This document shows positions 1-64,000 of a DNA stretch of 64,000 nt, one piece after another. This DNA is from Bifidobacterium sp. N4G05 (GTDB lineage: Bacteria > Actinomycetota > Actinomycetes > Actinomycetales > Bifidobacteriaceae): positions 124,001 to 188,000 of the forward strand of contig NZ_NJNQ01000005.1 of assembly GCF_002742445.1 (NCBI RefSeq). The letters are read 5' to 3'. Made by a program: the position numbers and the translations under genes. The notes beneath the pieces are model-generated. The model searched no databases and had not been told where the DNA came from. It worked only from the letters and a program-made list of their open reading frames with translations. Numbering within the stretch: position 1 is the stretch's first letter; each line of letters begins with the position of its first letter.

Positions 1-248
1 GGGGAGACGTCAATGTCATAAAACGTGGTCTGCGGCCAAATGATTCGTTTACGTCCCTGTACCGAGCAGATCATCGGGCGAGCCACCTGATAATCATAAA
101 AACCCTCGTTGTCGATATGACGCACCTCCTGTGAATCATATCGCGATACAAGATGCCGTATGACATTCGTCGCGGACTGGCAGGCATCATTCCAACCCTC
201 AAATGCGGCGATCAATATCGTCGTTCGTCTTGTCGTCTCCTCACACAT
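1..248 (-). CDS. PAC2 family protein (partial, cut by window start)
   Basis: Translating the minus strand from an ATG at 248 gives an open frame to the window edge. It starts MCEETTRRTTILIAAFEGWN and contains 'FYDYQVARP', which matches the start of actinobacterial PAC2 (proteasome assembly chaperone 2-like) proteins: 'AAFEGWNDA' followed by a 'DYQVxRP' stretch. About 82 residues are visible out of the usual 280 or so. These proteins are thought to have a purine-nucleoside-phosphorylase-like fold, but their biochemical role in bacteria is unproven. The family call is fairly sure. The start is less so, because no strong ribosome binding site precedes it. Confidence 0.8.
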   Translation of the reverse strand, partial: MCEETTRRTTILIAAFEGWNDACQSATNVIRHLVSRYDSQEVRHIDNEGFYDYQVARPMICSVQGRKRIIWPQTTFYDIDVS

Positions 249-1217
249 ATTTCAAATGTATAACGAAACCGTAGAGGCTGCGACACGCTTTTGCCGTCGG
301 TGAATGACAAGCATTCGCGATACCACTGAATCACTGCAAACAGTCAACGAAACAGTTAACAATCTATTTTCCATAGTGCCTTCAACCGTTTCTCATTTTG
401 TCCGATAATGTACACTGTGCGACAGTGATTCGACCGGGCTTCAAGAATGGCTTTATTTCAACGGTTTGAAGCCATGCTAATCAGCGGTCTGGACCGAAGC
501 CTGCCAAAGGTAGCCAAACCCGTATATGACAATTGGCTATGGGGATGAAGCGGCCCACGGCCTCGGTGTGCATTGCCCTTTGCCGTGGGTCGGTTTCATC
601 ATACCCGGCATCCATCTGCGGACGAACTCCGATGCGTCGCGGTAGGCCACCATGCCGTGCTCCGACCTCCAGAAGCCCTGCCATTCCGGCGTCTCGCGGC
701 TCCTTCGACATATGCTTGCCAACCTTTCGACGTTGTTTTCCTATCCATCCAAGGCATGGCGCGGAAAGCGGACGGACAGCCAAGGGCATGACTGGTTACG
801 CGGTGGAGTTCCATATCCCGACGGAGCATTTCATGTCCTCACTGACCAAGGTGTCCTCCACGACGAGGGCGAGGCACAGGGCTTGGATACGCCGGCACGC
901 GCGTGGCGTCTGGCGGGCCGCAATCGAAGCGGACGCATACAGAACGGAGCGCTTCGTCGCCTTGGCGATGGTGCAGTGGCCGGGGCCCTCGATCTACCCG
1001 GCGATGTCCTGCGCGGAGACGCTGAAGTCAGAGGAACCGGGAGAATTGAAGGGTGCGGAGAGGAAATAGGTTCGACCGAGCCGTTTCTTCCTCCGGGATG
1101 CAAGCGCGAACAACGGTTTGTTGTACCTGCGCTTGGCGAACGGACCATGCCCTTAGAATGGAATCAGCAAGCGCACAGCGAGGCGCTCGAATCGTTTTCC
1201 GATGTCGGGAGGTAGTC
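249..1217. other. Stretch without a convincing gene
   Basis: The first 230 bases are A+T-rich and probably hold the PAC2 promoter. From about 480 to 1200 the sequence is G+C-rich and several overlapping frames are open on both strands. None has a good ribosome binding site, a recognisable domain or a natural-looking composition. It may be decayed mobile or phage-derived DNA, given the integrase relic 1.5 kb away, but nothing in it identifies a parent gene. Confidence 0.5.
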
Positions 1218-1703
1218 ATGTCGATCGGTCAGGTTATCAAAGTCGTGCGCGAGGAGCGAGGTCTTACGCAGTCGCAGTTCGCGCATGAGCTGTTCGTCAC
1301 CCAACAGGCGCTTTCCCGCTGGGAGAAGGGAACGGCAGATCCGAGCATCGACATGATTCGGCTTATCAGCACCCGTTTTGAGGTGCCGATGGCGAGGCTT
1401 ATGGAGATGCCGGACAACGGTTTTTGCCAAAGTTGCGCCATGCCGTTCTATCGCCCGGAAGACCATGGCACCGAACCGGATGGAACGCGAAGCGGAGATT
1501 ATTGCAACTACTGCTATGACGACGGCGTTTTTCTTCAGGACTATGCCAATAGCGATGAATTGGTCGCCGCGTGTGCGCCGATGATGGCGGAATCCTGCCA
1601 TATCAGCGTCGAACAGGCCGAGGATTGCATGTCGGCGCTGCTGCCAAACCTCAAGCGGTGGCGGCATCAGGACGAGATCGATGCGGTGACGGAAGGGGAA
1701 TGA
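1218..1703 (+). CDS. Xre-family HTH regulator with C-terminal zinc ribbon
   Basis: The 161-residue product begins with a helix-turn-helix of the Cro/CI (Xre) type at about residues 5-58, including 'LTQSQFAHEL' and 'TQQALSRWEKG'. A putative zinc ribbon follows, with cysteines in 'CQSCAMPF' (near 70) and 'YCNYC' (near 95). This architecture is common among stand-alone regulators of unknown signal in Actinobacteria and Firmicutes. The start is set by a clear GGGAGGT ribosome binding site at 1207-1213. The stop lies three bases before the start of the GyrI-like gene, so the two are co-transcribed and the GyrI-like protein may supply the ligand sensing. The target DNA is unknown. Confidence 0.88.
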   Translation: MSIGQVIKVVREERGLTQSQFAHELFVTQQALSRWEKGTADPSIDMIRLISTRFEVPMARLMEMPDNGFCQSCAMPFYRPEDHGTEPDGTRSGDYCNYCYDDGVFLQDYANSDELVAACAPMMAESCHISVEQAEDCMSALLPNLKRWRHQDEIDAVTEGE

Positions 1704-1706
1704 GCG

Positions 1707-2357
1707 ATGGCGTTCGATTATAAGAAGGAGTATAAGGACCTGTATCAGCCGAAGACCATGCCGGCCATCGTCATGGTACCGGCGATGCGGTTCGTCGCGG
1801 TGGACGGTGTGGGCGACCCGAACGAAGAAGGCGGCGATTACGCCAAGGCGATGCAACTGCTTTACGGCATTTCGTTCACCGTCAAAATGAGCAAGAAGTC
1901 AAAGAACCCGGCCGAGCATATCGACGGGTACTTCGACTACACCGTGCCTCCGCTGGAGGGCTTATGGAGCATGGGGGAGGGTGTGCCCGGCGTCAATTAC
2001 GCGCACAAAGCCAACTTCCATTGGACTTCGATGATTCGTCTGCCGGAATTCGTGACCGATAAGGTCTTTGCGTGGGCCAAGGCATCGTTTGCCGCCAAAC
2101 ACCCGGAATCCGAAGTCAATCGCGCATATCTCTTCGATTTCGATGAAGGCGTGGTCGCGCAGGTCATGCACAAGGGCCCGTACGACGACGAGCCCGCAAC
2201 CGTGGCGATTCTGGATGACTACGCGCGCTCGCAAGGCTACGAGCTCGACCTCTCCGACGCCCGCCGACATCACGAAATCTACATATCCGATCCGCGCCGA
2301 GCAAAACCGGAAAACCTCAAAACCGTCATCCGTCATCCGGTAGTGAAGGTGGGTTGA
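1707..2357 (+). CDS. GyrI-like small-molecule-binding domain protein
   Basis: This 216-residue protein starts MAFDYKKEYKDLYQPK and contains 'MRFVAVDGVGDPN', the opening strand of the GyrI-like/SOUL fold, then 'KNPAEHIDGYFDYTVPPLEGLW' in split form and 'VMHKGPYDDEPATV' near residue 155. Homologues are annotated as GyrI-like domain proteins, some of which bind or hydrolyse small aromatic compounds. It follows the Xre/zinc-ribbon gene after a 3-base gap, so it probably acts with that regulator as its effector-binding partner. Its 3' end overlaps the integrase relic on the other strand by about 30 bases, which suggests the relic was truncated at this point. Confidence 0.88.
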   Translation: MAFDYKKEYKDLYQPKTMPAIVMVPAMRFVAVDGVGDPNEEGGDYAKAMQLLYGISFTVKMSKKSKNPAEHIDGYFDYTVPPLEGLWSMGEGVPGVNYAHKANFHWTSMIRLPEFVTDKVFAWAKASFAAKHPESEVNRAYLFDFDEGVVAQVMHKGPYDDEPATVAILDDYARSQGYELDLSDARRHHEIYISDPRRAKPENLKTVIRHPVVKVG

Positions 2358-2922
2358 CTTTCAGCGAACTGCTCGAAGCGCTCACCGGGCGGACCATCTT
2401 GGCCGGGTTCCTCCGTATGAGGTTTTCGTCACGCGCGGCCTCAAGCGCGTTCTTCAGGACGGACCAAGTGATCGTGGCCGTCTTCGGGCTGTAGCACTTC
2501 AGGCCGTCCTGAATGTCGGCCATGTCCCTTATGGCCCAGCGAGTTGATGCGCCTCGCGCCGGCTATCCTGTTCAGCCGCACGATGGCGTTCTCGTAGCTT
2601 CGCCTGCTGTTCGGACGCAGGTTGGCCTCGGCCCGCTCGTGGTACCAAGTCTCCAGCCAGTCCATGAGGCGCGGCGACGGCGAGTTCGGCGTGAAGCCCT
2701 TGCGCACGTATGCGTCCAGCTTCATCCTGAGCCTCGCGTTCGCCACCGCCTTGGTCTTGCCTTGGGCCGCCTCCTGCGCCCGGTGGCCCTGTCGGGCTCT
2801 ATGTCTATCGCGGCGTGCCAGATTCCATCGGCGCTTCTGTATGTCGAACCGCCGCCACCCATTGCCATCGTTGGTCTCCCGTCGTGTGAAATGCGTAGCC
2901 ACAATGGGCCACCCAGAGGCAT
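2326..2922 (-). pseudogene. Tyrosine recombinase (integrase) relic, frameshifted and truncated
   Basis: The reading frame must be changed twice to follow the homology. Residues from 2922 downward give an N-terminal Arm-binding segment ('GGGGSTYRSADGIWHAAI', 'DRATGRRRR'). A shift near 2770 is needed to continue into 'KLDAYVRKGFTPNSPS' and the SAM-like core-binding helix 'NSRRSYENAIVRLNRIAG'. A second shift near 2523 returns to the first frame for 'LKNALEAARDENLIRRNPA'. The sequence then runs into the GyrI-like gene. The whole catalytic domain (R, H-x-x-R, Y residues) is missing, so even a corrected reading would be inactive. It marks an old phage or island insertion. The family assignment is firm; exact edges are not. 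Confidence 0.85.
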
Positions 2923-3154
2923 CCACAGTTACCTGTGCGAAATGAAGACCGTTGGAATTAAGCCGTTTCTAAGATTCCCGAATAGTTAGCCGATAATGTA
3001 TGTTATGTCAGAAAAGTATGCCCGCCTTCGACTGACACTCTCTTCTGTACATAACATCGTGGATTACGCCAGCACGTCCCTTTCAGGACTTTGCTCGGAC
3101 ATAATCCAACGGTATGACGGGTGGCGTCTTCGCTGCGCTGGACGCCTTTCATGG

Positions 3155-3523
3155 TCAGCCTTTGATGGCTCGATTGAGTTTTCTTTCCATTTCGCTTTTC
3201 ATGCCATTCCTGGCCTGCAGATACATAAACACCAGCTCCGCGGCAATCAGCAAAATCATCAGCGCGGCTGACGGCCATCCTACTTGCTCGTAGAAATGCC
3301 GGAATTTTACGGAAAAACCAGATTTGAACATCGTATATACCGGGTATGGCAAGGCGCCAATAACCAATGAGGCGAAGTGTAAACCGACAATCGGCCAACG
3401 TACTGGATATACGTCGCGCTTGGTTTTTGAGAAGATATTTCCGCGAATCGCGGTAACCGAACAAATGTTCACTGCAATGACTGCCGCGACAATCCACAGC
3501 AATGCCGGCAGAATATCAGGCAT
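3155..3523 (-). CDS. Small membrane protein of unknown function
   Basis: The 122-residue product has about four hydrophobic segments: residues 5-24 ('ALLWIVAAVIAVNIC'), 42-62, 64-72 and 84-104 ('AALMILLIAAELVFMYL'). A basic tail ('MKSEMERKLNRAIKG') is probably cytoplasmic. The start ATG is preceded by AGGGGAG at good spacing. It does not match a family I recognise. The gene stands alone between the integrase relic and the FtsR homologue, so it may belong to the variable edge of the region. Confidence 0.75.
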   Translation of the reverse strand: MPDILPALLWIVAAVIAVNICSVTAIRGNIFSKTKRDVYPVRWPIVGLHFASLVIGALPYPVYTMFKSGFSVKFRHFYEQVGWPSAALMILLIAAELVFMYLQARNGMKSEMERKLNRAIKG

Positions 3524-3629
3524 GCGACACTCCCCTGTTGTAATCCGTCTCTACATATCTACCGTATATCGATGACCATGTAACCCGACTTGGCCTGTTC
3601 AACCTATGCGGTATCGCCAAACCTGTATA

Positions 3630-4253
3630 TTACAGTGAAACAGCGGTGTGTGCCTGCCGCTTCGCATCAAGCTTCTTTTTCATGCGCATCGCAGCGATGT
3701 CGTCAACAGGACGGGTCGAGTCCGCGGTGGAAGGCATTGTAGATAAATCGACATACTCCTCGTGTTCAAGAGCATCCCTGATTTGCTTCCACAGGGATCC
3801 CATGGATACTCCGAACACTGCCCTACCGCTTTGCAACAGTGCCATCATTTGCTCGCTGTCCGTGCATTCGTGCACATGCTGTCCATCACACATAATAGTG
3901 ATGTTTTCCAGCTGCTCAGTAGTGCGTTGCGTTAGAAAGCCAATGGCAGCCGTCACATTCTGCAGATTGATGCCCGCATCAAGCAGTTTTTTCGACACGG
4001 CAAGAATCACCACATCCTTGAACGAATACAATCTACGTGACCCAGACCCATGCGATGGAGTGATGGAAGGCTCCACAATCTGCCTGCGCGCCCAATAATC
4101 AAGCTGACGATAAGTGATGCCGGACACCCTCGATGCCACTGAACCCTTATAGCCACGCGTCACCAGCTGTGCATCGCTTGCGGGAAACAACTCCCCCTGT
4201 ACCGCAGTCGGCACATGCAGATGCAACCGCATTGTTGGCCCTGCCTCATTCAT
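3630..4253 (-). CDS. ftsR: MerR-family regulator, FtsR type
   Basis: The 207-residue protein carries a MerR-like winged HTH at about residues 33-100 ('ASRVSGITYRQLDYWARR', 'GSGSRRLYSFKDVVIL') and a longer helical C-terminal half, the arrangement of the actinobacterial FtsR/Rv1828 group. FtsR activates ftsZ in Corynebacterium. The gene lies directly downstream of a GarA-like FHA gene, the same pairing as Rv1827-Rv1828 in Mycobacterium, which supports the assignment. An AGGAGA ribosome binding site precedes the chosen ATG. The regulatory target in this organism is inferred by homology. Confidence 0.85.
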   Translation of the reverse strand: MNEAGPTMRLHLHVPTAVQGELFPASDAQLVTRGYKGSVASRVSGITYRQLDYWARRQIVEPSITPSHGSGSRRLYSFKDVVILAVSKKLLDAGINLQNVTAAIGFLTQRTTEQLENITIMCDGQHVHECTDSEQMMALLQSGRAVFGVSMGSLWKQIRDALEHEEYVDLSTMPSTADSTRPVDDIAAMRMKKKLDAKRQAHTAVSL

Positions 4254-4350
4254 CGCATTCTCCTACGACACATAAACAACGCCCATGAGCCTCTGTATGA
4301 AGCCCATGGGCGCGAAGCTGTTGTACACAGTTTATCCCGCATCACGCGGA

Positions 4351-4800
4351 TCAACCGGCAATGACGGCCTTATTGTCGAAATAAACCAAACGGAACTTGC
4401 CAAGAATGATTTCATCGCCATTCTTAAGTTCCTGCTGATCAACACGCTGACGGTTCACATACGTGCCATTCAAGCTTCCCGCATCGATGACGCAATACCT
4501 GCCATTCGACCTGCGGAACACCGCGTGGGCGCGAGAAACCGTAGAATCATCCAAAAGGATATCGGCACTCGGATCACGGCCGACGGTAATCTCATCCTCA
4601 TCGAGAAGATACCGCGACCCCGATACCGCTCCCCTAGTCGAGATCAGCAGCGCCGTGCCGTCGGCAAGACGCATAATGGTTTCAAGGTCCTCCTTCGTCA
4701 GAGGACGGTCTCCGGTGGAAGTAACCGGTACAGTTATTGCAGGAAGGCCAATGATGGTCGTTTCACCTGCGCTTGGAATCGGATCAGTCATAGTCGCCAT
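4351..4800 (-). CDS. garA: FHA-domain protein, GarA/OdhI homologue
   Basis: An N-terminal segment holds the 'GETTIIG' phosphorylation-type motif. A forkhead-associated domain follows, with 'GRDPSAD', 'SRAHA' and 'SLNGTYVN', residues typical of phosphothreonine binding. GarA and OdhI are phosphorylated on the ETT motif by a PknG-type kinase and then bind and restrain 2-oxoglutarate dehydrogenase, glutamate dehydrogenase or glutamate synthase. The product is about 150 residues. The start could also be the ATG at 4809, but AAGGG is better spaced from 4800. The downstream FtsR homologue is in the same direction. The actual partner enzyme cannot be told from this window. Confidence 0.88.
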   Translation of the reverse strand: MATMTDPIPSAGETTIIGLPAITVPVTSTGDRPLTKEDLETIMRLADGTALLISTRGAVSGSRYLLDEDEITVGRDPSADILLDDSTVSRAHAVFRRSNGRYCVIDAGSLNGTYVNRQRVDQQELKNGDEIILGKFRLVYFDNKAVIAG

Positions 4801-4873
4801 TCTAGTCATTACCCTTACAAATAGCCGGCATTGAGGCCGGCATGGTCACGAATCATACACCGCAAAGCGGGTT

Positions 4874-5086
4874 TCACCCCTCAGTTTTGTCAATAATCGA
4901 CACGAACTGGTCGTGCGGCAGCATGTCGTCATAGCTACGCCAACGGCGTTCCAGCTCACGATTTGCCTCGTCATGCTGTTGTTGCCCAAGTTTGGCATAA
5001 GCTTTCAGCTCGTTCGGTCCCATATCTTTGACCGGCTGATTGAGATTCAATGCTTCGTCACTCACAGACAGCCATTGTAGCCACAC
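4874..5086 (-). CDS. Small charged protein of unknown function
   Basis: The frame encodes up to 70 residues, rich in charged and amide residues ('KLGQQQHDEANRELERRWRS'), with a predicted long helix in the middle and no membrane segment. The start at 5086 is GTG. An in-frame GTG at 5065 giving a 63-residue protein (VSDEALNLNQ...) is equally possible, and neither has a strong ribosome binding site. It lies 73 bases upstream of the GarA gene and may be part of that transcript. No family recognised. Confidence 0.6.
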   Translation of the reverse strand: MWLQWLSVSDEALNLNQPVKDMGPNELKAYAKLGQQQHDEANRELERRWRSYDDMLPHDQFVSIIDKTEG

Positions 5087-5103
5087 ACCCTGAAAGAGTA
5101 CGA

Positions 5104-5134
5104 AAAAGCCCGGATACAGCGTGTGCCCGGGCTT
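5104..5134 (-). terminator. Rho-independent terminator
   Basis: Arms AAGCCCGG (5106-5113) and CCGGGCTT pair across a 13-base loop. On the minus strand the stem is followed by TTTTTC. It ends the transcript of the 43-residue peptide gene. Confidence 0.8.
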
Positions 5135-5171
5135 AAATCACATTTAAAGATCAATATTACAAAGAATAATT

Positions 5172-5303
5172 TCAGCGCTGCTCGTCGATCATTTCCTGCA
5201 GTGCCTTGTTGACGGACGGAGAACCGGCCGCCATGGACAGGGCGTTGATGCCGCTGATTTCGAAACCACGCTTGATTGCGGAGAAAATCTGATTCTTGTT
5301 CAT
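5172..5303 (-). CDS. 43-residue peptide with its own terminator
   Basis: This short frame encodes 43 residues beginning MNKNQIFSAIKRGFEISG and ending QEMIDEQR. An excellent AAGGAAA ribosome binding site lies 5 bases before the ATG, and a strong rho-independent terminator follows about 40 bases after the stop, so it looks like a deliberate monocistronic unit. The peptide has an amphipathic N-terminal helix, a small-residue stretch ('SMAAGSPS') and a charged C-terminal helix. It has no cysteine and no obvious secretion signal or double-glycine site. I do not recognise it; signalling peptide, small regulator or bacteriocin-like roles are all unproven. Confidence 0.7.
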   Translation of the reverse strand: MNKNQIFSAIKRGFEISGINALSMAAGSPSVNKALQEMIDEQR

Positions 5304-5708
5304 GTTATTTCCTTAGTGCTCGTTTTCTTTGACGCACCTTGCGTCTTACCATCTTCTGTTGTTGACAAGTACCAATATAGAGATTTGTCAGACTGAAATC
5401 ATTGCCCGACCATTCGTTTTATAGCAAAATCATCGGTTACTCTTGAATTAAGAGCATTGACTGGAGAGTATGGTTTCGGCCAGCGAGTTCGCCCTGCCGG
5501 CCGCTACATACGACACGCCTGAAACGACGCCCAAACCGACGAAAACGAGCCAGTCGAAACCACTGCAGACCCTACTGCAGACCGAAACGCCCATGACCAT
5601 GAGAGCCACCGTCCAAACCCGACGGCCGCCACCCATTTCCGACACGCCGAACGAAACGGCGGAATCCCAACGAAACCAACAAAAAAAGCGGCACATCATG
5701 CCGCCCGA
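5304..5708. other. Intergenic region with promoter-like inverted repeat
   Basis: It contains the upstream region of the 43-residue peptide gene and the terminator of the tRNA cluster. The arms TTGACAA (5362-5368) and TTGTCA (5385-5390) form an imperfect dyad that could be an operator or overlap the peptide promoter. Open frames on both strands between 5448 and 5718 have no usable start context, and one runs through the tRNA terminator, so I do not call a gene. Confidence 0.55.
5680..5704 (-). terminator. Terminator of the tRNA cluster
   Basis: GCGGCA (5688-5693) pairs with TGCCGC (5699-5704) around a 5-base loop. On the minus strand a run of seven T follows. It lies just downstream of tRNA-Val(CAC). 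Confidence 0.85.
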
Positions 5709-5784
5709 TGGTGGGTGATATAGGAATCGAACCTATGACCCCTTCCGTGTGAAGGAAGTGCGCTAGCCGCTGCGCCAATCACCC
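5709..5784 (-). tRNA. tRNA-Val (CAC)
   Basis: The minus strand folds into a full cloverleaf with acceptor GGGTGAT/ATCACCC and a TTCGATTC T-loop. The anticodon loop TTCACAC gives CAC, which reads GUG. The 3' CCA is encoded (5709-5711). It is the last gene of a four-tRNA cluster. Confidence 0.96.
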
Positions 5785-5815
5785 AATAATGGTTGTACAG
5801 GAACTCATGTCCCAG

Positions 5816-5887
5816 TGGGCGATACAAGATTCGAACTTGTGACCCCTTCCGTGTCAGGGAAGTGCGCTACCTCTGCGCCAACCGCCC
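5816..5887 (-). tRNA. tRNA-Val (GAC)
   Basis: A 72-base cloverleaf has acceptor GGGCGGT/ATCGCCC (one G-U pair) and anticodon loop CTGACAC, giving GAC. CCA is not encoded. It shares most of its D-arm and anticodon-stem sequence with the neighbouring tRNA-Val(CAC), pointing to local duplication and divergence. Confidence 0.96.
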
Positions 5888-5926
5888 AGGTTATCCATCA
5901 CGCCAACTTACGTCGAGCACAATGAG

Positions 5927-5997
5927 AGGTGGGTACGAGAGTCGAACTCGTCTATACGGCTTTGCAGGCCGCTGCCTAACCGCTTGGCTAACCCACC
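5927..5997 (-). tRNA. tRNA-Cys (GCA)
   Basis: A 71-base cloverleaf has acceptor GGTGGGT/ACCCACC, U73 as expected for cysteine, and anticodon loop CTGCAAA, giving GCA. CCA is not encoded. Confidence 0.96.
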
Positions 5998-6027
5998 TTA
6001 AAGGTCGATAATCAATCGGAACCTTAG

Positions 6028-6100
6028 AGCGGACAACGGGACTCGAACCCGCGGTCTCAACCTTGGCAAGGTTGCGCTTTACCAACTAAGCTATGTCCGC
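6028..6100 (-). tRNA. tRNA-Gly (GCC)
   Basis: A 73-base cloverleaf has acceptor GCGGACA/TGTCCGC, U73 and anticodon loop TTGCCAA, giving GCC. It is the promoter-proximal member of the Gly-Cys-Val-Val cluster. Confidence 0.96.
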
Positions 6101-6198
6101 ATGTGCTCTGCAGTATCACTGCCTGAGCACGAGTATTTACTATAATCACATTCCCGTAATTTGCAAATCAGCGTGTCGCGCCTTTTCGGGACGCGATG

Positions 6199-6921
6199 TC
6201 AACCGAAATACTCTTCGACGGACTGCGCAAGTTCGCTTACGGTATCGATGACTTGGTATGCGCCATGCTCCTTAAGCTCGCCTGGCTCAGCATAGCCCCA
6301 TCCGCATCCCAAGCAATCCAGACCGCACGCCTTGGCCCCATCGGCATCGGTCCAGCGATCGCCAACCATCAACGCACGATCACCGGCAGCCTCATCAAAA
6401 CCGATATGCTCAAACGCCCAACGGATCACCTGATCCTTGTCAAGGCGGGAATTATCGGTGCTTGCACCATAAATACCGTCGACCATCGTATCCAAGTGGA
6501 AATGCTCACAAATCGGAATGCACTGATACTGCGGCTTGCAACTGGCAATCGCCAGATAATATCCATCAGCACGCAATTTGGTCAGCTGCTCCGGAATACC
6601 CTCGTAGATGGTATTGTTCAAACGCCCCGGCACTTTCTGCCCGGGATTGTTGGGATCGTCGAACACAGCCTCATCTGCATAATACCTGCGATAAATAGCA
6701 ATGCCCTCATCAAGACGATCTTCAGGAATATCGTTGCGCTGCAGGGATTCAATAATCGCAGGACCGATGAATCGCTGTAACTCCTCACCATCCGGGACCG
6801 GATACCCCAATTCCTCGAACACCTTGACCACACAGCCGATGATTCCCGGATCGGATTTGGTCAGCGTACCGTCGAGGTCAAGCAGAACGACTTTCTTGGA
6901 TTGCTTGGTCTGTTCGGACAT
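6199..6921 (-). CDS. HAD-superfamily phosphatase, phosphoglycolate-phosphatase-like
   Basis: The 240-residue protein shows all four HAD motifs: I 'DLDGTLT' near residue 15, II 'AIASCKP' near 129, the motif III lysine in the 'RLDKDQV' area, and IV 'VGDRWTDADGA' near 195. A helical cap is inserted after motif I, as in the Gph/5'-nucleotidase-like branch. It probably dephosphorylates a small phosphate ester in the cytoplasm. The substrate cannot be told from sequence. It lies alone between the tRNA cluster and rbpA. Confidence 0.87.
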   Translation of the reverse strand: MSEQTKQSKKVVLLDLDGTLTKSDPGIIGCVVKVFEELGYPVPDGEELQRFIGPAIIESLQRNDIPEDRLDEGIAIYRRYYADEAVFDDPNNPGQKVPGRLNNTIYEGIPEQLTKLRADGYYLAIASCKPQYQCIPICEHFHLDTMVDGIYGASTDNSRLDKDQVIRWAFEHIGFDEAAGDRALMVGDRWTDADGAKACGLDCLGCGWGYAEPGELKEHGAYQVIDTVSELAQSVEEYFG

Positions 6922-6986
6922 GAATTGGTTCTCCCTTTATTCCTATCGATTCGTTTTCATCGATGTGATACCTGTTGACGCTAACA

Positions 6987-7017
6987 ATTATGCCCAGCCA
7001 TACTGACTGGGCATAAT
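6987..7017 (-). terminator. Terminator downstream of rbpA
   Basis: An 11-base perfect stem, ATTATGCCCAG with CTGGGCATAAT, lies just after the rbpA stop. The minus-strand tail TTGTT is only moderately T-rich. Confidence 0.7.
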
Positions 7018-7041
7018 GTTCAAGTGTCGTTCAACTGCAGG

Positions 7042-7389
7042 TCACTCGTAGTCTGGGAACCAACCGTCACGATGCATCTGCAGTCGCTTCTCAAGCAGCG
7101 TCTTCAACTCGTCTTCGGTACGACGTTCCAGCAGCATGTCCCAGTGTGTACGAGTCGGCTTGGAGATTTCGTCGTCCTCACGATCCTCATCGCCCTCACG
7201 ACGCGCAGCCATGCCGCAACGGCATTCCCATTCCTCCGGAATCTCCGCGCCCTCAGCGAACGGCAGAATCGTACGGTGCCCTTTCGGGCACACATATGCG
7301 ACGTCGTTTCGTGCCGCGAAATCCACATTGTCATCGGATTCCAACGACTTTGCGCCGATGCTCATGCCTCGCAGGCTGCGTTCTGCCAT
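7042..7389 (-). CDS. rbpA: RNA polymerase-binding protein RbpA
   Basis: The 115-residue protein has the RbpA layout: N-terminal tail 'MAERSLRGMSIGAKSLE', the core 'AYVCPKGHRTILPFAEGAE' with a zinc-ribbon-like 'CRCG', and the sigma-interacting C-terminal part 'TRTHWDMLLERRT' and 'LLEKRLQMHR'. RbpA binds actinobacterial RNA polymerase and primary sigma factor and stabilises the open promoter complex. It is the next gene after helY on the same strand, 108 bases away, and is followed by its own hairpin terminator. The family is restricted to Actinobacteria, which supports the organism assignment. Confidence 0.97.
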   Translation of the reverse strand: MAERSLRGMSIGAKSLESDDNVDFAARNDVAYVCPKGHRTILPFAEGAEIPEEWECRCGMAARREGDEDREDDEISKPTRTHWDMLLERRTEDELKTLLEKRLQMHRDGWFPDYE

Positions 7390-7497
7390 ATTGCCTTTGC
7401 CTCCTTGGGATTGTCCGCTCTTTCTAAGCTACAGAACAGTTCGGACGTGTCTTTTATTCCTTGTTCGTTTGCTGATTGCCGATTTTTACTGTCAATT

Positions 7498-10098
7498 TTA
7501 GTCGACGCCAGAATATGCGACGATGCCGCGATTAATACGCTCGTATGCCTGTCTTGCGATTGGCGACAACGTTTCGGCGCGTTCGGCAAGATACGGTCCG
7601 GCCACAGCTATCTGTTGCAGCACGTCGGCAAGTCGTTTACAGTTGCGCACGAAATCTCCGCCAGTCAGCTCAGTGCCATATAACACCTGCGAGAGGCTTT
7701 CACCCTGCGCCCACTCGTAGACGACGTCGGTGATGCCGAAATCAAGCTGGCGCGGCTCTTCGAGCATATGATCCTCACACAGCATGGCGATCGACGCATG
7801 TATACCTTTGAGCTGCGCGGCGCACACGGCCACATTGCCCTGAATGCCTCCAGGATAACGGCGCGGCTCTCCCCCGCTTCCCCTGCGGGCTTCGAATACC
7901 AGCGATGCGACAACGCTGGCCAACTCACAGGCATTCAAGCCGTCGAATGCACCAGCCTCGATCGCTTGGGCCAATACCAAATCAAGCTCACTGTACAGAT
8001 GCCGCAGCAACTGGCCCCGTTCCGTAAGATGATAATCGCCATGGCCCGCGGATCCCCGCACCGACTGAAGATAGCCGAGGTCGGCAAGCACAGTGCAGAT
8101 ATGATCAAACTGACGTGCCACGGAACCGGTACGCGAATCGTATCGATGCTGAACACGTTCTAATTCACGCGTCTCACGCGCCCAGCGATGCCCCCATTTC
8201 AAGTGCTTCTGCACGTCTGGACACTTGCGACACGGGTGGTCACGGTCTTCTTCACGAAGTTTTTTGATGCGTCGGTCAAGCTCCATGAACGCCTGGCTAC
8301 GGTCTTTCTGCGTGCTGAACACCTCATGTTTAAGCCTGCGACGTTCATTCTTCTCCAAATCACTCAAGCGCATCCTCAGACGCATGAATTCCTTGAAATC
8401 ACCAAACTCACATTGGAAGGCCTGTTCGTACCCCTCCAAAGCCTTGCGCAGGGTTTCCATCTGCGCTTCAAGTTGCCAAGCCGACTCGTTGGCCTCCCAC
8501 TGCGCGAAGGAATGGTCGAGCGTAACGCGGGCGGTCTCGTAATCGCTGGTATTCAACAGGTTCACAGCCATGTTGAAAGTCGGTCTGAAGCTTGAGTGCA
8601 ATGGATATACTCGCTTGCTGGACAACGAGGCCGCAGTGGCTGGCATAAAACCACGGTGATCCACTACAACGGCATGTCCAATGGTGTCGATGCCGCGACG
8701 TCCTGCGCGACCGGTCAGCTGGGTGAACTCGCCGGGGGTCAAGCCAACATGCCCAGTGCCATCGAATTTCTCGAGTTTTTCGACCACCACGCAACGCGCC
8801 GGCATATTGATGCCCAGTGCCAGCGTTTCCGTTGCGAAAACCATCTTGACCAAGCCATCTTCGAACAAACGTTCGACAATCTGTCGGAACAATGCGACCA
8901 TTCCCGCATGGTGTGGGGCAAACCCTTCTTCCAAAGCAAAACGGAATTGCGAGAAATGTAGCGCTTTCAAATCCTCTTGGCTTAGCTGGCCTTCGACCAT
9001 TTCATCAACGATCCGTCTGATCCTACGTACTTCATCGCTGGTGGTGAGTTCCAAACCAGCATTGATGCATTGGTCGACCGCCTGATCGCAACCATTCCTT
9101 GAGAAAATGAAATAGATTCCCGGCAGCATGTCAAGAAAATTCAGTTCATCCACAACGGCCCAACGTCGAGGCGTATGACGTTCAGCTTTGTGGGGACGTT
9201 CATCCCAGCGTCCGCCCTTGCCTTTGGACCTACGCCTGTCGGGGCGCTCCTCTCCTCTGCGACGTGCCGCCTGACGGTCCAGCTGATCGAGTCTGTTCAC
9301 CAGTTGCGCATTGAGTTTGACCGTCTGTTCACCGTTGGCGTCACGGCGGTACAGATCGATAAGCTCCGGTTCGGTATGGTCGTCTGCCTGCACGAGCACA
9401 TGCTGTTCCAGTGGTACCGGACGCTGTTCCGATACGACCAGCGTGGTTTTGCCACGGACGGATTCAATCCACTTGGAAAAATCCTCGACATTGGAGACCG
9501 TTGCGGAAAGACCGATTATCTTCACATTCTCCGGCAAGTGGATGATGACTTCTTCCCATACCGGACCTCGAAAACGGTCGGCGAGATAATGCACTTCATC
9601 GAGAATCACATAACGAAGCGCTTCAAGCGTTACGGAATGCTCATACAGCATATTGCGCAGTACTTCGGTGGTCATGACCACAATGTTCGCTTCGGAATTG
9701 ATAGATGTGTCTCCGGTCAGCAATCCAACCTTATCCGCGCCGTACTGGGCAACCAGATCATGATACTTCTGATTGCTCAACGCCTTGATCGGCGTGGTAT
9801 AGAAAGCTTTGACGTTCCGTGTCTGTGCCAGATAGATGGCGAAATCCGCTGCAACCGTCTTGCCCGCGCCGGTCGGCGCCGCTACGAGCACATTATCCCC
9901 GGCCTCCAATGCCTCGTTGGCCTGTAACTGGAATTCGTCAAGTTCAAATGGCAGGGATCTGGCAAACTCGGCGGCAACAGTACGCTGTTTGGCCTGCGTC
10001 TGTTTGAATGCGGCGTACCGCTGTGCGGGGGACAGTTTGACGGTCTCATTGGTATCCGACATGCCAGTGCCGCTATTACGGTGACGATGATGGGTCAT
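7498..10098 (-). CDS. helY: Ski2-like DEVH-box RNA helicase, HelY type
   Basis: The 866-residue protein has the helicase core with Walker A 'APTGAGKT' (residues 74-81), 'DEVHYLADR', 'GLSATVSN' and motif VI 'QLTGRAGRRGID'. The long C-terminal half matches HelY/Ski2-type accessory domains, including a conserved 'HPCRKCPDVQKH' cysteine cluster. It probably remodels or unwinds structured RNA in the cytoplasm. The chosen ATG has AAGGA 5 bases upstream; the next ATG at 10062 lacks a site. The gene follows a small membrane-protein gene and precedes rbpA. Confidence 0.93.
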   Translation of the reverse strand: MTHHRHRNSGTGMSDTNETVKLSPAQRYAAFKQTQAKQRTVAAEFARSLPFELDEFQLQANEALEAGDNVLVAAPTGAGKTVAADFAIYLAQTRNVKAFYTTPIKALSNQKYHDLVAQYGADKVGLLTGDTSINSEANIVVMTTEVLRNMLYEHSVTLEALRYVILDEVHYLADRFRGPVWEEVIIHLPENVKIIGLSATVSNVEDFSKWIESVRGKTTLVVSEQRPVPLEQHVLVQADDHTEPELIDLYRRDANGEQTVKLNAQLVNRLDQLDRQAARRRGEERPDRRRSKGKGGRWDERPHKAERHTPRRWAVVDELNFLDMLPGIYFIFSRNGCDQAVDQCINAGLELTTSDEVRRIRRIVDEMVEGQLSQEDLKALHFSQFRFALEEGFAPHHAGMVALFRQIVERLFEDGLVKMVFATETLALGINMPARCVVVEKLEKFDGTGHVGLTPGEFTQLTGRAGRRGIDTIGHAVVVDHRGFMPATAASLSSKRVYPLHSSFRPTFNMAVNLLNTSDYETARVTLDHSFAQWEANESAWQLEAQMETLRKALEGYEQAFQCEFGDFKEFMRLRMRLSDLEKNERRRLKHEVFSTQKDRSQAFMELDRRIKKLREEDRDHPCRKCPDVQKHLKWGHRWARETRELERVQHRYDSRTGSVARQFDHICTVLADLGYLQSVRGSAGHGDYHLTERGQLLRHLYSELDLVLAQAIEAGAFDGLNACELASVVASLVFEARRGSGGEPRRYPGGIQGNVAVCAAQLKGIHASIAMLCEDHMLEEPRQLDFGITDVVYEWAQGESLSQVLYGTELTGGDFVRNCKRLADVLQQIAVAGPYLAERAETLSPIARQAYERINRGIVAYSGVD

Positions 10099-10120
10099 AA
10101 TTCCTTACAATTTAGTCAGG

Positions 10121-10438
10121 TCAATCATTAAAATGACGCCATTGCGCCCACTGTTGGGCATGGCGATTGCGCTTCGCCTCACGCCTTTCGATGACTTCAG
10201 TATGGGCATTCGTGTAGCGCTCGGTAACATCCTGCAGAGGTCTGGTGAAGAAGGGTGCATCGTTCTCGTCTTGCTGGGTCAATGGCTTACCCATCGCGTC
10301 GATCCGCTTCGCCGCGCGTTCGCCCAGTTTCGCCACATCCTTGAACGCATGGTAACCATGAAGGCACACATAGACGATCCCGGAAACGACCATCACCAGC
10401 ATGAATAGAGCGAGTGCCAGCCAAACCCACCAAGGCAT
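10121..10438 (-). CDS. Small single-pass membrane protein
   Basis: A 105-residue product starts MPWWVWLALALFMLVMVVSG, one transmembrane segment with the N terminus out, followed by a charged soluble tail ('ERREAKRNRHAQQWAQWR'). The ATG at 10438 has GGGAGTGG at good spacing, so I prefer it to the earlier in-frame start. It lies between the WYL regulator and helY, probably in one transcript. Function unknown. Confidence 0.75.
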   Translation of the reverse strand: MPWWVWLALALFMLVMVVSGIVYVCLHGYHAFKDVAKLGERAAKRIDAMGKPLTQQDENDAPFFTRPLQDVTERYTNAHTEVIERREAKRNRHAQQWAQWRHFND

Positions 10439-10451
10439 AGAACCACTCCCG

Positions 10452-12365
10452 TCAGTTCTCGTTCTCACGATCACCGATGCTCAATTCATGCTGAGCACGG
10501 GCAACGATCATGGTACGCAGCGTCTCAGGAGCCACAGCGGTGATATGTCGCGCATGTGAAATGCAGAACGCGACATACCAGGAATCGGACGAGACGATCA
10601 GATGCACTTTCTCGCCTTCTCCGCACTTTTCGACCGTTGCCCCCGACAATCCGTCAATAAACGACAGATTGTCCTGATTGGTGACGAACACAGCCGAAGT
10701 TCCATTGTCAAAGCTCCACTTGCGCAATTCGGATGCGGGTACATCAGGAATGTCGATCTTTGCAATCGGCTCGACTAATTCAGCCTTCTCAATGCGGGAG
10801 ATACGTAGCACCTGCCAGATGCGAGGCTTGCCCGTAGCCTTGTTGATCGTGGTGTCTTTCTTCACATACTTGGCTTTATCCGCAGGTGCAGCAGCAGCGA
10901 CATCAGTCCATACGGCAACGTAGAAAACACCCTCGTCAACGAAGATCTTGTCTGGAGCGACAAGCTTGCGCTGGGCTCGTCCTGCGCCATCCGTGTATTC
11001 CATGTCAAGCAGCGAACTCTTGGAAATCGCGCTCTTCACGATGGAGAAGTTGCGCGGCTCCATTTCATAGCCAGTCAGGCTCAGCCACGGCATATCCCCC
11101 GGCTCAACATGACGGCGAAGACGGCTGTACAACGATTCGGCCTGCTCGCGAAGCTTGTCCGGCAGCAATGACGAATGCGCGAGATAGCTTACGGATGCGG
11201 TAAGCATACTCAGATACTGCTGTGAAATGCCTGCCAAGCGTTCCAAACCAAGCGAATTCGTGGCGGAAACGATGCCTTCCGCATCAAGCAGCGACCAATC
11301 GATATCGAAGAATTGGCTTCCCGCCATCTCCCCATCATCGGAAACCGTGGTCAGCGTGTTGATGTCTTTATGAATGACATTGACGAACTTCTTCAGCTCA
11401 TCATCGGACTTCGGTTTGCCAATGAAACGTTCCGCAAGCTCCTCAAGCGAATATTCCTCGCCAAGGTGAGCCGAAAGGAACAGCATCAAACGCAGGCGAC
11501 GGTCGACTTCACTACCGGTCTGGAATGCGGAATTCTTCTTCGGGCGTCCTTTGCTTTCCTCGACATCGTCATCGTCTGCGCTATTGCGACTGATCTCCAT
11601 GGCAGTGACGGTGGAACTGTCGTCTCCCGTGGACTCGTCGGCAGGTACGAACTGCGTTGCTGCATTCAAACGACGGTTAAACGCGTCAACAGCTTCCTGC
11701 GGGCTGACGATGGACGCGCCTGAATGGGATAGTACGAACATGGCCAGATCATCGGAATCAGTATAGGCGACATTCAAATGCTCGCCATCAACATCCACCG
11801 TGGCCGCGAAACGCCGCTGATCGACGACTTTGACCAATTCGTCGGGAATGGACTGGGTTCCCAGTCCAGGAGCAATGGAGTCAAGACCAAGTCCCGGAAT
11901 AGGTGTCTGAGGAACACGCGGCGCGGTACGAGACGTATGTTGCGTCTCATGCGCAGGAGCCGAGGAAATCGATATAGAACGGGCCAAGTAGTTGGCGGCA
12001 GCCAAAATCGGCAGATCCTCATCCCCGAACAGCAGACGAACACGAGGCTCGTCACCAAGCTGCAGACGGTAGGACGCGAAGTCCTGCCCCTCCGACTTGG
12101 ATGAATACTCCGGCTGCCTTGATTCGATGGCAATGCCCATGGCCGCAAGCTTGGCGCGGTCACGCTGGAATTGCTTGGCAAAAGCCGCCTTCGCCGCCTG
12201 ATCGGCCAGTTCCCCATAGGAATCGGCATACGCCTTCACGCGCTGAGCAATCTGACGGGAAGTGAGCCATTGCGGAAAAGCTGAGGAAAGCACAGCCAAC
12301 ACATCAAGTTCGTGCTTGCCCCATTTGTCGGAGAAACGACGCCTTCCGTTACTGCCCTCTGCCAT
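10452..12365 (-). CDS. pafBC: Fused PafB-PafC-type WYL regulator
   Basis: The 637-residue protein looks like two HTH-WYL halves joined. The first begins 'DVLAVLSSAFPQWLTSRQIA' near residue 20. The second begins near residue 290 with 'RRLRLMLFLSAHLGEEYSLE' in split form, and WYL-type 'DMEYTDGAGRAQRKLVAPDK' lies near residue 455. In mycobacteria PafB and PafC are separate partners that activate DNA-damage genes independently of LexA, and single-chain fusions are known in other Actinobacteria. The proteasome genes usually linked to pafBC are not visible here. Confidence 0.85.
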   Translation of the reverse strand: MAEGSNGRRRFSDKWGKHELDVLAVLSSAFPQWLTSRQIAQRVKAYADSYGELADQAAKAAFAKQFQRDRAKLAAMGIAIESRQPEYSSKSEGQDFASYRLQLGDEPRVRLLFGDEDLPILAAANYLARSISISSAPAHETQHTSRTAPRVPQTPIPGLGLDSIAPGLGTQSIPDELVKVVDQRRFAATVDVDGEHLNVAYTDSDDLAMFVLSHSGASIVSPQEAVDAFNRRLNAATQFVPADESTGDDSSTVTAMEISRNSADDDDVEESKGRPKKNSAFQTGSEVDRRLRLMLFLSAHLGEEYSLEELAERFIGKPKSDDELKKFVNVIHKDINTLTTVSDDGEMAGSQFFDIDWSLLDAEGIVSATNSLGLERLAGISQQYLSMLTASVSYLAHSSLLPDKLREQAESLYSRLRRHVEPGDMPWLSLTGYEMEPRNFSIVKSAISKSSLLDMEYTDGAGRAQRKLVAPDKIFVDEGVFYVAVWTDVAAAAPADKAKYVKKDTTINKATGKPRIWQVLRISRIEKAELVEPIAKIDIPDVPASELRKWSFDNGTSAVFVTNQDNLSFIDGLSGATVEKCGEGEKVHLIVSSDSWYVAFCISHARHITAVAPETLRTMIVARAQHELSIGDRENEN

Positions 12366-12512
12366 TAGTCCTCACGTCTCGTTAACGTTTCATTCTAAGT
12401 GCGTAACCAGTATAGGCTTCCGCACACACCTCTCTATGATAGAGGGTTTTCGCACAGATTGTGCCTATTTTACGAAAAAATACAGTTTTTCGTGTTGAGA
12501 ACACCCCTCGAA

Positions 12513-13943
12513 TCAGACCCAATCGTCAGGTTCCACGCCTTGCGGGCCAACGTATTCGCCATTCGGAACATAACTCGGCTCGCCGGTGTCAGGCAACCGC
12601 GCGTCACCAAACAGTATTACATCCCTGCCAAAGGTCCAGTCGCCCTCGATATTGACGGAATTCGCCGCGGCGAGCGATGGGACTCCATACGGGAATCTCG
12701 TATCGAAATCATGAATGTTCTTGTAGTACCGTGCGTCCAAATGGACGTCCGGGAAAATGTAGTTACCGTCCTCCATCTCATACTGATCCGTCAGATGGAA
12801 TCGATCAGACCGCATGATGAACAAATCGTCGGTGGTTTTCACCGGCAGGAAACGCATACGGTCCACGCACACGCAAGTGGCACCATCAAACAACGTCACC
12901 GCGGCTCCCATGGCCGTTTCCAGCTGAATGACCGGCTCGCTCGTCGGATCGGTGGGATCAACGGTCTTTTTATTACGGATGACCGGCAACGGCAGCACGC
13001 CGTCATATGCTGACAGCTTGGCCTTCAAAGCGTCAATTCGCACCCAGATACTGTTCGTGTTGAAGTATGGGTGTTTTTCAATGTTCTGAGCATCGTCTTT
13101 GTCATTTGGATGCACCTGACTCATTTCGCGCAGCATCAAACGACCCGTCGCCTTGTCACGCACGATATGGCCGCCCTTGCGGTCGGCGGGAGTGCGCTTG
13201 GCGACTTCAATCATGAACGGAGCGCCGGTATTTTCGAAATGCTGAGCCAGCGTACGCGAAGGTCGCGCACCAAGATTGTCGGAATTCGAGATGAACAAAT
13301 ACTTGAATCCATGTTCCTCGAGCACGTCGAGCAACCCGGATTCCCAGATGGTTGAGAACAGGTCACCATGACCTGGCGGGCACCATTCAAGTTCGGGATT
13401 CGCCGGGAAGCTGACAGGAAGGCCCGTTTCCGCGCTAATCTTTGGTTCCTGATGCTGCACAATCTCCAGAGGAATATCCTCCTGATGGAATTTCTTGTTG
13501 GCTCTCAGCACCTTCATGGTGTCGTTCGAAGTGCGGAATGAATTCATCAGTGTCAACGGCAGCTCCACACCCAGACGAGTGCGTGCGGTCAACACCTGTC
13601 CGATGATGATGTCGATGAAACGCATCTGACGGGCCTTGTGGCGACGCATGGGCAAGAGAGACTTGGCGCAATCCAGTCCCATGGAGGTGCCAAGCCCACC
13701 ATTGAGTTTAAGGAATGCGGTTTTTGCGAACGCATCAACGGCTTTGTCGTGGTTGATGGTCTCGTAAACATCATGGAAACTTGGCACCCCCACTAACGGT
13801 TCCACCTCATCCTCACGAATCCAGCTGCTTGCCTCCTCGTTACGCCAAACCTCATATAGACGCTTGAACTGCGCAATGGCCATATCGGTCATCCCATTTT
13901 CCCGCATCTTTGCGGCGGAGTGTTCGAATACGTCCTCGGTCAA
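12513..13943 (-). CDS. ugpA: UTP-glucose-1-phosphate uridylyltransferase, UGP type
   Basis: The 476-residue enzyme shows the nucleotide-binding 'KLNGGLGTSMGLDCAKSLL' near residue 77, 'PPGHGDLF' near 190 and 'SNSDNLGA' near 221, the motifs of the eukaryotic-type UDP-glucose pyrophosphorylase rather than the short bacterial GalU. It makes UDP-glucose from UTP and glucose-1-phosphate. In bifidobacteria this type serves the Leloir and lacto-N-biose routes and exopolysaccharide synthesis. It has its own upstream region of about 220 bases shared with tRNA-Pro. A weak hairpin (ACGAAAAA/TTTTTCGT, about 12474-12492) lies downstream. Confidence 0.93.
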   Translation of the reverse strand: MTEDVFEHSAAKMRENGMTDMAIAQFKRLYEVWRNEEASSWIREDEVEPLVGVPSFHDVYETINHDKAVDAFAKTAFLKLNGGLGTSMGLDCAKSLLPMRRHKARQMRFIDIIIGQVLTARTRLGVELPLTLMNSFRTSNDTMKVLRANKKFHQEDIPLEIVQHQEPKISAETGLPVSFPANPELEWCPPGHGDLFSTIWESGLLDVLEEHGFKYLFISNSDNLGARPSRTLAQHFENTGAPFMIEVAKRTPADRKGGHIVRDKATGRLMLREMSQVHPNDKDDAQNIEKHPYFNTNSIWVRIDALKAKLSAYDGVLPLPVIRNKKTVDPTDPTSEPVIQLETAMGAAVTLFDGATCVCVDRMRFLPVKTTDDLFIMRSDRFHLTDQYEMEDGNYIFPDVHLDARYYKNIHDFDTRFPYGVPSLAAANSVNIEGDWTFGRDVILFGDARLPDTGEPSYVPNGEYVGPQGVEPDDWV

Positions 13944-14109
13944 TGTCTTTCCCTTTCGTGCGGGCGTTATGTTCTCGTCGTACGTAGGTAATACTACGAC
14001 ATATTTCCCGTAACGGGGGCTTTTGGAAGTTAAAAAAGATATTTTTTAACACAAAAGACATCTTTACGCGCCCTTCATCACGTTTCATTGACTGCGCGAC
14101 ACGATGTAT

Positions 14110-14138
14110 TTGAAAAAAACCACAGACTATGCTATGTT
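14110..14138 (+). promoter_or_regulatory. Promoter of tRNA-Pro
   Basis: TTGAAA (14110-14115) and TATGTT (14133-14138) are separated by 17 bases, and the tRNA starts 25 bases further on. Spacing and sequence fit a sigma-70-type promoter. Confidence 0.65.
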
Positions 14139-14163
14139 TCTTTCTCGGTGCTTTTGCATCGTT

Positions 14164-14240
<77 letters not shown>

Positions 14241-14242
14241 GA

Positions 14243-14278
14243 AAAACCCGGATTCGCATGATTTCGGGTTTTCTTTTT
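14243..14278 (+). terminator. Terminator of tRNA-Pro
   Basis: AAAACCCG (14243-14250) pairs with CGGGTTTT (14265-14272), followed by CTTTTT. Confidence 0.88.
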
Positions 14279-14310
14279 AAGGTTGTCAGTCTTACACATG
14301 CAGGTAAGGG

Positions 14311-14733
14311 GTGATTGTCTTGAAGTCGAGGGACGCCCAGCCACAGTTTGACGATGTTGATGACCTTGCCCACGTGTTCGACTCTTTCGTGCCTGAAGAT
14401 GAATGGAAGATCCGTCTACCCCGAGAACTTGGCGTGGAAGCCAGAGAACGCGCGAAACATGATGGGATCACTCTCACCGAGTTGACCCGAAGAGCACTTA
14501 AAAGCGATAACCTGAGCAACACAGCCGACACCATTCGTCCAGGACGAAGGCCAAAGGACACCGACGGACGCGAACAGCTTGGCGACGAATGGAAAATCAA
14601 ACTCCCCTATGCCATCGGCAAGACGGCACGGGAACGCGCAACGGAAGAGGGCATATCCTTGAGCTCTCTCGCCCGACGTGCGATCAGCGGATATCTACGC
14701 CAAAGAGACGCCGAGGAACAGCCACTCTTCTAA
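14311..14733 (+). CDS. Tandem ribbon-helix-helix DNA-binding protein
   Basis: The 140-residue protein carries the same motif twice: 'EDEWKIRLPRELGVEARERA' plus 'GITLTELTRRAL' at about residues 29-63, and 'GDEWKIKLPYAIGKTARERA' plus 'GISLSSLARRAI' at about 91-125. Each looks like a ribbon-helix-helix half-dimer (strand, helix, turn, helix), so one chain may fold as a pseudo-dimer. The start is GTG here; TTG at 14320 with AAGGGG upstream is an alternative. It sits alone between tRNA-Pro and the cmk-der terminator with no toxin partner. A role as an orphan repressor is inference. Confidence 0.75.
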   Translation: MIVLKSRDAQPQFDDVDDLAHVFDSFVPEDEWKIRLPRELGVEARERAKHDGITLTELTRRALKSDNLSNTADTIRPGRRPKDTDGREQLGDEWKIKLPYAIGKTARERATEEGISLSSLARRAISGYLRQRDAEEQPLF

Positions 14734-14808
14734 GACGACCAGTCAATAGCGTGCCGCACATTAGCTACAAGCTACACAGATTGGCAGATATAGTATTTCT
14801 TACAACCG

Positions 14809-14855
14809 TTTTTTTGGGGGTGCACACCATCATTCGTGGCGTGCACCCCAAAAAA
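14809..14855. terminator. Bidirectional terminator between the RHH gene and cmk-der
   Basis: GGGGTGCAC (14817-14825) pairs with GTGCACCCC (14841-14849). The stem is flanked by seven T on one side and six A on the other, so it can stop transcription from both directions. Confidence 0.9.
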
Positions 14856-14860
14856 GCGGA

Positions 14861-16990
14861 CTACTTGCGCTTTTTCTTTTCTCGGATATTCACCGAAATC
14901 TGAATCGGGGAACCCTCGAAACCAAACTCTTCACGCAGGCAACGTTCGATGTAACGACGATAACCGTGCTCAAGGAAGCCAGTAGCGAAAATCACGAAGC
15001 GCGGTGGGCGCGTCGAAGCTTGGGTCGCGAAAAGAATGCGTGGCTGCTTGCCACCACGAAGCGGATGCGGATGCGCAGCCTGAATCTTGCCCAGGAAAGC
15101 GTTGAGCTTACCGGTTGGAATGCGCTTGTCCCACGACTCCAAGGCGCCACGCATAGCTCTAGCCAGACGATTCGTATGCCATCCGGTCTTGGCCGACAGA
15201 TTCACGCGCTGGGCCCACGTCACGCGTTCGAACTCGGTCTTCCACAAGCGTTCCATGCGCTGGCGATCGAAATCATCCATCAAATCCCACTTGTTGAATA
15301 CCAGAACAACGCATCGGCCGGCATCCACGGCCTGACTCATCACCTTCAGATCCTGATCAGAGATCGGCTGAGAAGCGTCGAACAGCACCAGTGCAAGCTC
15401 CGAACGCTCAATCGCGGCCTGCGTGCGCAGCGACGAGAAATACTCGGCGCCGGACAACTTGTGCAGGCGACGCTTGATGCCGGCGGTATCGATGAACAGC
15501 CAATCCTCACCATCAACCGTCACCACCTCATCGACAGGGTCGCGGGTGGTTCCAGCCAGATCGTTGACCACGGTGCGCTCTTCATGCGCCAGCTGGTTCA
15601 GCAAGGACGACTTGCCGACGTTCGGGCGTCCGACCAGTGCCACACGACGAAGATGCGACGGAGTGAGGAACCCGGAAGTCTTCTCAGCCTTCTTCAACGA
15701 ATCCAAAGCCGCGTCAAGCAGTTCGCCGATGCCACGGCCGTGCATGGCGGAAATGCCGTATGGCTCCCCCAAACCCATCTTCCAGAATTCGGCGGTCAGA
15801 TACTCGCTCTCACGATCGTCGACCTTGTTCACCGCAAGCGTGACCGGCTTACCAGAGGCTCGCAGCATCCTTACGATACGCTCGTCAGTATTGGTAAGTC
15901 CAACCTGACCATCCACCACAAGCACCACGGCGTCAGCAAGCTGAACGGCAATCTGCGACTGCGACGCGATGGCGGATTCAATGCCTTCGACATCGGCTTC
16001 CCAACCACCGGTATCGACCAGCTTGAAATCAGTGCCGGCCCATTCAGCATCGTAGCTCACACGGTCTCGAGTCACGCCTGGAGTATCTTCCACAACGGCC
16101 GCACGACGTCCGAGAATACGATTCACCAGCGTGGACTTGCCAACGTTCGGACGTCCAACAACGGCAAGCACGCCGACCGGCTTCGGGCCGGACTGGCGTT
16201 CGCTCCCAACGAAAGACGATCCATCAATCAGTCCTTCATCGCCCTCATCCAACTCATAATCATCAAGATTGGACGCATATTGGCGGTATTGCTGCTCTTC
16301 AATGGCGTCATCGACAATGCGTACAAGCACATCAAGGGTTTCGCCGAAATCCAAATCGGAATTGTCGACAGTCAATACACCTTCCGCTGCGGACGTGAAA
16401 TGCGTGACCTTGGAATCAGCCTTGTCTCGTGCCGCAACATTTTCCGCGCCAACTCCGGAAGCCGACTGCCCTGCTCGGCGGGCTTGGCGGACTTCCTCAC
16501 GAGCGGTAAGCAATACACGCACTTCAGCATCCGGCGCGACGACCGTAGTGATGTCACGGCCTTCAGCGACCACGCCAGCACCTTCGGAGAAGGAATCGGA
16601 AGCCGCTTCACGGGCAATATACGCGCGTTGTGCGGCAATAAGCACATGCCGGACCGGAATGATGTTCGACACCTTGGACACATGGGATGACACTTCAGAG
16701 GAACGGATCGCCTCACTGATGTCTTCGCCATCGGCACATACCTTCGGATCGTCCGGATCGACGCTGATGTCAAAATGACCCTCGGTGAAGAACTCGCCCA
16801 CGGTTTCGGTGACTAGCTGTTCGTCGACAGTCTCCGTATCGAGGTCGATACCCTTGTTCATGCACCACCATGCGCAGGCACGATACATGGCTCCGGTATC
16901 GAGATAGGCGAAACCGTAATACTTGGCCAGCGCCTTGGACGTGGAAGACTTGCCGACGCCCGCAGGTCCATCAATAGCTACGCGGATCAC
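14861..16990 (-). CDS. cmk-der: Bifunctional cytidylate kinase / GTPase Der
   Basis: In the 709-residue protein, residues 1 to about 235 are CMP kinase ('[12 protein letters not shown]', '[10 protein letters not shown]', '[10 protein letters not shown]'), which phosphorylates CMP and dCMP. From about 270 onward it is Der (EngA), with two GTPase domains ('[10 protein letters not shown]' and '[10 protein letters not shown]') and a C-terminal KH-like domain that assists 50S ribosome assembly. The two genes are fused in frame with a short acidic linker ('[10 protein letters not shown]'). It overlaps the rluB stop by four bases, so translation is coupled. A terminator follows the stop. Confidence 0.96.
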
Positions 16991-17760
16991 AGGCCCACCG
17001 CCTTGGACAGGGAACGCACCTCAGTCTGCGAAAGCACACGGTACGATCCGGACTTCAGATCGCCAAGTTTGATCGGACCGATCTGAGTGCGCACCAAACG
17101 CCTGACCGGGAAACCGATCGCGCCGAAGATACGACGGACGATACGGTTCTTGCCGGAGTGCAGCACCACCTTGACCAGAGTGCCATCGCGGCTGGCATCA
17201 AGAATCGCGCAACGGTCAAGCTTGATCCAACCGTCGTCGAGCTGCACGCCGGTGGTGACCAGTCGGCGGCACACCTGACCGCTGATACGACCTTCCAATG
17301 TGGCGATATAGGTCTTCTCGACCTCATATTTGGGGTGCATGACATGCTGGCTCAACTCGCCGTCGTTCGTCATGAGAATCAGGCCTTCGGAATCGTAATC
17401 CAGACGACCCATGTGGAAAATACGGTCATACTTGTCGCCGACGATGTCGCTCAGGGTGTAACGTCCCTTCGGATCCTCCATGGCGCTGAGTACGCGCTTC
17501 GGCTTGTTCAAGGCAAGCGTGACATGATTGGGGTTCACACGAACACGGGAGCCGTCCACGCGAACTTCCTGATGTTTCGGGTCGACGCGCGTTCCCAACT
17601 CGGTGACAAGTTCACCGTCGATTTCGACGCGTCCTTCAGTAATGATCTCTTCACATTTGCGACGGGACCCAAAACCTGCCTGAGCAAGAAGCTTCTGCAG
17701 ACGGATACCTTCATTGTCATGCGTATGCGCCTTCGCGGCGCGGGAATATGCGTTTGGCAT
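16987..17760 (-). CDS. rluB: rRNA pseudouridine synthase, RsuA/RluB family
   Basis: The 257-residue protein has an S4-like RNA-binding domain near the N terminus ('[19 protein letters not shown]'), then the catalytic domain with '[18 protein letters not shown]', containing the conserved aspartate in the GRLD motif. It isomerises a uridine in large-subunit (or possibly small-subunit) rRNA. GGGAGA lies ahead of the start. Its stop overlaps the cmk-der start, and gene pairs of rluB with cmk and der are widespread in Gram-positives. Confidence 0.93.
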
Positions 17761-17794
17761 CGTTCTCCCAACGTGGCCGGATAATACTTATAGG

Positions 17795-17839
17795 GACTGC
17801 TGGTACTATGGCAGTCGTTTGGCGATTTCCAAAAATCGC
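17795..17839 (+). promoter_or_regulatory. Two adjacent hairpins in the aquaporin leader
   Basis: GACTGC (17795-17800) pairs with GCAGTC (17811-17816), and GCGATTT (17822-17828) pairs with AAATCGC (17833-17839). Both lie upstream of the aquaporin ribosome binding site. Function unknown. Confidence 0.4.
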
Positions 17840-17870
17840 AACTTGTCCACTATATGACAGAGGAAAGACT

Positions 17871-18806
17871 ATGACTGCTGTTGAAGCAACGTCCATAACT
17901 AAGGAAGAGCAAAGCAAGCCGCTGGCACTTCGTGTCGGAGCGGAACTTGTGGGAAGCTTCATCATCTGCTTCGCGATTTACGCGATCTGCTCGCTTGGCT
18001 CCGCAGTGTACGGCATCAATATGGCGTTCATCGCCCTGCTGACGGGCATCGTGTATGCCGCGGCCACCGTAATCTTTGGATCCATCTCCGGAGCGCAATT
18101 CAATCCGGCCGTATCCGTCGCCGCCATGCTCACCGGCAAGACCCATGTGCTTGATGGCATTCTGTACATCATTGCCCAAGTGCTCGGCGGCATTGGCGCC
18201 GGTGCTGCCATCCGATTCCTTCTGCCAAGTTCCGAGCAGGTGACATTCAAGATCTGGATGACGCCGACGATCAACGGCTTCGATAAGAACTCCGTCTCCT
18301 ACTCCACGCTTGGCAACTATGGCGTGACGTTCAGCATCACCTTGGCCATCGCTGTCGAAGTCATCGCAGGCATCGTCATTGTTGCCGCCGCGCTTCGCAC
18401 CACGGGCGAACATGGCGAGTCCAGTACGAACCATGCCGTCGCCATGGGGCTTGCCTACGGTATCGGCACCGCCATCGCCTACCCGGTGACCGGAGCTGCA
18501 TTGAACCCGGCACGCGCTACTGGCATCGCTATTTTCGCGCAAAACCAGGGCCTGAATGAGGAACCACTGCAGCAGCTGTGGGTCTTCTGGATCTGCCCTG
18601 TTCTCGCCGCTGCCGTCGTTGCACTTATCGTCATTGTCTCCGGTATGGTCAGCACGAAGAAGAACACGCCGGATGCCGAAGTCGCCGATGAAATCGAAAA
18701 CGACACTGCTCTCGACGAAGCGTCAGTTTCCGACGGGAACGATGGTGAGGAGAATGAGCAGTCCAGCGCCCAAACCTATACCCATGAAGGCGTCGAAAGC
18801 AACTGA
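17871..18806 (+). CDS. Aquaporin / glycerol facilitator (MIP family)
   Basis: The 311-residue protein has six membrane segments and the two pore-lining NPA motifs, 'QFNPAVS' near residue 79 and 'ALNPARATG' near 210. It probably passes water, glycerol or small neutral solutes; selectivity is not clear. The start is set by AGAGGAAAG at 17857-17867. An acidic, disordered tail of about 50 residues follows the last membrane segment. Its 3' end overlaps the convergent DUF3017 gene by 84 bases. Confidence 0.92.
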   Translation: MTAVEATSITKEEQSKPLALRVGAELVGSFIICFAIYAICSLGSAVYGINMAFIALLTGIVYAAATVIFGSISGAQFNPAVSVAAMLTGKTHVLDGILYIIAQVLGGIGAGAAIRFLLPSSEQVTFKIWMTPTINGFDKNSVSYSTLGNYGVTFSITLAIAVEVIAGIVIVAAALRTTGEHGESSTNHAVAMGLAYGIGTAIAYPVTGAALNPARATGIAIFAQNQGLNEEPLQQLWVFWICPVLAAAVVALIVIVSGMVSTKKNTPDAEVADEIENDTALDEASVSDGNDGEENEQSSAQTYTHEGVESN

Positions 18807-19004
18807 CCGGACCTTCCATGGACTGCGTTCACGCAATACCAGCCTGACCAGCCCAGTAACTATGGCCGTCACCGCGATCGCAGCGGTGGCGGCCTTTGTA
18901 TATCCTGCAACCGCAAGCACCGTCGCAATAATCACTACGACTGCGACGATCCATTCGAACCACGGTTTGCCCTCATGATCTTCGGAAACGTAAGGATGGC
19001 TCAT
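18723..19004 (-). CDS. DUF3017 family membrane protein
   Basis: The 93-residue product starts MSHPYVSEDHEGKPWFEW and has three transmembrane segments. DUF3017 proteins are small actinobacterial membrane proteins of unknown function, often near purH or folD. AAAGG lies 7 bases before the chosen ATG. Its C-terminal coding part is antisense to the aquaporin tail. It lies downstream of purH, but a strong hairpin separates them. Confidence 0.8.
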   Translation of the reverse strand: MSHPYVSEDHEGKPWFEWIVAVVVIIATVLAVAGYTKAATAAIAVTAIVTGLVRLVLRERSPWKVRSVAFDAFMGIGLGAGLLILLTIVPVGN

Positions 19005-19057
19005 TCCGAGGCCTTTCATATCTCGCTTGCCTGCAACAATCGTAATCATAATAAACG

Positions 19058-19090
19058 TGGCGTCCGAAACCAATACAGAATCGGACGCCA
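19058..19090 (-). terminator. Hairpin after purH
   Basis: A perfect 10-base stem, TGGCGTCCGA with TCGGACGCCA, has a 13-base loop. The T-tract is weak (CGTTTATT), so it may only partly stop transcription into the DUF3017 gene. Confidence 0.75.
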
Positions 19091-19127
19091 CGCTAATCAC
19101 AATACCCTCGTATGGGGGCTGGAACGA

Positions 19128-20756
19128 TCAGTGGAAGAAGTGGCGGGTACCGGTCACATACATGGTGACGCCGGCCTTGCGGGCCGCTTCGAACACTTCC
19201 TCGTCGCGGATGGAACCACCCGGCTGGACGATGGCCTTGACACCTGCGTTGATAAGAATCTCCGCACCATCAGCGAACGGGAAGAACGCGTCGGATGCCG
19301 CAACAGCGCCCTGAGTTCGATTTGCACCATCAGCCAGCGTATTCGCACGTTCAACGGACAGGTTGGCAGAATCGACACGATTCACCTGACCCATGCCGAT
19401 GCCGACCGTGGCCTGATCATGGGCGATCAGAATGGCGTTGGACTTGACGCAACGGATGGCTCGCCAAGCGAAAACCAGATCCTTGACGGTCTGCTCGTCC
19501 GCCGGCTCGCCGGAAACCAGCTTCCACGCATCCGGATCATCGCCCGGAGCGTCGATGAGATCAGTGGACTGCACCAACAGACCACCGTCAATCTGACGGA
19601 ACTGCGTCTTGGACTTCGGCGGTTCGGCAACCTTCAGAATACGAAGATTCTTCTTCTTGGTCTGCAACAGCTCAAGGGCATCGGCATCATAGTCGGGAGC
19701 GACGATCACTTCGGTGAAGATAGGACGGACGCTTTCTGCCATTTCCATGGTGACCTTGCTGTTCGCAGCGATCACACCACCATAGGCACTCATCGGGTCG
19801 CAAGCATGTGCCTTCTTGTGCGCCTCAGCGACGGTGGCTCCAATGGCAAGGCCGCACGGATTGTTGTGCTTGACCACGGCGACCGCAATCTGCGGAGCGA
19901 AATCCCACACGGCACGCCAAGCGGCATCGGCATCAACATAGTTGTTGTAGCTCATCGGCTTTCCACCGAGCTGTTCGGCATGTGCGAAGCCGTTCTGGTT
20001 CAGCGGATCGAGATACAACGCGGCCTGCTGGTGAGGATTCTCACCATAGCGCAGAACATGGGCGCGATCCCAAGTACGGGTGAATGCGGCCGGGAACTTG
20101 GCCTCATTCACTTCCGTCTCACCTTCGGCAGTCGGCTGATCGACGGTAGCTGGCTTCGGCCAATGCTTTGCGGTCCACTCGTTGATAGTGGCATCATAAG
20201 ACGCCGTGTGAGCGAATGCTTTACCGGCCAGCCAGCGACGTTCCTCAAGGGAGAAACCTTCACCGTTCTCGATACGGGCCGCGACCAACGCATAATCGTT
20301 CGGATCCGTGACGATGGCCACAGTGGCGTTGTTCTTCGCCGCTCCGCGAACCATGGACGGGCCTCCGATATCGATCTTTTCAATAGCGGCAGCTTCGTCC
20401 GCACCGGAACGAACCGTATCAGCGAACGGATACAGGTTGACGACCACCAAATCGAACGGCTTGATGCCAAACTTTTCCAGTTGAGCCGCGTGGTTCTCAT
20501 TGGTCATATCAGCGAGGATACCTGCGTGGATATGTGGGTCGAGAGTTTTGACACGGCCATCGAGACACTCGGGAAAACCAGTGACTTCCGAGACTTCCGT
20601 CACCTTGACGCCGAGTTCCGCAAGACGCTTTGCAGTGGAACCCGTGGAAACCACTTCAGTGCCGGCTTTGATGAACGCCTCGGCAAGAACTTCGATGCCT
20701 TCCTTATGGAAGACCGATACCAGAGCTCGACGTATCGGTCGATTCGTTGTTGTCAC
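19128..20756 (-). CDS. purH: Bifunctional AICAR transformylase / IMP cyclohydrolase
   Basis: The 542-residue enzyme catalyses the last two steps of IMP synthesis. The N-terminal cyclohydrolase domain starts '[18 protein letters not shown]' and includes '[12 protein letters not shown]'. The transformylase domain has the catalytic 'VVKHNNPCG' and 'CDPMSAYGG'. It uses 10-formyl-tetrahydrofolate in the cytoplasm. The start lies inside the 3' end of the PerM-like gene, a 53-base overlap, so the two must be co-transcribed. Confidence 0.97.
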
Positions 20757-22095
20757 CTTGCTCCTCCTTATTGTTGATGGTTGAGGTCACTGTGCGGGCC
20801 GCATCGGTGATCCCACGATTATTTGGTTCGAGGACCGCAGCAGATGTACCACTCCTGCCCTCGCGGACACGCTTTATGACCCAGCGTATTCCGAAAAACA
20901 TGAATACGGCCACCAAAGTCAGCAGCCACGATGAGAACAGCCCGACTGCAGTGGGCTGCCCGACCTTACGAGTCGACGCAATTACATCGACACCGACATG
21001 CGCAAGATGCTTTGATCCCAGTGCCCCGTTAGAGATGGAGAACAGCAAACTCGAGCCTACCGATACGATCACGCAGGACATGCAGAATGTTCCCGCAGGA
21101 TAGGCGAATCCAGACACCACCCGCTTGACGTCAATCTGGTGATCAGCATCATCAACTCTGATGTGGAATCCCTTGTTGAACAACATGACGATCATGCCTG
21201 CGATACAGGGCAACACCAAAGGAATGCACATCAATGCGATTCGGACCCAGTCCGTTTCAATTGCCGAAGGAAGCAGACCGAATATCGGCAGCGACGGCAA
21301 TGCCGTTCCCTGACCGCTCCACATAGTGAATTCAGCAAGGTCGCCAATCGAAAAACCTGCTCCGAACACCCAGGAAACCGCCCAAATCGCAATGTTCGGA
21401 ATCCACGCGAGCATAGCGATCGTCGTAAGTATACGAGAGCCACTCTGCATTCCCGACAATTCATACAGCTTCACCATGGCCGACTGATTGCAAAACGCCC
21501 AATACACGACCACGATCAGGCCAATGACCAAATAGACCGCAATCAACAACAGACCAAGAGCTAAGCCTATAGTGATTGTCTTACGGACCGGCAACGAGAC
21601 ATGCTTGCCAATCCATTCCAAACCTCGCTCGGTCAGCGGAGCCCCGGGAATCAAGGCAATGGCATATCCCAGTATGAAGACGAACGCCGTTTTCACGATA
21701 ATCATGCCAGTCGTGTCAACAAGCTCGGTATCGACGCTGTTGGCGAAGAATATGTTAATCAGCACCCAGCCAATAGTCCCCGTCACACATCCGGAGAAAC
21801 TGGTCCCAATACGCTTGGCAAGCGATGAAATAAGTGCGATCAGCATAACCGTCAGCAGCAACGGCATAATCGTCAGTGTGATGGATCCGGTCTTGAAACC
21901 GGATCCTTGGCTGAGAAGCACAACCGCTTCAGTCAGGGGAACGGAGAAGGCGGACAGATTGTCGCCGCCTTCCTCCATGGAGATGATCAGAAGCATCAGA
22001 GCTATATAGCAGCCGAGGGCGACAGCATAGATAATCATGGACGCTGCCGCTACGGCAAGCCCTTTCAACCAATACTTCAGGTTCTTTGCCATCAT
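20704..22095 (-). CDS. DUF6350 / PerM-like polytopic membrane protein
   Basis: The 463-residue protein has about ten transmembrane segments, starting '[20 protein letters not shown]', and a hydrophilic tail ending '[12 protein letters not shown]'. The order sucC-sucD-this gene-purH mirrors mycobacteria, where PerM (Rv0955) lies between sucD and purN-purH. PerM supports septum formation by stabilising division proteins. The assignment rests on position and topology more than on motifs. It overlaps sucD by four bases and purH by 53. A division role here is inferred. Confidence 0.75.
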
Positions 22096-23015
22096 ATCGA
22101 CTTGGAAGCGAGCACCTCGCGCATGATTTCAGCAGTCTGCCCCGGAGTTCGTCCAACACGGATGCCCACGGCTTCGAGTGCTTCCTTCTTGTCTTGCGCG
22201 GTTCCCTTGCCGCCTGAAACGATGGCTCCAGCATGGCCCATCTGCTTGCCTTCCGGCGCCGTGAAGCCAGCGATATAGGCGACGACAGGCTTGGTCATAT
22301 GCTCGGATGCCCACTTGGCAGCATCCTGTTCGGCGCTACCGCCAATTTCACCAATCATCACGACGGCCTTGGTGGCATCATCGTTTTCGAATACTTCAAG
22401 GGCCTCCTGCAACGTGGTGCCAACGATGGGATCGCCGCCAGCGCCTAAGCATGCAGTGAAGCCGATGTCGGACAGCTCCCCCATCAGCTGATAGGTAAGG
22501 GTGCCGGACTTGGACACCAAGCCCAAAGGTCCACGGGAGACGATGCCGTCCGGAATGATGCCGAGATTGCAGCCCTGCGCATTTTCCGTCGAAGGAAGCG
22601 TAAGCAGACCAGGGCAGTTCGGCCCGACGATGCGTACGCCCTTGCGCAATGCGAGCTCAACGAAATACGCACTGTCGGCAACCGGAATACCTTCGGTGAT
22701 AACCACAATCAACTTGATACCGGCTTCAATGGCCTCAACCACGGCGTCTTTAGCAAAACGTGGCGGTACGAACACAACACTCGCCTGCGCACCGGTAATT
22801 TCAACGGCTTCGGAACAGCTGCCAAAAACATGCAGGGTAACATCTTCGCCGTTTTTTGCTTCAGGGAAATTGACTTCCTGACCGGCCTTGCGAGCATTGA
22901 CGCCGCCGACGATATTGGTGCCGGCCTTCAGCATGCGCGCGGTATGGGTCATACCCTGGTGCCCAGTCATGCCCTGCACAATGACAGGTGTGCCATCCTC
23001 AACGAAAAGCGTCAT
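22092..23015 (-). CDS. sucD: Succinyl-CoA synthetase alpha subunit
   Basis: The 307-residue subunit has the CoA-binding Rossmann segment 'VQGMTGHQGMTHTARML', 'GPNCPGLL', 'SKSGTLTYQ' and the phosphorylated histidine in 'GHAGAIVSGGKGTAQDK'. With SucC it interconverts succinyl-CoA and succinate with ATP or GTP formation. The gap to sucC is two bases. Bifidobacteria lack a complete TCA cycle, so the enzyme probably supplies succinyl-CoA or produces succinate. Confidence 0.96.
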   Translation of the reverse strand: MTLFVEDGTPVIVQGMTGHQGMTHTARMLKAGTNIVGGVNARKAGQEVNFPEAKNGEDVTLHVFGSCSEAVEITGAQASVVFVPPRFAKDAVVEAIEAGIKLIVVITEGIPVADSAYFVELALRKGVRIVGPNCPGLLTLPSTENAQGCNLGIIPDGIVSRGPLGLVSKSGTLTYQLMGELSDIGFTACLGAGGDPIVGTTLQEALEVFENDDATKAVVMIGEIGGSAEQDAAKWASEHMTKPVVAYIAGFTAPEGKQMGHAGAIVSGGKGTAQDKKEALEAVGIRVGRTPGQTAEIMREVLASKSI

Positions 23016-23017
23016 TT

Positions 23018-24211
23018 TCAGCGAACCTCCTTGCCGTTGGCCGCAAGGCGTGCAGCCTGCTGTGCGGCCTCTTCCATAGTCTGTGCGACATGCAGATTGA
23101 CTCGATTAGCTTGGGCAAGAATGCGCAGACCCTCAGCAGCGGCATTGCCGTCGAAACGGACCACCAGAGGCTTGGAGCTGCCAAGCTTGTCAAGAGCTTC
23201 CAGAATGCCTTTCGCCACCTGTTCGCAGGATGTGATGCCACCATACACGTTGACCAGCACCGATTCTACCTGCGGATCAGAAAGCACGATCTCCAGACTG
23301 CTGCACATCACTTCGGCAGACGCGCCGCCACCGATATCAAGGAAGTTTGCGGGCTTGACATCGGTTCCCTGATCCTCACCGGCACCGGAAACGGCGTCGA
23401 GCGAGCTCATCACCAAACCGGCACCGTTGCCGATTACGCCAACGGAACCTTGGAGATGCACATAATGCAAGCCATGCTCACGTGCCTTCTGCTCGAACGG
23501 ATCGACATGCACCGGGTCTGCGAACCGACTCCAACCATCGTGGCGGAACGCCGCATTGTCGTCTAAAGAGATCTTGGCGTCCAACGCACACAGTGTCTTG
23601 GACGATTCATCATCCGGATCACCGATCTTGGCAAGCGGGTTAATCTCAACAAGCGTAGCGTCATTGTCTTTAAAGCACTGCCACATCTTCAGCAGGATCT
23701 GTGCGGCCTGATTAACATCGGCATGATAGAAGCCAATGCTTTCAGCCATCTTGGTAGCCGCTTCGAGGTCGAAATCCTCAAGCGCGTCAATATGCAGACG
23801 CTTGACGGATTCCGGATGTTCCTTGGCGATCTCCTCAACCTCGGTGCCGCCATTCGCTGTAGCAAGCACATCGAAATCACGGGAGGAACGATCCACAGAA
23901 ATGGAGACATAGTACTCGTGAAGAATGTTCTTTGCCTCGGCCACCAACACACCGCTAACCTTGTGCTTGTGAATGGTCATCGGCAGGATGCCTTCGGATG
24001 CAAGAATAGCCTCATCGCGATTCTTCGCCAGCTTGACACCGCCAGCCTGGCCGCGATGACCAATCTTCACCTGAGCCTTGATCACATTGGGGTAACCAAT
24101 CTGCTCGGCAGCCTCAGCCACTTCATGAGAGTTCTGCGCGAACACTGCCTTAGGCGTTGGAATACCTTGCTCTTCAAGCAGTTCCCTAGCCTGGTACTCA
24201 TAGAGATCCAT
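23018..24211 (-). CDS. sucC: Succinyl-CoA synthetase beta subunit
   Basis: The 397-residue subunit starts 'MDLYEYQARELLEEQGIP', the usual N terminus, and continues with an ATP-grasp domain ('KAQVKIGHRGQAGGVKLA', 'VEINPLAKIGD') and a C-terminal ligase domain ('GAGLVMSSLDAV', 'LDIGGGAS', 'VNVYGGITSCEQVA'). It binds the nucleotide and partners SucD two bases downstream. The gene starts the sucC-sucD-perM-purH unit, with apt 50 bases upstream. Confidence 0.96.
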   Translation of the reverse strand: MDLYEYQARELLEEQGIPTPKAVFAQNSHEVAEAAEQIGYPNVIKAQVKIGHRGQAGGVKLAKNRDEAILASEGILPMTIHKHKVSGVLVAEAKNILHEYYVSISVDRSSRDFDVLATANGGTEVEEIAKEHPESVKRLHIDALEDFDLEAATKMAESIGFYHADVNQAAQILLKMWQCFKDNDATLVEINPLAKIGDPDDESSKTLCALDAKISLDDNAAFRHDGWSRFADPVHVDPFEQKAREHGLHYVHLQGSVGVIGNGAGLVMSSLDAVSGAGEDQGTDVKPANFLDIGGGASAEVMCSSLEIVLSDPQVESVLVNVYGGITSCEQVAKGILEALDKLGSSKPLVVRFDGNAAAEGLRILAQANRVNLHVAQTMEEAAQQAARLAANGKEVR

Positions 24212-24261
24212 GGATTCTTTTCCCTTGATGCTATTGGTTGTTTACAAAGAATATACTTAAA

Positions 24262-24843
24262 TCACGCAGGCATGGTGATCAACGAACTGGCTGGATACTC
24301 CTGCAAGGACTTCATGCCGTCAATGCCGGTAAGTTCCATAACGAAACTGAAACCAGCCACCTTGCCACCGCACTTTTCGATCAGCGCACTGGCTGCATTA
24401 GCAGTTCCACCGGTGGCGATCAAATCATCAACGATGAGCACACGTTCACCCTCATGCACGGCGCTGGTTTCGATTTCCACAGCAGCCTGGCCATATTCAA
24501 GATCATAATGCTGCGACACAGTCTCAGGCGGAAGCTTACCCGCCTTGCGCACGGCGATAAATCCTTTGCCAAGACGCGCGGCCAATGCAGGACCAAATAA
24601 GAAACCTCGCGCTTCAAGACCCGCAACGGCGTCGAAGTCATTGGGATCCACTGGCAGCGCGGCCTCAAGAGCGTCCAGAAGAACGCCAAAGGCACGAGCA
24701 TCAGCCAATACCGGCATGAAATCACGGAAAAGAATGCCTTCTTTTGGGAAACCGGGAATCGTGCGAATTTTAGAAATGAGGTACTCGGCGTTTTCAGCTC
24801 CGACCCTGCTTAAACCGGAAACGGTGATATCCGTTGATGCCAT
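24262..24843 (-). CDS. apt: Adenine phosphoribosyltransferase
   Basis: The 193-residue enzyme shows 'IPGFPKEGILFRDFMPVL', 'LEARGFLFGPALA' and the PRPP-binding 'VLIVDDLIATGGTA' near residue 140. It salvages adenine to AMP using PRPP. AAGGAAA precedes the ATG at 24843; the longer open frame upstream has no good start. A terminator lies between yajC and this gene, so apt may have its own promoter. Confidence 0.95.
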   Translation of the reverse strand: MASTDITVSGLSRVGAENAEYLISKIRTIPGFPKEGILFRDFMPVLADARAFGVLLDALEAALPVDPNDFDAVAGLEARGFLFGPALAARLGKGFIAVRKAGKLPPETVSQHYDLEYGQAAVEIETSAVHEGERVLIVDDLIATGGTANAASALIEKCGGKVAGFSFVMELTGIDGMKSLQEYPASSLITMPA

Positions 24844-24900
24844 GGCGGTAGTTTCCTTCTCCTTCAATATGCGGCACTTTGCATTATAGGATTTCGACGC

Positions 24901-24940
24901 GAAAAAGAACGGCGAAAATCCCAAAAACGAGATTCTCGCC
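24901..24940 (-). terminator. Terminator of the ruv-yajC unit
   Basis: GGCGAAAATC (24911-24920) pairs with GATTCTCGCC (24931-24940), allowing one G-U pair. On the minus strand the stem is followed by TTCTTTTTC. Confidence 0.82.
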
Positions 24941-24959
24941 GATATCTTTTTATATGTTG

Positions 24960-25361
24960 TCAGCTGTTCTTCTGTTCGGTCTCAGTCTGTACCGCTTCGA
25001 TCTCACCCTCAATCGGCTCCTGAGCAACCTGATCTTCATCTGCAGAATCGACGGGAAGCGGGTTGCCGTTCTCATCGACCTCGTCATCATGCACATATGC
25101 GGGACGCACGTATTCACGGCTGATGGCGTTGAAGCCGAAACGAATCTGGGAACCTTCGGAATCGATGACGATCTCCTCGTATTCGGTATCAACGGAAACA
25201 ACCTTGCCGATCACGCCGCCGATGGTGATGACCTCGGTGCCGGGCTGAAGATTGGCACGAAAATCCTGTCGCTCGGCCTGCTGCTGCTTAGCCTTCTTGG
25301 ACTGCCAGAACATCATGCCAAACATGGCGACAACGATGACGATGAGAAAAATGTAATCCAA
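24960..25361 (-). CDS. yajC: Preprotein translocase accessory subunit YajC
   Basis: The 133-residue protein starts with a single transmembrane segment ('MDYIFLIVIVVAMFGMMFWQ'), then 'SKKAKQQQAERQDFRANL' and 'PGTEVITIGGVIGKVVSVD', the conserved YajC core. The C-terminal 50 residues are acidic. YajC associates with SecDF at the Sec translocon. It follows ruvB, an arrangement common to many bacteria, although secD and secF do not follow here. Confidence 0.93.
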   Translation of the reverse strand: MDYIFLIVIVVAMFGMMFWQSKKAKQQQAERQDFRANLQPGTEVITIGGVIGKVVSVDTEYEEIVIDSEGSQIRFGFNAISREYVRPAYVHDDEVDENGNPLPVDSADEDQVAQEPIEGEIEAVQTETEQKNS

Positions 25362-25417
25362 AGCACAACTCCTTGAGGTGGACGCTCAAACGGGACCCTA
25401 TGTCCAAGACAACGAGT

Positions 25418-26506
25418 CTAGGCTAGATTGCTGACATCAACCTGAGATTCGTCAGGCACCAAACCGAGATGTTCCCATGCCTTACGTGTCGCCACACGTC
25501 CCTTCGGCGTGCGCACAAGGAACCCCTCACGAACCAAATACGGCTCGCAAACCGTTTCCACGGTTTCCGATTCCTCGCCGACCATGGCCGACAGATTGTT
25601 CAGTCCGACCGGCCCTCCGTTGAAATTGGTGACAATGGCTTTTAGCACCGCGATATCCAAGCGGTCCAGACCTTCAGTGTCGATCTGGTACAACGCCAAA
25701 GCCTCCTTGACATCATCTGGATGCACGGTTTCCAGATCATGCACGATTGCCCAATCCCTTACGCGGCGAAGCAGTCGGTTGGCGATACGCGGTGTACCCC
25801 TCGAACGCATGGCAAGCTGATGCGCGGCGCCGTCCTCGAGATGGATGCCGAGCATAGCCGAAGATCGTTCGATAAGCTTTTCAAGCTCCTCATGCGGATA
25901 AAAGTCGAGATGCGCGGTGAAACCGAAACGAGCCCTCAACGGCGATGGCAGCATGCCTTCACGAGTGGTGGCACCGATCACCGTAAACCGCGGCAGAGTA
26001 AGAGGAATGGAGGAAGCGCCCGGTCCTTTGCCGACCATTACGTCAACACGAAAATCCTCCATGGCTATATACAACAATTCCTCGGCCGCACGTGGAAGGC
26101 GATGGATCTCGTCGATGAAGAGCACTTCCCCGGCATCCAAAGAACTCAGAATGGAAGCCAGATCGCCGGCATGTTGAATGGCCGGACCGGAAGTGACTCT
26201 GATCGGCACTCCAAGCTCGTTGGCAACAATCATAGCCAACGTGGTCTTGCCCAAGCCCGGAGGCCCCGCCAAAAGAATATGATCTGGAGGAACGTCGCGC
26301 TTGCGGGCAGCATCCAAAAATAGCTGCAGCTGCGCCTTAAGCCTTGGCTGTCCGATGAAACCGTCAAGAACATGGGGTCGCAGTTCCTCATCGCTCACCG
26401 TCTCGTTGCCGACGGGCGATGAGGAAACCATGCGGAGTGATTCCTCGTTGGCACCAGTATTCGGCTGGTCGAATGCAGAGTCGTTCGTCATGATGGTGCG
26501 ATTCAC
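25418..26506 (-). CDS. ruvB: Holliday junction branch-migration ATPase RuvB
   Basis: The 362-residue protein has Walker A '[11 protein letters not shown]', Walker B 'LFIDEIHRL', sensor '[10 protein letters not shown]' and a C-terminal winged helix ('[13 protein letters not shown]'). Hexameric RuvB drives branch migration with RuvA. The start is taken as GTG at 26506, whose GTGA overlaps the ruvA stop; ATG at 26491 is an alternative. The first 35 residues are poorly conserved. Confidence 0.96.
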
Positions 26507-27120
26507 CTACCTCGATCAAGGGACGCCAACGCGAGTTTGAGCACACGAGGCACGTCATCGTCTCCCAGTGGAATATCGATATGGTTGCTCTCGCAGACGT
26601 CTTGCACGGCATGAACGGCATCCTGTTGACGCCATCCAAGAGACATCAGGCCTTCCACCACCTGTTCCGAACCAGTATCTTCCGTGGAACGTGTTTCAGG
26701 AGAAGCGCCTTCAATTTGGCTAAGGTCAATGGACCCTTTAAGCTCAAGGATGATTTTTTGCGCACCTTTTTTACCTAATCCCGGCGCTTTCGCCAGCGCA
26801 GTGGCATCGCCGTCCGCCACGGCTCTCGCCAAATGTTCCGGAGGCAACGTCGAAAGCAAGGAAAGGGCAACCTTCGGGCCAATGCCACTGACCTTCTGTA
26901 ATTGCAGGAACATACGTTTCGATGCGAGCGAGGAAAAACCATACAGCGTGATCGCATCCTGCGAAACGTTCAACGACGTGTACACCTTCACCGTTTGACC
27001 GGCGTGCATGGAAGCCAGATCCGCCGAAGGCATCCTGGTCTCATAGCCAACTCCCCCGACCTCAATGATCGCCGAAGCCACGTCAATGGAATCGACTTGG
27101 CCATGCAGCATGCCTATCAT
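26503..27120 (-). CDS. ruvA: Holliday junction-binding protein RuvA
   Basis: The 205-residue protein begins '[20 protein letters not shown]', the OB-fold, with paired helix-hairpin-helix motifs around '[16 protein letters not shown]' and '[16 protein letters not shown]', and ends in the RuvB-contact domain. GGGAGGTG precedes the ATG at 27120, so I reject the longer frame to 27222. It lies between ruvC and ruvB and overlaps ruvB. Confidence 0.95.
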
Positions 27121-27164
27121 GCCGTCACCTCCCATAAACAACTGCAGAACATTTGTTCGATAGT

Positions 27165-27746
27165 CTACATTCCTCTGCGGACGCCACGCTGCCGTGCCGC
27201 ATTCTGCGAGGCAAGCGCCCATTGACGTTGCGCATCAGTGAGATGCTGCTCACGTTCGCCCCCTTGCAGCGCACCCGCAGGACGAAGGGCATGACAAATC
27301 GCAATGGCCAACGCGTCGGCCGCGTCAGCAGGTTTGGGCAGGGTGTTCAGCCCTAGAATACGGGCGACCATACGTTCCATCTGAATCTTTTCGGCCTTGC
27401 CGTTGCCAGTGATCGCCATTTTCGATTCAGTCGGCGTATGCAGGGCAACGGGAATGCCACGCTGGGCTGCAGCCAACATGGCCAGCCCGGCCGCCTGCGC
27501 GGTCCCCAACACGGTATTGCGGTTCTCTTGTGCGAACACACGTTCAATGGACACGGTATCTGGCGCAAACCGTTCTATTTTTTCAACCAAACCATTGTAT
27601 ATGGCCAACAGACGCAAATCCTGTGACATTTTCGGATCGGACCGCACCACATCCACATGAATAAAAGAAAGCCGGCGGTATGCGCCGGCTTCGATCACGC
27701 CGACCCCGCAGCGAGTCAGCCCGGGGTCGACGCCAAGAATAATCAC
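27165..27746 (-). CDS. ruvC: Holliday junction resolvase RuvC
   Basis: The 193-residue endonuclease shows the four acidic catalytic positions in '[14 protein letters not shown]', '[10 protein letters not shown]' and '[14 protein letters not shown]'. The last 30 residues form a basic extension beyond the usual C terminus ('[12 protein letters not shown]'). It cuts four-way junctions processed by RuvAB. It lies six bases downstream of yebC and ahead of ruvA. Confidence 0.95.
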
Positions 27747-27752
27747 GCTCGA

Positions 27753-28508
27753 TTACTCCTCGTCAAGCTGAGCCATGACCTCATCGGAAGCGGTCCAGTT
27801 GGAGTAGATGTTCTGCACATCGTCCAAATCGTCGAGGTTGTCGATGAGCTTGGACACCTTCTGAGCATCCTCAAGAGTCAATTCAACCTCGTTCTTCGGC
27901 ATCATGACCAGATCAGCGGAATCGTAATCGAAACCAGCATCCTGCAGAGCCTTACGAACATCGATCATTTCGGAAGGATCGGTGACAACGGTGAACACAT
28001 CGCCATCTTCAGTCACATCCTCGGCACCAGCTTCAGCGGCCTTTTCGAACAGATCGTCGAAATCAACGCCTTCGGCAGGAACGATGATCTGGCCCTTGCG
28101 CTCGAAGTTGAAGCTCACAGAACCGGAGGTAGCCAAGGAACCATTGCCCTTGGTCAGGGTGGAACGCACTTCAGCGGCCGCACGATTGCGGTTGTCGGTA
28201 AGGCACTCGATGATCAGACCAACGCCTGCGGGAGCATAGCCCTCATAGACGATATCTTCGTAGTTGGCACCGCCGGCCTCTTCACCAGAACCACGCTTGA
28301 CAGCGCGCTTGATGTTATCGGCAGGCATGGAAGCCTTCTTGGCCTTGTAGATGGCGTCGTACAGGGACGGGTTGCCGTCAGGATCGCCACCACCCATACG
28401 TGCTGCAATCTCGATGTTCTTGATCAGCTTGGCGAACAGCTTGCCACGCTTCGCGTCGATGGCGGCCTTCTTGTGCTTGGTGGTCGCCCACTTGGAATGA
28501 CCTGACAT
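27753..28508 (-). CDS. yebC: YebC/PmpR family protein (TACO1 homologue)
   Basis: The 251-residue protein starts '[20 protein letters not shown]', the family signature, with '[17 protein letters not shown]'-like text near residue 40 (here [10 protein letters not shown]) and '[18 protein letters not shown]' near 100. Long annotated as a transcriptional regulator, the family has more recently been linked to translation of proline-rich stretches. Linkage to ruvC is widely conserved. It is the first gene of the yebC-ruvCAB-yajC unit. Confidence 0.95.
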
Positions 28509-28571
28509 AATGCTCCTAGGCAGGTTGCGGATGTTTCAAACGAAACGATTCTAAAGCGGTTCTAAGACAAA

Positions 28572-28597
28572 GCGCCTGACATACGGTTGTCAGGCGC
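28572..28597 (-). terminator. Terminator after the 28623 phosphotransferase gene
   Basis: A perfect 10-base stem, GCGCCTGACA with TGTCAGGCGC, has a 6-base loop and is followed on the minus strand by TTTGTCTT. Confidence 0.85.
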
Positions 28598-28622
28598 GTC
28601 AACATTCGCCGTTTGCAGGCAG

Positions 28623-29285
28623 TTATGGCTGATATGTCCTATGGCCGGCAGTCATCTGTCGACGCGCTTCGAGAATACGCTGGAACACTGTGGCCACACC
28701 CAAAACCGCAAGCAGTACCATACCAATGGCCAACCATAAGCCGTGATGCGTCAGCCCAGTGATCGCCATGCCCACCAAAATGATGACCAGTCTGTCGGCG
28801 CGTGTTGCGATGCCGTTCTTCACCTCGAAACCAACAGATTCCGCACGGGCACGCGCATACGACGTCACAAACGACGTCATCATCGACACCATGGCCGCGC
28901 CAACACCAACCCAACTGATGTAATCCGGGCTTGACTGGCTGATGTCATACCACCAATCGGCGTGCAAGATGAAGAAGACTATCACTCCGGCAAGCAACGC
29001 CCAATCGGCGATACGATCCAACGTGGAATCCAAAAAAGCGCCGAACTGGGTGCCTCCCGTGGTCAGCTTCGCGATCGAACCGTCCAGGGAATCGGCCAGC
29101 ACCAGCAATGTAAGTACTACGGCTCCCGCGAAAAGCCATCCTGTGATGCCGGCGACGAAGGCAACCACAATGGTTCCGATGGTGCCTATGACCGTCACCG
29201 CATTTGCGGTCAAACCAATGGATATCAACGCTTTGGCAAGCGGTTCTATGAGTTTTTTGAATGGTGCACGAAGATGTTCTAACAT
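28623..29285 (-). CDS. CDP-alcohol phosphotransferase (phosphatidylinositol-phosphate synthase type)
   Basis: The 220-residue membrane protein has about six hydrophobic segments and the CDP-alcohol phosphotransferase motif at about residues 67-93: 'DSLDGSIAK', then 'GAFLDSTLDR'. Position in the motif usually held by arginine (DGxxAR) is lysine here. An actinobacterial gene of this type near yebC and ruvC usually makes phosphatidylinositol phosphate from CDP-diacylglycerol, the anchor of mannosides. That substrate is inferred from context. AGGA precedes the ATG at 29285. Confidence 0.82.
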   Translation of the reverse strand: MLEHLRAPFKKLIEPLAKALISIGLTANAVTVIGTIGTIVVAFVAGITGWLFAGAVVLTLLVLADSLDGSIAKLTTGGTQFGAFLDSTLDRIADWALLAGVIVFFILHADWWYDISQSSPDYISWVGVGAAMVSMMTSFVTSYARARAESVGFEVKNGIATRADRLVIILVGMAITGLTHHGLWLAIGMVLLAVLGVATVFQRILEARRQMTAGHRTYQP

Positions 29286-29312
29286 GCGGATTCCTGTTTC
29301 TCGAAAAACAAA

Positions 29313-29351
29313 AAGGGCGCGCAAGCGTCAATATGATGCTCGTGCGCCCTT
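29313..29351 (-). terminator. Terminator of thrS
   Basis: AAGGGCGC (29313-29320) pairs with GCGCCCTT (29344-29351), with further partial pairing in the loop. On the minus strand it is followed by TTTTGTTTTT. Confidence 0.82.
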
Positions 29352-29394
29352 ATATGATCCATGACCTTATAAGACTGAATGCAAGCGAATCGGC

Positions 29395-31428
29395 TCAGTC
29401 TGCGATGGCGGCCTTGAAGTCGTCGACGTTGTTGACCTGCACGCGCTTCTTGAGCACGGTCATGATCTGCGTCTTGGCTTCATCGACCGGCACGCCGTTC
29501 AGCTGGCTGCCATCACGGAAGCGGAAGCTCACCGCATTGTTGTTCATGTCTTCCTCGCCAACGATGAGGATGAACGGAACCTTGGACTTGGACGCGTTGC
29601 GGATCTTCTTGCCGAAACGATCGTCGGACATGTCGATTTCGCAACGAACCGTTTCTTCTTCGAGGCTGGCGATGAACTTCTGCAGGTGCGGAGCGAATTC
29701 ATCGGCAACCGGCACGCCAAGCACCTGAACCGGAGCGAGCCATGCCGGGAAAGCGCCGGCGTAATGCTCAAGAAGCACGGCGAAGAAGCGTTCGATGGAG
29801 CCGAACAGCGCACGGTGGATCATCACCGGACGCTGGTGGGTGCCGTCCGCAGCGATATATTCCAAGCCGAAACGTTCCGGAAGGTTGAAATCAAGCTGGA
29901 TGGTGGACACCTGCCAGGTACGGCCGATGGCATCACGGGCCTGCACGGAAATCTTCGGACCGTAGAAGGCTGCGCCGCACGGATCGTCAACCAGCTCAAG
30001 GCCGGATTCCTTGGCGACTTCGGCCAGCGTATTGGTGGCTTCCTCCCAGATCTCGTCAGAACCGACGTACTTGTGCGGATCCTTGGTGGACAGCTCCAGA
30101 TAGAAGTCATCCAGACCGAAGTCCTTCAATAGGCCAAGCACGAAGGTCAGCAGGCTCTTCAACTCGTCCTTCATCTGCTCGCGGGTGCAGTAGATGTGGG
30201 AATCATCCTGAGTCAAGCCACGCACGCGGGTCAGACCATGAACCTCGCCGGACTTCTCATAGCGATACACCGTGCCGAATTCGAACAGGCGCAATGGCAG
30301 CTCGCGGTAGGAACGCTGGCGGGACTTGAAAATCAGGTTGTGCATCGGGCAGTTCATTGGCTTCAGGTAGTAGTCGAAGCCCTGCTTGACGACGTTGCCG
30401 TTCTCGTCTTTTTCCTCATCCAGACGCATTGCGGGATACATGCTATCCTTATACCAATGCAGGTGGCCGGAAGTCTCGTACAGACCGCCCTTGGTGATGT
30501 GCGGAGTCTGCACGAAGCTGTAGTGGTGCTTGCGATGCATTTCGCGGGAGTAATCCTCCATCGCGTTGATCACGGCAGCGCCCTTCGGATGGAACACAGC
30601 CAGGCCCGGACCGATCTCATCCGGGAAGGAGAACAGATCCATTTCCGCACCAAGCTTGCGGTGGTCGCGCTTGGCGGCCTCCTCAAGACGAGTCTGATAG
30701 GTCTTGAGATCTTCTTTGGTGGCGAAAGCCGCACCATAAATGCGCTGCAGCATCGGATTGGCTTCGCTGCCACGCCAATATGCGGCTGCGGAACGCTCGA
30801 TCTTGAACGCCTTGATATAGCGGGTGTTCGGTAGGTGCGGGCCGCGGCACAGGTCCTTCCAAACCACATTGCCGTCACGGTCGACATTATCGTAGAAGCT
30901 CAGTTCCTTGCCGCTGATTTCAGTGGCGGCCTCCGGATCGAGGTGGGCTTCCTTATCTTTGATCAGCTCCAGCTTGTACGGCTGATCAGCTTCTTCCGCC
31001 AAAGCCTCCTCTTCGGTCACCACGCGGCGACGGAAGGACTGGGACGACTTGATGATGCGCTGCATGCGCTTTTCGATCTCTTTGAGATCGTCAGGAGTGA
31101 ACGGAGTCTCAACATCGAAATCGTAGTAGAAACCATCTTTGATGACCGGGCCGACACCAAGCTTGGCGTCCGGGCGGATCTCCTGCACGGCCTGTGCCAT
31201 GACGTGGGTCGCGGAGTGGCGCATAATGGCCAAACCGTCTTCGCTATCAAGCGCAATTGGTTCCACAACATCGCCGTCATGCAGTTCGGTATACAGATCG
31301 CGAGGTTCGCCGTTAATGCGTACCGCGATGATGTTCTTGTCTTCTGCAAAGAGCTGGACGCCAGTCTGGTCTGCTGCCACCTCCTTCGCTTCGCCGTTGA
31401 GTGTGATGGAGATGGTCTGTTCAGCCAT
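29395..31428 (-). CDS. thrS: Threonyl-tRNA synthetase
   Basis: The 677-residue class II synthetase has, in order, a TGS domain ('[18 protein letters not shown]'), the editing domain ('[13 protein letters not shown]'), the catalytic core ('NCPMHNL', '[14 protein letters not shown]') with motif 3 '[14 protein letters not shown]', and an anticodon-binding domain. It charges tRNA-Thr. AAAGGAC precedes the ATG at 31428, so the longer frame to 31557 is rejected. No T-box is visible in the 170-base leader. Confidence 0.97.
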
Positions 31429-31598
31429 GGGTTGTCCTTTGCTATCGGGGTCCGCGTTACTAATGTGCAGGCCTGGACTGTATGTCAACGATGAACAAGA
31501 TAGGGTTGAGGGCAGACATCGGCACGCTGAAAAGGTGAACGGCACGCTACAACGCAACTATTTTTAGGATCGGCCAAAAGAAAACGCTACTTAAGGCG

Positions 31599-32426
31599 TT
31601 ATTCGACGACATGCGCATACGTGTACTGCGGCGCGCTTCGCGTCGACGTGATCTCCACCTTGTCGGAAGGCACAATCGACACGGTGGAGCCATACTTCAC
31701 CTTCAAACGTGAACCGACACCGCCCGCAAGATTGACGGCGTTCTGCAGATTGTTGCTATCCCCTATCGCCTTGATGATGAATGGCGCCTCAATATTCGTA
31801 TCATCGCAGTTGAGACCGTCTGCGGAATCGCTGATATACGTACTGGTAATCACACGAATATCGTTGATTTCAATGACCTCCGCACCGCTATTTCGCAATT
31901 CTTCAAGTAACGTGAACAGAATCGACGCATCAATATCCTGCTTTGATCCTTTGGAAATACGGATGACCACGCCTTCTCCAGATACCGGCAGACGTCCGGA
32001 AAGAATTCCATTCGATTCGGCATTCTGTTTGGCGATTTCCGCCGCCTTTTCGTTCTTGTCGGCTGTGTCCTTCAGCGAGTCAAGCTGACTGGACAGCTCA
32101 CTTTTGCGTTGCTCAAGCTTTTGGACCTGCGCGCTGGTTTCACTGATGAGTTTGGTTAGTTCGTCCTCGCTCATCGTCTCATATGTGGACGTTGTGTTGT
32201 TCAACTGAATGGCATAGCTAAAGCCGAGCAACGCGCAAAGTATGGTTACAAGCACGCTGGAGTACAGACGGGCACGAGTGGCCTTCGCGTTCAGCGAAAT
32301 CCGCTTCGGCTTGCGCCTGACCACTGGGAATGATCCGGTCTGGGTGCTGTCGTTGTTCTGGTCCTTAACGATCTGCTCGTGAATTTTGGAGAGCACGTCC
32401 TTGTTGTCATCGTCACGTCTGCTCAT
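31599..32426 (-). CDS. DUF881 family membrane-anchored protein
   Basis: The 275-residue protein has a basic cytoplasmic N terminus, one transmembrane segment at about 55-75 ('LYSSVLVTILCALLGFSYAI'), a coiled coil at about 85-140 ('QVQKLEQRKSELSSQLDSL') and the external DUF881 domain ('SGEGVVIRISKGSKQDID', 'LRNSGAEVIEINDIRV'). Function unknown; the family is linked to cell envelope and division genes. It is the third gene of a DUF881-Sbp-DUF881 module. A small hairpin (AACGC/GCGTT) overlaps its stop. Confidence 0.88.
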   Translation of the reverse strand: MSRRDDDNKDVLSKIHEQIVKDQNNDSTQTGSFPVVRRKPKRISLNAKATRARLYSSVLVTILCALLGFSYAIQLNNTTSTYETMSEDELTKLISETSAQVQKLEQRKSELSSQLDSLKDTADKNEKAAEIAKQNAESNGILSGRLPVSGEGVVIRISKGSKQDIDASILFTLLEELRNSGAEVIEINDIRVITSTYISDSADGLNCDDTNIEAPFIIKAIGDSNNLQNAVNLAGGVGSRLKVKYGSTVSIVPSDKVEITSTRSAPQYTYAHVVE

Positions 32427-32432
32427 ATCACG

Positions 32433-32765
32433 TCATCCTTTGAAGATGAAACGTCGGATGGTCGACACATTGGTGAAGATTCGAATGCCGAGCACAACAA
32501 TGACGGCGGTCTGCAACTGGGAACCAACGCCAAGCTGGTTTCCCAAGAAAACCAGCAATGTTGCGGTGATGACGTTCGAAAAGAAGGAGATCACAAAGAC
32601 CTTATCGGAAAAGCTGCGCTGGAAATAGGCTCGTGCGGCACCAAGCAGCGCATCGAGCGCGGCCAGAACCATAATCGGCAGATACGGCTGAAGGGCAATG
32701 GGAATGTCCGGTCGGACGAACACGCCAACGACCACGCCAATGATAAGTCCCAAGACCGCTGCCAT
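32433..32765 (-). CDS. sbp: Small basic protein Sbp (DUF1290)
   Basis: The 110-residue protein has three transmembrane segments, starting 'MAAVLGLIIGVVVGVFVRPD', with 'AALDALLGAARAYFQRSFSD' in the middle, the DUF1290 signature. In other Gram-positives Sbp lies beside DUF881 and ftsZ-related genes, but its role is unknown. Its ATG overlaps the stop of the upstream DUF881 gene by one base (TAATG), so translation is coupled. Confidence 0.9.
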   Translation of the reverse strand: MAAVLGLIIGVVVGVFVRPDIPIALQPYLPIMVLAALDALLGAARAYFQRSFSDKVFVISFFSNVITATLLVFLGNQLGVGSQLQTAVIVVLGIRIFTNVSTIRRFIFKG

Positions 32766-33736
32766 TACTTGACCTTCCTTGCATATGTCACTTCGCCAGT
32801 CACCGCCGCTTCCAGTGTAATCGATTTGTTTTTGCTCACTTGCGGATAGATGCCCGCTTCTTTGAAATCATCGTACAAACGTTGTTGTGTTTTCTTGCTC
32901 ACCGTATTGGCAAGAACGTTGGAATTGCCGATTGCCTCGATGCGATACGGACTTTGCACGGAATTGACTCCGATGAGAATCGTCGTTCCAGCCGTTCGTA
33001 TGGAAGTCTGCACGCCGAGACGGTATCCGTTGATGGCGATTGCTTCCGCTCCGGACTGCCAGAGTAGCGAGACGAGCACCTGCAGATCCGAATCTGTGAC
33101 GACGCGAACCTGACTGCCGTTTTCTCTTGGCAGCGACGAATCCGCGTTGTCACCGCTCACGGACAGCGGATTGGCGATGGTGAGCGTGATGCCTTCGCCT
33201 TGCACGAGAAGTATGCCATTGACCATTTCGTCATCCTGTATGGTCTGGTTCAATGACCAGTTCGACACGGATTTCGATTCTTCTTCAACTTGGGCACGCA
33301 GCGCATTGACGTCTTTGGTGAGGGTTTCGACGTTTTTTGTTTGCTCAGCCAACTGGCTTGACAGTTGCTTACGCACCTCCTTACGGGGGTCGGTGCTCAA
33401 CTGACGAACGAATACGCTGCCTGCCGTGCCCACGGCAATGCAGATGAGAAACACCAACACACGGGTAAACCAGACCGAAAACATCGACGGTGTTTTGGTG
33501 GCCAGTCTCGAATCCGTATACATCACATCCATCGGACGGTTGGTCAGGTCGTCGATGAGCCGCAGCGAATCATCGTCCAGATTCCGCCCTCTTCGTGAAG
33601 TGGATGCAACAGTGTCGGGCTGCACATGATGTGAGGTCAGCCCAGCGAAAGACGCCGAAAAAACGGCGCGCCGCTTCGTGGGCGTATTCTCCGGAGACAC
33701 CGGAAACGACGCACGTTCCGGAGCATCATGCATCAT
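32765..33736 (-). CDS. DUF881 family membrane-anchored protein (second copy)
   Basis: The 323-residue protein has a cytoplasmic tail of about 95 residues, one transmembrane segment ('VLVFLICIAVGTAGSVFV'), a coiled coil ('KNVETLTKDVNALRAQVEE') and the DUF881 domain ('LLVQGEGITLTIANPL', 'QSGAEAIAINGYRLGV'). It is a diverged paralogue of the gene at 31599. The pair flanking Sbp suggests a heteromeric membrane assembly. It starts five bases after the pgsA stop. Confidence 0.88.
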   Translation of the reverse strand: MMHDAPERASFPVSPENTPTKRRAVFSASFAGLTSHHVQPDTVASTSRRGRNLDDDSLRLIDDLTNRPMDVMYTDSRLATKTPSMFSVWFTRVLVFLICIAVGTAGSVFVRQLSTDPRKEVRKQLSSQLAEQTKNVETLTKDVNALRAQVEEESKSVSNWSLNQTIQDDEMVNGILLVQGEGITLTIANPLSVSGDNADSSLPRENGSQVRVVTDSDLQVLVSLLWQSGAEAIAINGYRLGVQTSIRTAGTTILIGVNSVQSPYRIEAIGNSNVLANTVSKKTQQRLYDDFKEAGIYPQVSKNKSITLEAAVTGEVTYARKVK

Positions 33737-33741
33737 GTGCG

Positions 33742-34344
33742 CTAATCCTTATCGTTTTCCAGCAGCTGGATTCCCTGACGTATGTAAATATAGCCGGCAA
33801 GCCAGTACAATCCTACGCCCCATATGCCGGTGGCAAGACCGCATAAATGCAATGTATCCGTAGCGGAATTAGACCAGATATCCGCAAAAATCAAAGCGAC
33901 AATAGCAATCATCAGCATGGCAGTGCCTGCTTTGCCCACAAAATGCACGGGCAACGGACCATAATCATGCTGAGCTAATACCAACACGAGAATCGCCATA
34001 ATCAAATCGCGCAATCCAACGATGATCAGCATCCACCATGGAATGATGTCGGCGACGCCCAACGCGAGGATGCTACAGAAAATCAGCAGACGATCGGCAA
34101 TGGGGTCGAGAATCTGCCCGATCTTGCTCACTTGATTGAACGACCTTGCAATAAGACCATCCAAACCGTCAGATACCGCCGAAAGCGCAAGCACGACCAA
34201 CGCAAGCACCATCTCATGGCGAGAAACCAATACCGAGATGAAAGGAATCGAAATGATTCGCAACAGGCTAATAAGGTTCGGAACCGTGAAATAAATATCC
34301 CGCGGTTCCGGACTGTATTGCTTTTTGATAATCAGTTTGCTCAT
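33742..34344 (-). CDS. pgsA: CDP-alcohol phosphotransferase (PGP synthase type)
   Basis: The 200-residue integral membrane protein starts 'MSKLIIKKQYSPEPRDIYFT', followed by 'VPNLISLLRIISIPFI' and the catalytic motif 'SDGLDGLIARSFNQ' with 'GQILDPIADRLLI'. All motif residues, including the arginine, are present. It probably makes phosphatidylglycerol phosphate or cardiolipin precursors from CDP-diacylglycerol. The start at 34344 is chosen because it clears the hisG stop by 13 bases; ribosome binding site is weak. Confidence 0.85.
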   Translation of the reverse strand: MSKLIIKKQYSPEPRDIYFTVPNLISLLRIISIPFISVLVSRHEMVLALVVLALSAVSDGLDGLIARSFNQVSKIGQILDPIADRLLIFCSILALGVADIIPWWMLIIVGLRDLIMAILVLVLAQHDYGPLPVHFVGKAGTAMLMIAIVALIFADIWSNSATDTLHLCGLATGIWGVGLYWLAGYIYIRQGIQLLENDKD

Positions 34345-34357
34345 ACTTCGAGCAACA

Positions 34358-35209
34358 TTACATTCTCGAGGCCTGCAAGGCGGTGACAATTATGCCACGG
34401 GCACCAACTTCATACAACTGGTCCATCAGTTGGTTGACCTTGGCCTTTGGCACGACAACGCGCACGGCCGCCCACTGCTTGTCATGCAGCGGGGAAACGG
34501 TCGGGCTCTCAAAGCCCGGCGTGATGGCCACAGCGGCGGAAACCTTCTCGACTGGAATGTCGTAATCCATGAGCACGTAGCGTTGGGCGGTAATCACACC
34601 CTGCAGTCGGCGGCTGAGAATCGTCAGGCGGTCATCGTTCTCAGCGAGACGCGGAGAACGAATGAGCACGGCTTCGGAATGCAGCAACGGCTCCGCGAAA
34701 ATACGCAAGCCGGCATTGCGGAGCGTGGTGCCCGTGGACACAACGTCGGCGATTAAATCCGCCACTCCAAGCTGCACCGACGATTCGACGGCACCGTCAA
34801 GATGCACGGTTTCGGCGTTGATGCCATGCTCGACCAGATAATCATGCACAAGCTTGTCGAAACTGGTGGCGACACGCTTGCCTTCGATGTCTTCAAGCGT
34901 GCTGATAGGGGAATCATTCGGGGCCGCGAAACGGAATGTCGATGCGCCGAAGCCAAGTTCCATGTGCTCTTTGGCGTCCGTTCCGGAGTTGAGCAACAGA
35001 TCATGGCCGGTGACGCCGACGTCGATGGTACCGCGTCCAACGTAGACGGCGATATCGAGTGGACGCAGATAGAACAACTCCACGTCATTGTCGGGATCCT
35101 CTACGACCAGCTGACGCGGATTGCTCCTCAGACGATAGCCAGCTTCGGCCAGCATGTTCCATGCAGGTTCAGACAACATGCCCTTGTTAGGCACGGCGAT
35201 TCTCAGCAT
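34358..35209 (-). CDS. hisG: ATP phosphoribosyltransferase (long form)
   Basis: The 283-residue enzyme starts '[20 protein letters not shown]' and contains '[17 protein letters not shown]' and '[19 protein letters not shown]', the PRPP-binding segment. The C-terminal 75 residues form the regulatory ACT-like domain of the long, histidine-inhibited HisG. It catalyses the first step of histidine synthesis. GGGAGG precedes the ATG at 35209. A terminator-like hairpin lies between hisE and this gene. Confidence 0.95.
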
Positions 35210-35226
35210 TTTTCCTCCCAAAAAAG

Positions 35227-35250
35227 GCCATGCCTTCTGCAGCATGGCCA
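35227..35250 (-). terminator. Hairpin with T-tract between hisE and hisG
   Basis: GGCCATGC (35227-35234) pairs with GCATGGCC (35243-35250), followed on the minus strand by six T. It would cut or reduce transcription from hisE into hisG. Confidence 0.75.
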
Positions 35251-35255
35251 AAAGC

Positions 35256-35519
35256 TCACAGATTCTTGTAGATGTCTTCGAGTGTGATGCCACGGTCGAT
35301 CATCATGACCTGCAGGTGGTAGATGAGCTGGCTCATCTCCTCCGCGGTACGATCGGCGCCTTCGTATTCAGCTGCGATCCAGGTCTCGCCCGCTTCTTCG
35401 ACGATCTTCTTGCCGATGAAATGCGTGCCCTTGCCCAGTTCGTCAACGGTTAGCGAGCCGGCCTGCTTGGAAGCGGCCTTCTCGCTTAATTCGGCAAAAA
35501 GGGATTCAAAAGTCTTCAT
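35256..35519 (-). CDS. hisE: Phosphoribosyl-ATP pyrophosphatase
   Basis: The 87-residue enzyme starts '[19 protein letters not shown]' and contains '[18 protein letters not shown]', the MazG-like EExxE metal-binding helix. It hydrolyses phosphoribosyl-ATP to phosphoribosyl-AMP, the second histidine step. It lies between rpe and hisG. The stop of hisE is only five bases before the intergenic hairpin. Confidence 0.95.
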
Positions 35520-35553
35520 TGTTCTTGTCTATCCTCAAAAAAATGATGGAAGG

Positions 35554-36219
35554 TCAGGCCTTGAATGCGGCTTCGGCCTTCTCGCGAATGGAATCAATGG
35601 CTTCCGCAGGATTCTCAGCGCCGTACACAGCGGAACCCGCGACCAACACATCAGCACCCGCTTCAGCTACGATATGGGCAGTCTTCGGACTGACACCGCC
35701 ATCGACCTGAATCTTGGTGGCAAGACCACGGCGGGTAATTTCGTCACGCAAGCGACGCACCTTGGACATCTGGTTGTCGAGGAACTTCTGGCCACCGAAG
35801 CCGGGTTCGACGGTCATGATCAAAATCATGTCGAATTCGTCGAGAATATCGAAAATCGGCTCGACAGGTTCAGCCGGACGTACCGCGAAGCAGGCTTTGC
35901 AACCCATTTCGCGCAACTGGCGTGCCAGACGCACCGGAGCATGGGTGGCACCCATATGGAAGCTCACGGATGCGGCGCCCAGCTTGGCGTACTCAGGTGC
36001 CCAACGATCCGGATCCTCAATCATCAGATGCACGTCAACCGGAAGATCGGTGACTTCGCAGATACGAGCCACGATCGGCTCGCCCAAAGTCAGATTCGGG
36101 ACGAAATGATGATCCATCACGTCGACGTGAACGAGATCCGCATTGGAAATGGCCTTGAGGTCACGCTCAAGGTTGCAGAAATCGGCGGACAGGATGCTTG
36201 GTGCGATTTGAATAGTCAT
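35554..36219 (-). CDS. rpe: Ribulose-phosphate 3-epimerase
   Basis: The 221-residue TIM-barrel enzyme shows '[17 protein letters not shown]', '[16 protein letters not shown]', '[10 protein letters not shown]', '[12 protein letters not shown]' and 'QVDGGV', with the catalytic aspartates and metal-binding histidines in place. It interconverts ribulose-5-phosphate and xylulose-5-phosphate, which feeds the bifid shunt in bifidobacteria. GAGAG precedes ATG 36219; ATG 36228 is possible. Confidence 0.96.
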
Positions 36220-36253
36220 GGCTCTCATTCTATGAAAGGTAATCGACTTGCTG

Positions 36254-37267
36254 TTACTTGATGTCGGACTGTTTGTCGGTATTCGAGACGGTTTCGGTAT
36301 CGTTGGTTTCGATTTCATCCGCAGTTTGCTCTGAAAGAGTCGCTGCATGATCGGCGGATTCTTCCGCCCCACTGTTTTCGAGACGTTGCTCGATTTCAGT
36401 GACGGTACGAAGCTTCTCCGCCAACAGGTCAGTGTCCTTGCCCATCTGCTGCACGACGATGAACGCCACCACGCCAAGCACGAACACCGCCATGGAAACC
36501 CACACGTTGATGCGCACGCCCAAGAACTCATGCGCATAATCGATGCGCAGGGATTCGATCCAAGTACGTCCCAACGTGTACCACATGATGTACACGGTAA
36601 ATAGGGATCCGGCTTTAAGCTTTTTCATGGCCTTGGATCCGATGTACACGATGATTGCGGCTCCGATGAGATTCCAAATCATCTCATACAGGAAGGTTGG
36701 ATGGAACAGTGTTCCGCTTGGGCATGTAGACCCGTCGTAGCATTGCTCGCTGTGCCCGATAGCAGTGCCTTCCATATTGAGCTTCAGGCCCCATGGGAAA
36801 GTCGTCGGCGCGCCATACAGCTCCTGATTGAACCAGTTGCCCAAACGCCCAACAGCCTGTGCTACCAACAATCCCGGGGCGATGGCGTCGGCCAGCAAGG
36901 CCATTGGATAATGCTTGTGTCTGCACCAAGCCCATGCGGCCAACGCTCCAAGCAGCACTCCGCCCCAGATGCCAAGTCCGCCATTCCAGATGCGGAACAT
37001 CTCTGCCCAATCGCCATTCGGCCCGAAGAAACGTTCGGGCGTGGTGATGATGTGATAGATTCGGGCACCCACGATACCGGCGGGGACACTGACCAAAGTG
37101 ATGTCAAGAACCTGATCGAAATTACCGCCCAGCTTCTTCCATCGTGTGGCGGTTATCCATACCGCCAGCACAATTCCCAACAGAATGCATAACGCATAGA
37201 TGTGAATCGTTACAGGGCCGATGGAAAACTGTGAAATCGTTGGCGATGGAATGTATGCAAGTGTCAT
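36254..37267 (-). CDS. lgt: Prolipoprotein diacylglyceryl transferase
   Basis: The 337-residue protein has seven transmembrane segments and the Lgt signature '[16 protein letters not shown]' near residue 142, preceded by 'GARIYHI'. The last 75 residues are an acidic cytoplasmic tail not needed in shorter homologues. It moves diacylglycerol from phosphatidylglycerol to the lipobox cysteine of prolipoproteins. CAGGAAA precedes ATG 37267. A long hairpin separates it from trpA. Confidence 0.95.
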
Positions 37268-37278
37268 GGTTTCCTGAT

Positions 37279-37317
37279 GGTAGTCCACGCATCCGATATG
37301 GCGTTGCGTGGACTACC
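37279..37317 (-). promoter_or_regulatory. 13-base perfect hairpin between trpA and lgt
   Basis: GGTAGTCCACGCA (37279-37291) pairs with TGCGTGGACTACC (37305-37317) around a 13-base loop. No T-tract follows on the minus strand, and the lgt ribosome binding site comes next. It may stabilise or process the mRNA or act as a terminator without U-tract. Confidence 0.6.
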
Positions 37318-37334
37318 GAAATCGTTGGAATGGT

Positions 37335-38216
37335 TTACTTCGCGGAGCGTGCGTTGTGAATGCCGTCCGCAAGTTCTTCGGCCTTGACCGCCAATGCCTT
37401 GAGCCCGGTGGCCTCGTCGACGGCGTTCTTTCCGGATTCGTCGAGCATGGTATGCACCAACGCGGATCCGACGATGACACCGTCGGCATAGGAGCCGACT
37501 CGCGCACCCTGTTCGGCGGTGGAGACGCCAATGCCGACGCAGACGTTCTTCGCACCGGCATTGCGCGTGCGTGCCACCAACTCCTCAGGCGAAGCGTCAA
37601 TGGTGGAACGTTCACCGGTGACGCCCATACGGGCGGCTGCATAGACGAAACCGCGAGCATTGTCGGAAACGACCTTCAAACGACTGTCTGTGGAATCCGG
37701 CGACACGAGGAAGATTCGGTCAAGTCCGTGACGGTCTGAAGCTTCGATCCATTCGCCAGCCTCATCCGGAATGAGGTCGGGGGTAATCAGGCCAGCGCCA
37801 CCGGAGTTCTCGAAATCACGCGCGAAACGTTCGACGCCATAATGGTAGATGAGATTCCAGTAGCTCATCACCAACGGAACTCCCCCGGCATTGGCCACGG
37901 TCTCAACGGCCCTGAACACGTCCGCGATTTTCTCTCCATTGTCGATGGCGATTTGTGAAGCGGCCTGGATGACGGAACCATCCATGACCGGATCGGAATA
38001 CGGCAGGCCGATTTCAACGGCATCGACGCCATGCTCGACCATGGTGCGGAATGCCTTCAGCGAATAGTCCGGGTTCGGGAATCCATATGGCAGATAGCCG
38101 ATGAATGCGGGCTTGTTCGCGGCTTCGAACTCATCGAACATGGCTTCCGACGGACTCGACTTGTGGCTGATGCCGAGCGGCTGTCCGGACAGCGTGGTTG
38201 CTGTTGCGTGCGTCAT
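37335..38216 (-). CDS. trpA: Tryptophan synthase alpha subunit
   Basis: The 293-residue TIM-barrel protein contains 'VDAVEIGLPYSDPVMDGSVI' with the catalytic Glu and Asp, 'GLITPDLIPDEAGEW' and 'VCVGIGVSTAEQ'. It cleaves indole-3-glycerol phosphate to indole, which is passed to the TrpB domain encoded just upstream. About 25 N-terminal residues precede the conserved part; a later ATG (M26) is possible but the first start is 18 bases after trpCB. Confidence 0.95.
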   Translation of the reverse strand: MTHATATTLSGQPLGISHKSSPSEAMFDEFEAANKPAFIGYLPYGFPNPDYSLKAFRTMVEHGVDAVEIGLPYSDPVMDGSVIQAASQIAIDNGEKIADVFRAVETVANAGGVPLVMSYWNLIYHYGVERFARDFENSGGAGLITPDLIPDEAGEWIEASDRHGLDRIFLVSPDSTDSRLKVVSDNARGFVYAAARMGVTGERSTIDASPEELVARTRNAGAKNVCVGIGVSTAEQGARVGSYADGVIVGSALVHTMLDESGKNAVDEATGLKALAVKAEELADGIHNARSAK

Positions 38217-38234
38217 AATGGGATGCTCCTTCTT

Positions 38235-40328
38235 TCACTCGCTGTCCGCGTTGTTGCCTTGGGCGCCGTTGGCTTCGAGCGCCTTGGCCTGTTCATCGGT
38301 CAAATAACCGAACCATTTGCCAGCGGTGTTCATGTCCTTATCTCCACGACCGGAAATGTTGATGATCATGACTGGGTGCTCGTATCCCTTGGCCTTGAGA
38401 TCCTCAGCTGCCTTGTATGCGCCAGCAACTGCATGAGAGCTTTCAATCGCCGGAATGATGCCTTCGGTTTCGCACAGATCCTTGAAAGCGCTCATCGCTT
38501 CCTCATCGGTTGCCCAGGAATAGTTGACGCGTCCGATTTCTTTGAGCCATGCGTGTTCCGGGCCGACGGATGCGTAATCCAAACCGGCAGAGATGGAATA
38601 CGTGTCGAGGGTCTGGCCTTCGGAATTCTCGAGAAGATAGCTCTTGGCACCTTGGAACATGCCCAGTTCGCCGGTTCCCGGAGCGAAACGAATGGCATGA
38701 CGCCCGGATTCGGGGCCATTGCCGCCCGCCTCGTAGCCGTACAGGTTCACGCGTTCGTCATCAAGGAAAGCGTTCATGATGCCGATGGCGTTGGAACCGC
38801 CGCCGACGCATGCGCAAACCGCATCCGGATGGTCGATGCCGTACCAATCCTGAAGCTGCTGCTTGGCTTCCTCACCGATGATCTTCTGGAAGTCGCGCAC
38901 CATTGCCGGGAACGGATGTGGACCTGCGACCGTGCCAAGCAGGTAGTGCGTGTCTTTGACGTTGGTGACCCAGTCTCGCAAAGCCTCATTGATGGCGTCC
39001 TTGAGAATGCGATCTCCCAAAGTGACTTCCACCACCTCGGCACCGAGCATGCGCATGCGAGCGACGTTAAGCGCCTGACGACGCGCATCGATCTGACCCA
39101 TGTAGATGCGGCATTTCAAGCCGAGCATGGCGCACACCGTAGCGGTGGCCACGCCATGCTGTCCCGCGCCGGTTTCAGCGATGACACGGGTCTTCCCCAT
39201 GCGCTTGACCAGCAGAGCCTGCCCAAGCGCATTGTTGATCTTGTGCGCGCCGGTATGGTTGAGATCCTCACGCTTGAGGAACACACGCGCGTCGAGACCG
39301 GTTTTTTCTTTGAGACGCTCGGCGAAACGCGGAGCGTCAGTCAACGGTGATGGACGTCCAACATACTGCTGGTTCAGTCGTGCCAGCTCCTTATGGAACT
39401 CCGGATCGGCCTTGGCTTCCTCATAGACGCGTTCAAGCTCGTCAAGCGCCGTGATCAGCGCTTCCGGCACGTAACGTCCGCCGAATTGGCCGAAATATGG
39501 TCCTTCGTGGCTTGCCAATGGGGTTTGTTCGGATGCTTTCACTCTTGCTCCTGCCTTTACCAGTCGCTCCACAGCCTGCTCATGGTTGGCTGCGGTTGCG
39601 ACACCTTCGCCAACCAGCACCGCGTCGGCTCCGGCGCGGGCATAATCCTCCAGCTCAACCGAACCGAACACTCCGGATTCCGCTACACGGATCACATCGT
39701 TCGGCAAATCAGCGGCCAGCTCGTTGTATTTGTTCACATCGACCTTGAGGTCCTTGAGATTCCGCGCGTTGATGCCGATGACTCGCGCTCCCGCATCAAT
39801 GGCACGCTGGATTTCCTCACGGGTATGCGTTTCGACCAGCACCGTCATATTGAGACTATGTGCAAGCTCAAGCAAGGACTTGAGCTTGCCGTCGTCCAAC
39901 GCGGCGACGATCAATAGCACCAGATCGGCACCGTGCGCACGCGCTTCCCAAATCTGATATTCCGTGACGATGAAATCCTTACGCAATACCGGGATTTTCA
40001 CAGCTGCACGAACTTTATCGAAATCATCTAGCGATCCCAAAAAGCGACGTCCCTCGGTAAGCACGGAAATCGCGCTGGCTCCGCCCTTCTCGTATTCTCT
40101 GGCCAAAGCGGCTGGATCGGGAATATCGCTCAGGTGACCTTTCGATGGCGAGGCTCTTTTGATTTCCGCGATGACCGGAATGCCGTCGGTCATTTTCAGC
40201 CATTGCCGCGCATCAATAGGCGCTGGCGCGGCAAACGCCTGACGCTTTACTTCATCAAGAGGGATTTTCTGTTCGCGTGCTTGTTGATCTTCAACTGCTC
40301 CTGTAACCAGCTCATCGAGTACAGACAT
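38235..40328 (-). CDS. trpCB: TrpC-TrpB fusion: indole-3-glycerol phosphate synthase / tryptophan synthase beta
   Basis: In the 697-residue protein, residues 1 to about 275 are TrpC ('[15 protein letters not shown]', 'VLRKDFIV', '[10 protein letters not shown]', 'AESGVFG'). From about 285 on it is TrpB ('[13 protein letters not shown]', PLP lysine in '[17 protein letters not shown]', '[12 protein letters not shown]', 'GGGSNAIG'). One chain thus carries the step before and the step after TrpA. No internal stop or shift is seen, so the fusion is real and not a broken pair. Confidence 0.96.
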
Positions 40329-40377
40329 AGTGTTCCTTTCAGCAATTGACTCGATTAGTTAGCTTGTTTGGTTTGAC

Positions 40378-41934
40378 TCACAATTGGCGAAGCTGCGAGG
40401 CGATCTGAACAGCCTCAACGCTGGCTTCGGCCTTATTGCGAGTCTCCTGCCACTCACTGGCCGGCACGGAATCAAGTACAATTCCAGCTCCGGCCTGCAC
40501 GCTCGCTTCATGGTCGCGGATGAATGCAGTTCGAATGGCAATTGCCATATCGAGGTTGCCCGAAAAATCGAAATAACCGACAGTACCGCCGTAAATGCCA
40601 CGATCTGCGGGCTCAAGCTCGTCGATGATCTCGATGGCACGCGGTTTCGGCGCTCCAGAAAGCGTTCCCGCAGGAAATGCAGAAGTGAACACGTCGAATG
40701 ATGTCATGTCGGGGTTGACCCTGCCGGTGACGGTCGAGCAGATATGCATGATGTGGCTGAATCGCTTGATGTCCATCAAGGAAACAACCTCCACGCTTTC
40801 CGGAAGGCATACACGACTCAGATCGTTACGCGACAGATCGACGAGCATGATGTGTTCGCTGCGTTCCTTCGGATCAGACAGCAGATCCTTGGCGAGCTGC
40901 TCGTCTTCCTCAACGGTGGCGCCACGTGGCCTGGAACCCGCAATCGGGAAGGTCATGGCATGACCGTTATCCACTTTGATCAGTGTTTCCGGGCTGGAAC
41001 CGATGACATTGAAATCACGTCCCTGCGCGTCAGTCAGCGACATGAAATACATGTAAGGACTGGGGTTCAACGTACGCAACACACGGTAGACGTCGAACGG
41101 ATCGGCAGGCGAATCAATGTCGAGACGCTGGGAAATAACCACCTGGAACACGTCACCGTCGATAATATGCTGCTTGGCGATTTCGATAGAGCGCTCGTAA
41201 TCGCTTTTCTCCGTGCGGAAGCGAAGTTCCGGCTGGCTAACGGTCTCATCCAGCACGTTGACGCGAGCTTCACCTTCGACAGGCGTGGCAACCTTTCGCT
41301 GCATATCGTCCAATCGCGACACAGCCTCATCATATGCGGCGTCGGCACGGGTCGGGCGGTCGTCCACATTCACCGCGTTGGCGATCAACCACACCGATCC
41401 GGACACATGGTCGACCACGGCAATATCTGTGGCTAGGGCCAACACCATTTCAGGCTGCCCGGTCTCGTTCGGAGCCTCGGCACGCAGGGTCGGCTCCCAG
41501 TGGCGAATCGCATCCCAGCCAACGGTACCAACCAGACCGCTGGTCAGATTCGGAAGTCCTTCAACATGCGGCGCCTTCAAGGTTTTCAGCGCGGCATGCG
41601 CGACTTCCATTGCATCGCCTTCAGCAGGCACGCCAGCAGGAACCTGCCCCAACCAATCGGCCTTACCGTTGTTGGAACGCAACTGAGCCATGGAATTCAC
41701 GCCAATGAAACTGTATCTGCTCCACGTACCGCCGAATTCCGCGGATTCGAGAATAAACGTGCCAGAACGTCCAGCAGCAAGTCGCTCATAGAAGCCGACT
41801 GGCGTCAAGGAGTCAGCAAGAAGGCGACGTACAATCGGAATGACGCGATATCCCTGGTCCGCCAACTCGTGGAACTGTTCACGTCTCGGCCAGGTGGCGC
41901 CCCACTTGAGTGCTTGTACGCTGCATTCGCTCAT
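40378..41934 (-). CDS. trpE: Anthranilate synthase component I
   Basis: The 518-residue enzyme contains the chorismate-binding core '[11 protein letters not shown]', '[10 protein letters not shown]', '[11 protein letters not shown]', '[19 protein letters not shown]' (TrpE-like) and '[20 protein letters not shown]'. The N-terminal '[17 protein letters not shown]' includes the LLES-type tryptophan-binding region, so feedback inhibition is expected. Its partner TrpG is not in the window. The start overlaps the hisI stop (ATGA). Confidence 0.96.
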
Positions 41935-42338
41935 CGCTGGCCCTCCTGTTCCTTGGTGCGATATCCCACGACCACGGGCAACTGCCCGCCTTCCTCGAAG
42001 CAGGATCGTTTGCCGGTATGGCAAGCCGCTCCTACTTGGTCAACTTCAATAAGAATGGCATCCCCATCGCAATCCAGCGCGAAAGACTTCACATATTGGG
42101 CATGTCCGGAAGTATCTCCCTTACGCCAGTACTCCTGCCTGGACCTCGACCAGAAAGTAACGCGGCCGGTTGTCAAGGTGCGGCGTACGGCTTCATCGTT
42201 CATATATCCGACCATCAGCACTTCTTTGGTGTCGAACTGCTGGATGACAGCTGCCACCAGTCCTTTGTCGTCACGCTTGAGACGTTCTGCAATTCGTGGA
42301 TCGAGAGTAGTGCTGTTGTCGTATGCTTCGTTGGTCAT
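41931..42338 (-). CDS. hisI: Phosphoribosyl-AMP cyclohydrolase
   Basis: The 135-residue enzyme contains '[17 protein letters not shown]', '[20 protein letters not shown]' and '[20 protein letters not shown]', with zinc-binding cysteines and aspartates. It opens the purine ring of phosphoribosyl-AMP, the third histidine step. Not fused to HisE, which is a separate gene 6 kb away. Its stop overlaps the trpE start, tying histidine and tryptophan genes in one transcript. Confidence 0.95.
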
Positions 42339-42404
42339 GGTGATGGTATGGTTCGTTTCTTCGATTATTGATTAATGTTCGCTTGTTTTTGCTATTTTCG
42401 GCCT

Positions 42405-43175
42405 TCAACGCACGGTGTAGCCGGCGGCTTTGATCGCGTTCTTGACTTCACCGATCGTAACTTTGCCGTAATGGAAGATCGACGCGGCAAGAACGGCATC
42501 CGCACCAGCTTCGATTGCCGGAGGAAAATCAGAAGCCTTTCCAGCACCGCCAGAAGCAATGATCGGAATCTTCACTTCCTTACGCACAGCTTTAATCATT
42601 TCAAGGTCGAAACCCTGCTGAGTGCCGTCTGCGTCCATGGAATTCAGCAGAATCTCTCCCGCTCCCAGCTCCTGGGCACGCTTGACCCACCAAATGGCGT
42701 CAATGCCCGTGGACTTACGTCCTCCCATGGTGGTGACTTCGAAACCAGACTGAGTATGGCGCTCCCCCTGCTCACGACGCGCGTCAACGGACAATACGAG
42801 CACCTGGTTGCCGAAACGTTCCGCGACACGGCTGATCAGTGTCGGATCGTTGATGGCAGCGGTATTGACGCCTACCTTGTCGGCTCCGCAACGCAGCAGT
42901 GAATCAACATCTTCAGGAGTACGCACGCCTCCGCCGACAGTCAGAGGAATGAAAATCTGTTCGGCGGTTCGACTTACCACATCGACCATGGTCTGTCGAT
43001 GCGAACTTGACGCGGTCACATCGAGGAAGGTCAGCTCGTCGGCTCCTTGGCGGTAGTATTCCGCGGCAAGCTCGACCGGGTTGCCGGCATCGCGAAGATT
43101 TTCGAAATGCACGCCTTTGACTACTCTTCCCGCATCAACATCAAGACATGGAATGACTCGGACTGCCAGTGACAT
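42405..43175 (-). CDS. hisF: Imidazole glycerol phosphate synthase cyclase subunit
   Basis: The 256-residue TIM barrel starts '[20 protein letters not shown]' and has '[20 protein letters not shown]', '[11 protein letters not shown]' and '[13 protein letters not shown]', with the two catalytic aspartates. It joins ammonia from HisH to PRFAR. hisH is not in the window. It is the first gene of the his/trp/lipid block, after a 117-base gap from rlmN. AAGGAG lies 9 bases before the ATG. Confidence 0.96.
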
Positions 43176-43292
43176 GCTGTTTTACTCCTTCGCGCATGGT
43201 ATCGTGCAACGAATGTAAGAGTAACCGTTTTACGTTACGCATGTCTGTCGGAAGTCCGGGTAGCGGACAAAACCAGCTTCTTTCCTTGACAG

Positions 43293-44474
43293 CTAATCGC
43301 GTTCTTTAGCCGCAAGCTGCCCGCATGCGCCATCGATGTCCTGCCCGCGCGTATCTCTCAACGTAGCGGTGATGCCAGCCTTGTGAAGAATGTCAAGAAA
43401 CTGTTGTTCATCCTCAGGCTTCGAAGCGGTCCATTTCGACCCTTCGATAGGATTAAGCGGAATCGGGTTGACGTGAACCCAATTATCACCGTAATGGTTC
43501 AGGCGTTTAGCGAGCAACTTGGCATGTTCGGCCTGATCGTTGATGCCACGCATCAGAGCATATTCGATGCTCACGCGGCGCTTCGAAGCCAGATAGTAGT
43601 CGTGTGCGGCGTCAAGCACCTGCGTGGTGTTGAAACGTTTGTTCATTGGAACAAGCTCATCTCGCAGTTCATCGCTCGGAGCGTGCAAAGACACGGCCAG
43701 ACGCACCGGAATACCCTCAGCCGTAAGTTTTTTAATACCAGGTACCACGCCGACCGTGGAGACGGTAATGTTACGTGCCGAAATACCGAAACCCTCGGGC
43801 GGCATGGAACTGATCTGACGAACAGCGCTCAATACCGACTTATAGTTGCCCATGGGCTCTCCCATGCCCATGAATACAATGTTGCTCAGACGTCCGGGGC
43901 CACCCGCAACTTCTCCGTCACGCATGGCTTTCGCGGCCACACGGACCTGTTCCACAATCTCGCCTGCCGACATGTTTCGAGTCAGACCCAATTGGCCCGT
44001 AGCGCAGAAGGGGCATCCCATGCCGCAACCGACCTGACTGGAGATGCACAACGTGGTGCGTGTGGGATAGCGCATGAGCACGGACTCAATAAGCGAACCG
44101 TCGAACAGGCGCCACAACGTTTTGATAGTGGTACCCTCATCAGCCACTTGACGAGTCACTTCGGTAATGAGCGTCGGGAAAAACACCTTCGCGGCCTCGA
44201 CTCGTTTCGTTGCTGGGAAGTCGGAGAATTCCTCCGCATTGACATCGAAATGCCCGTAATAATGATTGGCAAGCTGCTTGACCCTGAATTTCGGAAGTCC
44301 AAGATCCTTGGCTTTAGCGATACGCTCTTCCTCGGTCATATCCGCAAAATGCAGCGGCGGCTTGCCTCGACGCGCATGATCTTTGGATAACACGTCTCGG
44401 AAAGCACCAGTGGTGCCTCCTGGGGTGATGCCGGTCTCTGGCAGATCCTTCATGGAGTTCGCAGAGTCGCTCAT
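43293..44474 (-). CDS. rlmN: Dual-specificity RNA methyltransferase RlmN
   Basis: The 393-residue radical-SAM enzyme has the iron-sulfur motif 'CGMGCPFC' near residue 150, 'FMGMGEPMGNY', 'STVGVVPGI' and the C-terminal catalytic cysteine in 'GQDIDGACGQL'. It methylates C2 of A2503 in 23S rRNA and A37 of some tRNAs. It follows cdsA by 19 bases and precedes hisF. Confidence 0.96.
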   Translation of the reverse strand: MSDSANSMKDLPETGITPGGTTGAFRDVLSKDHARRGKPPLHFADMTEEERIAKAKDLGLPKFRVKQLANHYYGHFDVNAEEFSDFPATKRVEAAKVFFPTLITEVTRQVADEGTTIKTLWRLFDGSLIESVLMRYPTRTTLCISSQVGCGMGCPFCATGQLGLTRNMSAGEIVEQVRVAAKAMRDGEVAGGPGRLSNIVFMGMGEPMGNYKSVLSAVRQISSMPPEGFGISARNITVSTVGVVPGIKKLTAEGIPVRLAVSLHAPSDELRDELVPMNKRFNTTQVLDAAHDYYLASKRRVSIEYALMRGINDQAEHAKLLAKRLNHYGDNWVHVNPIPLNPIEGSKWTASKPEDEQQFLDILHKAGITATLRDTRGQDIDGACGQLAAKERD

Positions 44475-44493
44475 TACTTTTCTTTGACCCTTC

Positions 44494-45483
44494 CTACATT
44501 CCAGTCGCCCACAGCAGCACGCACACGAATGGTGCGCACAACAGAATGGAATCCACTCGATCCATCACGCCGCCATGCCCCTTGAGCAGATGGCCCATAT
44601 CCTTGATACCGATATCTCGCTTCAGCATGGATGCACACAAGTCACCAAACGTTCCGGCAATGCCGATCATGAAACCTGCCACGACGGGAACCCACCAACG
44701 AGAAGCCCACACGTCTGGCTCGTATGTGCAGAACATCACTACGAAGGAACCAACCATGGAGAACAGGATGGACCCGGCAAGTCCTTCCCACGATTTCTTC
44801 GGCGAAATACGCGGGCTCAGCTTGTGCTTGCCCAGCCATGCTCCAGCAAACAGACCGCCAGTATCGCTCAATGCGGGTATGAACACCATCATGATGGCGT
44901 GAGCAACGGGATGCCCATTGAATGTCAGTGGCATGATGACGCAAGACGCCAGAAGAGGAATATACAACACGGTGAACATGGAAACCGCAACATGGCTCAA
45001 ACGGCTATGGGTTACCTCTCCCTGCTCATGGTTGAACGACGATTCGAGTCTTGCGCCGGCATCGGTATGGGAAAGTTTGTCGGCAACCGCCAGTGAGATG
45101 CGGCTGCCGAACGTCACCTTGGCGCTGGCTGCGATCGCGACAATCACTAGAGACGCCAGTACGCATACCGTCATGGCGACGATATGACGTTCGCTGTAAT
45201 AGGTGGACAGCAGCGTCGCCGCCGAACACACCCACAGCACCGCCACAGGAATATGCAATCCCACAGTGGCGAAATCGACGCGCAGCTCCCACAGGGCAAG
45301 CACCATGAAAAGCACGACCAGATAGACGAACAAGTCGATGCTGATCAGCAGGCATGCCAAAATGAGGATGACGAGAACCGCTCCCGTGGCGATGGCCTGA
45401 GGCATGTTACGACCCGTCTTCTTGTTGATGGCGTTGATGGCCTCTTCGGCTTCCTTTTCGTGCTGTTCCTGATGTTCCATCAT
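44494..45483 (-). CDS. cdsA: Phosphatidate cytidylyltransferase
   Basis: The 329-residue membrane protein has about eight hydrophobic segments and the CDS signature 'SMLKRDIGIKDMGHLLKGHG' followed by GVMDR near residue 285, plus 'SPKKSWEGLAGS'. It makes CDP-diacylglycerol, the substrate for both phosphotransferases at 28623 and 33742. The N-terminal 30 residues are charged and precede the first membrane segment. Order frr-cdsA-rlmN is typical for bacteria. Confidence 0.95.
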   Translation of the reverse strand: MMEHQEQHEKEAEEAINAINKKTGRNMPQAIATGAVLVILILACLLISIDLFVYLVVLFMVLALWELRVDFATVGLHIPVAVLWVCSAATLLSTYYSERHIVAMTVCVLASLVIVAIAASAKVTFGSRISLAVADKLSHTDAGARLESSFNHEQGEVTHSRLSHVAVSMFTVLYIPLLASCVIMPLTFNGHPVAHAIMMVFIPALSDTGGLFAGAWLGKHKLSPRISPKKSWEGLAGSILFSMVGSFVVMFCTYEPDVWASRWWVPVVAGFMIGIAGTFGDLCASMLKRDIGIKDMGHLLKGHGGVMDRVDSILLCAPFVCVLLWATGM

Positions 45484-45530
45484 GCTCCCCTGTCTAGCTG
45501 TGCGTCGATTCTTTTTTAGGAGTGAAGGTC

Positions 45531-46085
45531 TCAGACCTCCATGATCTCCTTCTGCTTGGCTTCAAGCAGGGTGTCGAGCTCGTCAGTGGTCTGCTTGGTG
45601 ACCTTGTCGAGCTCCTTGAGCAGACGATCGCCCTCGTCCTCGCCCATTTCGCCATCCTTGATGGCCTTGTCGAGGGATTCCTTGGCCTTGCGACGAATAT
45701 TACGCACAGCGACCTTGCCGTCTTCTGCCTTGCCCTTGGCAAGCTTGACGTATTCCTTGCGGCGCTCTTCGGTCAGTTCCGGCATGGTCAGGCGAATGAC
45801 GTTGCCGTCACGACGCGGGCTTGCGCCCAGATCGGAATCGCGCAGTGCCTTCTCGACGGCATTGGCCTGGGACGCGTCAAACGGGGTGACGGACAGGGTT
45901 CGCGGTTCCGGCACGCCGATGGTGGCGACGGCCTTCAGTGGGGTCGGGGCGCCGTAGTAGTCGACGGTGATGCCGTTGAGCAACGCCGGATTGGCACGAC
46001 CGGTGCGAATGCCGGAGAAGTTCTCCTTGGTGGATTCCACGGACTTGGCCATCTGCGCCTTGGCCTGTTCGACGATAGTTGCCAT
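45531..46085 (-). CDS. frr: Ribosome recycling factor
   Basis: The 184-residue protein has the RRF signature: 'FSGIRTGRANPALLNGITVD', 'YYGAPTPLKAVATI', 'RNIRRKAKESLDKAIKDG'. With EF-G it splits post-termination ribosomes. It lies between pyrH and cdsA, 53 bases after pyrH. Confidence 0.97.
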   Translation of the reverse strand: MATIVEQAKAQMAKSVESTKENFSGIRTGRANPALLNGITVDYYGAPTPLKAVATIGVPEPRTLSVTPFDASQANAVEKALRDSDLGASPRRDGNVIRLTMPELTEERRKEYVKLAKGKAEDGKVAVRNIRRKAKESLDKAIKDGEMGEDEGDRLLKELDKVTKQTTDELDTLLEAKQKEIMEV

Positions 46086-46138
46086 TTGTTTACTCCTTGT
46101 TGTTGGTTTGTTCGATCGATATTCGACGTTGAATGTCG

Positions 46139-46888
46139 TTATTCAGCGAGCGTGGATTCCGCAGTGGAAACCATGGTTCCGATTTCCTTACCGAGAAGAG
46201 CGCGAGTCACATTACCGGCGCCTTCAAGTCCAAAAACGCGGATGCGCTGCTTGTTATCGCGAGCCATAGAAAGCGCGGCAGCATCCATGACGGCGAGATT
46301 GTCGACAAGCGCACGGTTATAGCTCAACGTGGCGAAACGCTTGGCGTTCTCGTCTTTGCGAGGATCAGCGGTATAAACGCCATCCACGCCATTCTTGCCC
46401 ATCAGTACCTCATCGCAATGAATTTCCAAGGAACGTTGGATGGACACCGTGTCGGTGGAGAAATACGGCATGCCGGCGCCGGCACCAAAAATCACGACGC
46501 GGCCCTTCTCCAGATGACGAATGGCCTTGAGTGGAATGTACGGTTCGGCGACCTGCCCCATAGTGATGGCGGTCTGCACACGCGTGGCCTGCCCTTCCTG
46601 TTCCAGGAAATCCTGCAATGCGAGACAGTTCATCACAGTTCCCAGCATGCCCATATAGTCGCCGCGGGAGCGATCGATACCAGCCTGCTGAAGTTCCGCG
46701 CCACGGAAGAAGTTGCCTCCACCGACAACGATGGCAACCTGAACGCCCTGCTGCACCGCAGGAACAATTTCTTCCGCAATACGGCGGATAACAGACGTGT
46801 CGATGCCGACCTTGCCGCCACCAAACGCCTCTCCGGATAGTTTGAGCAGCACCCTGCGTGGATTATCACCAGTGTTTTCGCCAGTCAT
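46139..46888 (-). CDS. pyrH: Uridylate kinase
   Basis: The 249-residue amino-acid-kinase-fold enzyme shows '[14 protein letters not shown]', '[14 protein letters not shown]' and '[14 protein letters not shown]'. It phosphorylates UMP to UDP. It starts the pyrH-frr-cdsA-rlmN unit, and a tsf terminator lies upstream, so it has its own promoter or depends on read-through. Confidence 0.97.
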
Positions 46889-46983
46889 GAAAAGCCTTTC
46901 TTGCCCGAGAACTCACGAAATTTACCGCTCTCAAGAGTATCGGCAAACACAGACACATCAGCGTAGCGACACAGTCTAAAAAC

Positions 46984-47020
46984 AAAGGTGGCCGTCACCC
47001 TATGGATGATGGCCACCTTT
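46984..47020 (-). terminator. Terminator of tsf
   Basis: AAAGGTGGCC (46984-46993) pairs with GGCCACCTTT (47011-47020). The minus strand continues with GTTTTTA after the stem. Confidence 0.87.
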
Positions 47021-47067
47021 ATGGAATCGCCGTGCGTCTAACGCATGGATTCACTTACAAAGCCAAT

Positions 47068-47919
47068 TCACTCGGCTTCGCCCTTGCCGACCTCGACACG
47101 AGCGAAGGCCACGGCCGCGCCACCGACTTCCTTGAACAGGTCGCCGACGGTCTTGGACGGATCCTTGACGTAGGACTGCTCGAGCAGGACGTTCTCCTTG
47201 TAGAAGGCGTTGAGACGTCCTTCAACGATCTTCGGAACGATCTTCTCCGGCTTGCCTTCAGCCAGGGACTTCTCAGTAGCCACGCGACGCTCGGACTCGA
47301 CCACATCGGCCGGAACATCCTCACGGGTCAGCCACTGGGCGCCCATTGCGGAAATCTGCAGAGCGGCTTCGTGAGCCACAGCGGCACCAGCCTCATCAGT
47401 GGCGATCATGGCCACGATGCTCGGCGGCATTTCAGCGGACTTCTTGTGGGCGTAAATCTCGACGTGCGGGCCTTCGACCTTAGCGAACTGGCCGACCTTG
47501 ACGTGCTCACCGAACAGAGCGGCCGCCTCTTCGACGGCTTCTTTCACGGTGGCTTCGCCGGAAGCGGCTGCCAGCACTTCGTCCACGGAAGCGGCTTCGG
47601 CCTTGACGGCATCCTCGAGAACGCTGTCAGCGAATTCCACGAACTTCGGGGTCTTGGCCACGAAGTCGGTCTCGGAATTCAGCTCGACGGCGTAACCGGT
47701 CTGGCCATTGGCGGACTCCACGACCTTGGAGGCGATGGTGCCTTCCTGCGCCTTGCGTCCTTCGCGCTTACCAGCGGCCTGAATGCCCTTGGCGCGGATG
47801 ATTTCCTTGGCGCGAGCCACGTCACCCTCAGCCTCGGTCAGAGCCTTCTTAACGTCCATCATGCCGGCGCCGGTTTCCTCGCGCACCTGCTTGATCAGAG
47901 CTGCAGTGATTGCTGCCAT
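47068..47919 (-). CDS. tsf: Elongation factor Ts
   Basis: The 283-residue protein begins 'MAAITAALIKQVREETGAGM' with 'MDVKKALTEAEGDVARA' and 'TDFVAKTPKF', the conserved contact to EF-Tu. It recycles EF-Tu GDP to GTP. GGAGAC precedes ATG 47919, so the longer frame to 47973 is rejected. It is paired with rpsB as in most bacteria, with a strong hairpin in the gap. Confidence 0.97.
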   Translation of the reverse strand: MAAITAALIKQVREETGAGMMDVKKALTEAEGDVARAKEIIRAKGIQAAGKREGRKAQEGTIASKVVESANGQTGYAVELNSETDFVAKTPKFVEFADSVLEDAVKAEAASVDEVLAAASGEATVKEAVEEAAALFGEHVKVGQFAKVEGPHVEIYAHKKSAEMPPSIVAMIATDEAGAAVAHEAALQISAMGAQWLTREDVPADVVESERRVATEKSLAEGKPEKIVPKIVEGRLNAFYKENVLLEQSYVKDPSKTVGDLFKEVGGAAVAFARVEVGKGEAE

Positions 47920-47954
47920 TGATTTGTCTCCTCTGGAAAATAGTGATGTCCCAT

Positions 47955-47983
47955 ATGATGGGAGGCACAACACCTCCCATCAT
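47955..47983 (-). terminator. Hairpin in the rpsB-tsf gap
   Basis: An 11-base stem, ATGATGGGAGG with CCTCCCATCAT, has a 7-base loop and lies 12 bases after the rpsB stop. No strong T-tract follows, so it may attenuate rather than end transcription. Confidence 0.6.
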
Positions 47984-47994
47984 AGTGGATATTT

Positions 47995-48819
47995 TCACTC
48001 AGCCTTGGCTTCGCCCTCAGCTTCGGCCTCAGCCGGTACGTCGGCGGCCGGAGCGCCCTCAGTGAGAAGCTCCTTCTCCCAAGCGGCCATCGGCTGCTCG
48101 GCTTCGCCTTCAGCCTTGGAGGCCTTGCCGGAACGCTCCAGCAGACCCTCGGCCACTGCGTCAGCCATGAGGCCAGTCAGCAGTTCAATGCCACGGATGG
48201 CGTCATCGTTGGCTGCGATCGGGTACTCAACGGACTCCGGATCAGCATTGGTGTCGACAATAGCGACAACCGGAATGCCCAGCTTGTGAGCTTCCTCGAC
48301 GGCCAGGGCTTCCTTGTTGACGTCAACCACGAACATGGCGGACGGAGTACGGTTCATGTTGCGGATACCGCCCAGCTGCTTGGCCAGCTTGTCCTTCTCA
48401 CGTTCGAGAAGGAGCAGTTCCTTCTTGGTCAGGCCGGAGCCACGAACGTCGGTGAAGTCCATCTCTTCGAGTTCCTTGAGACGGGAGACGCGCTTGGACA
48501 CGGTCTGGAAATTGGTCAGCATACCGCCGAGCCAACGCTCGGAAACATACGGCATGTTGACACGGGTGGCCTGGTTGGAAACGGCTTCCTGAGCCTGCTT
48601 CTTGGTGCCGACGAACAGCACGGTGCCGTTGTGAGCGACGGTAGCCTTGATGAAGTCATAGGCCTTATCGATCATGTCGAGCGACTTGAACAGGTTGATG
48701 ATGTGGATGCCGTTGCGCTGGGTGAGGATGAACTGCTTCATCTTCGGGTTCCAACGACGGGTCTGGTGGCCGAAGTGCAGGCCTGCCTTCAGCATGTCGC
48801 TCATATTGATCTGAGCCAT
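47995..48819 (-). CDS. rpsB: 30S ribosomal protein S2
   Basis: The 274-residue protein has '[19 protein letters not shown]', '[16 protein letters not shown]', '[13 protein letters not shown]' and '[14 protein letters not shown]'. The acidic alanine-rich C-terminal tail (last 45 residues) is typical of actinobacterial S2. It is the first gene of the rpsB-tsf pair. Confidence 0.98.
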
Positions 48820-49020
48820 GGTATTACTACCTCTTTCTTGTCGGTTCTTGCCTGGTCATGCGTTCCTGCGTGCAACCAAAACCTTACGGCGTTGGCCGAC
48901 CGACACAGGTCGTCGCGAACATGACGCGAATTGGTTGTATGCCGGTTGACAATATTGGTGGTTCGGAACTTTCACGACACAGTTCCTTGCCGGATGGCAC
49001 ACAAGGAGTAAAAATACCAC

Positions 49021-49052
49021 GGGGTCACGTCTTTTTACAAAGACGTGACCCC
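49021..49052. terminator. Strong terminator after def
   Basis: A perfect 14-base stem, GGGGTCACGTCTTT with AAAGACGTGACCCC, has a 4-base loop. A TATTTTT stretch follows about five bases after the stem on the minus strand. It ends the fadD-def transcript ahead of the rpsB promoter region. Confidence 0.87.
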
Positions 49053-49082
49053 AAATCGTCATATTAAACGGAACGGCAGCAA

Positions 49083-49568
49083 TTACTTGCGGTGATTGCG
49101 CATGTAGCGCATCGCCTCACGCCGTTCCTCTTTCTCCAGCCGATCGAGATAGACATGGCCATCCAGATGATCGGTTTCATGCTGCAGCATGCGGCCCATA
49201 ATGCCATGTCCTTCCAGCACGACCGTCTTGCCGTCCAAATCGATGCCACGCACACGAGCATAATCGGCACGACGAGTCTTGTACCACAATCCAGGCACGG
49301 ACAGGCACCCCTCATCCCCGTACTGTTCGCCGCTGGTTTCTTCAAGGACAGGGTTGAGCACGTATCCGATCTTGCCGTTGATGTTGTAGGAGAATGCCCT
49401 CAAACCCACGCCAATCTGGTTGGCCGACAGACCGGCACGTCCCGGATCGTCAACGGTATCAAGCAGATCCTGCACCAGGTGACGCACAGCCGGCGTAATC
49501 TCCTTGATAGGGTCGCAGGGCGTGCGCAGCACCGGATCAGGTACGACTCGAATCTCACGTATTGCCAA
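49083..49568 (-). CDS. def: Peptide deformylase
   Basis: The 161-residue enzyme has the three deformylase motifs: '[10 protein letters not shown]' near residue 43, 'EGCLSVPG' near 87 and 'HETDHLDG' near 134, giving the Cys and two His that bind the metal. It removes the N-formyl group from new proteins. It starts two bases after the fadD-like gene's stop, so the pair is co-transcribed. Confidence 0.96.
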
Positions 49569-49570
49569 AG

Positions 49571-51619
49571 CTATCTCTCCTCAATCATAGTTGTTTCCTC
49601 AGTTTCCGATGGGACCACAGGCATTGACGACTCGCCGTCGGTTTCTTCGGACTGCTTCTTGATTTTCTCCTGCATGGTATCAAATGCCTGCCGAACCTTC
49701 GGGCTTACGGATTCGGATGCCTGCCGCATGGATTCGGATGCCTGCTTGACCGTTTCCGTAGTGCGGTCAAGGATCTGCACCGTCTTCGGCAACGGCCTGT
49801 TGGATGGTTTTGGAGCATATAACACGTTGTCGATGATGTTCTCATACCGTTTGAGCACTTTCGGCCTGACGACCTTCAGGCTCGCCGTCAGCGTGCCGTT
49901 CTCCTGGTTGAACTCCTCGTCGAGGATTTCGAACTTGCGTACGGATTCCGCGCGGGAAACGTTCGCGTTCGCCTTTTCAACATACTGCTGGATAAACGCT
50001 CGCACGGCATCGTTCCTTGCAACCTGTTCCATGGACATGTTGCTGTCAAGTCCCTGCTGCGCAAGCCAGGAACGGACCATCTCCTGATCAAGCTCGATCA
50101 GGGCTCCGATGAATGGTTTGCCGTCGCCGACCACCACACCATGCGACACTATCGGGCAGGTGTTGATGATGTCTTCCATGGGTGCGGGACTGACGTTCTT
50201 GCCACCAGCAGTGATGATGATGTCTTTCTTGCGTCCCGTGATATACACAAAGCCATCATCGTCGATGGTTCCCAAATCACCGGTCTTCAACCAGCCATCG
50301 GCCATCTTGACGTCGGCCGTCAACTCTGGTTTCTTGTAATAGCCAAGGAACACATTAGGACCCATCACCTGCAGTTCCCCATCATCGTCGGTCCGCACAC
50401 CCATACCGGGACCAGGCTTGCCTACCGAACCGACACGGTTGGCATCTTGCCAGTTGACGATCATCGGTGCGGCAGTTTCCGTCATACCGTAGCCTTGGAT
50501 GAAGGTAATATCATCCATACCGTTGAAGAAATGGGCGAGATCAACGTTCAGGGGGGCTCCTCCGCAGGCTAGGTACCTCATGTTCGGCCCCAAAGCGGAG
50601 CGGATGGATTTACCCACGACAGACATAAAGAACGAATGTTCGGCGCGAGCCACGATGGAATGGCGTCCGGTTTCCTGCTCATCCTTCGACCATTGCACGA
50701 AATGATCAAATGCTCTAGCGAACACCCTTCCCCGAATGCCCGCTCCGGCCTTCTGCGAAGCCGCGTTGTACACCTTTTCGAACACGCGGGGAACTCCCAG
50801 CAGATAGGTTGGTTTGAAGCTGCGCAAATCGGCAAGCAGATGTTTGGCTCCCGGAAGATAGCCGACCACTCCTTGACCACCAATCGCAACGTATTGGATG
50901 TAGCGGGCGAAACAGTGCGCCAACGGCAGGAACAGCATCAGACGATTCGGCTGATACAGCATTTCGTCGAGAATGATGTAGCCGTTCAACACGATATGCG
51001 TGAAGTTCCGGTGAGAGAGCATGGCGCCTTTGGGCTTGCCTGTGGAACCGGACGTATACACAATGGTGAGCATGTCATCGGCCTTGACTCTAACGATCAC
51101 CTGATCAAGCGCGTCCTCGCTGACGCCCTCTCCGAAATCAGCAACGGCATCGAGACCATCTGCCTTGAAATTGAAAACATACCGCAAGCTGCTGTGCTCT
51201 TCACGGATCCGCTCAAGCGTTTGCGTGTGCGCGGAATCGCCAGCGAAAGCGATAACCGGATTCACCTCTTCGATAATTGACTCGGTCTGCTTGGCGGAAT
51301 CGGTCTCGTATACAGGCACGCTTACCGCTCCAATCGCGGCGCAGGCAAAATCAACGACTCCCCATTCGTAGCAAGTGGGCGAATAGATAACCACCATATT
51401 GCCGGTCTTGACCCCCAAGCCAAGAAGGCCTTTCGCAACCGAACGCACACGTTCGAGCATCTCCCCAGCCGTGACGTCATGCCAACGACGAGTCTCATCG
51501 TCCTGCCATTGGGCGATGAGATCCTCAGGATCACGCTCAGCGCGTCTGGAGAGCAACGCGAAAACGGTATCCTCATCCGTGGTGCTATACGCAGGTTCTG
51601 GTATAAATTCTCTCAACAT
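49571..51619 (-). CDS. Long-chain acyl-CoA synthetase (AMP-forming)
   Basis: The 682-residue protein has the AMP-binding signature '[19 protein letters not shown]' near residue 187, '[10 protein letters not shown]' near 375, '[20 protein letters not shown]' near 450 and '[10 protein letters not shown]', the FadD15-like pattern. It activates fatty acids with CoA and ATP, probably at the membrane. The last 80 residues are an unusual tail with a 'QASES' repeat and a charged helix. Followed directly by def. Substrate length is unknown. Confidence 0.9.
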
Positions 51620-51656
51620 GAATCCCTATAGTAGTTGCAGTACATTTAAGGCACGC

Positions 51657-51704
51657 TGAAAACCCTTGGAATCGGCTGAATTTAGCCAATTCCAAGGGTT
51701 TTGA
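51657..51704. terminator. Long bidirectional hairpin
   Basis: AACCCTTGGAATCGGCT (51661-51677) pairs with AGCCAATTCCAAGGGTT (51684-51700) with one mismatch and a 6-base loop. A-rich and T-rich flanks extend the stem. It separates the 51723 gene from the acyl-CoA synthetase gene. Confidence 0.85.
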
Positions 51705-51722
51705 ATAATTAGCCGTTTTTCG

Positions 51723-52352
51723 TCACATGCCGAAATCAGCAGTCACGCATTTCCAAGCGGATCCCTTGAGCACGCACTTCATGTTGCCGCATAGTCTCCG
51801 GCCTCCGATGCCCATCAGCACAGTGCTTTCGAAACATGTTGGCGAGATCATCCAGCTTTCGACGGTATAGACGGTAATCGGAAGCAATCCGAGCTGGGCG
51901 TACACTTTTACGTCCTTCTTCATCCGGCTTACGATCTGGGCGGAGGCAATCTTCAGCTTTCGCATGTAGTCTTCACTCAACACCTTCTCCACGAGCGACA
52001 GCTTCTGCCTACCGCGGAAAATATCAACAATGTTGCAAAGTAGCCGCGCAGAAAACATGCTCATGGAGTAGGCAAACTCAGCATCGCATGGCCCGGGCAT
52101 GATCTGAACAAAGTGAAATGGAATTTTCCTACCGAAAAGGTCTGAATCGAGAAACCCATCATAAGTGGGAAGCTTTCGACCGGAAGGAAAAACCAGTTTT
52201 TTCCATTCAGTCAGTTCTTCCTCCGTGGGAAGCTCTTTAGGATCATCCTCCCCCTTCTTATTGAACAGCACATCCAGTCCAGAAGACGGAATAGCCAAAC
52301 CCGTCCCGTCAACTGCTGGCGGCGGAACTTCATTTTCAAATGAACCATCCAT
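51723..52352 (-). CDS. Orphan protein of unknown function
   Basis: The 209-residue product starts MDGSFENEVPPPAVDGTG, with AAAGG 9 bases before the ATG at 52352; a longer start at 52382 lacks a site. The first 50 residues look disordered and acidic. The rest mixes short helices and strands with a basic region ('LSEDYMRKLKIASAQIVSRM') and three cysteines late ('LCGNMKCVLKGSAWKCV'). No membrane segment is obvious. I recognise no family. It is isolated by a strong terminator downstream and a 500-base region upstream, and its base composition is lower in G+C than its neighbours, which may mean acquisition. Confidence 0.7.
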   Translation of the reverse strand: MDGSFENEVPPPAVDGTGLAIPSSGLDVLFNKKGEDDPKELPTEEELTEWKKLVFPSGRKLPTYDGFLDSDLFGRKIPFHFVQIMPGPCDAEFAYSMSMFSARLLCNIVDIFRGRQKLSLVEKVLSEDYMRKLKIASAQIVSRMKKDVKVYAQLGLLPITVYTVESWMISPTCFESTVLMGIGGRRLCGNMKCVLKGSAWKCVTADFGM

Positions 52353-52876
52353 GATGGCACCTTTCTTCTTTGCCCGACTCATCGTTGAGAGGGGGTGTAG
52401 GAACCATTAAGGCATGAAAGATTGCCCCCGTCAAGTTAACATCTGCCTTTTGTGGATATGTGGATAACTCAGATATCCAAACTATTACAGAACACCCTAA
52501 ATATGCGTTTATCCACCCTTCATATACTGAAGAATAGAGTGGCTCTTTGCTGGAAATGCAATTAAACGGCCTGCTTCAGCATTGCCCCTAATTCGTCTCA
52601 AAATATCTTAATAAAAATGGACAGCTCCGACTTTTTCTGAAAGATATTGATCGTGTTTGTTCGTATGTGTTCGTATTATGGTACTTTGCGCCTTATGATG
52701 CCAGTTTTTCGCAAAAAACTTTTTAAAAAATTGCCTCTACACCGTTCGCAGCAGAGCCATCCCATATCAAGATTCTCCAAAAAGTTCGCAACGCCGTCGC
52801 GCGACACCCCGTGGTATGCGGCGTCCGAATAATATGGCATAATGAACACTTGGCAGAAAACGTATGTTTCTGCCGT
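52353..52876. other. A+T-rich intergenic region with DnaA-box-like sites
   Basis: No gene is seen. Three 9-base sites resemble the DnaA box: TGTGGATAT (52451), TGTGGATAA (52459, exact complement of TTATCCACA) and TTATCCACC (52509). Further on, TGTTCGTAT occurs twice with a 10-base period (52658 and 52668). A CATAAT hexamer at 52838-52843 could be the -10 element of tRNA-Gln. Short open frames here have no start signals. Confidence 0.5.
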
Positions 52877-52947
52877 TCCCCCATGGTGTAATGGCAGCAC
52901 ACGGGTCTTTGGAACCCTTTGTCTTGGTTCGAGTCCAGGTGGGGGAG
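52877..52947 (+). tRNA. tRNA-Gln (TTG)
   Basis: A 71-base cloverleaf has acceptor TCCCCCA/TGGGGGA, G73 and anticodon loop CTTTGGA, giving TTG for CAA codons. CCA is not encoded. Confidence 0.95.
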
Positions 52948-52955
52948 CTTGTTAG

Positions 52956-52996
52956 GATAAAAGCTCCTGCAGAATCAGTCTGCAGGAGCTTTTATC
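52956..52996 (+). terminator. Terminator of tRNA-Gln
   Basis: A perfect 17-base stem, GATAAAAGCTCCTGCAG with CTGCAGGAGCTTTTATC, has a 7-base loop. Confidence 0.88.
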
Positions 52997-53063
52997 TTAT
53001 CCGAAAACGCAGCAGCAGAAAGCGCATTGGCATTCCGGGAAAAATATTCGCAATACAAAAAAT

Positions 53064-53102
53064 ATGCGAGGCGCCCTCCCCATATGGAGCGGGCACCTCG
53101 CA
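53064..53102 (-). terminator. Terminator of prs
   Basis: TGCGAGG (53064-53070) pairs with CCTCGCA (53096-53102), extended inward by imperfect G+C pairing. On the minus strand TATTTTTTG follows. Confidence 0.83.
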
Positions 53103-53124
53103 AATGCACCTATACACACCTATG

Positions 53125-54147
53125 TCAGGCGAACAAGAAGCCCTGGCCGTGGTGTTCCGGGTAGGTGTCAAACAGTTCGGCCACGGAGCCGTCTTCGAAC
53201 ACGGCGCGGATGGCGCTGGCCAGAAGCGGCGCAATCGATAGTACGGTCAAACCGTCCCAACGCTTCTCTTCAGGAATCGGCACGGTGTCGGTAAGCACGA
53301 CTTCTCGGGCGCCACTGTCCTTCAAACGTTCTACAGCTGGACCAGACAGCACGCCATGCGTGGCGACAACGGTCACCGACTTGGCGCCGGCGTTCTTGAG
53401 TACGTTGCAGGCGCCTGCGATGGTTCCAGCGGTATCGATCAAATCGTCGACAAGCACGCAGTCCTTGCCTTCGACGTCGCCCACGACTCGGTTGGCGACT
53501 GCCTGATTCGGACGGGTGATGTCGCGCGTCTTGTGCACGAACGCGAGCGGGCCGCCGCCAAGACGCTGCGCCCACTGTTCCGCGACACGAATGCGGCCTG
53601 CATCCGGGGACACGACGGCGACGTTGTCAAGCTGGTTGGCGAAACGATCACGAATGTAGTCCACAAGCACTGGCATAGCAATGAGATGGTCGACCGGACC
53701 GTCGAAGAAGCCCTGGGACTGTGCCGCATGCAGGTCGACGCTCATAATGCGGTCGGCGCCCGCAGTCTTGAGCAGGTCGAACATCAGACGGCACGAAATA
53801 GGCTCGCGGCCGCGATGCTTCTTGTCTTGGCGGGAATAGCCCAACAGTGGGCAGACCGCCGTAATGGAACGTGCGGAGGCACGCTTGAGCGCATCAATCA
53901 TGATGAGCTGCTCCATGATCGATTGATTGATCGGAGCTGCGTGACTTTGCAGTACGAACACGTCCGCGCCACGCACGGATTCGGTGTAGCGCACGTACAT
54001 CTCGCCGTTGGCGAAGTCGTATGCTGTGGTTTCCAGAACATCGATACCGAGTTGTTCGGCGACTTCCGCCGCCAGTTTCGGATGTGTTCTGCCTGTGACA
54101 AGGATAAGGTTTTTATCCGGCTTTCCTTCAAGGATTGCGCTCACCAT
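53125..54147 (-). CDS. prs: Ribose-phosphate pyrophosphokinase
   Basis: The 340-residue enzyme shows 'LVTGRTHPKLAAEVAEQLG', 'YSRQDKKHRGREPIS', 'MSVDLHAAQSQGFFDG' and the PRPP-binding 'CVLVDDLIDTAGTIA'. It makes PRPP from ribose-5-phosphate, feeding the his, trp, pur, apt and NAD genes in this window. The start at 54147 fits the family N terminus; in-frame ATGs at 54189 and 54198 would add 14-17 residues. Confidence 0.96.
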   Translation of the reverse strand: MVSAILEGKPDKNLILVTGRTHPKLAAEVAEQLGIDVLETTAYDFANGEMYVRYTESVRGADVFVLQSHAAPINQSIMEQLIMIDALKRASARSITAVCPLLGYSRQDKKHRGREPISCRLMFDLLKTAGADRIMSVDLHAAQSQGFFDGPVDHLIAMPVLVDYIRDRFANQLDNVAVVSPDAGRIRVAEQWAQRLGGGPLAFVHKTRDITRPNQAVANRVVGDVEGKDCVLVDDLIDTAGTIAGACNVLKNAGAKSVTVVATHGVLSGPAVERLKDSGAREVVLTDTVPIPEEKRWDGLTVLSIAPLLASAIRAVFEDGSVAELFDTYPEHHGQGFLFA

Positions 54148-54237
54148 GTCTCCAAACGTCTGTTTTTGCGTCAAGTGGACGTGACCCATACTAACCATCC
54201 GCGCAGACCGTCTCATCCGCGCGTGTTCACCTGAAAT

Positions 54238-54984
54238 TTACCGGTACAGTCCGTGCTTGCCAATATATTGCACCACGCCGTCCGGTACGAGGTACCAAAC
54301 AGGTTCCCCGTGTTCCGCGCGTCGACGTACATCGGTCGAAGAAATCGCCAGCGCCGGTATTTCCAACGTATCGACCTTGCCTTCCGGCAGTTTCACCCCT
54401 TCTGGAGATGAGTATCCGGGGCGGGTCACGGCCACGAAGTGGGCCAGATCCCACATTTTGTCGGCATCTTTCCATTGCATGATTTCCGCGACCGCGTCGG
54501 CTCCGGTGATGAAGAAGAGTTCCGCGTCAGGATGTTGCACACGGATATCTCGCAACGTGTCGATGGTGTAGGTGATTCCCGGACGGTCGATGTCCACACG
54601 TGATACGGTGAATTTCGGATTGGATGCGGTGGCGATGACCGTCATGAGATAGCGGTCTTCCGCGTTGGTGACGTTCTTGTCGAGTTTGAATACGGGGCGT
54701 CCTGTCGGCACGAAGATCACTTCGTCGAGGTCGTACACCCATGACACTTCTGACGCCGCCACCAAGTGGCCGTTGTGGATGGGGTCGAACGTACCGCCCA
54801 TAATGCCGATGCGAGGCCTGCTATGCCAGTTGCCACGCGCTGAACGTCGACCTGTGGACACTGCGGAACCTGCTGATTCCACGGAAAGGCCGGACATGCG
54901 CCGTTCCGGTTCCACCACATAGCTGATGGCAAGTTCGGAATCGGCTTCGGCGGATTCGGGCCGCATGCGTTTCGGACCGGTCAT
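54238..54984 (-). CDS. nadD: Nicotinate-nucleotide adenylyltransferase
   Basis: The 248-residue protein has the nucleotidyltransferase motif '[12 protein letters not shown]' near residue 64 and 'ISSTDVRRR' near 217. It adenylates nicotinate mononucleotide for NAD synthesis. About 55 residues precede the core, an extension of low complexity not needed for the fold. The start overlaps the upstream stop by four bases, which supports it. It lies in the proA-unknown-nadD unit. Confidence 0.94.
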
Positions 54985-55571
54985 GAAGCGTCCTCGCTCT
55001 TCTGCTCCTGATCGGCGTCCGCGGTTTCACGTCCGATGCTGTCTGCCGTGGGCGAAGCGTTGTCAGGATCGATCTTGTCCATATCCTCGTCCCACTCGTC
55101 CTGCACAACACGTCTGATTTCAGCGAAGGTCGGCAACGGGAAGTCCGGCTGGTAGGCACGTCGCACCTCGGCCACACGTTCGGTGACACGAATCAGCGTA
55201 TCAGTCATGCCGTCGATATCCTGTTCGCGTTCCATGGCGCTGAATTTGGCGATGTACTGTTCCATAAGACGCATCTGCTCGTCGACGTTCCTGAGTTTCT
55301 CCTCGCTGAGTTCCACCACGTCGTCGGCGCCGGTTTCCGGCCAGCCAATCAACACCGCATCGGCATATTCGAGTGACGCGCGCTGTGCCGCCGAGGCGAT
55401 GCCGTCCTCGATTTGCACAAGGAACACGTATCGTACAATGCTTAATCGTTCGGAGGCAAGCTTCAATCCCAGATATGGATCATTGAGATCCGCATTCCAT
55501 GGATTCTTGACGTCGGTCATTGTTCCCTCCATCTGACTGTCGTTTTCGTTGATACCGTTTTGTTCGCTCAT
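54981..55571 (-). CDS. Conserved-looking soluble protein of unknown function
   Basis: The 196-residue acidic protein starts [16 protein letters not shown] and has a helical core ('[20 protein letters not shown]') and a disordered acidic C terminus. No membrane segment or metal motif is seen. It overlaps both neighbours by four bases (ATGA with proA upstream and nadD downstream), so its translation is tightly coupled to them. I do not recognise the family. Confidence 0.8.
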
Positions 55572-56881
55572 GCTCGCACCTGCCCCGTTCCGTAACCGAT
55601 CCACTTGGTCGTGGTCATTTCGCGTAGTCCCATGGGGCCGCGTGCGTGCATTTTCTGCGTTGAGATGCCAAGTTCCGCGCCGAAACCGAACACTCCCCCG
55701 TCGGTGAAGCGTGTGGATGCGTTGACCATCACCACCGCCGAGTCGATGCGTGAGGTGAATTCCTCGATGGCCGAATAGTCTTCGGCGATGATGGATTCCG
55801 TATGTCCGGTGGAATGACGGTTGATGTGTTCGATGGCTTCGTTGAGTGAGTCGACCACTTTGATGCCGATTTTCAATGCCAGATACTCGGTATCCCAGTC
55901 TTCATCAGTGGCATGCATCAGTTCCACTCCGTCGATACCGGCTTTATCGATGATTGCGTAAGCTCGCTCGTCGGCATGCATTTCAACATTGGCGGCGGCG
56001 AGTGCGGCTGCGGCCTGCGGAAGGAACGTTTCGGCAATGTCCTGATGCACGAGGAGTTTTTCGGTGGCGTTGCAGACGCCGACACGTTGCGTTTTGGCAT
56101 TGAGGATGATGGGGATGGCCTTGTTTTGGTCGCCGGTTTGGTCGACGTAGATATGTACGTTGCCAGCTCCGGTTTCGATGACCGGCACTTTGGAGTTTTG
56201 CACGACGGCTTGAATAAGACCCGCTCCCCCTCGCGGAATGAGTAGGTCGATGTGACCTTGGGCTTGCATCATGGCGGTGGCGCCCTGGCGTCCGTATTCG
56301 TCGACGGATGCGATGAGCGCAGGGTCGTATCCGTATTCGCGTAGCACGTCGGCGATGATGCCGAGTGTGGCTGCGTTGGTACGTTCGGCCGCGTGTCCGC
56401 CTCTGAGAAGCACCGCATTACCGGATTTGATGCAGAGCGATGCGACGTCGACGGTGACGTTGGGGCGTGCTTCGTAGACCATGCCAAGCACTCCGATGGG
56501 CACGCGGGCCTGTTCGAGTCGTAGACCGTTGTCGAGATGGTATCCGCGTACGATTTCGCCGATCGGATCCGGCAGGGTAGCTACGTGGCGTACGCCTTGT
56601 GCGGCTGCGTTGACGCGGGACACGTCGAATTTGAGTCGGTCAAGCTTGCCTGCGTCCATACCATGTTCAGCAGCTTCCTGCATATCGATGGCGTTGGCTG
56701 CGGCAATTTCTCCGGAACGCGAGTCGAGTGCGTCCGCGATGACGTTGAGAAGCTCGTTTTTACGTTGCGTGTTGGTTTGGGCAAGTTGCGCTTGCGCGAT
56801 TCGTGCGGCGTCGGCTTTGGCGCACACTTCGTTGAGCACGTCGATTTCCATGGCGTTGGCTTGGATCTGTGGGTTCGTCAT
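55568..56881 (-). CDS. proA: Gamma-glutamyl phosphate reductase
   Basis: The 437-residue aldehyde-dehydrogenase-fold enzyme contains '[19 protein letters not shown]', '[13 protein letters not shown]', the catalytic cysteine in '[12 protein letters not shown]', and '[20 protein letters not shown]'. It reduces glutamyl phosphate to glutamate semialdehyde in proline synthesis. proB is not in the window. AGGAAA precedes the ATG. Confidence 0.96.
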
Positions 56882-57034
56882 AGTTTCCTAGATTAGCGCG
56901 GAATCGCGCCTTGTTCCGCAGCTTCGACCATTATTTCGTCGTAGCGTCGGGAGCAGGGCGCGATTTCACATGTCGTGTGGCTCCAGAGATTCATGTCCGG
57001 AACCGTTCTCGATCAACTATTATTCGACATGGAA

Positions 57035-58342
<1,308 letters not shown>

Positions 58343-58375
58343 TGAACTCTCCTTGGCTTGGAGGATAACTACGTT

Positions 58376-58395
58376 GCCCGCACGAGCATGCGGGC
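58376..58395 (-). promoter_or_regulatory. Hairpin in the glyA leader
   Basis: GCCCGCA (58376-58382) pairs with TGCGGGC (58389-58395) across 6 bases, about 35 bases upstream of the glyA start. It could be an operator dyad or leader stem. Confidence 0.4.
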
Positions 58396-58604
58396 TCCAC
58401 GATGAAGTGTACGTGCATAAATCGTATGGGAGAACAGGGCGTTTCGAAACATGGCAGCAATCACGAAACAAGAAGGAAACAATCGCCTATTTGCAAATCG
58501 CATGTCGTCCCATTCCACGGACGCCAAGCATGTTTCTTCCCGCCCATAACGCTACACTTAATACTGTTTGACGTTATTGCCCGTTCTATTGCTAAGGAAA
58601 TCCA

Positions 58605-60092
58605 GTGACCACGTTCCACAGCACCCGCAGCACCACCGATTCGCTCACCTCCAAGCAGGCCATCCGCAAAGGCATCGCCGACGATGGAGGCCTGTTCGTA
58701 ACCGACTCACTGGGCGAAACCCACGTGGACATCGCTTCCCTCGCAGGCAAGTCCTACCAGCAGATCGCATTCGACGTGCTGAGCGTGTTGCTGCCCGACT
58801 TCACCGAAACTGAACTCAAAGCATGCATCAGCGAGGCATACGGCGCGCAGTGGTCCGATGAAAAGATCACCCCGGTCAAGCCGCTCGGCGATGACTACGT
58901 GATGGAACTATTCAACGGTCCGACCTCTGCATTCAAGGACGTCGCATTGCAGATCCTGCCGCGTTTCATGGCACGCACCACCCCGACCGATGGCGACGAC
59001 AACGAGAAAATCATGATCGTGACCGCCACTTCCGGAGACACCGGCAAGGCAGCACTCGCTGGTTTCGCGGATGCCGAGGGCACGGGCATCACCGTGTTCT
59101 ATCCGGAAGGCAAGGTCAGCCAGGTGCAGGAACTGCAGATGAGCACGCAGGCCGGTTCAAATGTGAACGTGTGCGCAGTCAAGGGCAATTTCGATGACGC
59201 ACAATCCGCGGTCAAGCGCATTTTCGGCGACCGCGAGCTCGCCAACCGCTTGGCATCCGACTCGCATGTGGTACTGTCTTCCGCAAATTCGATTAATGTG
59301 GGGCGTTTGGTGCCGCAGGTCGTCTACTATTTCTCCGCTTACGCGCAGCTACTCGAACAGCAGGTCATCAATGTTGGCGATGAGGTCGAGTTCGTGGTGC
59401 CGACCGGTAACTTCGGTGATATTCTCGCCGGATATTATGCGAAGTTGCTGGGCCTGCCGGTCAAGCATCTGGTTGTTGCGTCCGATAAGAACAATGTGCT
59501 GTTCGATTTCCTGACTTCCGGCACGTATAACCGTCAGCGTCCGTTCTATCAGACGATTTCCCCGTCGATGGATATTCTCATTTCCTCGAATCTGGAGCGC
59601 ATGCTGTATTACATGTCCGGCAAGGACACTCGTCTGATCGCCATGCTGATGAACGATCTGAACCAGTGGGGCGCCTATGAGGTTCCCGAACCGATGCTGG
59701 CTAAGATCCGTTCCCTGTTCGGCACTGGCTGGGCCGATGAGGATCAGGTGCGTGAGATGATCGCGGATTGCTGGAACAAGAACCATTATGTGATTGACCC
59801 GCACACCGCGTGCGGTTATTACGTGATGCAGCAAATGCCTCGCGATCCGCTGACGCCGCGCGTGCTGTTGAGCACCGCCAGCCCATACAAGTTCCCGCGT
59901 GTGGTCAACGAATCCTTGGGATTGGACGCTTCCGGCACGGATTTCGAATGCATGGACGTGCTTGCCGAAGCGACCGGCACCACTGCCCCAGCCGCATTGC
60001 GCGGATTGGAAACCGCCAACGTGCGTTTCGACCATGTCGTTGATATCGACAGTATGGAAGACTTCGTCGAGCAGGCCGCCAAAACCCTGTAA
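58605..60092 (+). CDS. thrC: Threonine synthase
   Basis: The 495-residue PLP enzyme is of the long fungal/proteobacterial-like type, with 'SKQAIRKGIADDGGLFV', the PLP lysine in 'NGPTSAFKDVALQI' and 'ATSGDTGKAALAGF'. It makes threonine from phosphohomoserine. Translation starts at GTG with AAGGAA 5 bases upstream. It is followed by a strong terminator, so it is transcribed alone. Confidence 0.95.
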   Translation: MTTFHSTRSTTDSLTSKQAIRKGIADDGGLFVTDSLGETHVDIASLAGKSYQQIAFDVLSVLLPDFTETELKACISEAYGAQWSDEKITPVKPLGDDYVMELFNGPTSAFKDVALQILPRFMARTTPTDGDDNEKIMIVTATSGDTGKAALAGFADAEGTGITVFYPEGKVSQVQELQMSTQAGSNVNVCAVKGNFDDAQSAVKRIFGDRELANRLASDSHVVLSSANSINVGRLVPQVVYYFSAYAQLLEQQVINVGDEVEFVVPTGNFGDILAGYYAKLLGLPVKHLVVASDKNNVLFDFLTSGTYNRQRPFYQTISPSMDILISSNLERMLYYMSGKDTRLIAMLMNDLNQWGAYEVPEPMLAKIRSLFGTGWADEDQVREMIADCWNKNHYVIDPHTACGYYVMQQMPRDPLTPRVLLSTASPYKFPRVVNESLGLDASGTDFECMDVLAEATGTTAPAALRGLETANVRFDHVVDIDSMEDFVEQAAKTL

Positions 60093-60129
60093 ACGAAGCA
60101 CGTCTTCGAACCGTTAGTTCGTCATTATC

Positions 60130-60160
60130 GGCCGTCCGCAATATGTGGACGGCCGTTTTT
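60130..60160 (+). terminator. Terminator of thrC
   Basis: CGGCCGTCC (60130-60138) pairs with GGACGGCCG (60148-60156), followed by TTTTT. Confidence 0.9.
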
Positions 60161-60202
60161 CGTCAAGACTGCTACAGTTGCATGTTCGGAGGCGAACCCA
60201 GC

Positions 60203-61519
60203 ATGACATTACCGACGACATCCGCATCTGAATCAATGCAGCAGGAACAACCGGCACAACAATCAAACAAGCCGAAGCAGCTACAACGTAAGCATGATCG
60301 TCTCATCACCCGTGACATGGCGTTGGTCATGCTCGCGACCTTCTGTTTCATGTCGAGCAATATGCTTGCCAATCCGATTGTCGCCGGATATGCGGAATCG
60401 TTAGGCGCGTCCGGTATGTTGATGGGGGTGGTGGCAGGGTCGATGAGTTTCATCTCATTGTTCTGCCGCCCGATCGCAGGCAATCTTTCCGACAGAACCA
60501 GCAAACGTACGCTTGTAACGGCCGGCACAGTGCTTTATTTCACCGCGGGACTGCTGTACTATTTCGCGAACTCCCCCATCATGCTCATCATGGCGCGTGT
60601 GATCAACGGTGTCGGTTTCGCATGCTGTTCGGTCTGCTTGGCCACGTGGATGTCGCTTCTGCTGCCGATTCGCCATATGGGTGCCGGCATGGGATTGTAC
60701 GGCACAATGAACGCGCTAGCCATGGCGGTCGGCCCGGCATTGGGTATTCGCGCGCAGAAGTACATCGGCTACCGACTGACGTTTTTAAGTTCGCTGATAT
60801 TGGCGGCGATCATGCTGATTGCCACGTTAATGGTGAAGAATGGCGGACAGCCGGTACGCAAAAAGCAGCCTTCCACAACGGAGAATCCCTCCCTTGCCGT
60901 AGACATTGACGGTTCTATTGACGGTTCTGCTGGCGCAACCAAAAAACATCATCTTTCGATCCGTTCGATTTTGGAACCACGCGTGGTGCCGTTGTCGTTG
61001 ACGTTCATGATGTTCGCCATAGCGTATTTCGCGAACCAATCATTCATAATGAACTATGTCGAGGCACGTCATCTGCCGGTGTCGGCCGACCTGTTTTTCA
61101 TGTTCTATGCGGTCACGTTATTGGTGTTGAGGATGGTGTTGCGTGACCTGTTCGACAGTAAGGGCTTCCGTTCTTGGCTTACGCTCTGCTCATTGGGCAT
61201 GCTGGCGATGCTCGCGTGTATGACGTTCCTGTTCAACGATTGGATGCTGTTGTTGGCTGCGTTTTTCACCGCCGTCGGCTATGGCTTGATGAGTTCAGTC
61301 ACGCAGGCGCAGGCCGTGGTGATCGCCGGCCGCGAGCGCAGTGGTATTGCGAATAGTACGTATTATGCGGGTATTGATTTGGGTATGTCGGTTGGTCCGT
61401 TTGTGGGTGGTTTGGTGTATGGGCGTTTGCCGGTTGTGTGGTTTTATCCGGTGTTTATGTTGACGGTTCCTGTTGCTTGGTTGATTTATTGGTTGTGTGT
61501 GAGACGTGTTTCGCGGTAG
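60203..61519 (+). CDS. Major facilitator superfamily transporter
   Basis: The 438-residue protein has 12 predicted membrane segments, the MFS loop motif 'GNLSDRTSKRTLV' near residue 93 and a central cytoplasmic loop of about 50 residues. It probably exports a drug or metabolite; substrate unknown. GGAGG lies 11 bases before the ATG at 60203. The last 50 or so codons switch to T-rich choices, unlike the rest. Confidence 0.88.
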   Translation: MTLPTTSASESMQQEQPAQQSNKPKQLQRKHDRLITRDMALVMLATFCFMSSNMLANPIVAGYAESLGASGMLMGVVAGSMSFISLFCRPIAGNLSDRTSKRTLVTAGTVLYFTAGLLYYFANSPIMLIMARVINGVGFACCSVCLATWMSLLLPIRHMGAGMGLYGTMNALAMAVGPALGIRAQKYIGYRLTFLSSLILAAIMLIATLMVKNGGQPVRKKQPSTTENPSLAVDIDGSIDGSAGATKKHHLSIRSILEPRVVPLSLTFMMFAIAYFANQSFIMNYVEARHLPVSADLFFMFYAVTLLVLRMVLRDLFDSKGFRSWLTLCSLGMLAMLACMTFLFNDWMLLLAAFFTAVGYGLMSSVTQAQAVVIAGRERSGIANSTYYAGIDLGMSVGPFVGGLVYGRLPVVWFYPVFMLTVPVAWLIYWLCVRRVSR

Positions 61520-61711
61520 TTGTTGGATGATGGTGTGAAGTTTCTGACTTGCTTGTTCGAAACTTCGTTGCCGGATTTCGGATTACGGAAGTGAGTGGGA
61601 GTTTACTTGCGTTTTTGAGCCGTGGGCTGAACGGTTGTGTTTCGTATTTGCGATTGCGATTGGGGTTACTATGGCGGGTAACGTAGAACGGCCGTTGTCA
61701 GGAGGCGACTT

Positions 61712-62227
61712 ATGAAGACGTTGGTGTTGGTGTTTCATCCGCATGTGGAGGATTCCCACGTTAATCGCAAGCTGATGGATGTGGCCGGAAAGGTCGATGG
61801 CGTGACTGTGGTGGATGAGTATGCCGCCTATCCGGATTTCAAAATTGATGTGGAGCGTGAGCATGCGTTGCTGCAGGAGCATGACCGCATTGTGTTGCAG
61901 TTCCCGTTTTACTGGTATTCGGCTCCGGCACTGCTTAAGCAGTGGGAGGATGACGTGTTGAATATCGGCTGGGCTTATGGTGATTATGCGTTGGAGGGCA
62001 AGGAGATCATGGTGGCTGTTTCCACTGGTGCACCGGCTGAATGCTATACGCATGATGGTAGTCAGGCGAGAACTATGGAGGAGTTGCTGTCGCCGTATGA
62101 GGCCATGTCTCGTTATGTGCACGCCTCCTATCGTGAACCGTTCCTCGTGCATGGTGCGGCCACGTCCACTGAAGAGCAGCTCGATGAAATCATTGCCCGA
62201 TATCCCACCTTCCTAACTGGGCGCTGA
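61712..62227 (+). CDS. Flavodoxin-fold NAD(P)H oxidoreductase
   Basis: The 171-residue protein starts 'MKTLVLVFHPHVEDSHVN', with 'RIVLQFPFYWYSAPALLKQW' and 'AVSTGAPAECYTHDG', the pattern of the YwrO/KefF-like NAD(P)H quinone oxidoreductase family that binds FMN or FAD. It may reduce quinones or electrophiles. AGGAGGCGACTT precedes the ATG. A terminator follows. Confidence 0.9.
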   Translation: MKTLVLVFHPHVEDSHVNRKLMDVAGKVDGVTVVDEYAAYPDFKIDVEREHALLQEHDRIVLQFPFYWYSAPALLKQWEDDVLNIGWAYGDYALEGKEIMVAVSTGAPAECYTHDGSQARTMEELLSPYEAMSRYVHASYREPFLVHGAATSTEEQLDEIIARYPTFLTGR

Positions 62228-62237
62228 AAACGGTTGT

Positions 62238-62281
62238 AACTCGTACCGTGTCTCCAACATCTCACGGTACGAGTTTCTTTC
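62238..62281 (+). terminator. Terminator of the oxidoreductase gene
   Basis: A 13-base stem, AACTCGTACCGTG with CACGGTACGAGTT, has a 12-base loop and is followed by TCTTT. Confidence 0.87.
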
Positions 62282-62506
62282 CGTACTCGCTCGAGGAGCG
62301 TGGCTGGGTGGAGGATGGGTTCGACGGGTTCCTATTATCCCCTGCCCAGATGGCTGGCCTACATGTGCGTGGGCGGCTGAGCTGGCGGACCGCTGTACGG
62401 CGGCAAAACGGGCTGAAGGGGCAAGTTCGACCGGATCCGAACGCCAGTGCCAGATCGCGGGGACGATCCGCGGTTCGGTCGGTCCGACGTCGGCGAACGG
62501 CCTCGC

Positions 62507-62731
62507 TCAGACGAATTCGAGCTTCTTATGTTCCCGGGCGCATTGCACCAGATACAGATTGATGAGGTTCTGATATGGAATACCCGTCTCCTTGGACATG
62601 TCTTTGAAGTATTCGATCGCTTGCCCCGCGAGGTTCATGGTCACCGGCCTGCGGGCCGTAACGGCATAGGGGCTCGCCTTCGCGTCGCTGAAATCATATT
62701 CGTCGCGCGTGTTAACGTCCTTTTCTTGCAT
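62507..62731 (-). CDS. BrnA/CopG-like antitoxin
   Basis: The 74-residue protein has an RHH-like DNA-binding end 'RRPVTMNLAGQAIEYFKDMS' followed by 'KETGIPYQNLINLYLVQCA', the pattern of BrnA-type antitoxins that repress their own operon and neutralise a BrnT ribonuclease toxin. Its usual toxin gene lies directly upstream. Here only a 44-residue frame overlaps its start. A solitary antitoxin is therefore likely. Position in the accessory end of the window fits mobile origin. Confidence 0.8.
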   Translation of the reverse strand: MQEKDVNTRDEYDFSDAKASPYAVTARRPVTMNLAGQAIEYFKDMSKETGIPYQNLINLYLVQCAREHKKLEFV

Positions 62732-62846
62732 ATTGCCCGCTCTCGCGGCGGGTGGTCTTCATACCGGATACTTCTTTCACCTTCAGCATGTAGACACCTT
62801 GCTTCGGCTCATGCAGCATTCCATATTTACCCCCTTCATAATCCAC
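62712..62846 (-). pseudogene. Possible BrnT-like toxin remnant
   Basis: A 44-residue frame from GTG 62846 ends in 'VSGMKTTRRESGQY', which lines up without gaps with the typical BrnT C-terminal helix (I-S-A-R-x-x-T-x-x-E-x-x-x-Y). It overlaps the antitoxin start by 20 bases, as a toxin-antitoxin pair would. The N-terminal two thirds of a toxin are missing, and the best ribosome binding site (AAGGGGG) is out of frame. Identification is tentative. Confidence 0.4.
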
Positions 62847-62953
62847 AAGGCTTTACCCGCCAATACCTGCGAGCGCCATTTTGTATGCGTTGCGGGCCGT
62901 GCTGTAACTGCTTGGCATTTTGCTGACTTTTTGTGGATCGTATTGGCATGCTG

Positions 62954-63736
62954 TCAGGTTCTGTAGTATTGGCGCATGATTTCGTCGAAGTGTTGTTCGA
63001 CGAAGTTTTGTGGGTTTGTTTTCCATTGTAGGGTGTTTGCGTCGGAGACTGGCGGGATTAGGGTGAGTGGGATCCATGTGAGTGCTATTAGGTTCTGTAT
63101 GGGTATGTCTCCTCCGTCGTTGCTTTTCCATTCCACTCGGTCGGCGATTTGTTTGTTTTGGAGGCGTAGTTGTTGTGAGAGTGTGTCGAAGTATCCTTTT
63201 TGGTTGGCTTTTGTTCCTGTGGTCAGCTGTGCGTTGTTGTTTCTCGCTTCGCAGATTTCCAATAGATTGTTGCGGAATTCCGTCACGCACATCCTGTCGT
63301 CCGGATCAGTCGGGACGATGAGTTCCATTGGAACATAAAAGGATAGGTCTCCTTCGGCTGTCGTTTCGGGCGCAGTCCCATCTTCGTCTTTGCGGACGGC
63401 TTTCTGATATTCGTCGATATTGGACCGGTATTGCGTCCAGAAAGCCTTGAATATGCCCCATGTCTTTTGGCCGCGAGGCAGTTTCCCTCCGGTGAAGTCC
63501 AAGGCACGCTTCAGGATCAGCAGTCCGATGGCGAGGGTATTGTGCCCGCCATCGAGGATTCCTTCGATGTTCCTGCTGTCGAAATGTATGCGTACCCGGT
63601 CCCTATCGAGGTTTTCGTGTCTCGATGAGGCAAGCAGAATGCCTTTGGTCTTGAAGGGAAAAAGCTCCGGCCCACATTCGATGGAATCCTGAATGGCTTC
63701 GTGACCTGCCCTTTGTTTTGCGAGCAATGATCCCAC
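62954..63736 (-). CDS. AIPR-like protein, probably truncated
   Basis: The 260-residue frame contains 'LFPFKTKGILLASSRHEN' and 'GILDGGHNTLAIGLLILKRA' near residue 58, which resemble the central region of AIPR (abortive infection phage resistance) family proteins that usually exceed 500 residues. The frame starts at GTG 63736 with GGAAG upstream, but an in-frame stop lies just before it, so the N-terminal half is missing or lies out of frame. It may be a remnant of a restriction or defence locus. Activity is doubtful. Confidence 0.65.
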   Translation of the reverse strand: MGSLLAKQRAGHEAIQDSIECGPELFPFKTKGILLASSRHENLDRDRVRIHFDSRNIEGILDGGHNTLAIGLLILKRALDFTGGKLPRGQKTWGIFKAFWTQYRSNIDEYQKAVRKDEDGTAPETTAEGDLSFYVPMELIVPTDPDDRMCVTEFRNNLLEICEARNNNAQLTTGTKANQKGYFDTLSQQLRLQNKQIADRVEWKSNDGGDIPIQNLIALTWIPLTLIPPVSDANTLQWKTNPQNFVEQHFDEIMRQYYRT

Positions 63737-63920
63737 TTTTCTTCCGCGGGATCAATCCCCTACAAGCGCGTGTCGCCCTAGTTTTTGCATTCGATTGCAT
63801 TTTCCCTATATGCGGCAATCCGAACAACCGGCGCCCATCTTGGTCCACGCAAGGCATCCCCACTGAAGGACACGCAAGAATCAGCCCATGCCGCCGTATT
63901 CCGTTCCAGCCTTTCCGGCT

Positions 63921-63999
63921 ATTTGACTCGGTGGATTCCGTTACCCTTGACCATGTAGGCGCGGCGGGCCATGTCGATCATGGGCTGGTCGAAACGGCT
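63921..63999 (-). CDS. 3' end of an unidentified gene (partial)
   Basis: The last codons of a minus-strand frame entering from the window end read 'DMARRAYMVKGNGIHRVK' before a TAG stop at 63921-63923. About 25 residues are too few to assign a family. Confidence 0.45.
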
Positions 64000-64000
64000 G

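Follow-up and report, generated by a model that had tools for sequence, protein, structure and literature searches.

Small accessory proteins of a few dozen residues, such as AcrZ, KdpF, and MntS, modulate a transporter, and they are mostly membrane-embedded or metal-linked. The E. coli protein SgrT, which is 43 aa long and encoded on SgrS, inhibits EIICB-Glc (PMC3901232). In Bifidobacterium, LacI proteins make up 63% of the carbohydrate regulators counted (PMC4746261 and PMC6882875), and PMC7903761 describes one novel small protein of B. longum, BL1 (57 aa), identified in silico.

Small proteins are poorly annotated. The peptide considered here is encoded in a stretch of 64,000 nucleotides from Bifidobacterium sp. 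N4G05 (hereafter, the window, i.e., the whole stretch that was analysed). Profile searches place it, not as an orphan, in an unnamed small-protein family of Bifidobacteriaceae that is present in 35 of 112 genomes of this major gut genus. The association of family members with a pentitol-type transporter or with a LacI repressor suggests that these peptides may fine-tune sugar use.

The peptide gene and its signals

The gene is read from the minus strand (5303-5172), and its product is MNKNQIFSAIKRGFEISGINALSMAAGSPSVNKALQEMIDEQR (43 aa). The features discussed below are as follows (window coordinates):

5106..5134, minus strand: intrinsic terminator, -17.2 kcal/mol, z -3.5, running into U's
5172..5303, minus strand: ORF of the 43-residue peptide (F1 branch of the family), ATG to TGA, last residue Arg (CGC); from sequence and Ka/Ks
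5309..5314, minus strand: Shine-Dalgarno sequence AAGGAA, 5 nt before the ATG; from sequence, aligned with relatives
5331..5345, minus strand: 5'UTR hairpin GACGCAAGGTGCGTC, 15 nt, ahead of the ribosome site; -8.1 kcal/mol, z -2.3
5362..5390, no strand assigned: dyad TTGACAA (5362-5368)/TTGTCA (5385-5390)
5374..5379, minus strand: likely -10 element TATATT, position aligned among relatives, read from alignment A5
5397..5402, minus strand: likely -35 element ATGATT (ATGACT in some relatives), with a 17-nt spacer to the -10; read from the alignment
5424..5434, minus strand: degenerate upstream box GATGATTTTGC (GATGAAAATAC in several relatives)

The initial annotation described this gene as self-contained, with a strong ribosome binding site, a good terminator, and an upstream dyad, and regarded it as a controlled transcript for one small peptide. 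The ribosome binding site (AAGGAA at 5314-5309) and the terminator (5134-5106) are both good, and none of 200 shuffled sequences folds as well as the latter. The gene is indeed self-contained; however, two relatives (G012 and G024) carry two paralogous peptides in tandem, and the description as a transcript of a single peptide thus holds only in part. Similarly, the dyad is present but not conserved: by eye, both arms are kept in only three of eight genomes (G000, G068, and G069), a single arm differs in G083, and the dyad is absent from G059, G106, G012, and G024. It was therefore rejected as a conserved operator or control element. Its exact 29-mer occurs at 3 of 193 loci, all three from the window's own genome; as RNA, it forms a weak hairpin (z -1.4), and it straddles the likely -10 element (TATATT, 5379-5374).

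The conserved -35/-10 pair is likely the promoter of the peptide gene. A simple consensus scan of positions 5000-5700 returned neither this likely promoter nor the terminator among its sites; it yielded one promoter-like site, on the other strand, a number that equals the chance expectation, and the terminator probably escaped it because the arms are 11 nt apart, whereas the scan allows loops of at most 8. A longer exact form of the upstream box, GATGAAAATACNANNAATC, possibly represents an activator site, as it has three copies in 112 genomes, each of which precedes an F1 peptide; the window's genome has none. These three copies (L181-L183) lie in two different genomic contexts. The hairpin of the window-type leader is paired in all 45 counted cells of eight sequences; its covariation is weak, being limited to a single compensated pair in one of the eight sequences, a level equalled by 66 of 500 shuffles. 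Rfam models detected only six tRNAs in the window, and the short leader, the ORF, and the terminator together leave little room for a dual-function sRNA, although the transcript may have an RNA role that Rfam does not list. Downstream of the peptide gene lies a 70-aa ORF (4874-5086) with no Pfam or NCBIfam match, which is found in 14 of 112 genomes, in nine of them at an identity of at least 81%.

The window-type ORF is kept in eight genomes of the genus. The protein is identical in four of these, with at most two synonymous differences, and Ka is lower than Ks in all pairs that differ (26 of 28; Ka/Ks 0-0.34, with one codon gap in G024 placed by hand in the alignment). The synonymous-rate check proposed in the initial annotation thus confirms that the gene is real and under purifying selection. 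Frame disruption, which had been named as evidence against the gene, is seen in one (G099) of the nine genomes that carry the closest downstream 70-aa ORF, whereas the frame is intact in eight genomes. The first 31 peptide codons of G099 are replaced by unrelated sequence, while its last 12 codons, with a change in a single codon, can still be aligned, as can the sequence that follows; therefore, the gene is selected and yet can be lost. At this locus (L170), upstream of position 1391, the unrelated sequence is fused in frame to the last peptide codons. The pattern of selection is that of a peptide that is probably translated.

An unnamed family in Bifidobacteriaceae

The statement that no family is recognised is accurate for the sequence libraries, as searches of Pfam, NCBIfam, PHROGs, and the PDB by sequence gave no match of weight for the family, but the peptide nevertheless belongs to a large one. 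A fold search of the PDB with the AlphaFold model returned nothing at E <= 0.001, and a literature search of titles and abstracts yielded, among the matches listed, no description of the family, although small-protein catalogues may hold it unnamed. A phage or plasmid origin was considered and rejected: tblastn gave 249 Staphylococcus phage records with a best E of 0.1, and none in plasmids; among the 20 matches listed, the phage matches are mostly to DNA helicase where annotated.

A profile of the F1 branch, to which the window peptide belongs, detected 22 loci (E below 1e-15), spread over 17 of the 112 genomes of the genus. With a wider profile, a second branch was found, F2 (MSFKDSMLRGLAMYG...), comprising 35 ORFs in 23 genomes; the two profiles align at E 3.3e-5 (probability 72.5%), and five genomes carry both branches. 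Codons 4-5 of F2 are AAG GAT (Lys4-Asp5) in all 35 ORFs, a constraint at the level of codons. An earlier profile, applied to 396 genomes of the order, had found as its best matches outside the genus (E 7.8e-5) only pieces of 277-317-aa frames, along with two shorter frames (L066 and L070) that looked like chance. The resulting restriction to a single genus was overturned by the better profile, which at E <= 0.001 detects members in 44 of 189 Bifidobacteriaceae genomes, with frequent tandem copies. Nine of these genomes belong to a second genus and carry up to six copies each; one of them, G517, has eight copies at a looser cut, six of which are in tandem in one stretch. Weaker matches, i.e., those in G112 (E 0.002) and G084 (E 0.046) and at L050, L052-L055, L066, and L070, are not counted as family, and the ORF counts do not include L022-L025, L122, or another weak match in L085, all of which were judged to be chance matches.

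Members are 38-44 residues long and share an RG motif, a mid Gly, and a C-terminal Arg (alignment A4), all of which are present in the window peptide. Among 46 aligned members, Met1, Gly13, Gly18, and the final Arg do not vary, and Arg12 is found in at least 90%. The last residue is Arg in all 102 ORFs (57 of 57 in the first set and 45 of 45 in the second genus), a count that is not wholly independent, as the search profiles include that column. For the window peptide, AlphaFold predicts with moderate confidence (mean pLDDT 73.8, pTM 0.33) two helices, at residues 3-26 and 29-42. Leader hairpins are also widespread: when the 36-nt leaders were folded, 48 of the 57 distinct ones had a z below -1 (mean z -2.5), and their stems vary in sequence. 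The exceptions include the leader of the second ORF in G012 and that in G024, and these two ORFs encode the closest relatives of the window peptide in their genomes.

Genomic associations of the two branches

A match above the curated cut-off to RbtT, a transporter of the RbtT/DalT/CsbX family, is found in 20 of 112 genus genomes, including all 17 F1 genomes; the naive hypergeometric probability of this overlap is 2e-17, which takes no account of common descent, and the F1 genomes belong to a small number of groups. Among 14 well-known control genomes, RbtT is found in two. One of the transporters scored 467.7 bits (cut-off 375). All nine F1 loci of the AGYSES/AGYSEA type, in eight genomes, lie 0.31-0.85 kb from an RbtT match (tblastn; the gap for L021 was obtained by subtraction); these transporters are of two paralogue types, and peptide and transporter are divergent in five cases. 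The other 13 of the 22 F1 loci (L085, L090, L091, and ten window-type loci) are not beside RbtT. Conversely, RbtT occurs without an intact F1 gene in G066 (which has F2), G129, and G099 (which has the remnant). In the window's genome, the RbtT locus is unlinked to the peptide gene and lies on another contig (G000:C4); it comprises AraC, dehydrogenase, RbtT, ROK, and glyoxalase genes. No family peptide was detected within 15 kb around this locus, and no operator common to the window peptide and the RbtT/ROK intergenic region was seen by eye. The link between the window peptide itself and a transporter would thus be one of family membership and unlinked co-occurrence. Moreover, no RbtT match exceeds the cut-off in 17 of the 23 F2 genomes; therefore, RbtT is not the target of the whole family.

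The F2 branch has a different partner. The F2 genomes are exactly those (23 of 112, kinship ignored) that carry one LacI orthologue at an identity of at least 72% to the LacI of G085. This gene lies in the same fetched stretch as the F2 cluster in 20 of the 23 genomes, usually in divergent orientation and with its centre about 0.7-1 kb upstream of that of the cluster, and elsewhere in the genome in G067, G097, and G124. A palindrome, TGAAACCGGTTTCA, is found upstream of all 24 F2 clusters, exactly in 23 and with a mismatch in one (G109). Exact copies number 38 and are distributed over 28 of the 112 genomes, compared with a single occurrence of a control pattern, and in 18 of the 22 F2 genomes that hold an exact copy, it is found nowhere but upstream of peptides. 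It may thus be the site at which the F2-partner LacI acts. Of the 15 exact sites that do not precede F2 clusters, two precede, as read, a third small peptide, F3; eight are in G016, G018, and G033, which have a LacI relative of 53-56% identity and in which no F2 was found, suggesting a sister LacI regulon; and five (G017, G067, G075, G077, and G113) lie in or near unrelated genes. Those read among the eight (L133, L145, L158, and L184-L188) include sites that precede sugar-linked genes (GH43-like, MFS, and SDR). G093 has two LacI relatives of the 53-56% type and no exact palindrome. The F3 peptide (MANKNIFGDFINYCADNMFPESIAREKMAEVARRNGNR in G124) also ends in Arg, and it has strong matches in 3 of 112 genomes, at L157 (G124), L160 (G097), and L161 (G030); it follows the exact palindrome in G124 and G097, and the G030 stretch contains no exact copy.

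The second genus partly repeats both associations and provides what appears to be the most independent support for a link to sugars. Its counts refer to 14 loci of nine genomes, with distances obtained by subtraction. An RbtT match lies 0.1-1.1 kb from the peptide in five loci (as two pieces in L220), a LacI orthologue (66-68%) lies 2.7 and 3.6 kb from it in two, and the exact palindrome is upstream of the peptide in three. Seven loci have neither RbtT nor LacI, and one of these has the palindrome before the peptide. At position 6699 of L223, the palindrome is also upstream of another gene (ORF 5507-6667, minus strand), which we take, from its sequence, to be a glycoside hydrolase.

Possible roles and known systems

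Taken together, the best explanation appears to be that the family comprises intracellular accessory regulators of carbohydrate uptake or entry, with F1 working alongside an RbtT-type pentitol system and F2 under a LacI protein; this remains tentative, and we assign it a probability of roughly 0.4. Each member would be expressed as a small transcript of its own, controlled by a regulator that responds to sugar, and the expression of F2 would be set by its partner LacI-type repressor at TGAAACCGGTTTCA. The product would be a near-neutral intracellular protein with two short predicted helices, probably binding a transporter or an enzyme through the RG motif, the mid Gly, and the C-terminal Arg; the likeliest partner of F1 would be the RbtT/DalT/CsbX-type (pentitol) transporter locus. 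A product that acts in trans is suggested by the terminator behind the window ORF and by the lack of any gene that recurs immediately after the F2 ORFs (clustered ORFs within 5 kb, 39 loci). Within this framework, an SgrT-like brake or adaptor on the transporter or first enzyme is our best guess, since both the neighbouring genes and the co-occurrences suggest a role in the entry of sugars or pentitols. A narrower version, namely, stand-alone post-translational brakes or adaptors with one copy per sugar-entry system (RbtT for F1, and F2 as the main exact-site target of its LacI) that dock by the invariant C-terminal Arg, is conceivable but doubtful.

It is also possible, although unlikely, that the peptide is a conserved small accessory protein with some unrelated housekeeping role, such as binding an OdhI-like FHA protein, and that the co-occurrence with RbtT reflects shared ancestry, which the counts indeed ignore. 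The neighbours in the window's clade, i.e., the 70-aa ORF and an FHA gene, would fit such a role; however, when ORFs lying no more than 5 kb away were clustered (39 loci), the FHA gene formed a group in the five window-type loci alone, and the associations with RbtT and LacI recur in part in the second genus. Small, helical, leaderless peptides encoded in tandem arrays of diverging copies, such as the six in one stretch of G517, might instead be bacteriocin-like, membrane-active, or type I toxins, and helix 2 of the window peptide is amphipathic at the edge of significance (5% of shuffles have a moment as high). Nonetheless, 40% of shuffles reach the moment of helix 1, the net charge of 50 family sequences is 0 to +3 with no Trp, the protein is identical in four genomes, and the C-terminal Arg is invariant. 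Pfam and NCBIfam matched no leaderless bacteriocin, PSM, or type I toxin family, PHROGs gave no match of weight, and toxins are, to our knowledge, not usually associated with LacI or a transporter, all of which makes this explanation rather improbable.

The conserved Arg-stop end raises the question of whether the ORF encodes a cis-acting leader (arrest) peptide, at the end of which the ribosome would stall and thereby control a downstream gene or its own transcript. The last codon is CGC in 100 of 102 ORFs (56 of 57 in the first set, 44 of 45 in the second genus), whereas, among the first 57 ORFs, the Arg of the RG motif is encoded by CGC 42 times and by CGT 14 times (Fisher p 2e-4 against the last codon, kinship ignored); the stop codon is TGA in 98 of 102 (57 of 57 and 41 of 45, respectively), compared with 11 of 20 in the LacI genes beside F2; and the leader RNAs contain hairpins. 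However, the invariance of TGA in the first 57 ORFs is broken in the second genus, in which TAA and TAG occur, and TGA is thus not required. Selection acts along the protein, and the terminator after the window ORF and the lack of a recurring gene downstream of F2 also argue against arrest, which we regard as very unlikely. The small size, the tandem paralogues, and the conserved C-terminus could also suit a secreted signalling peptide (pheromone) or its precursor, but no signal peptide or leader pattern was seen by eye, and no receptor or exporter gene recurs beside the peptides in the clusters of ORFs within 5 kb, as read; such a role is highly improbable.

If the preferred explanation, i.e., accessory regulation of carbohydrate entry, is correct, bifidobacterial sugar use would gain a regulatory layer both from a LacI protein whose likely operator is found mostly before a small protein and from a peptide linked to a pentitol-type transporter. 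The F2 arrangement resembles the local LacI sugar regulons of Bifidobacterium (RbsR, AraQ, and MalR) in regulator family and palindromic operators, and it differs from them in that the exact palindrome is confined to sites upstream of small peptides in most F2 genomes. The string GAAACCGG is absent from the main text of PMC4746261, and GAAACC is absent from that of PMC6882875. Compared with AcrZ, KdpF, and MntS, the family is similar in size and, by eye, without a membrane helix. Membership in the SgrT family is not claimed, and no SgrT family was matched when 46 members were searched against Pfam-A and NCBIfam at E up to 1. The sequences are dissimilar, the proposed partner is an MFS rather than a PTS protein, and, unlike SgrT, the peptides have their own mRNA, an association with LacI and an operator in F2, and tandem copies. 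The likeness would thus be one of logic: as in the case of SgrT, a protein of the same length would join a sugar-linked signal to a sugar transporter, to which the link is, in this family, a genomic one.
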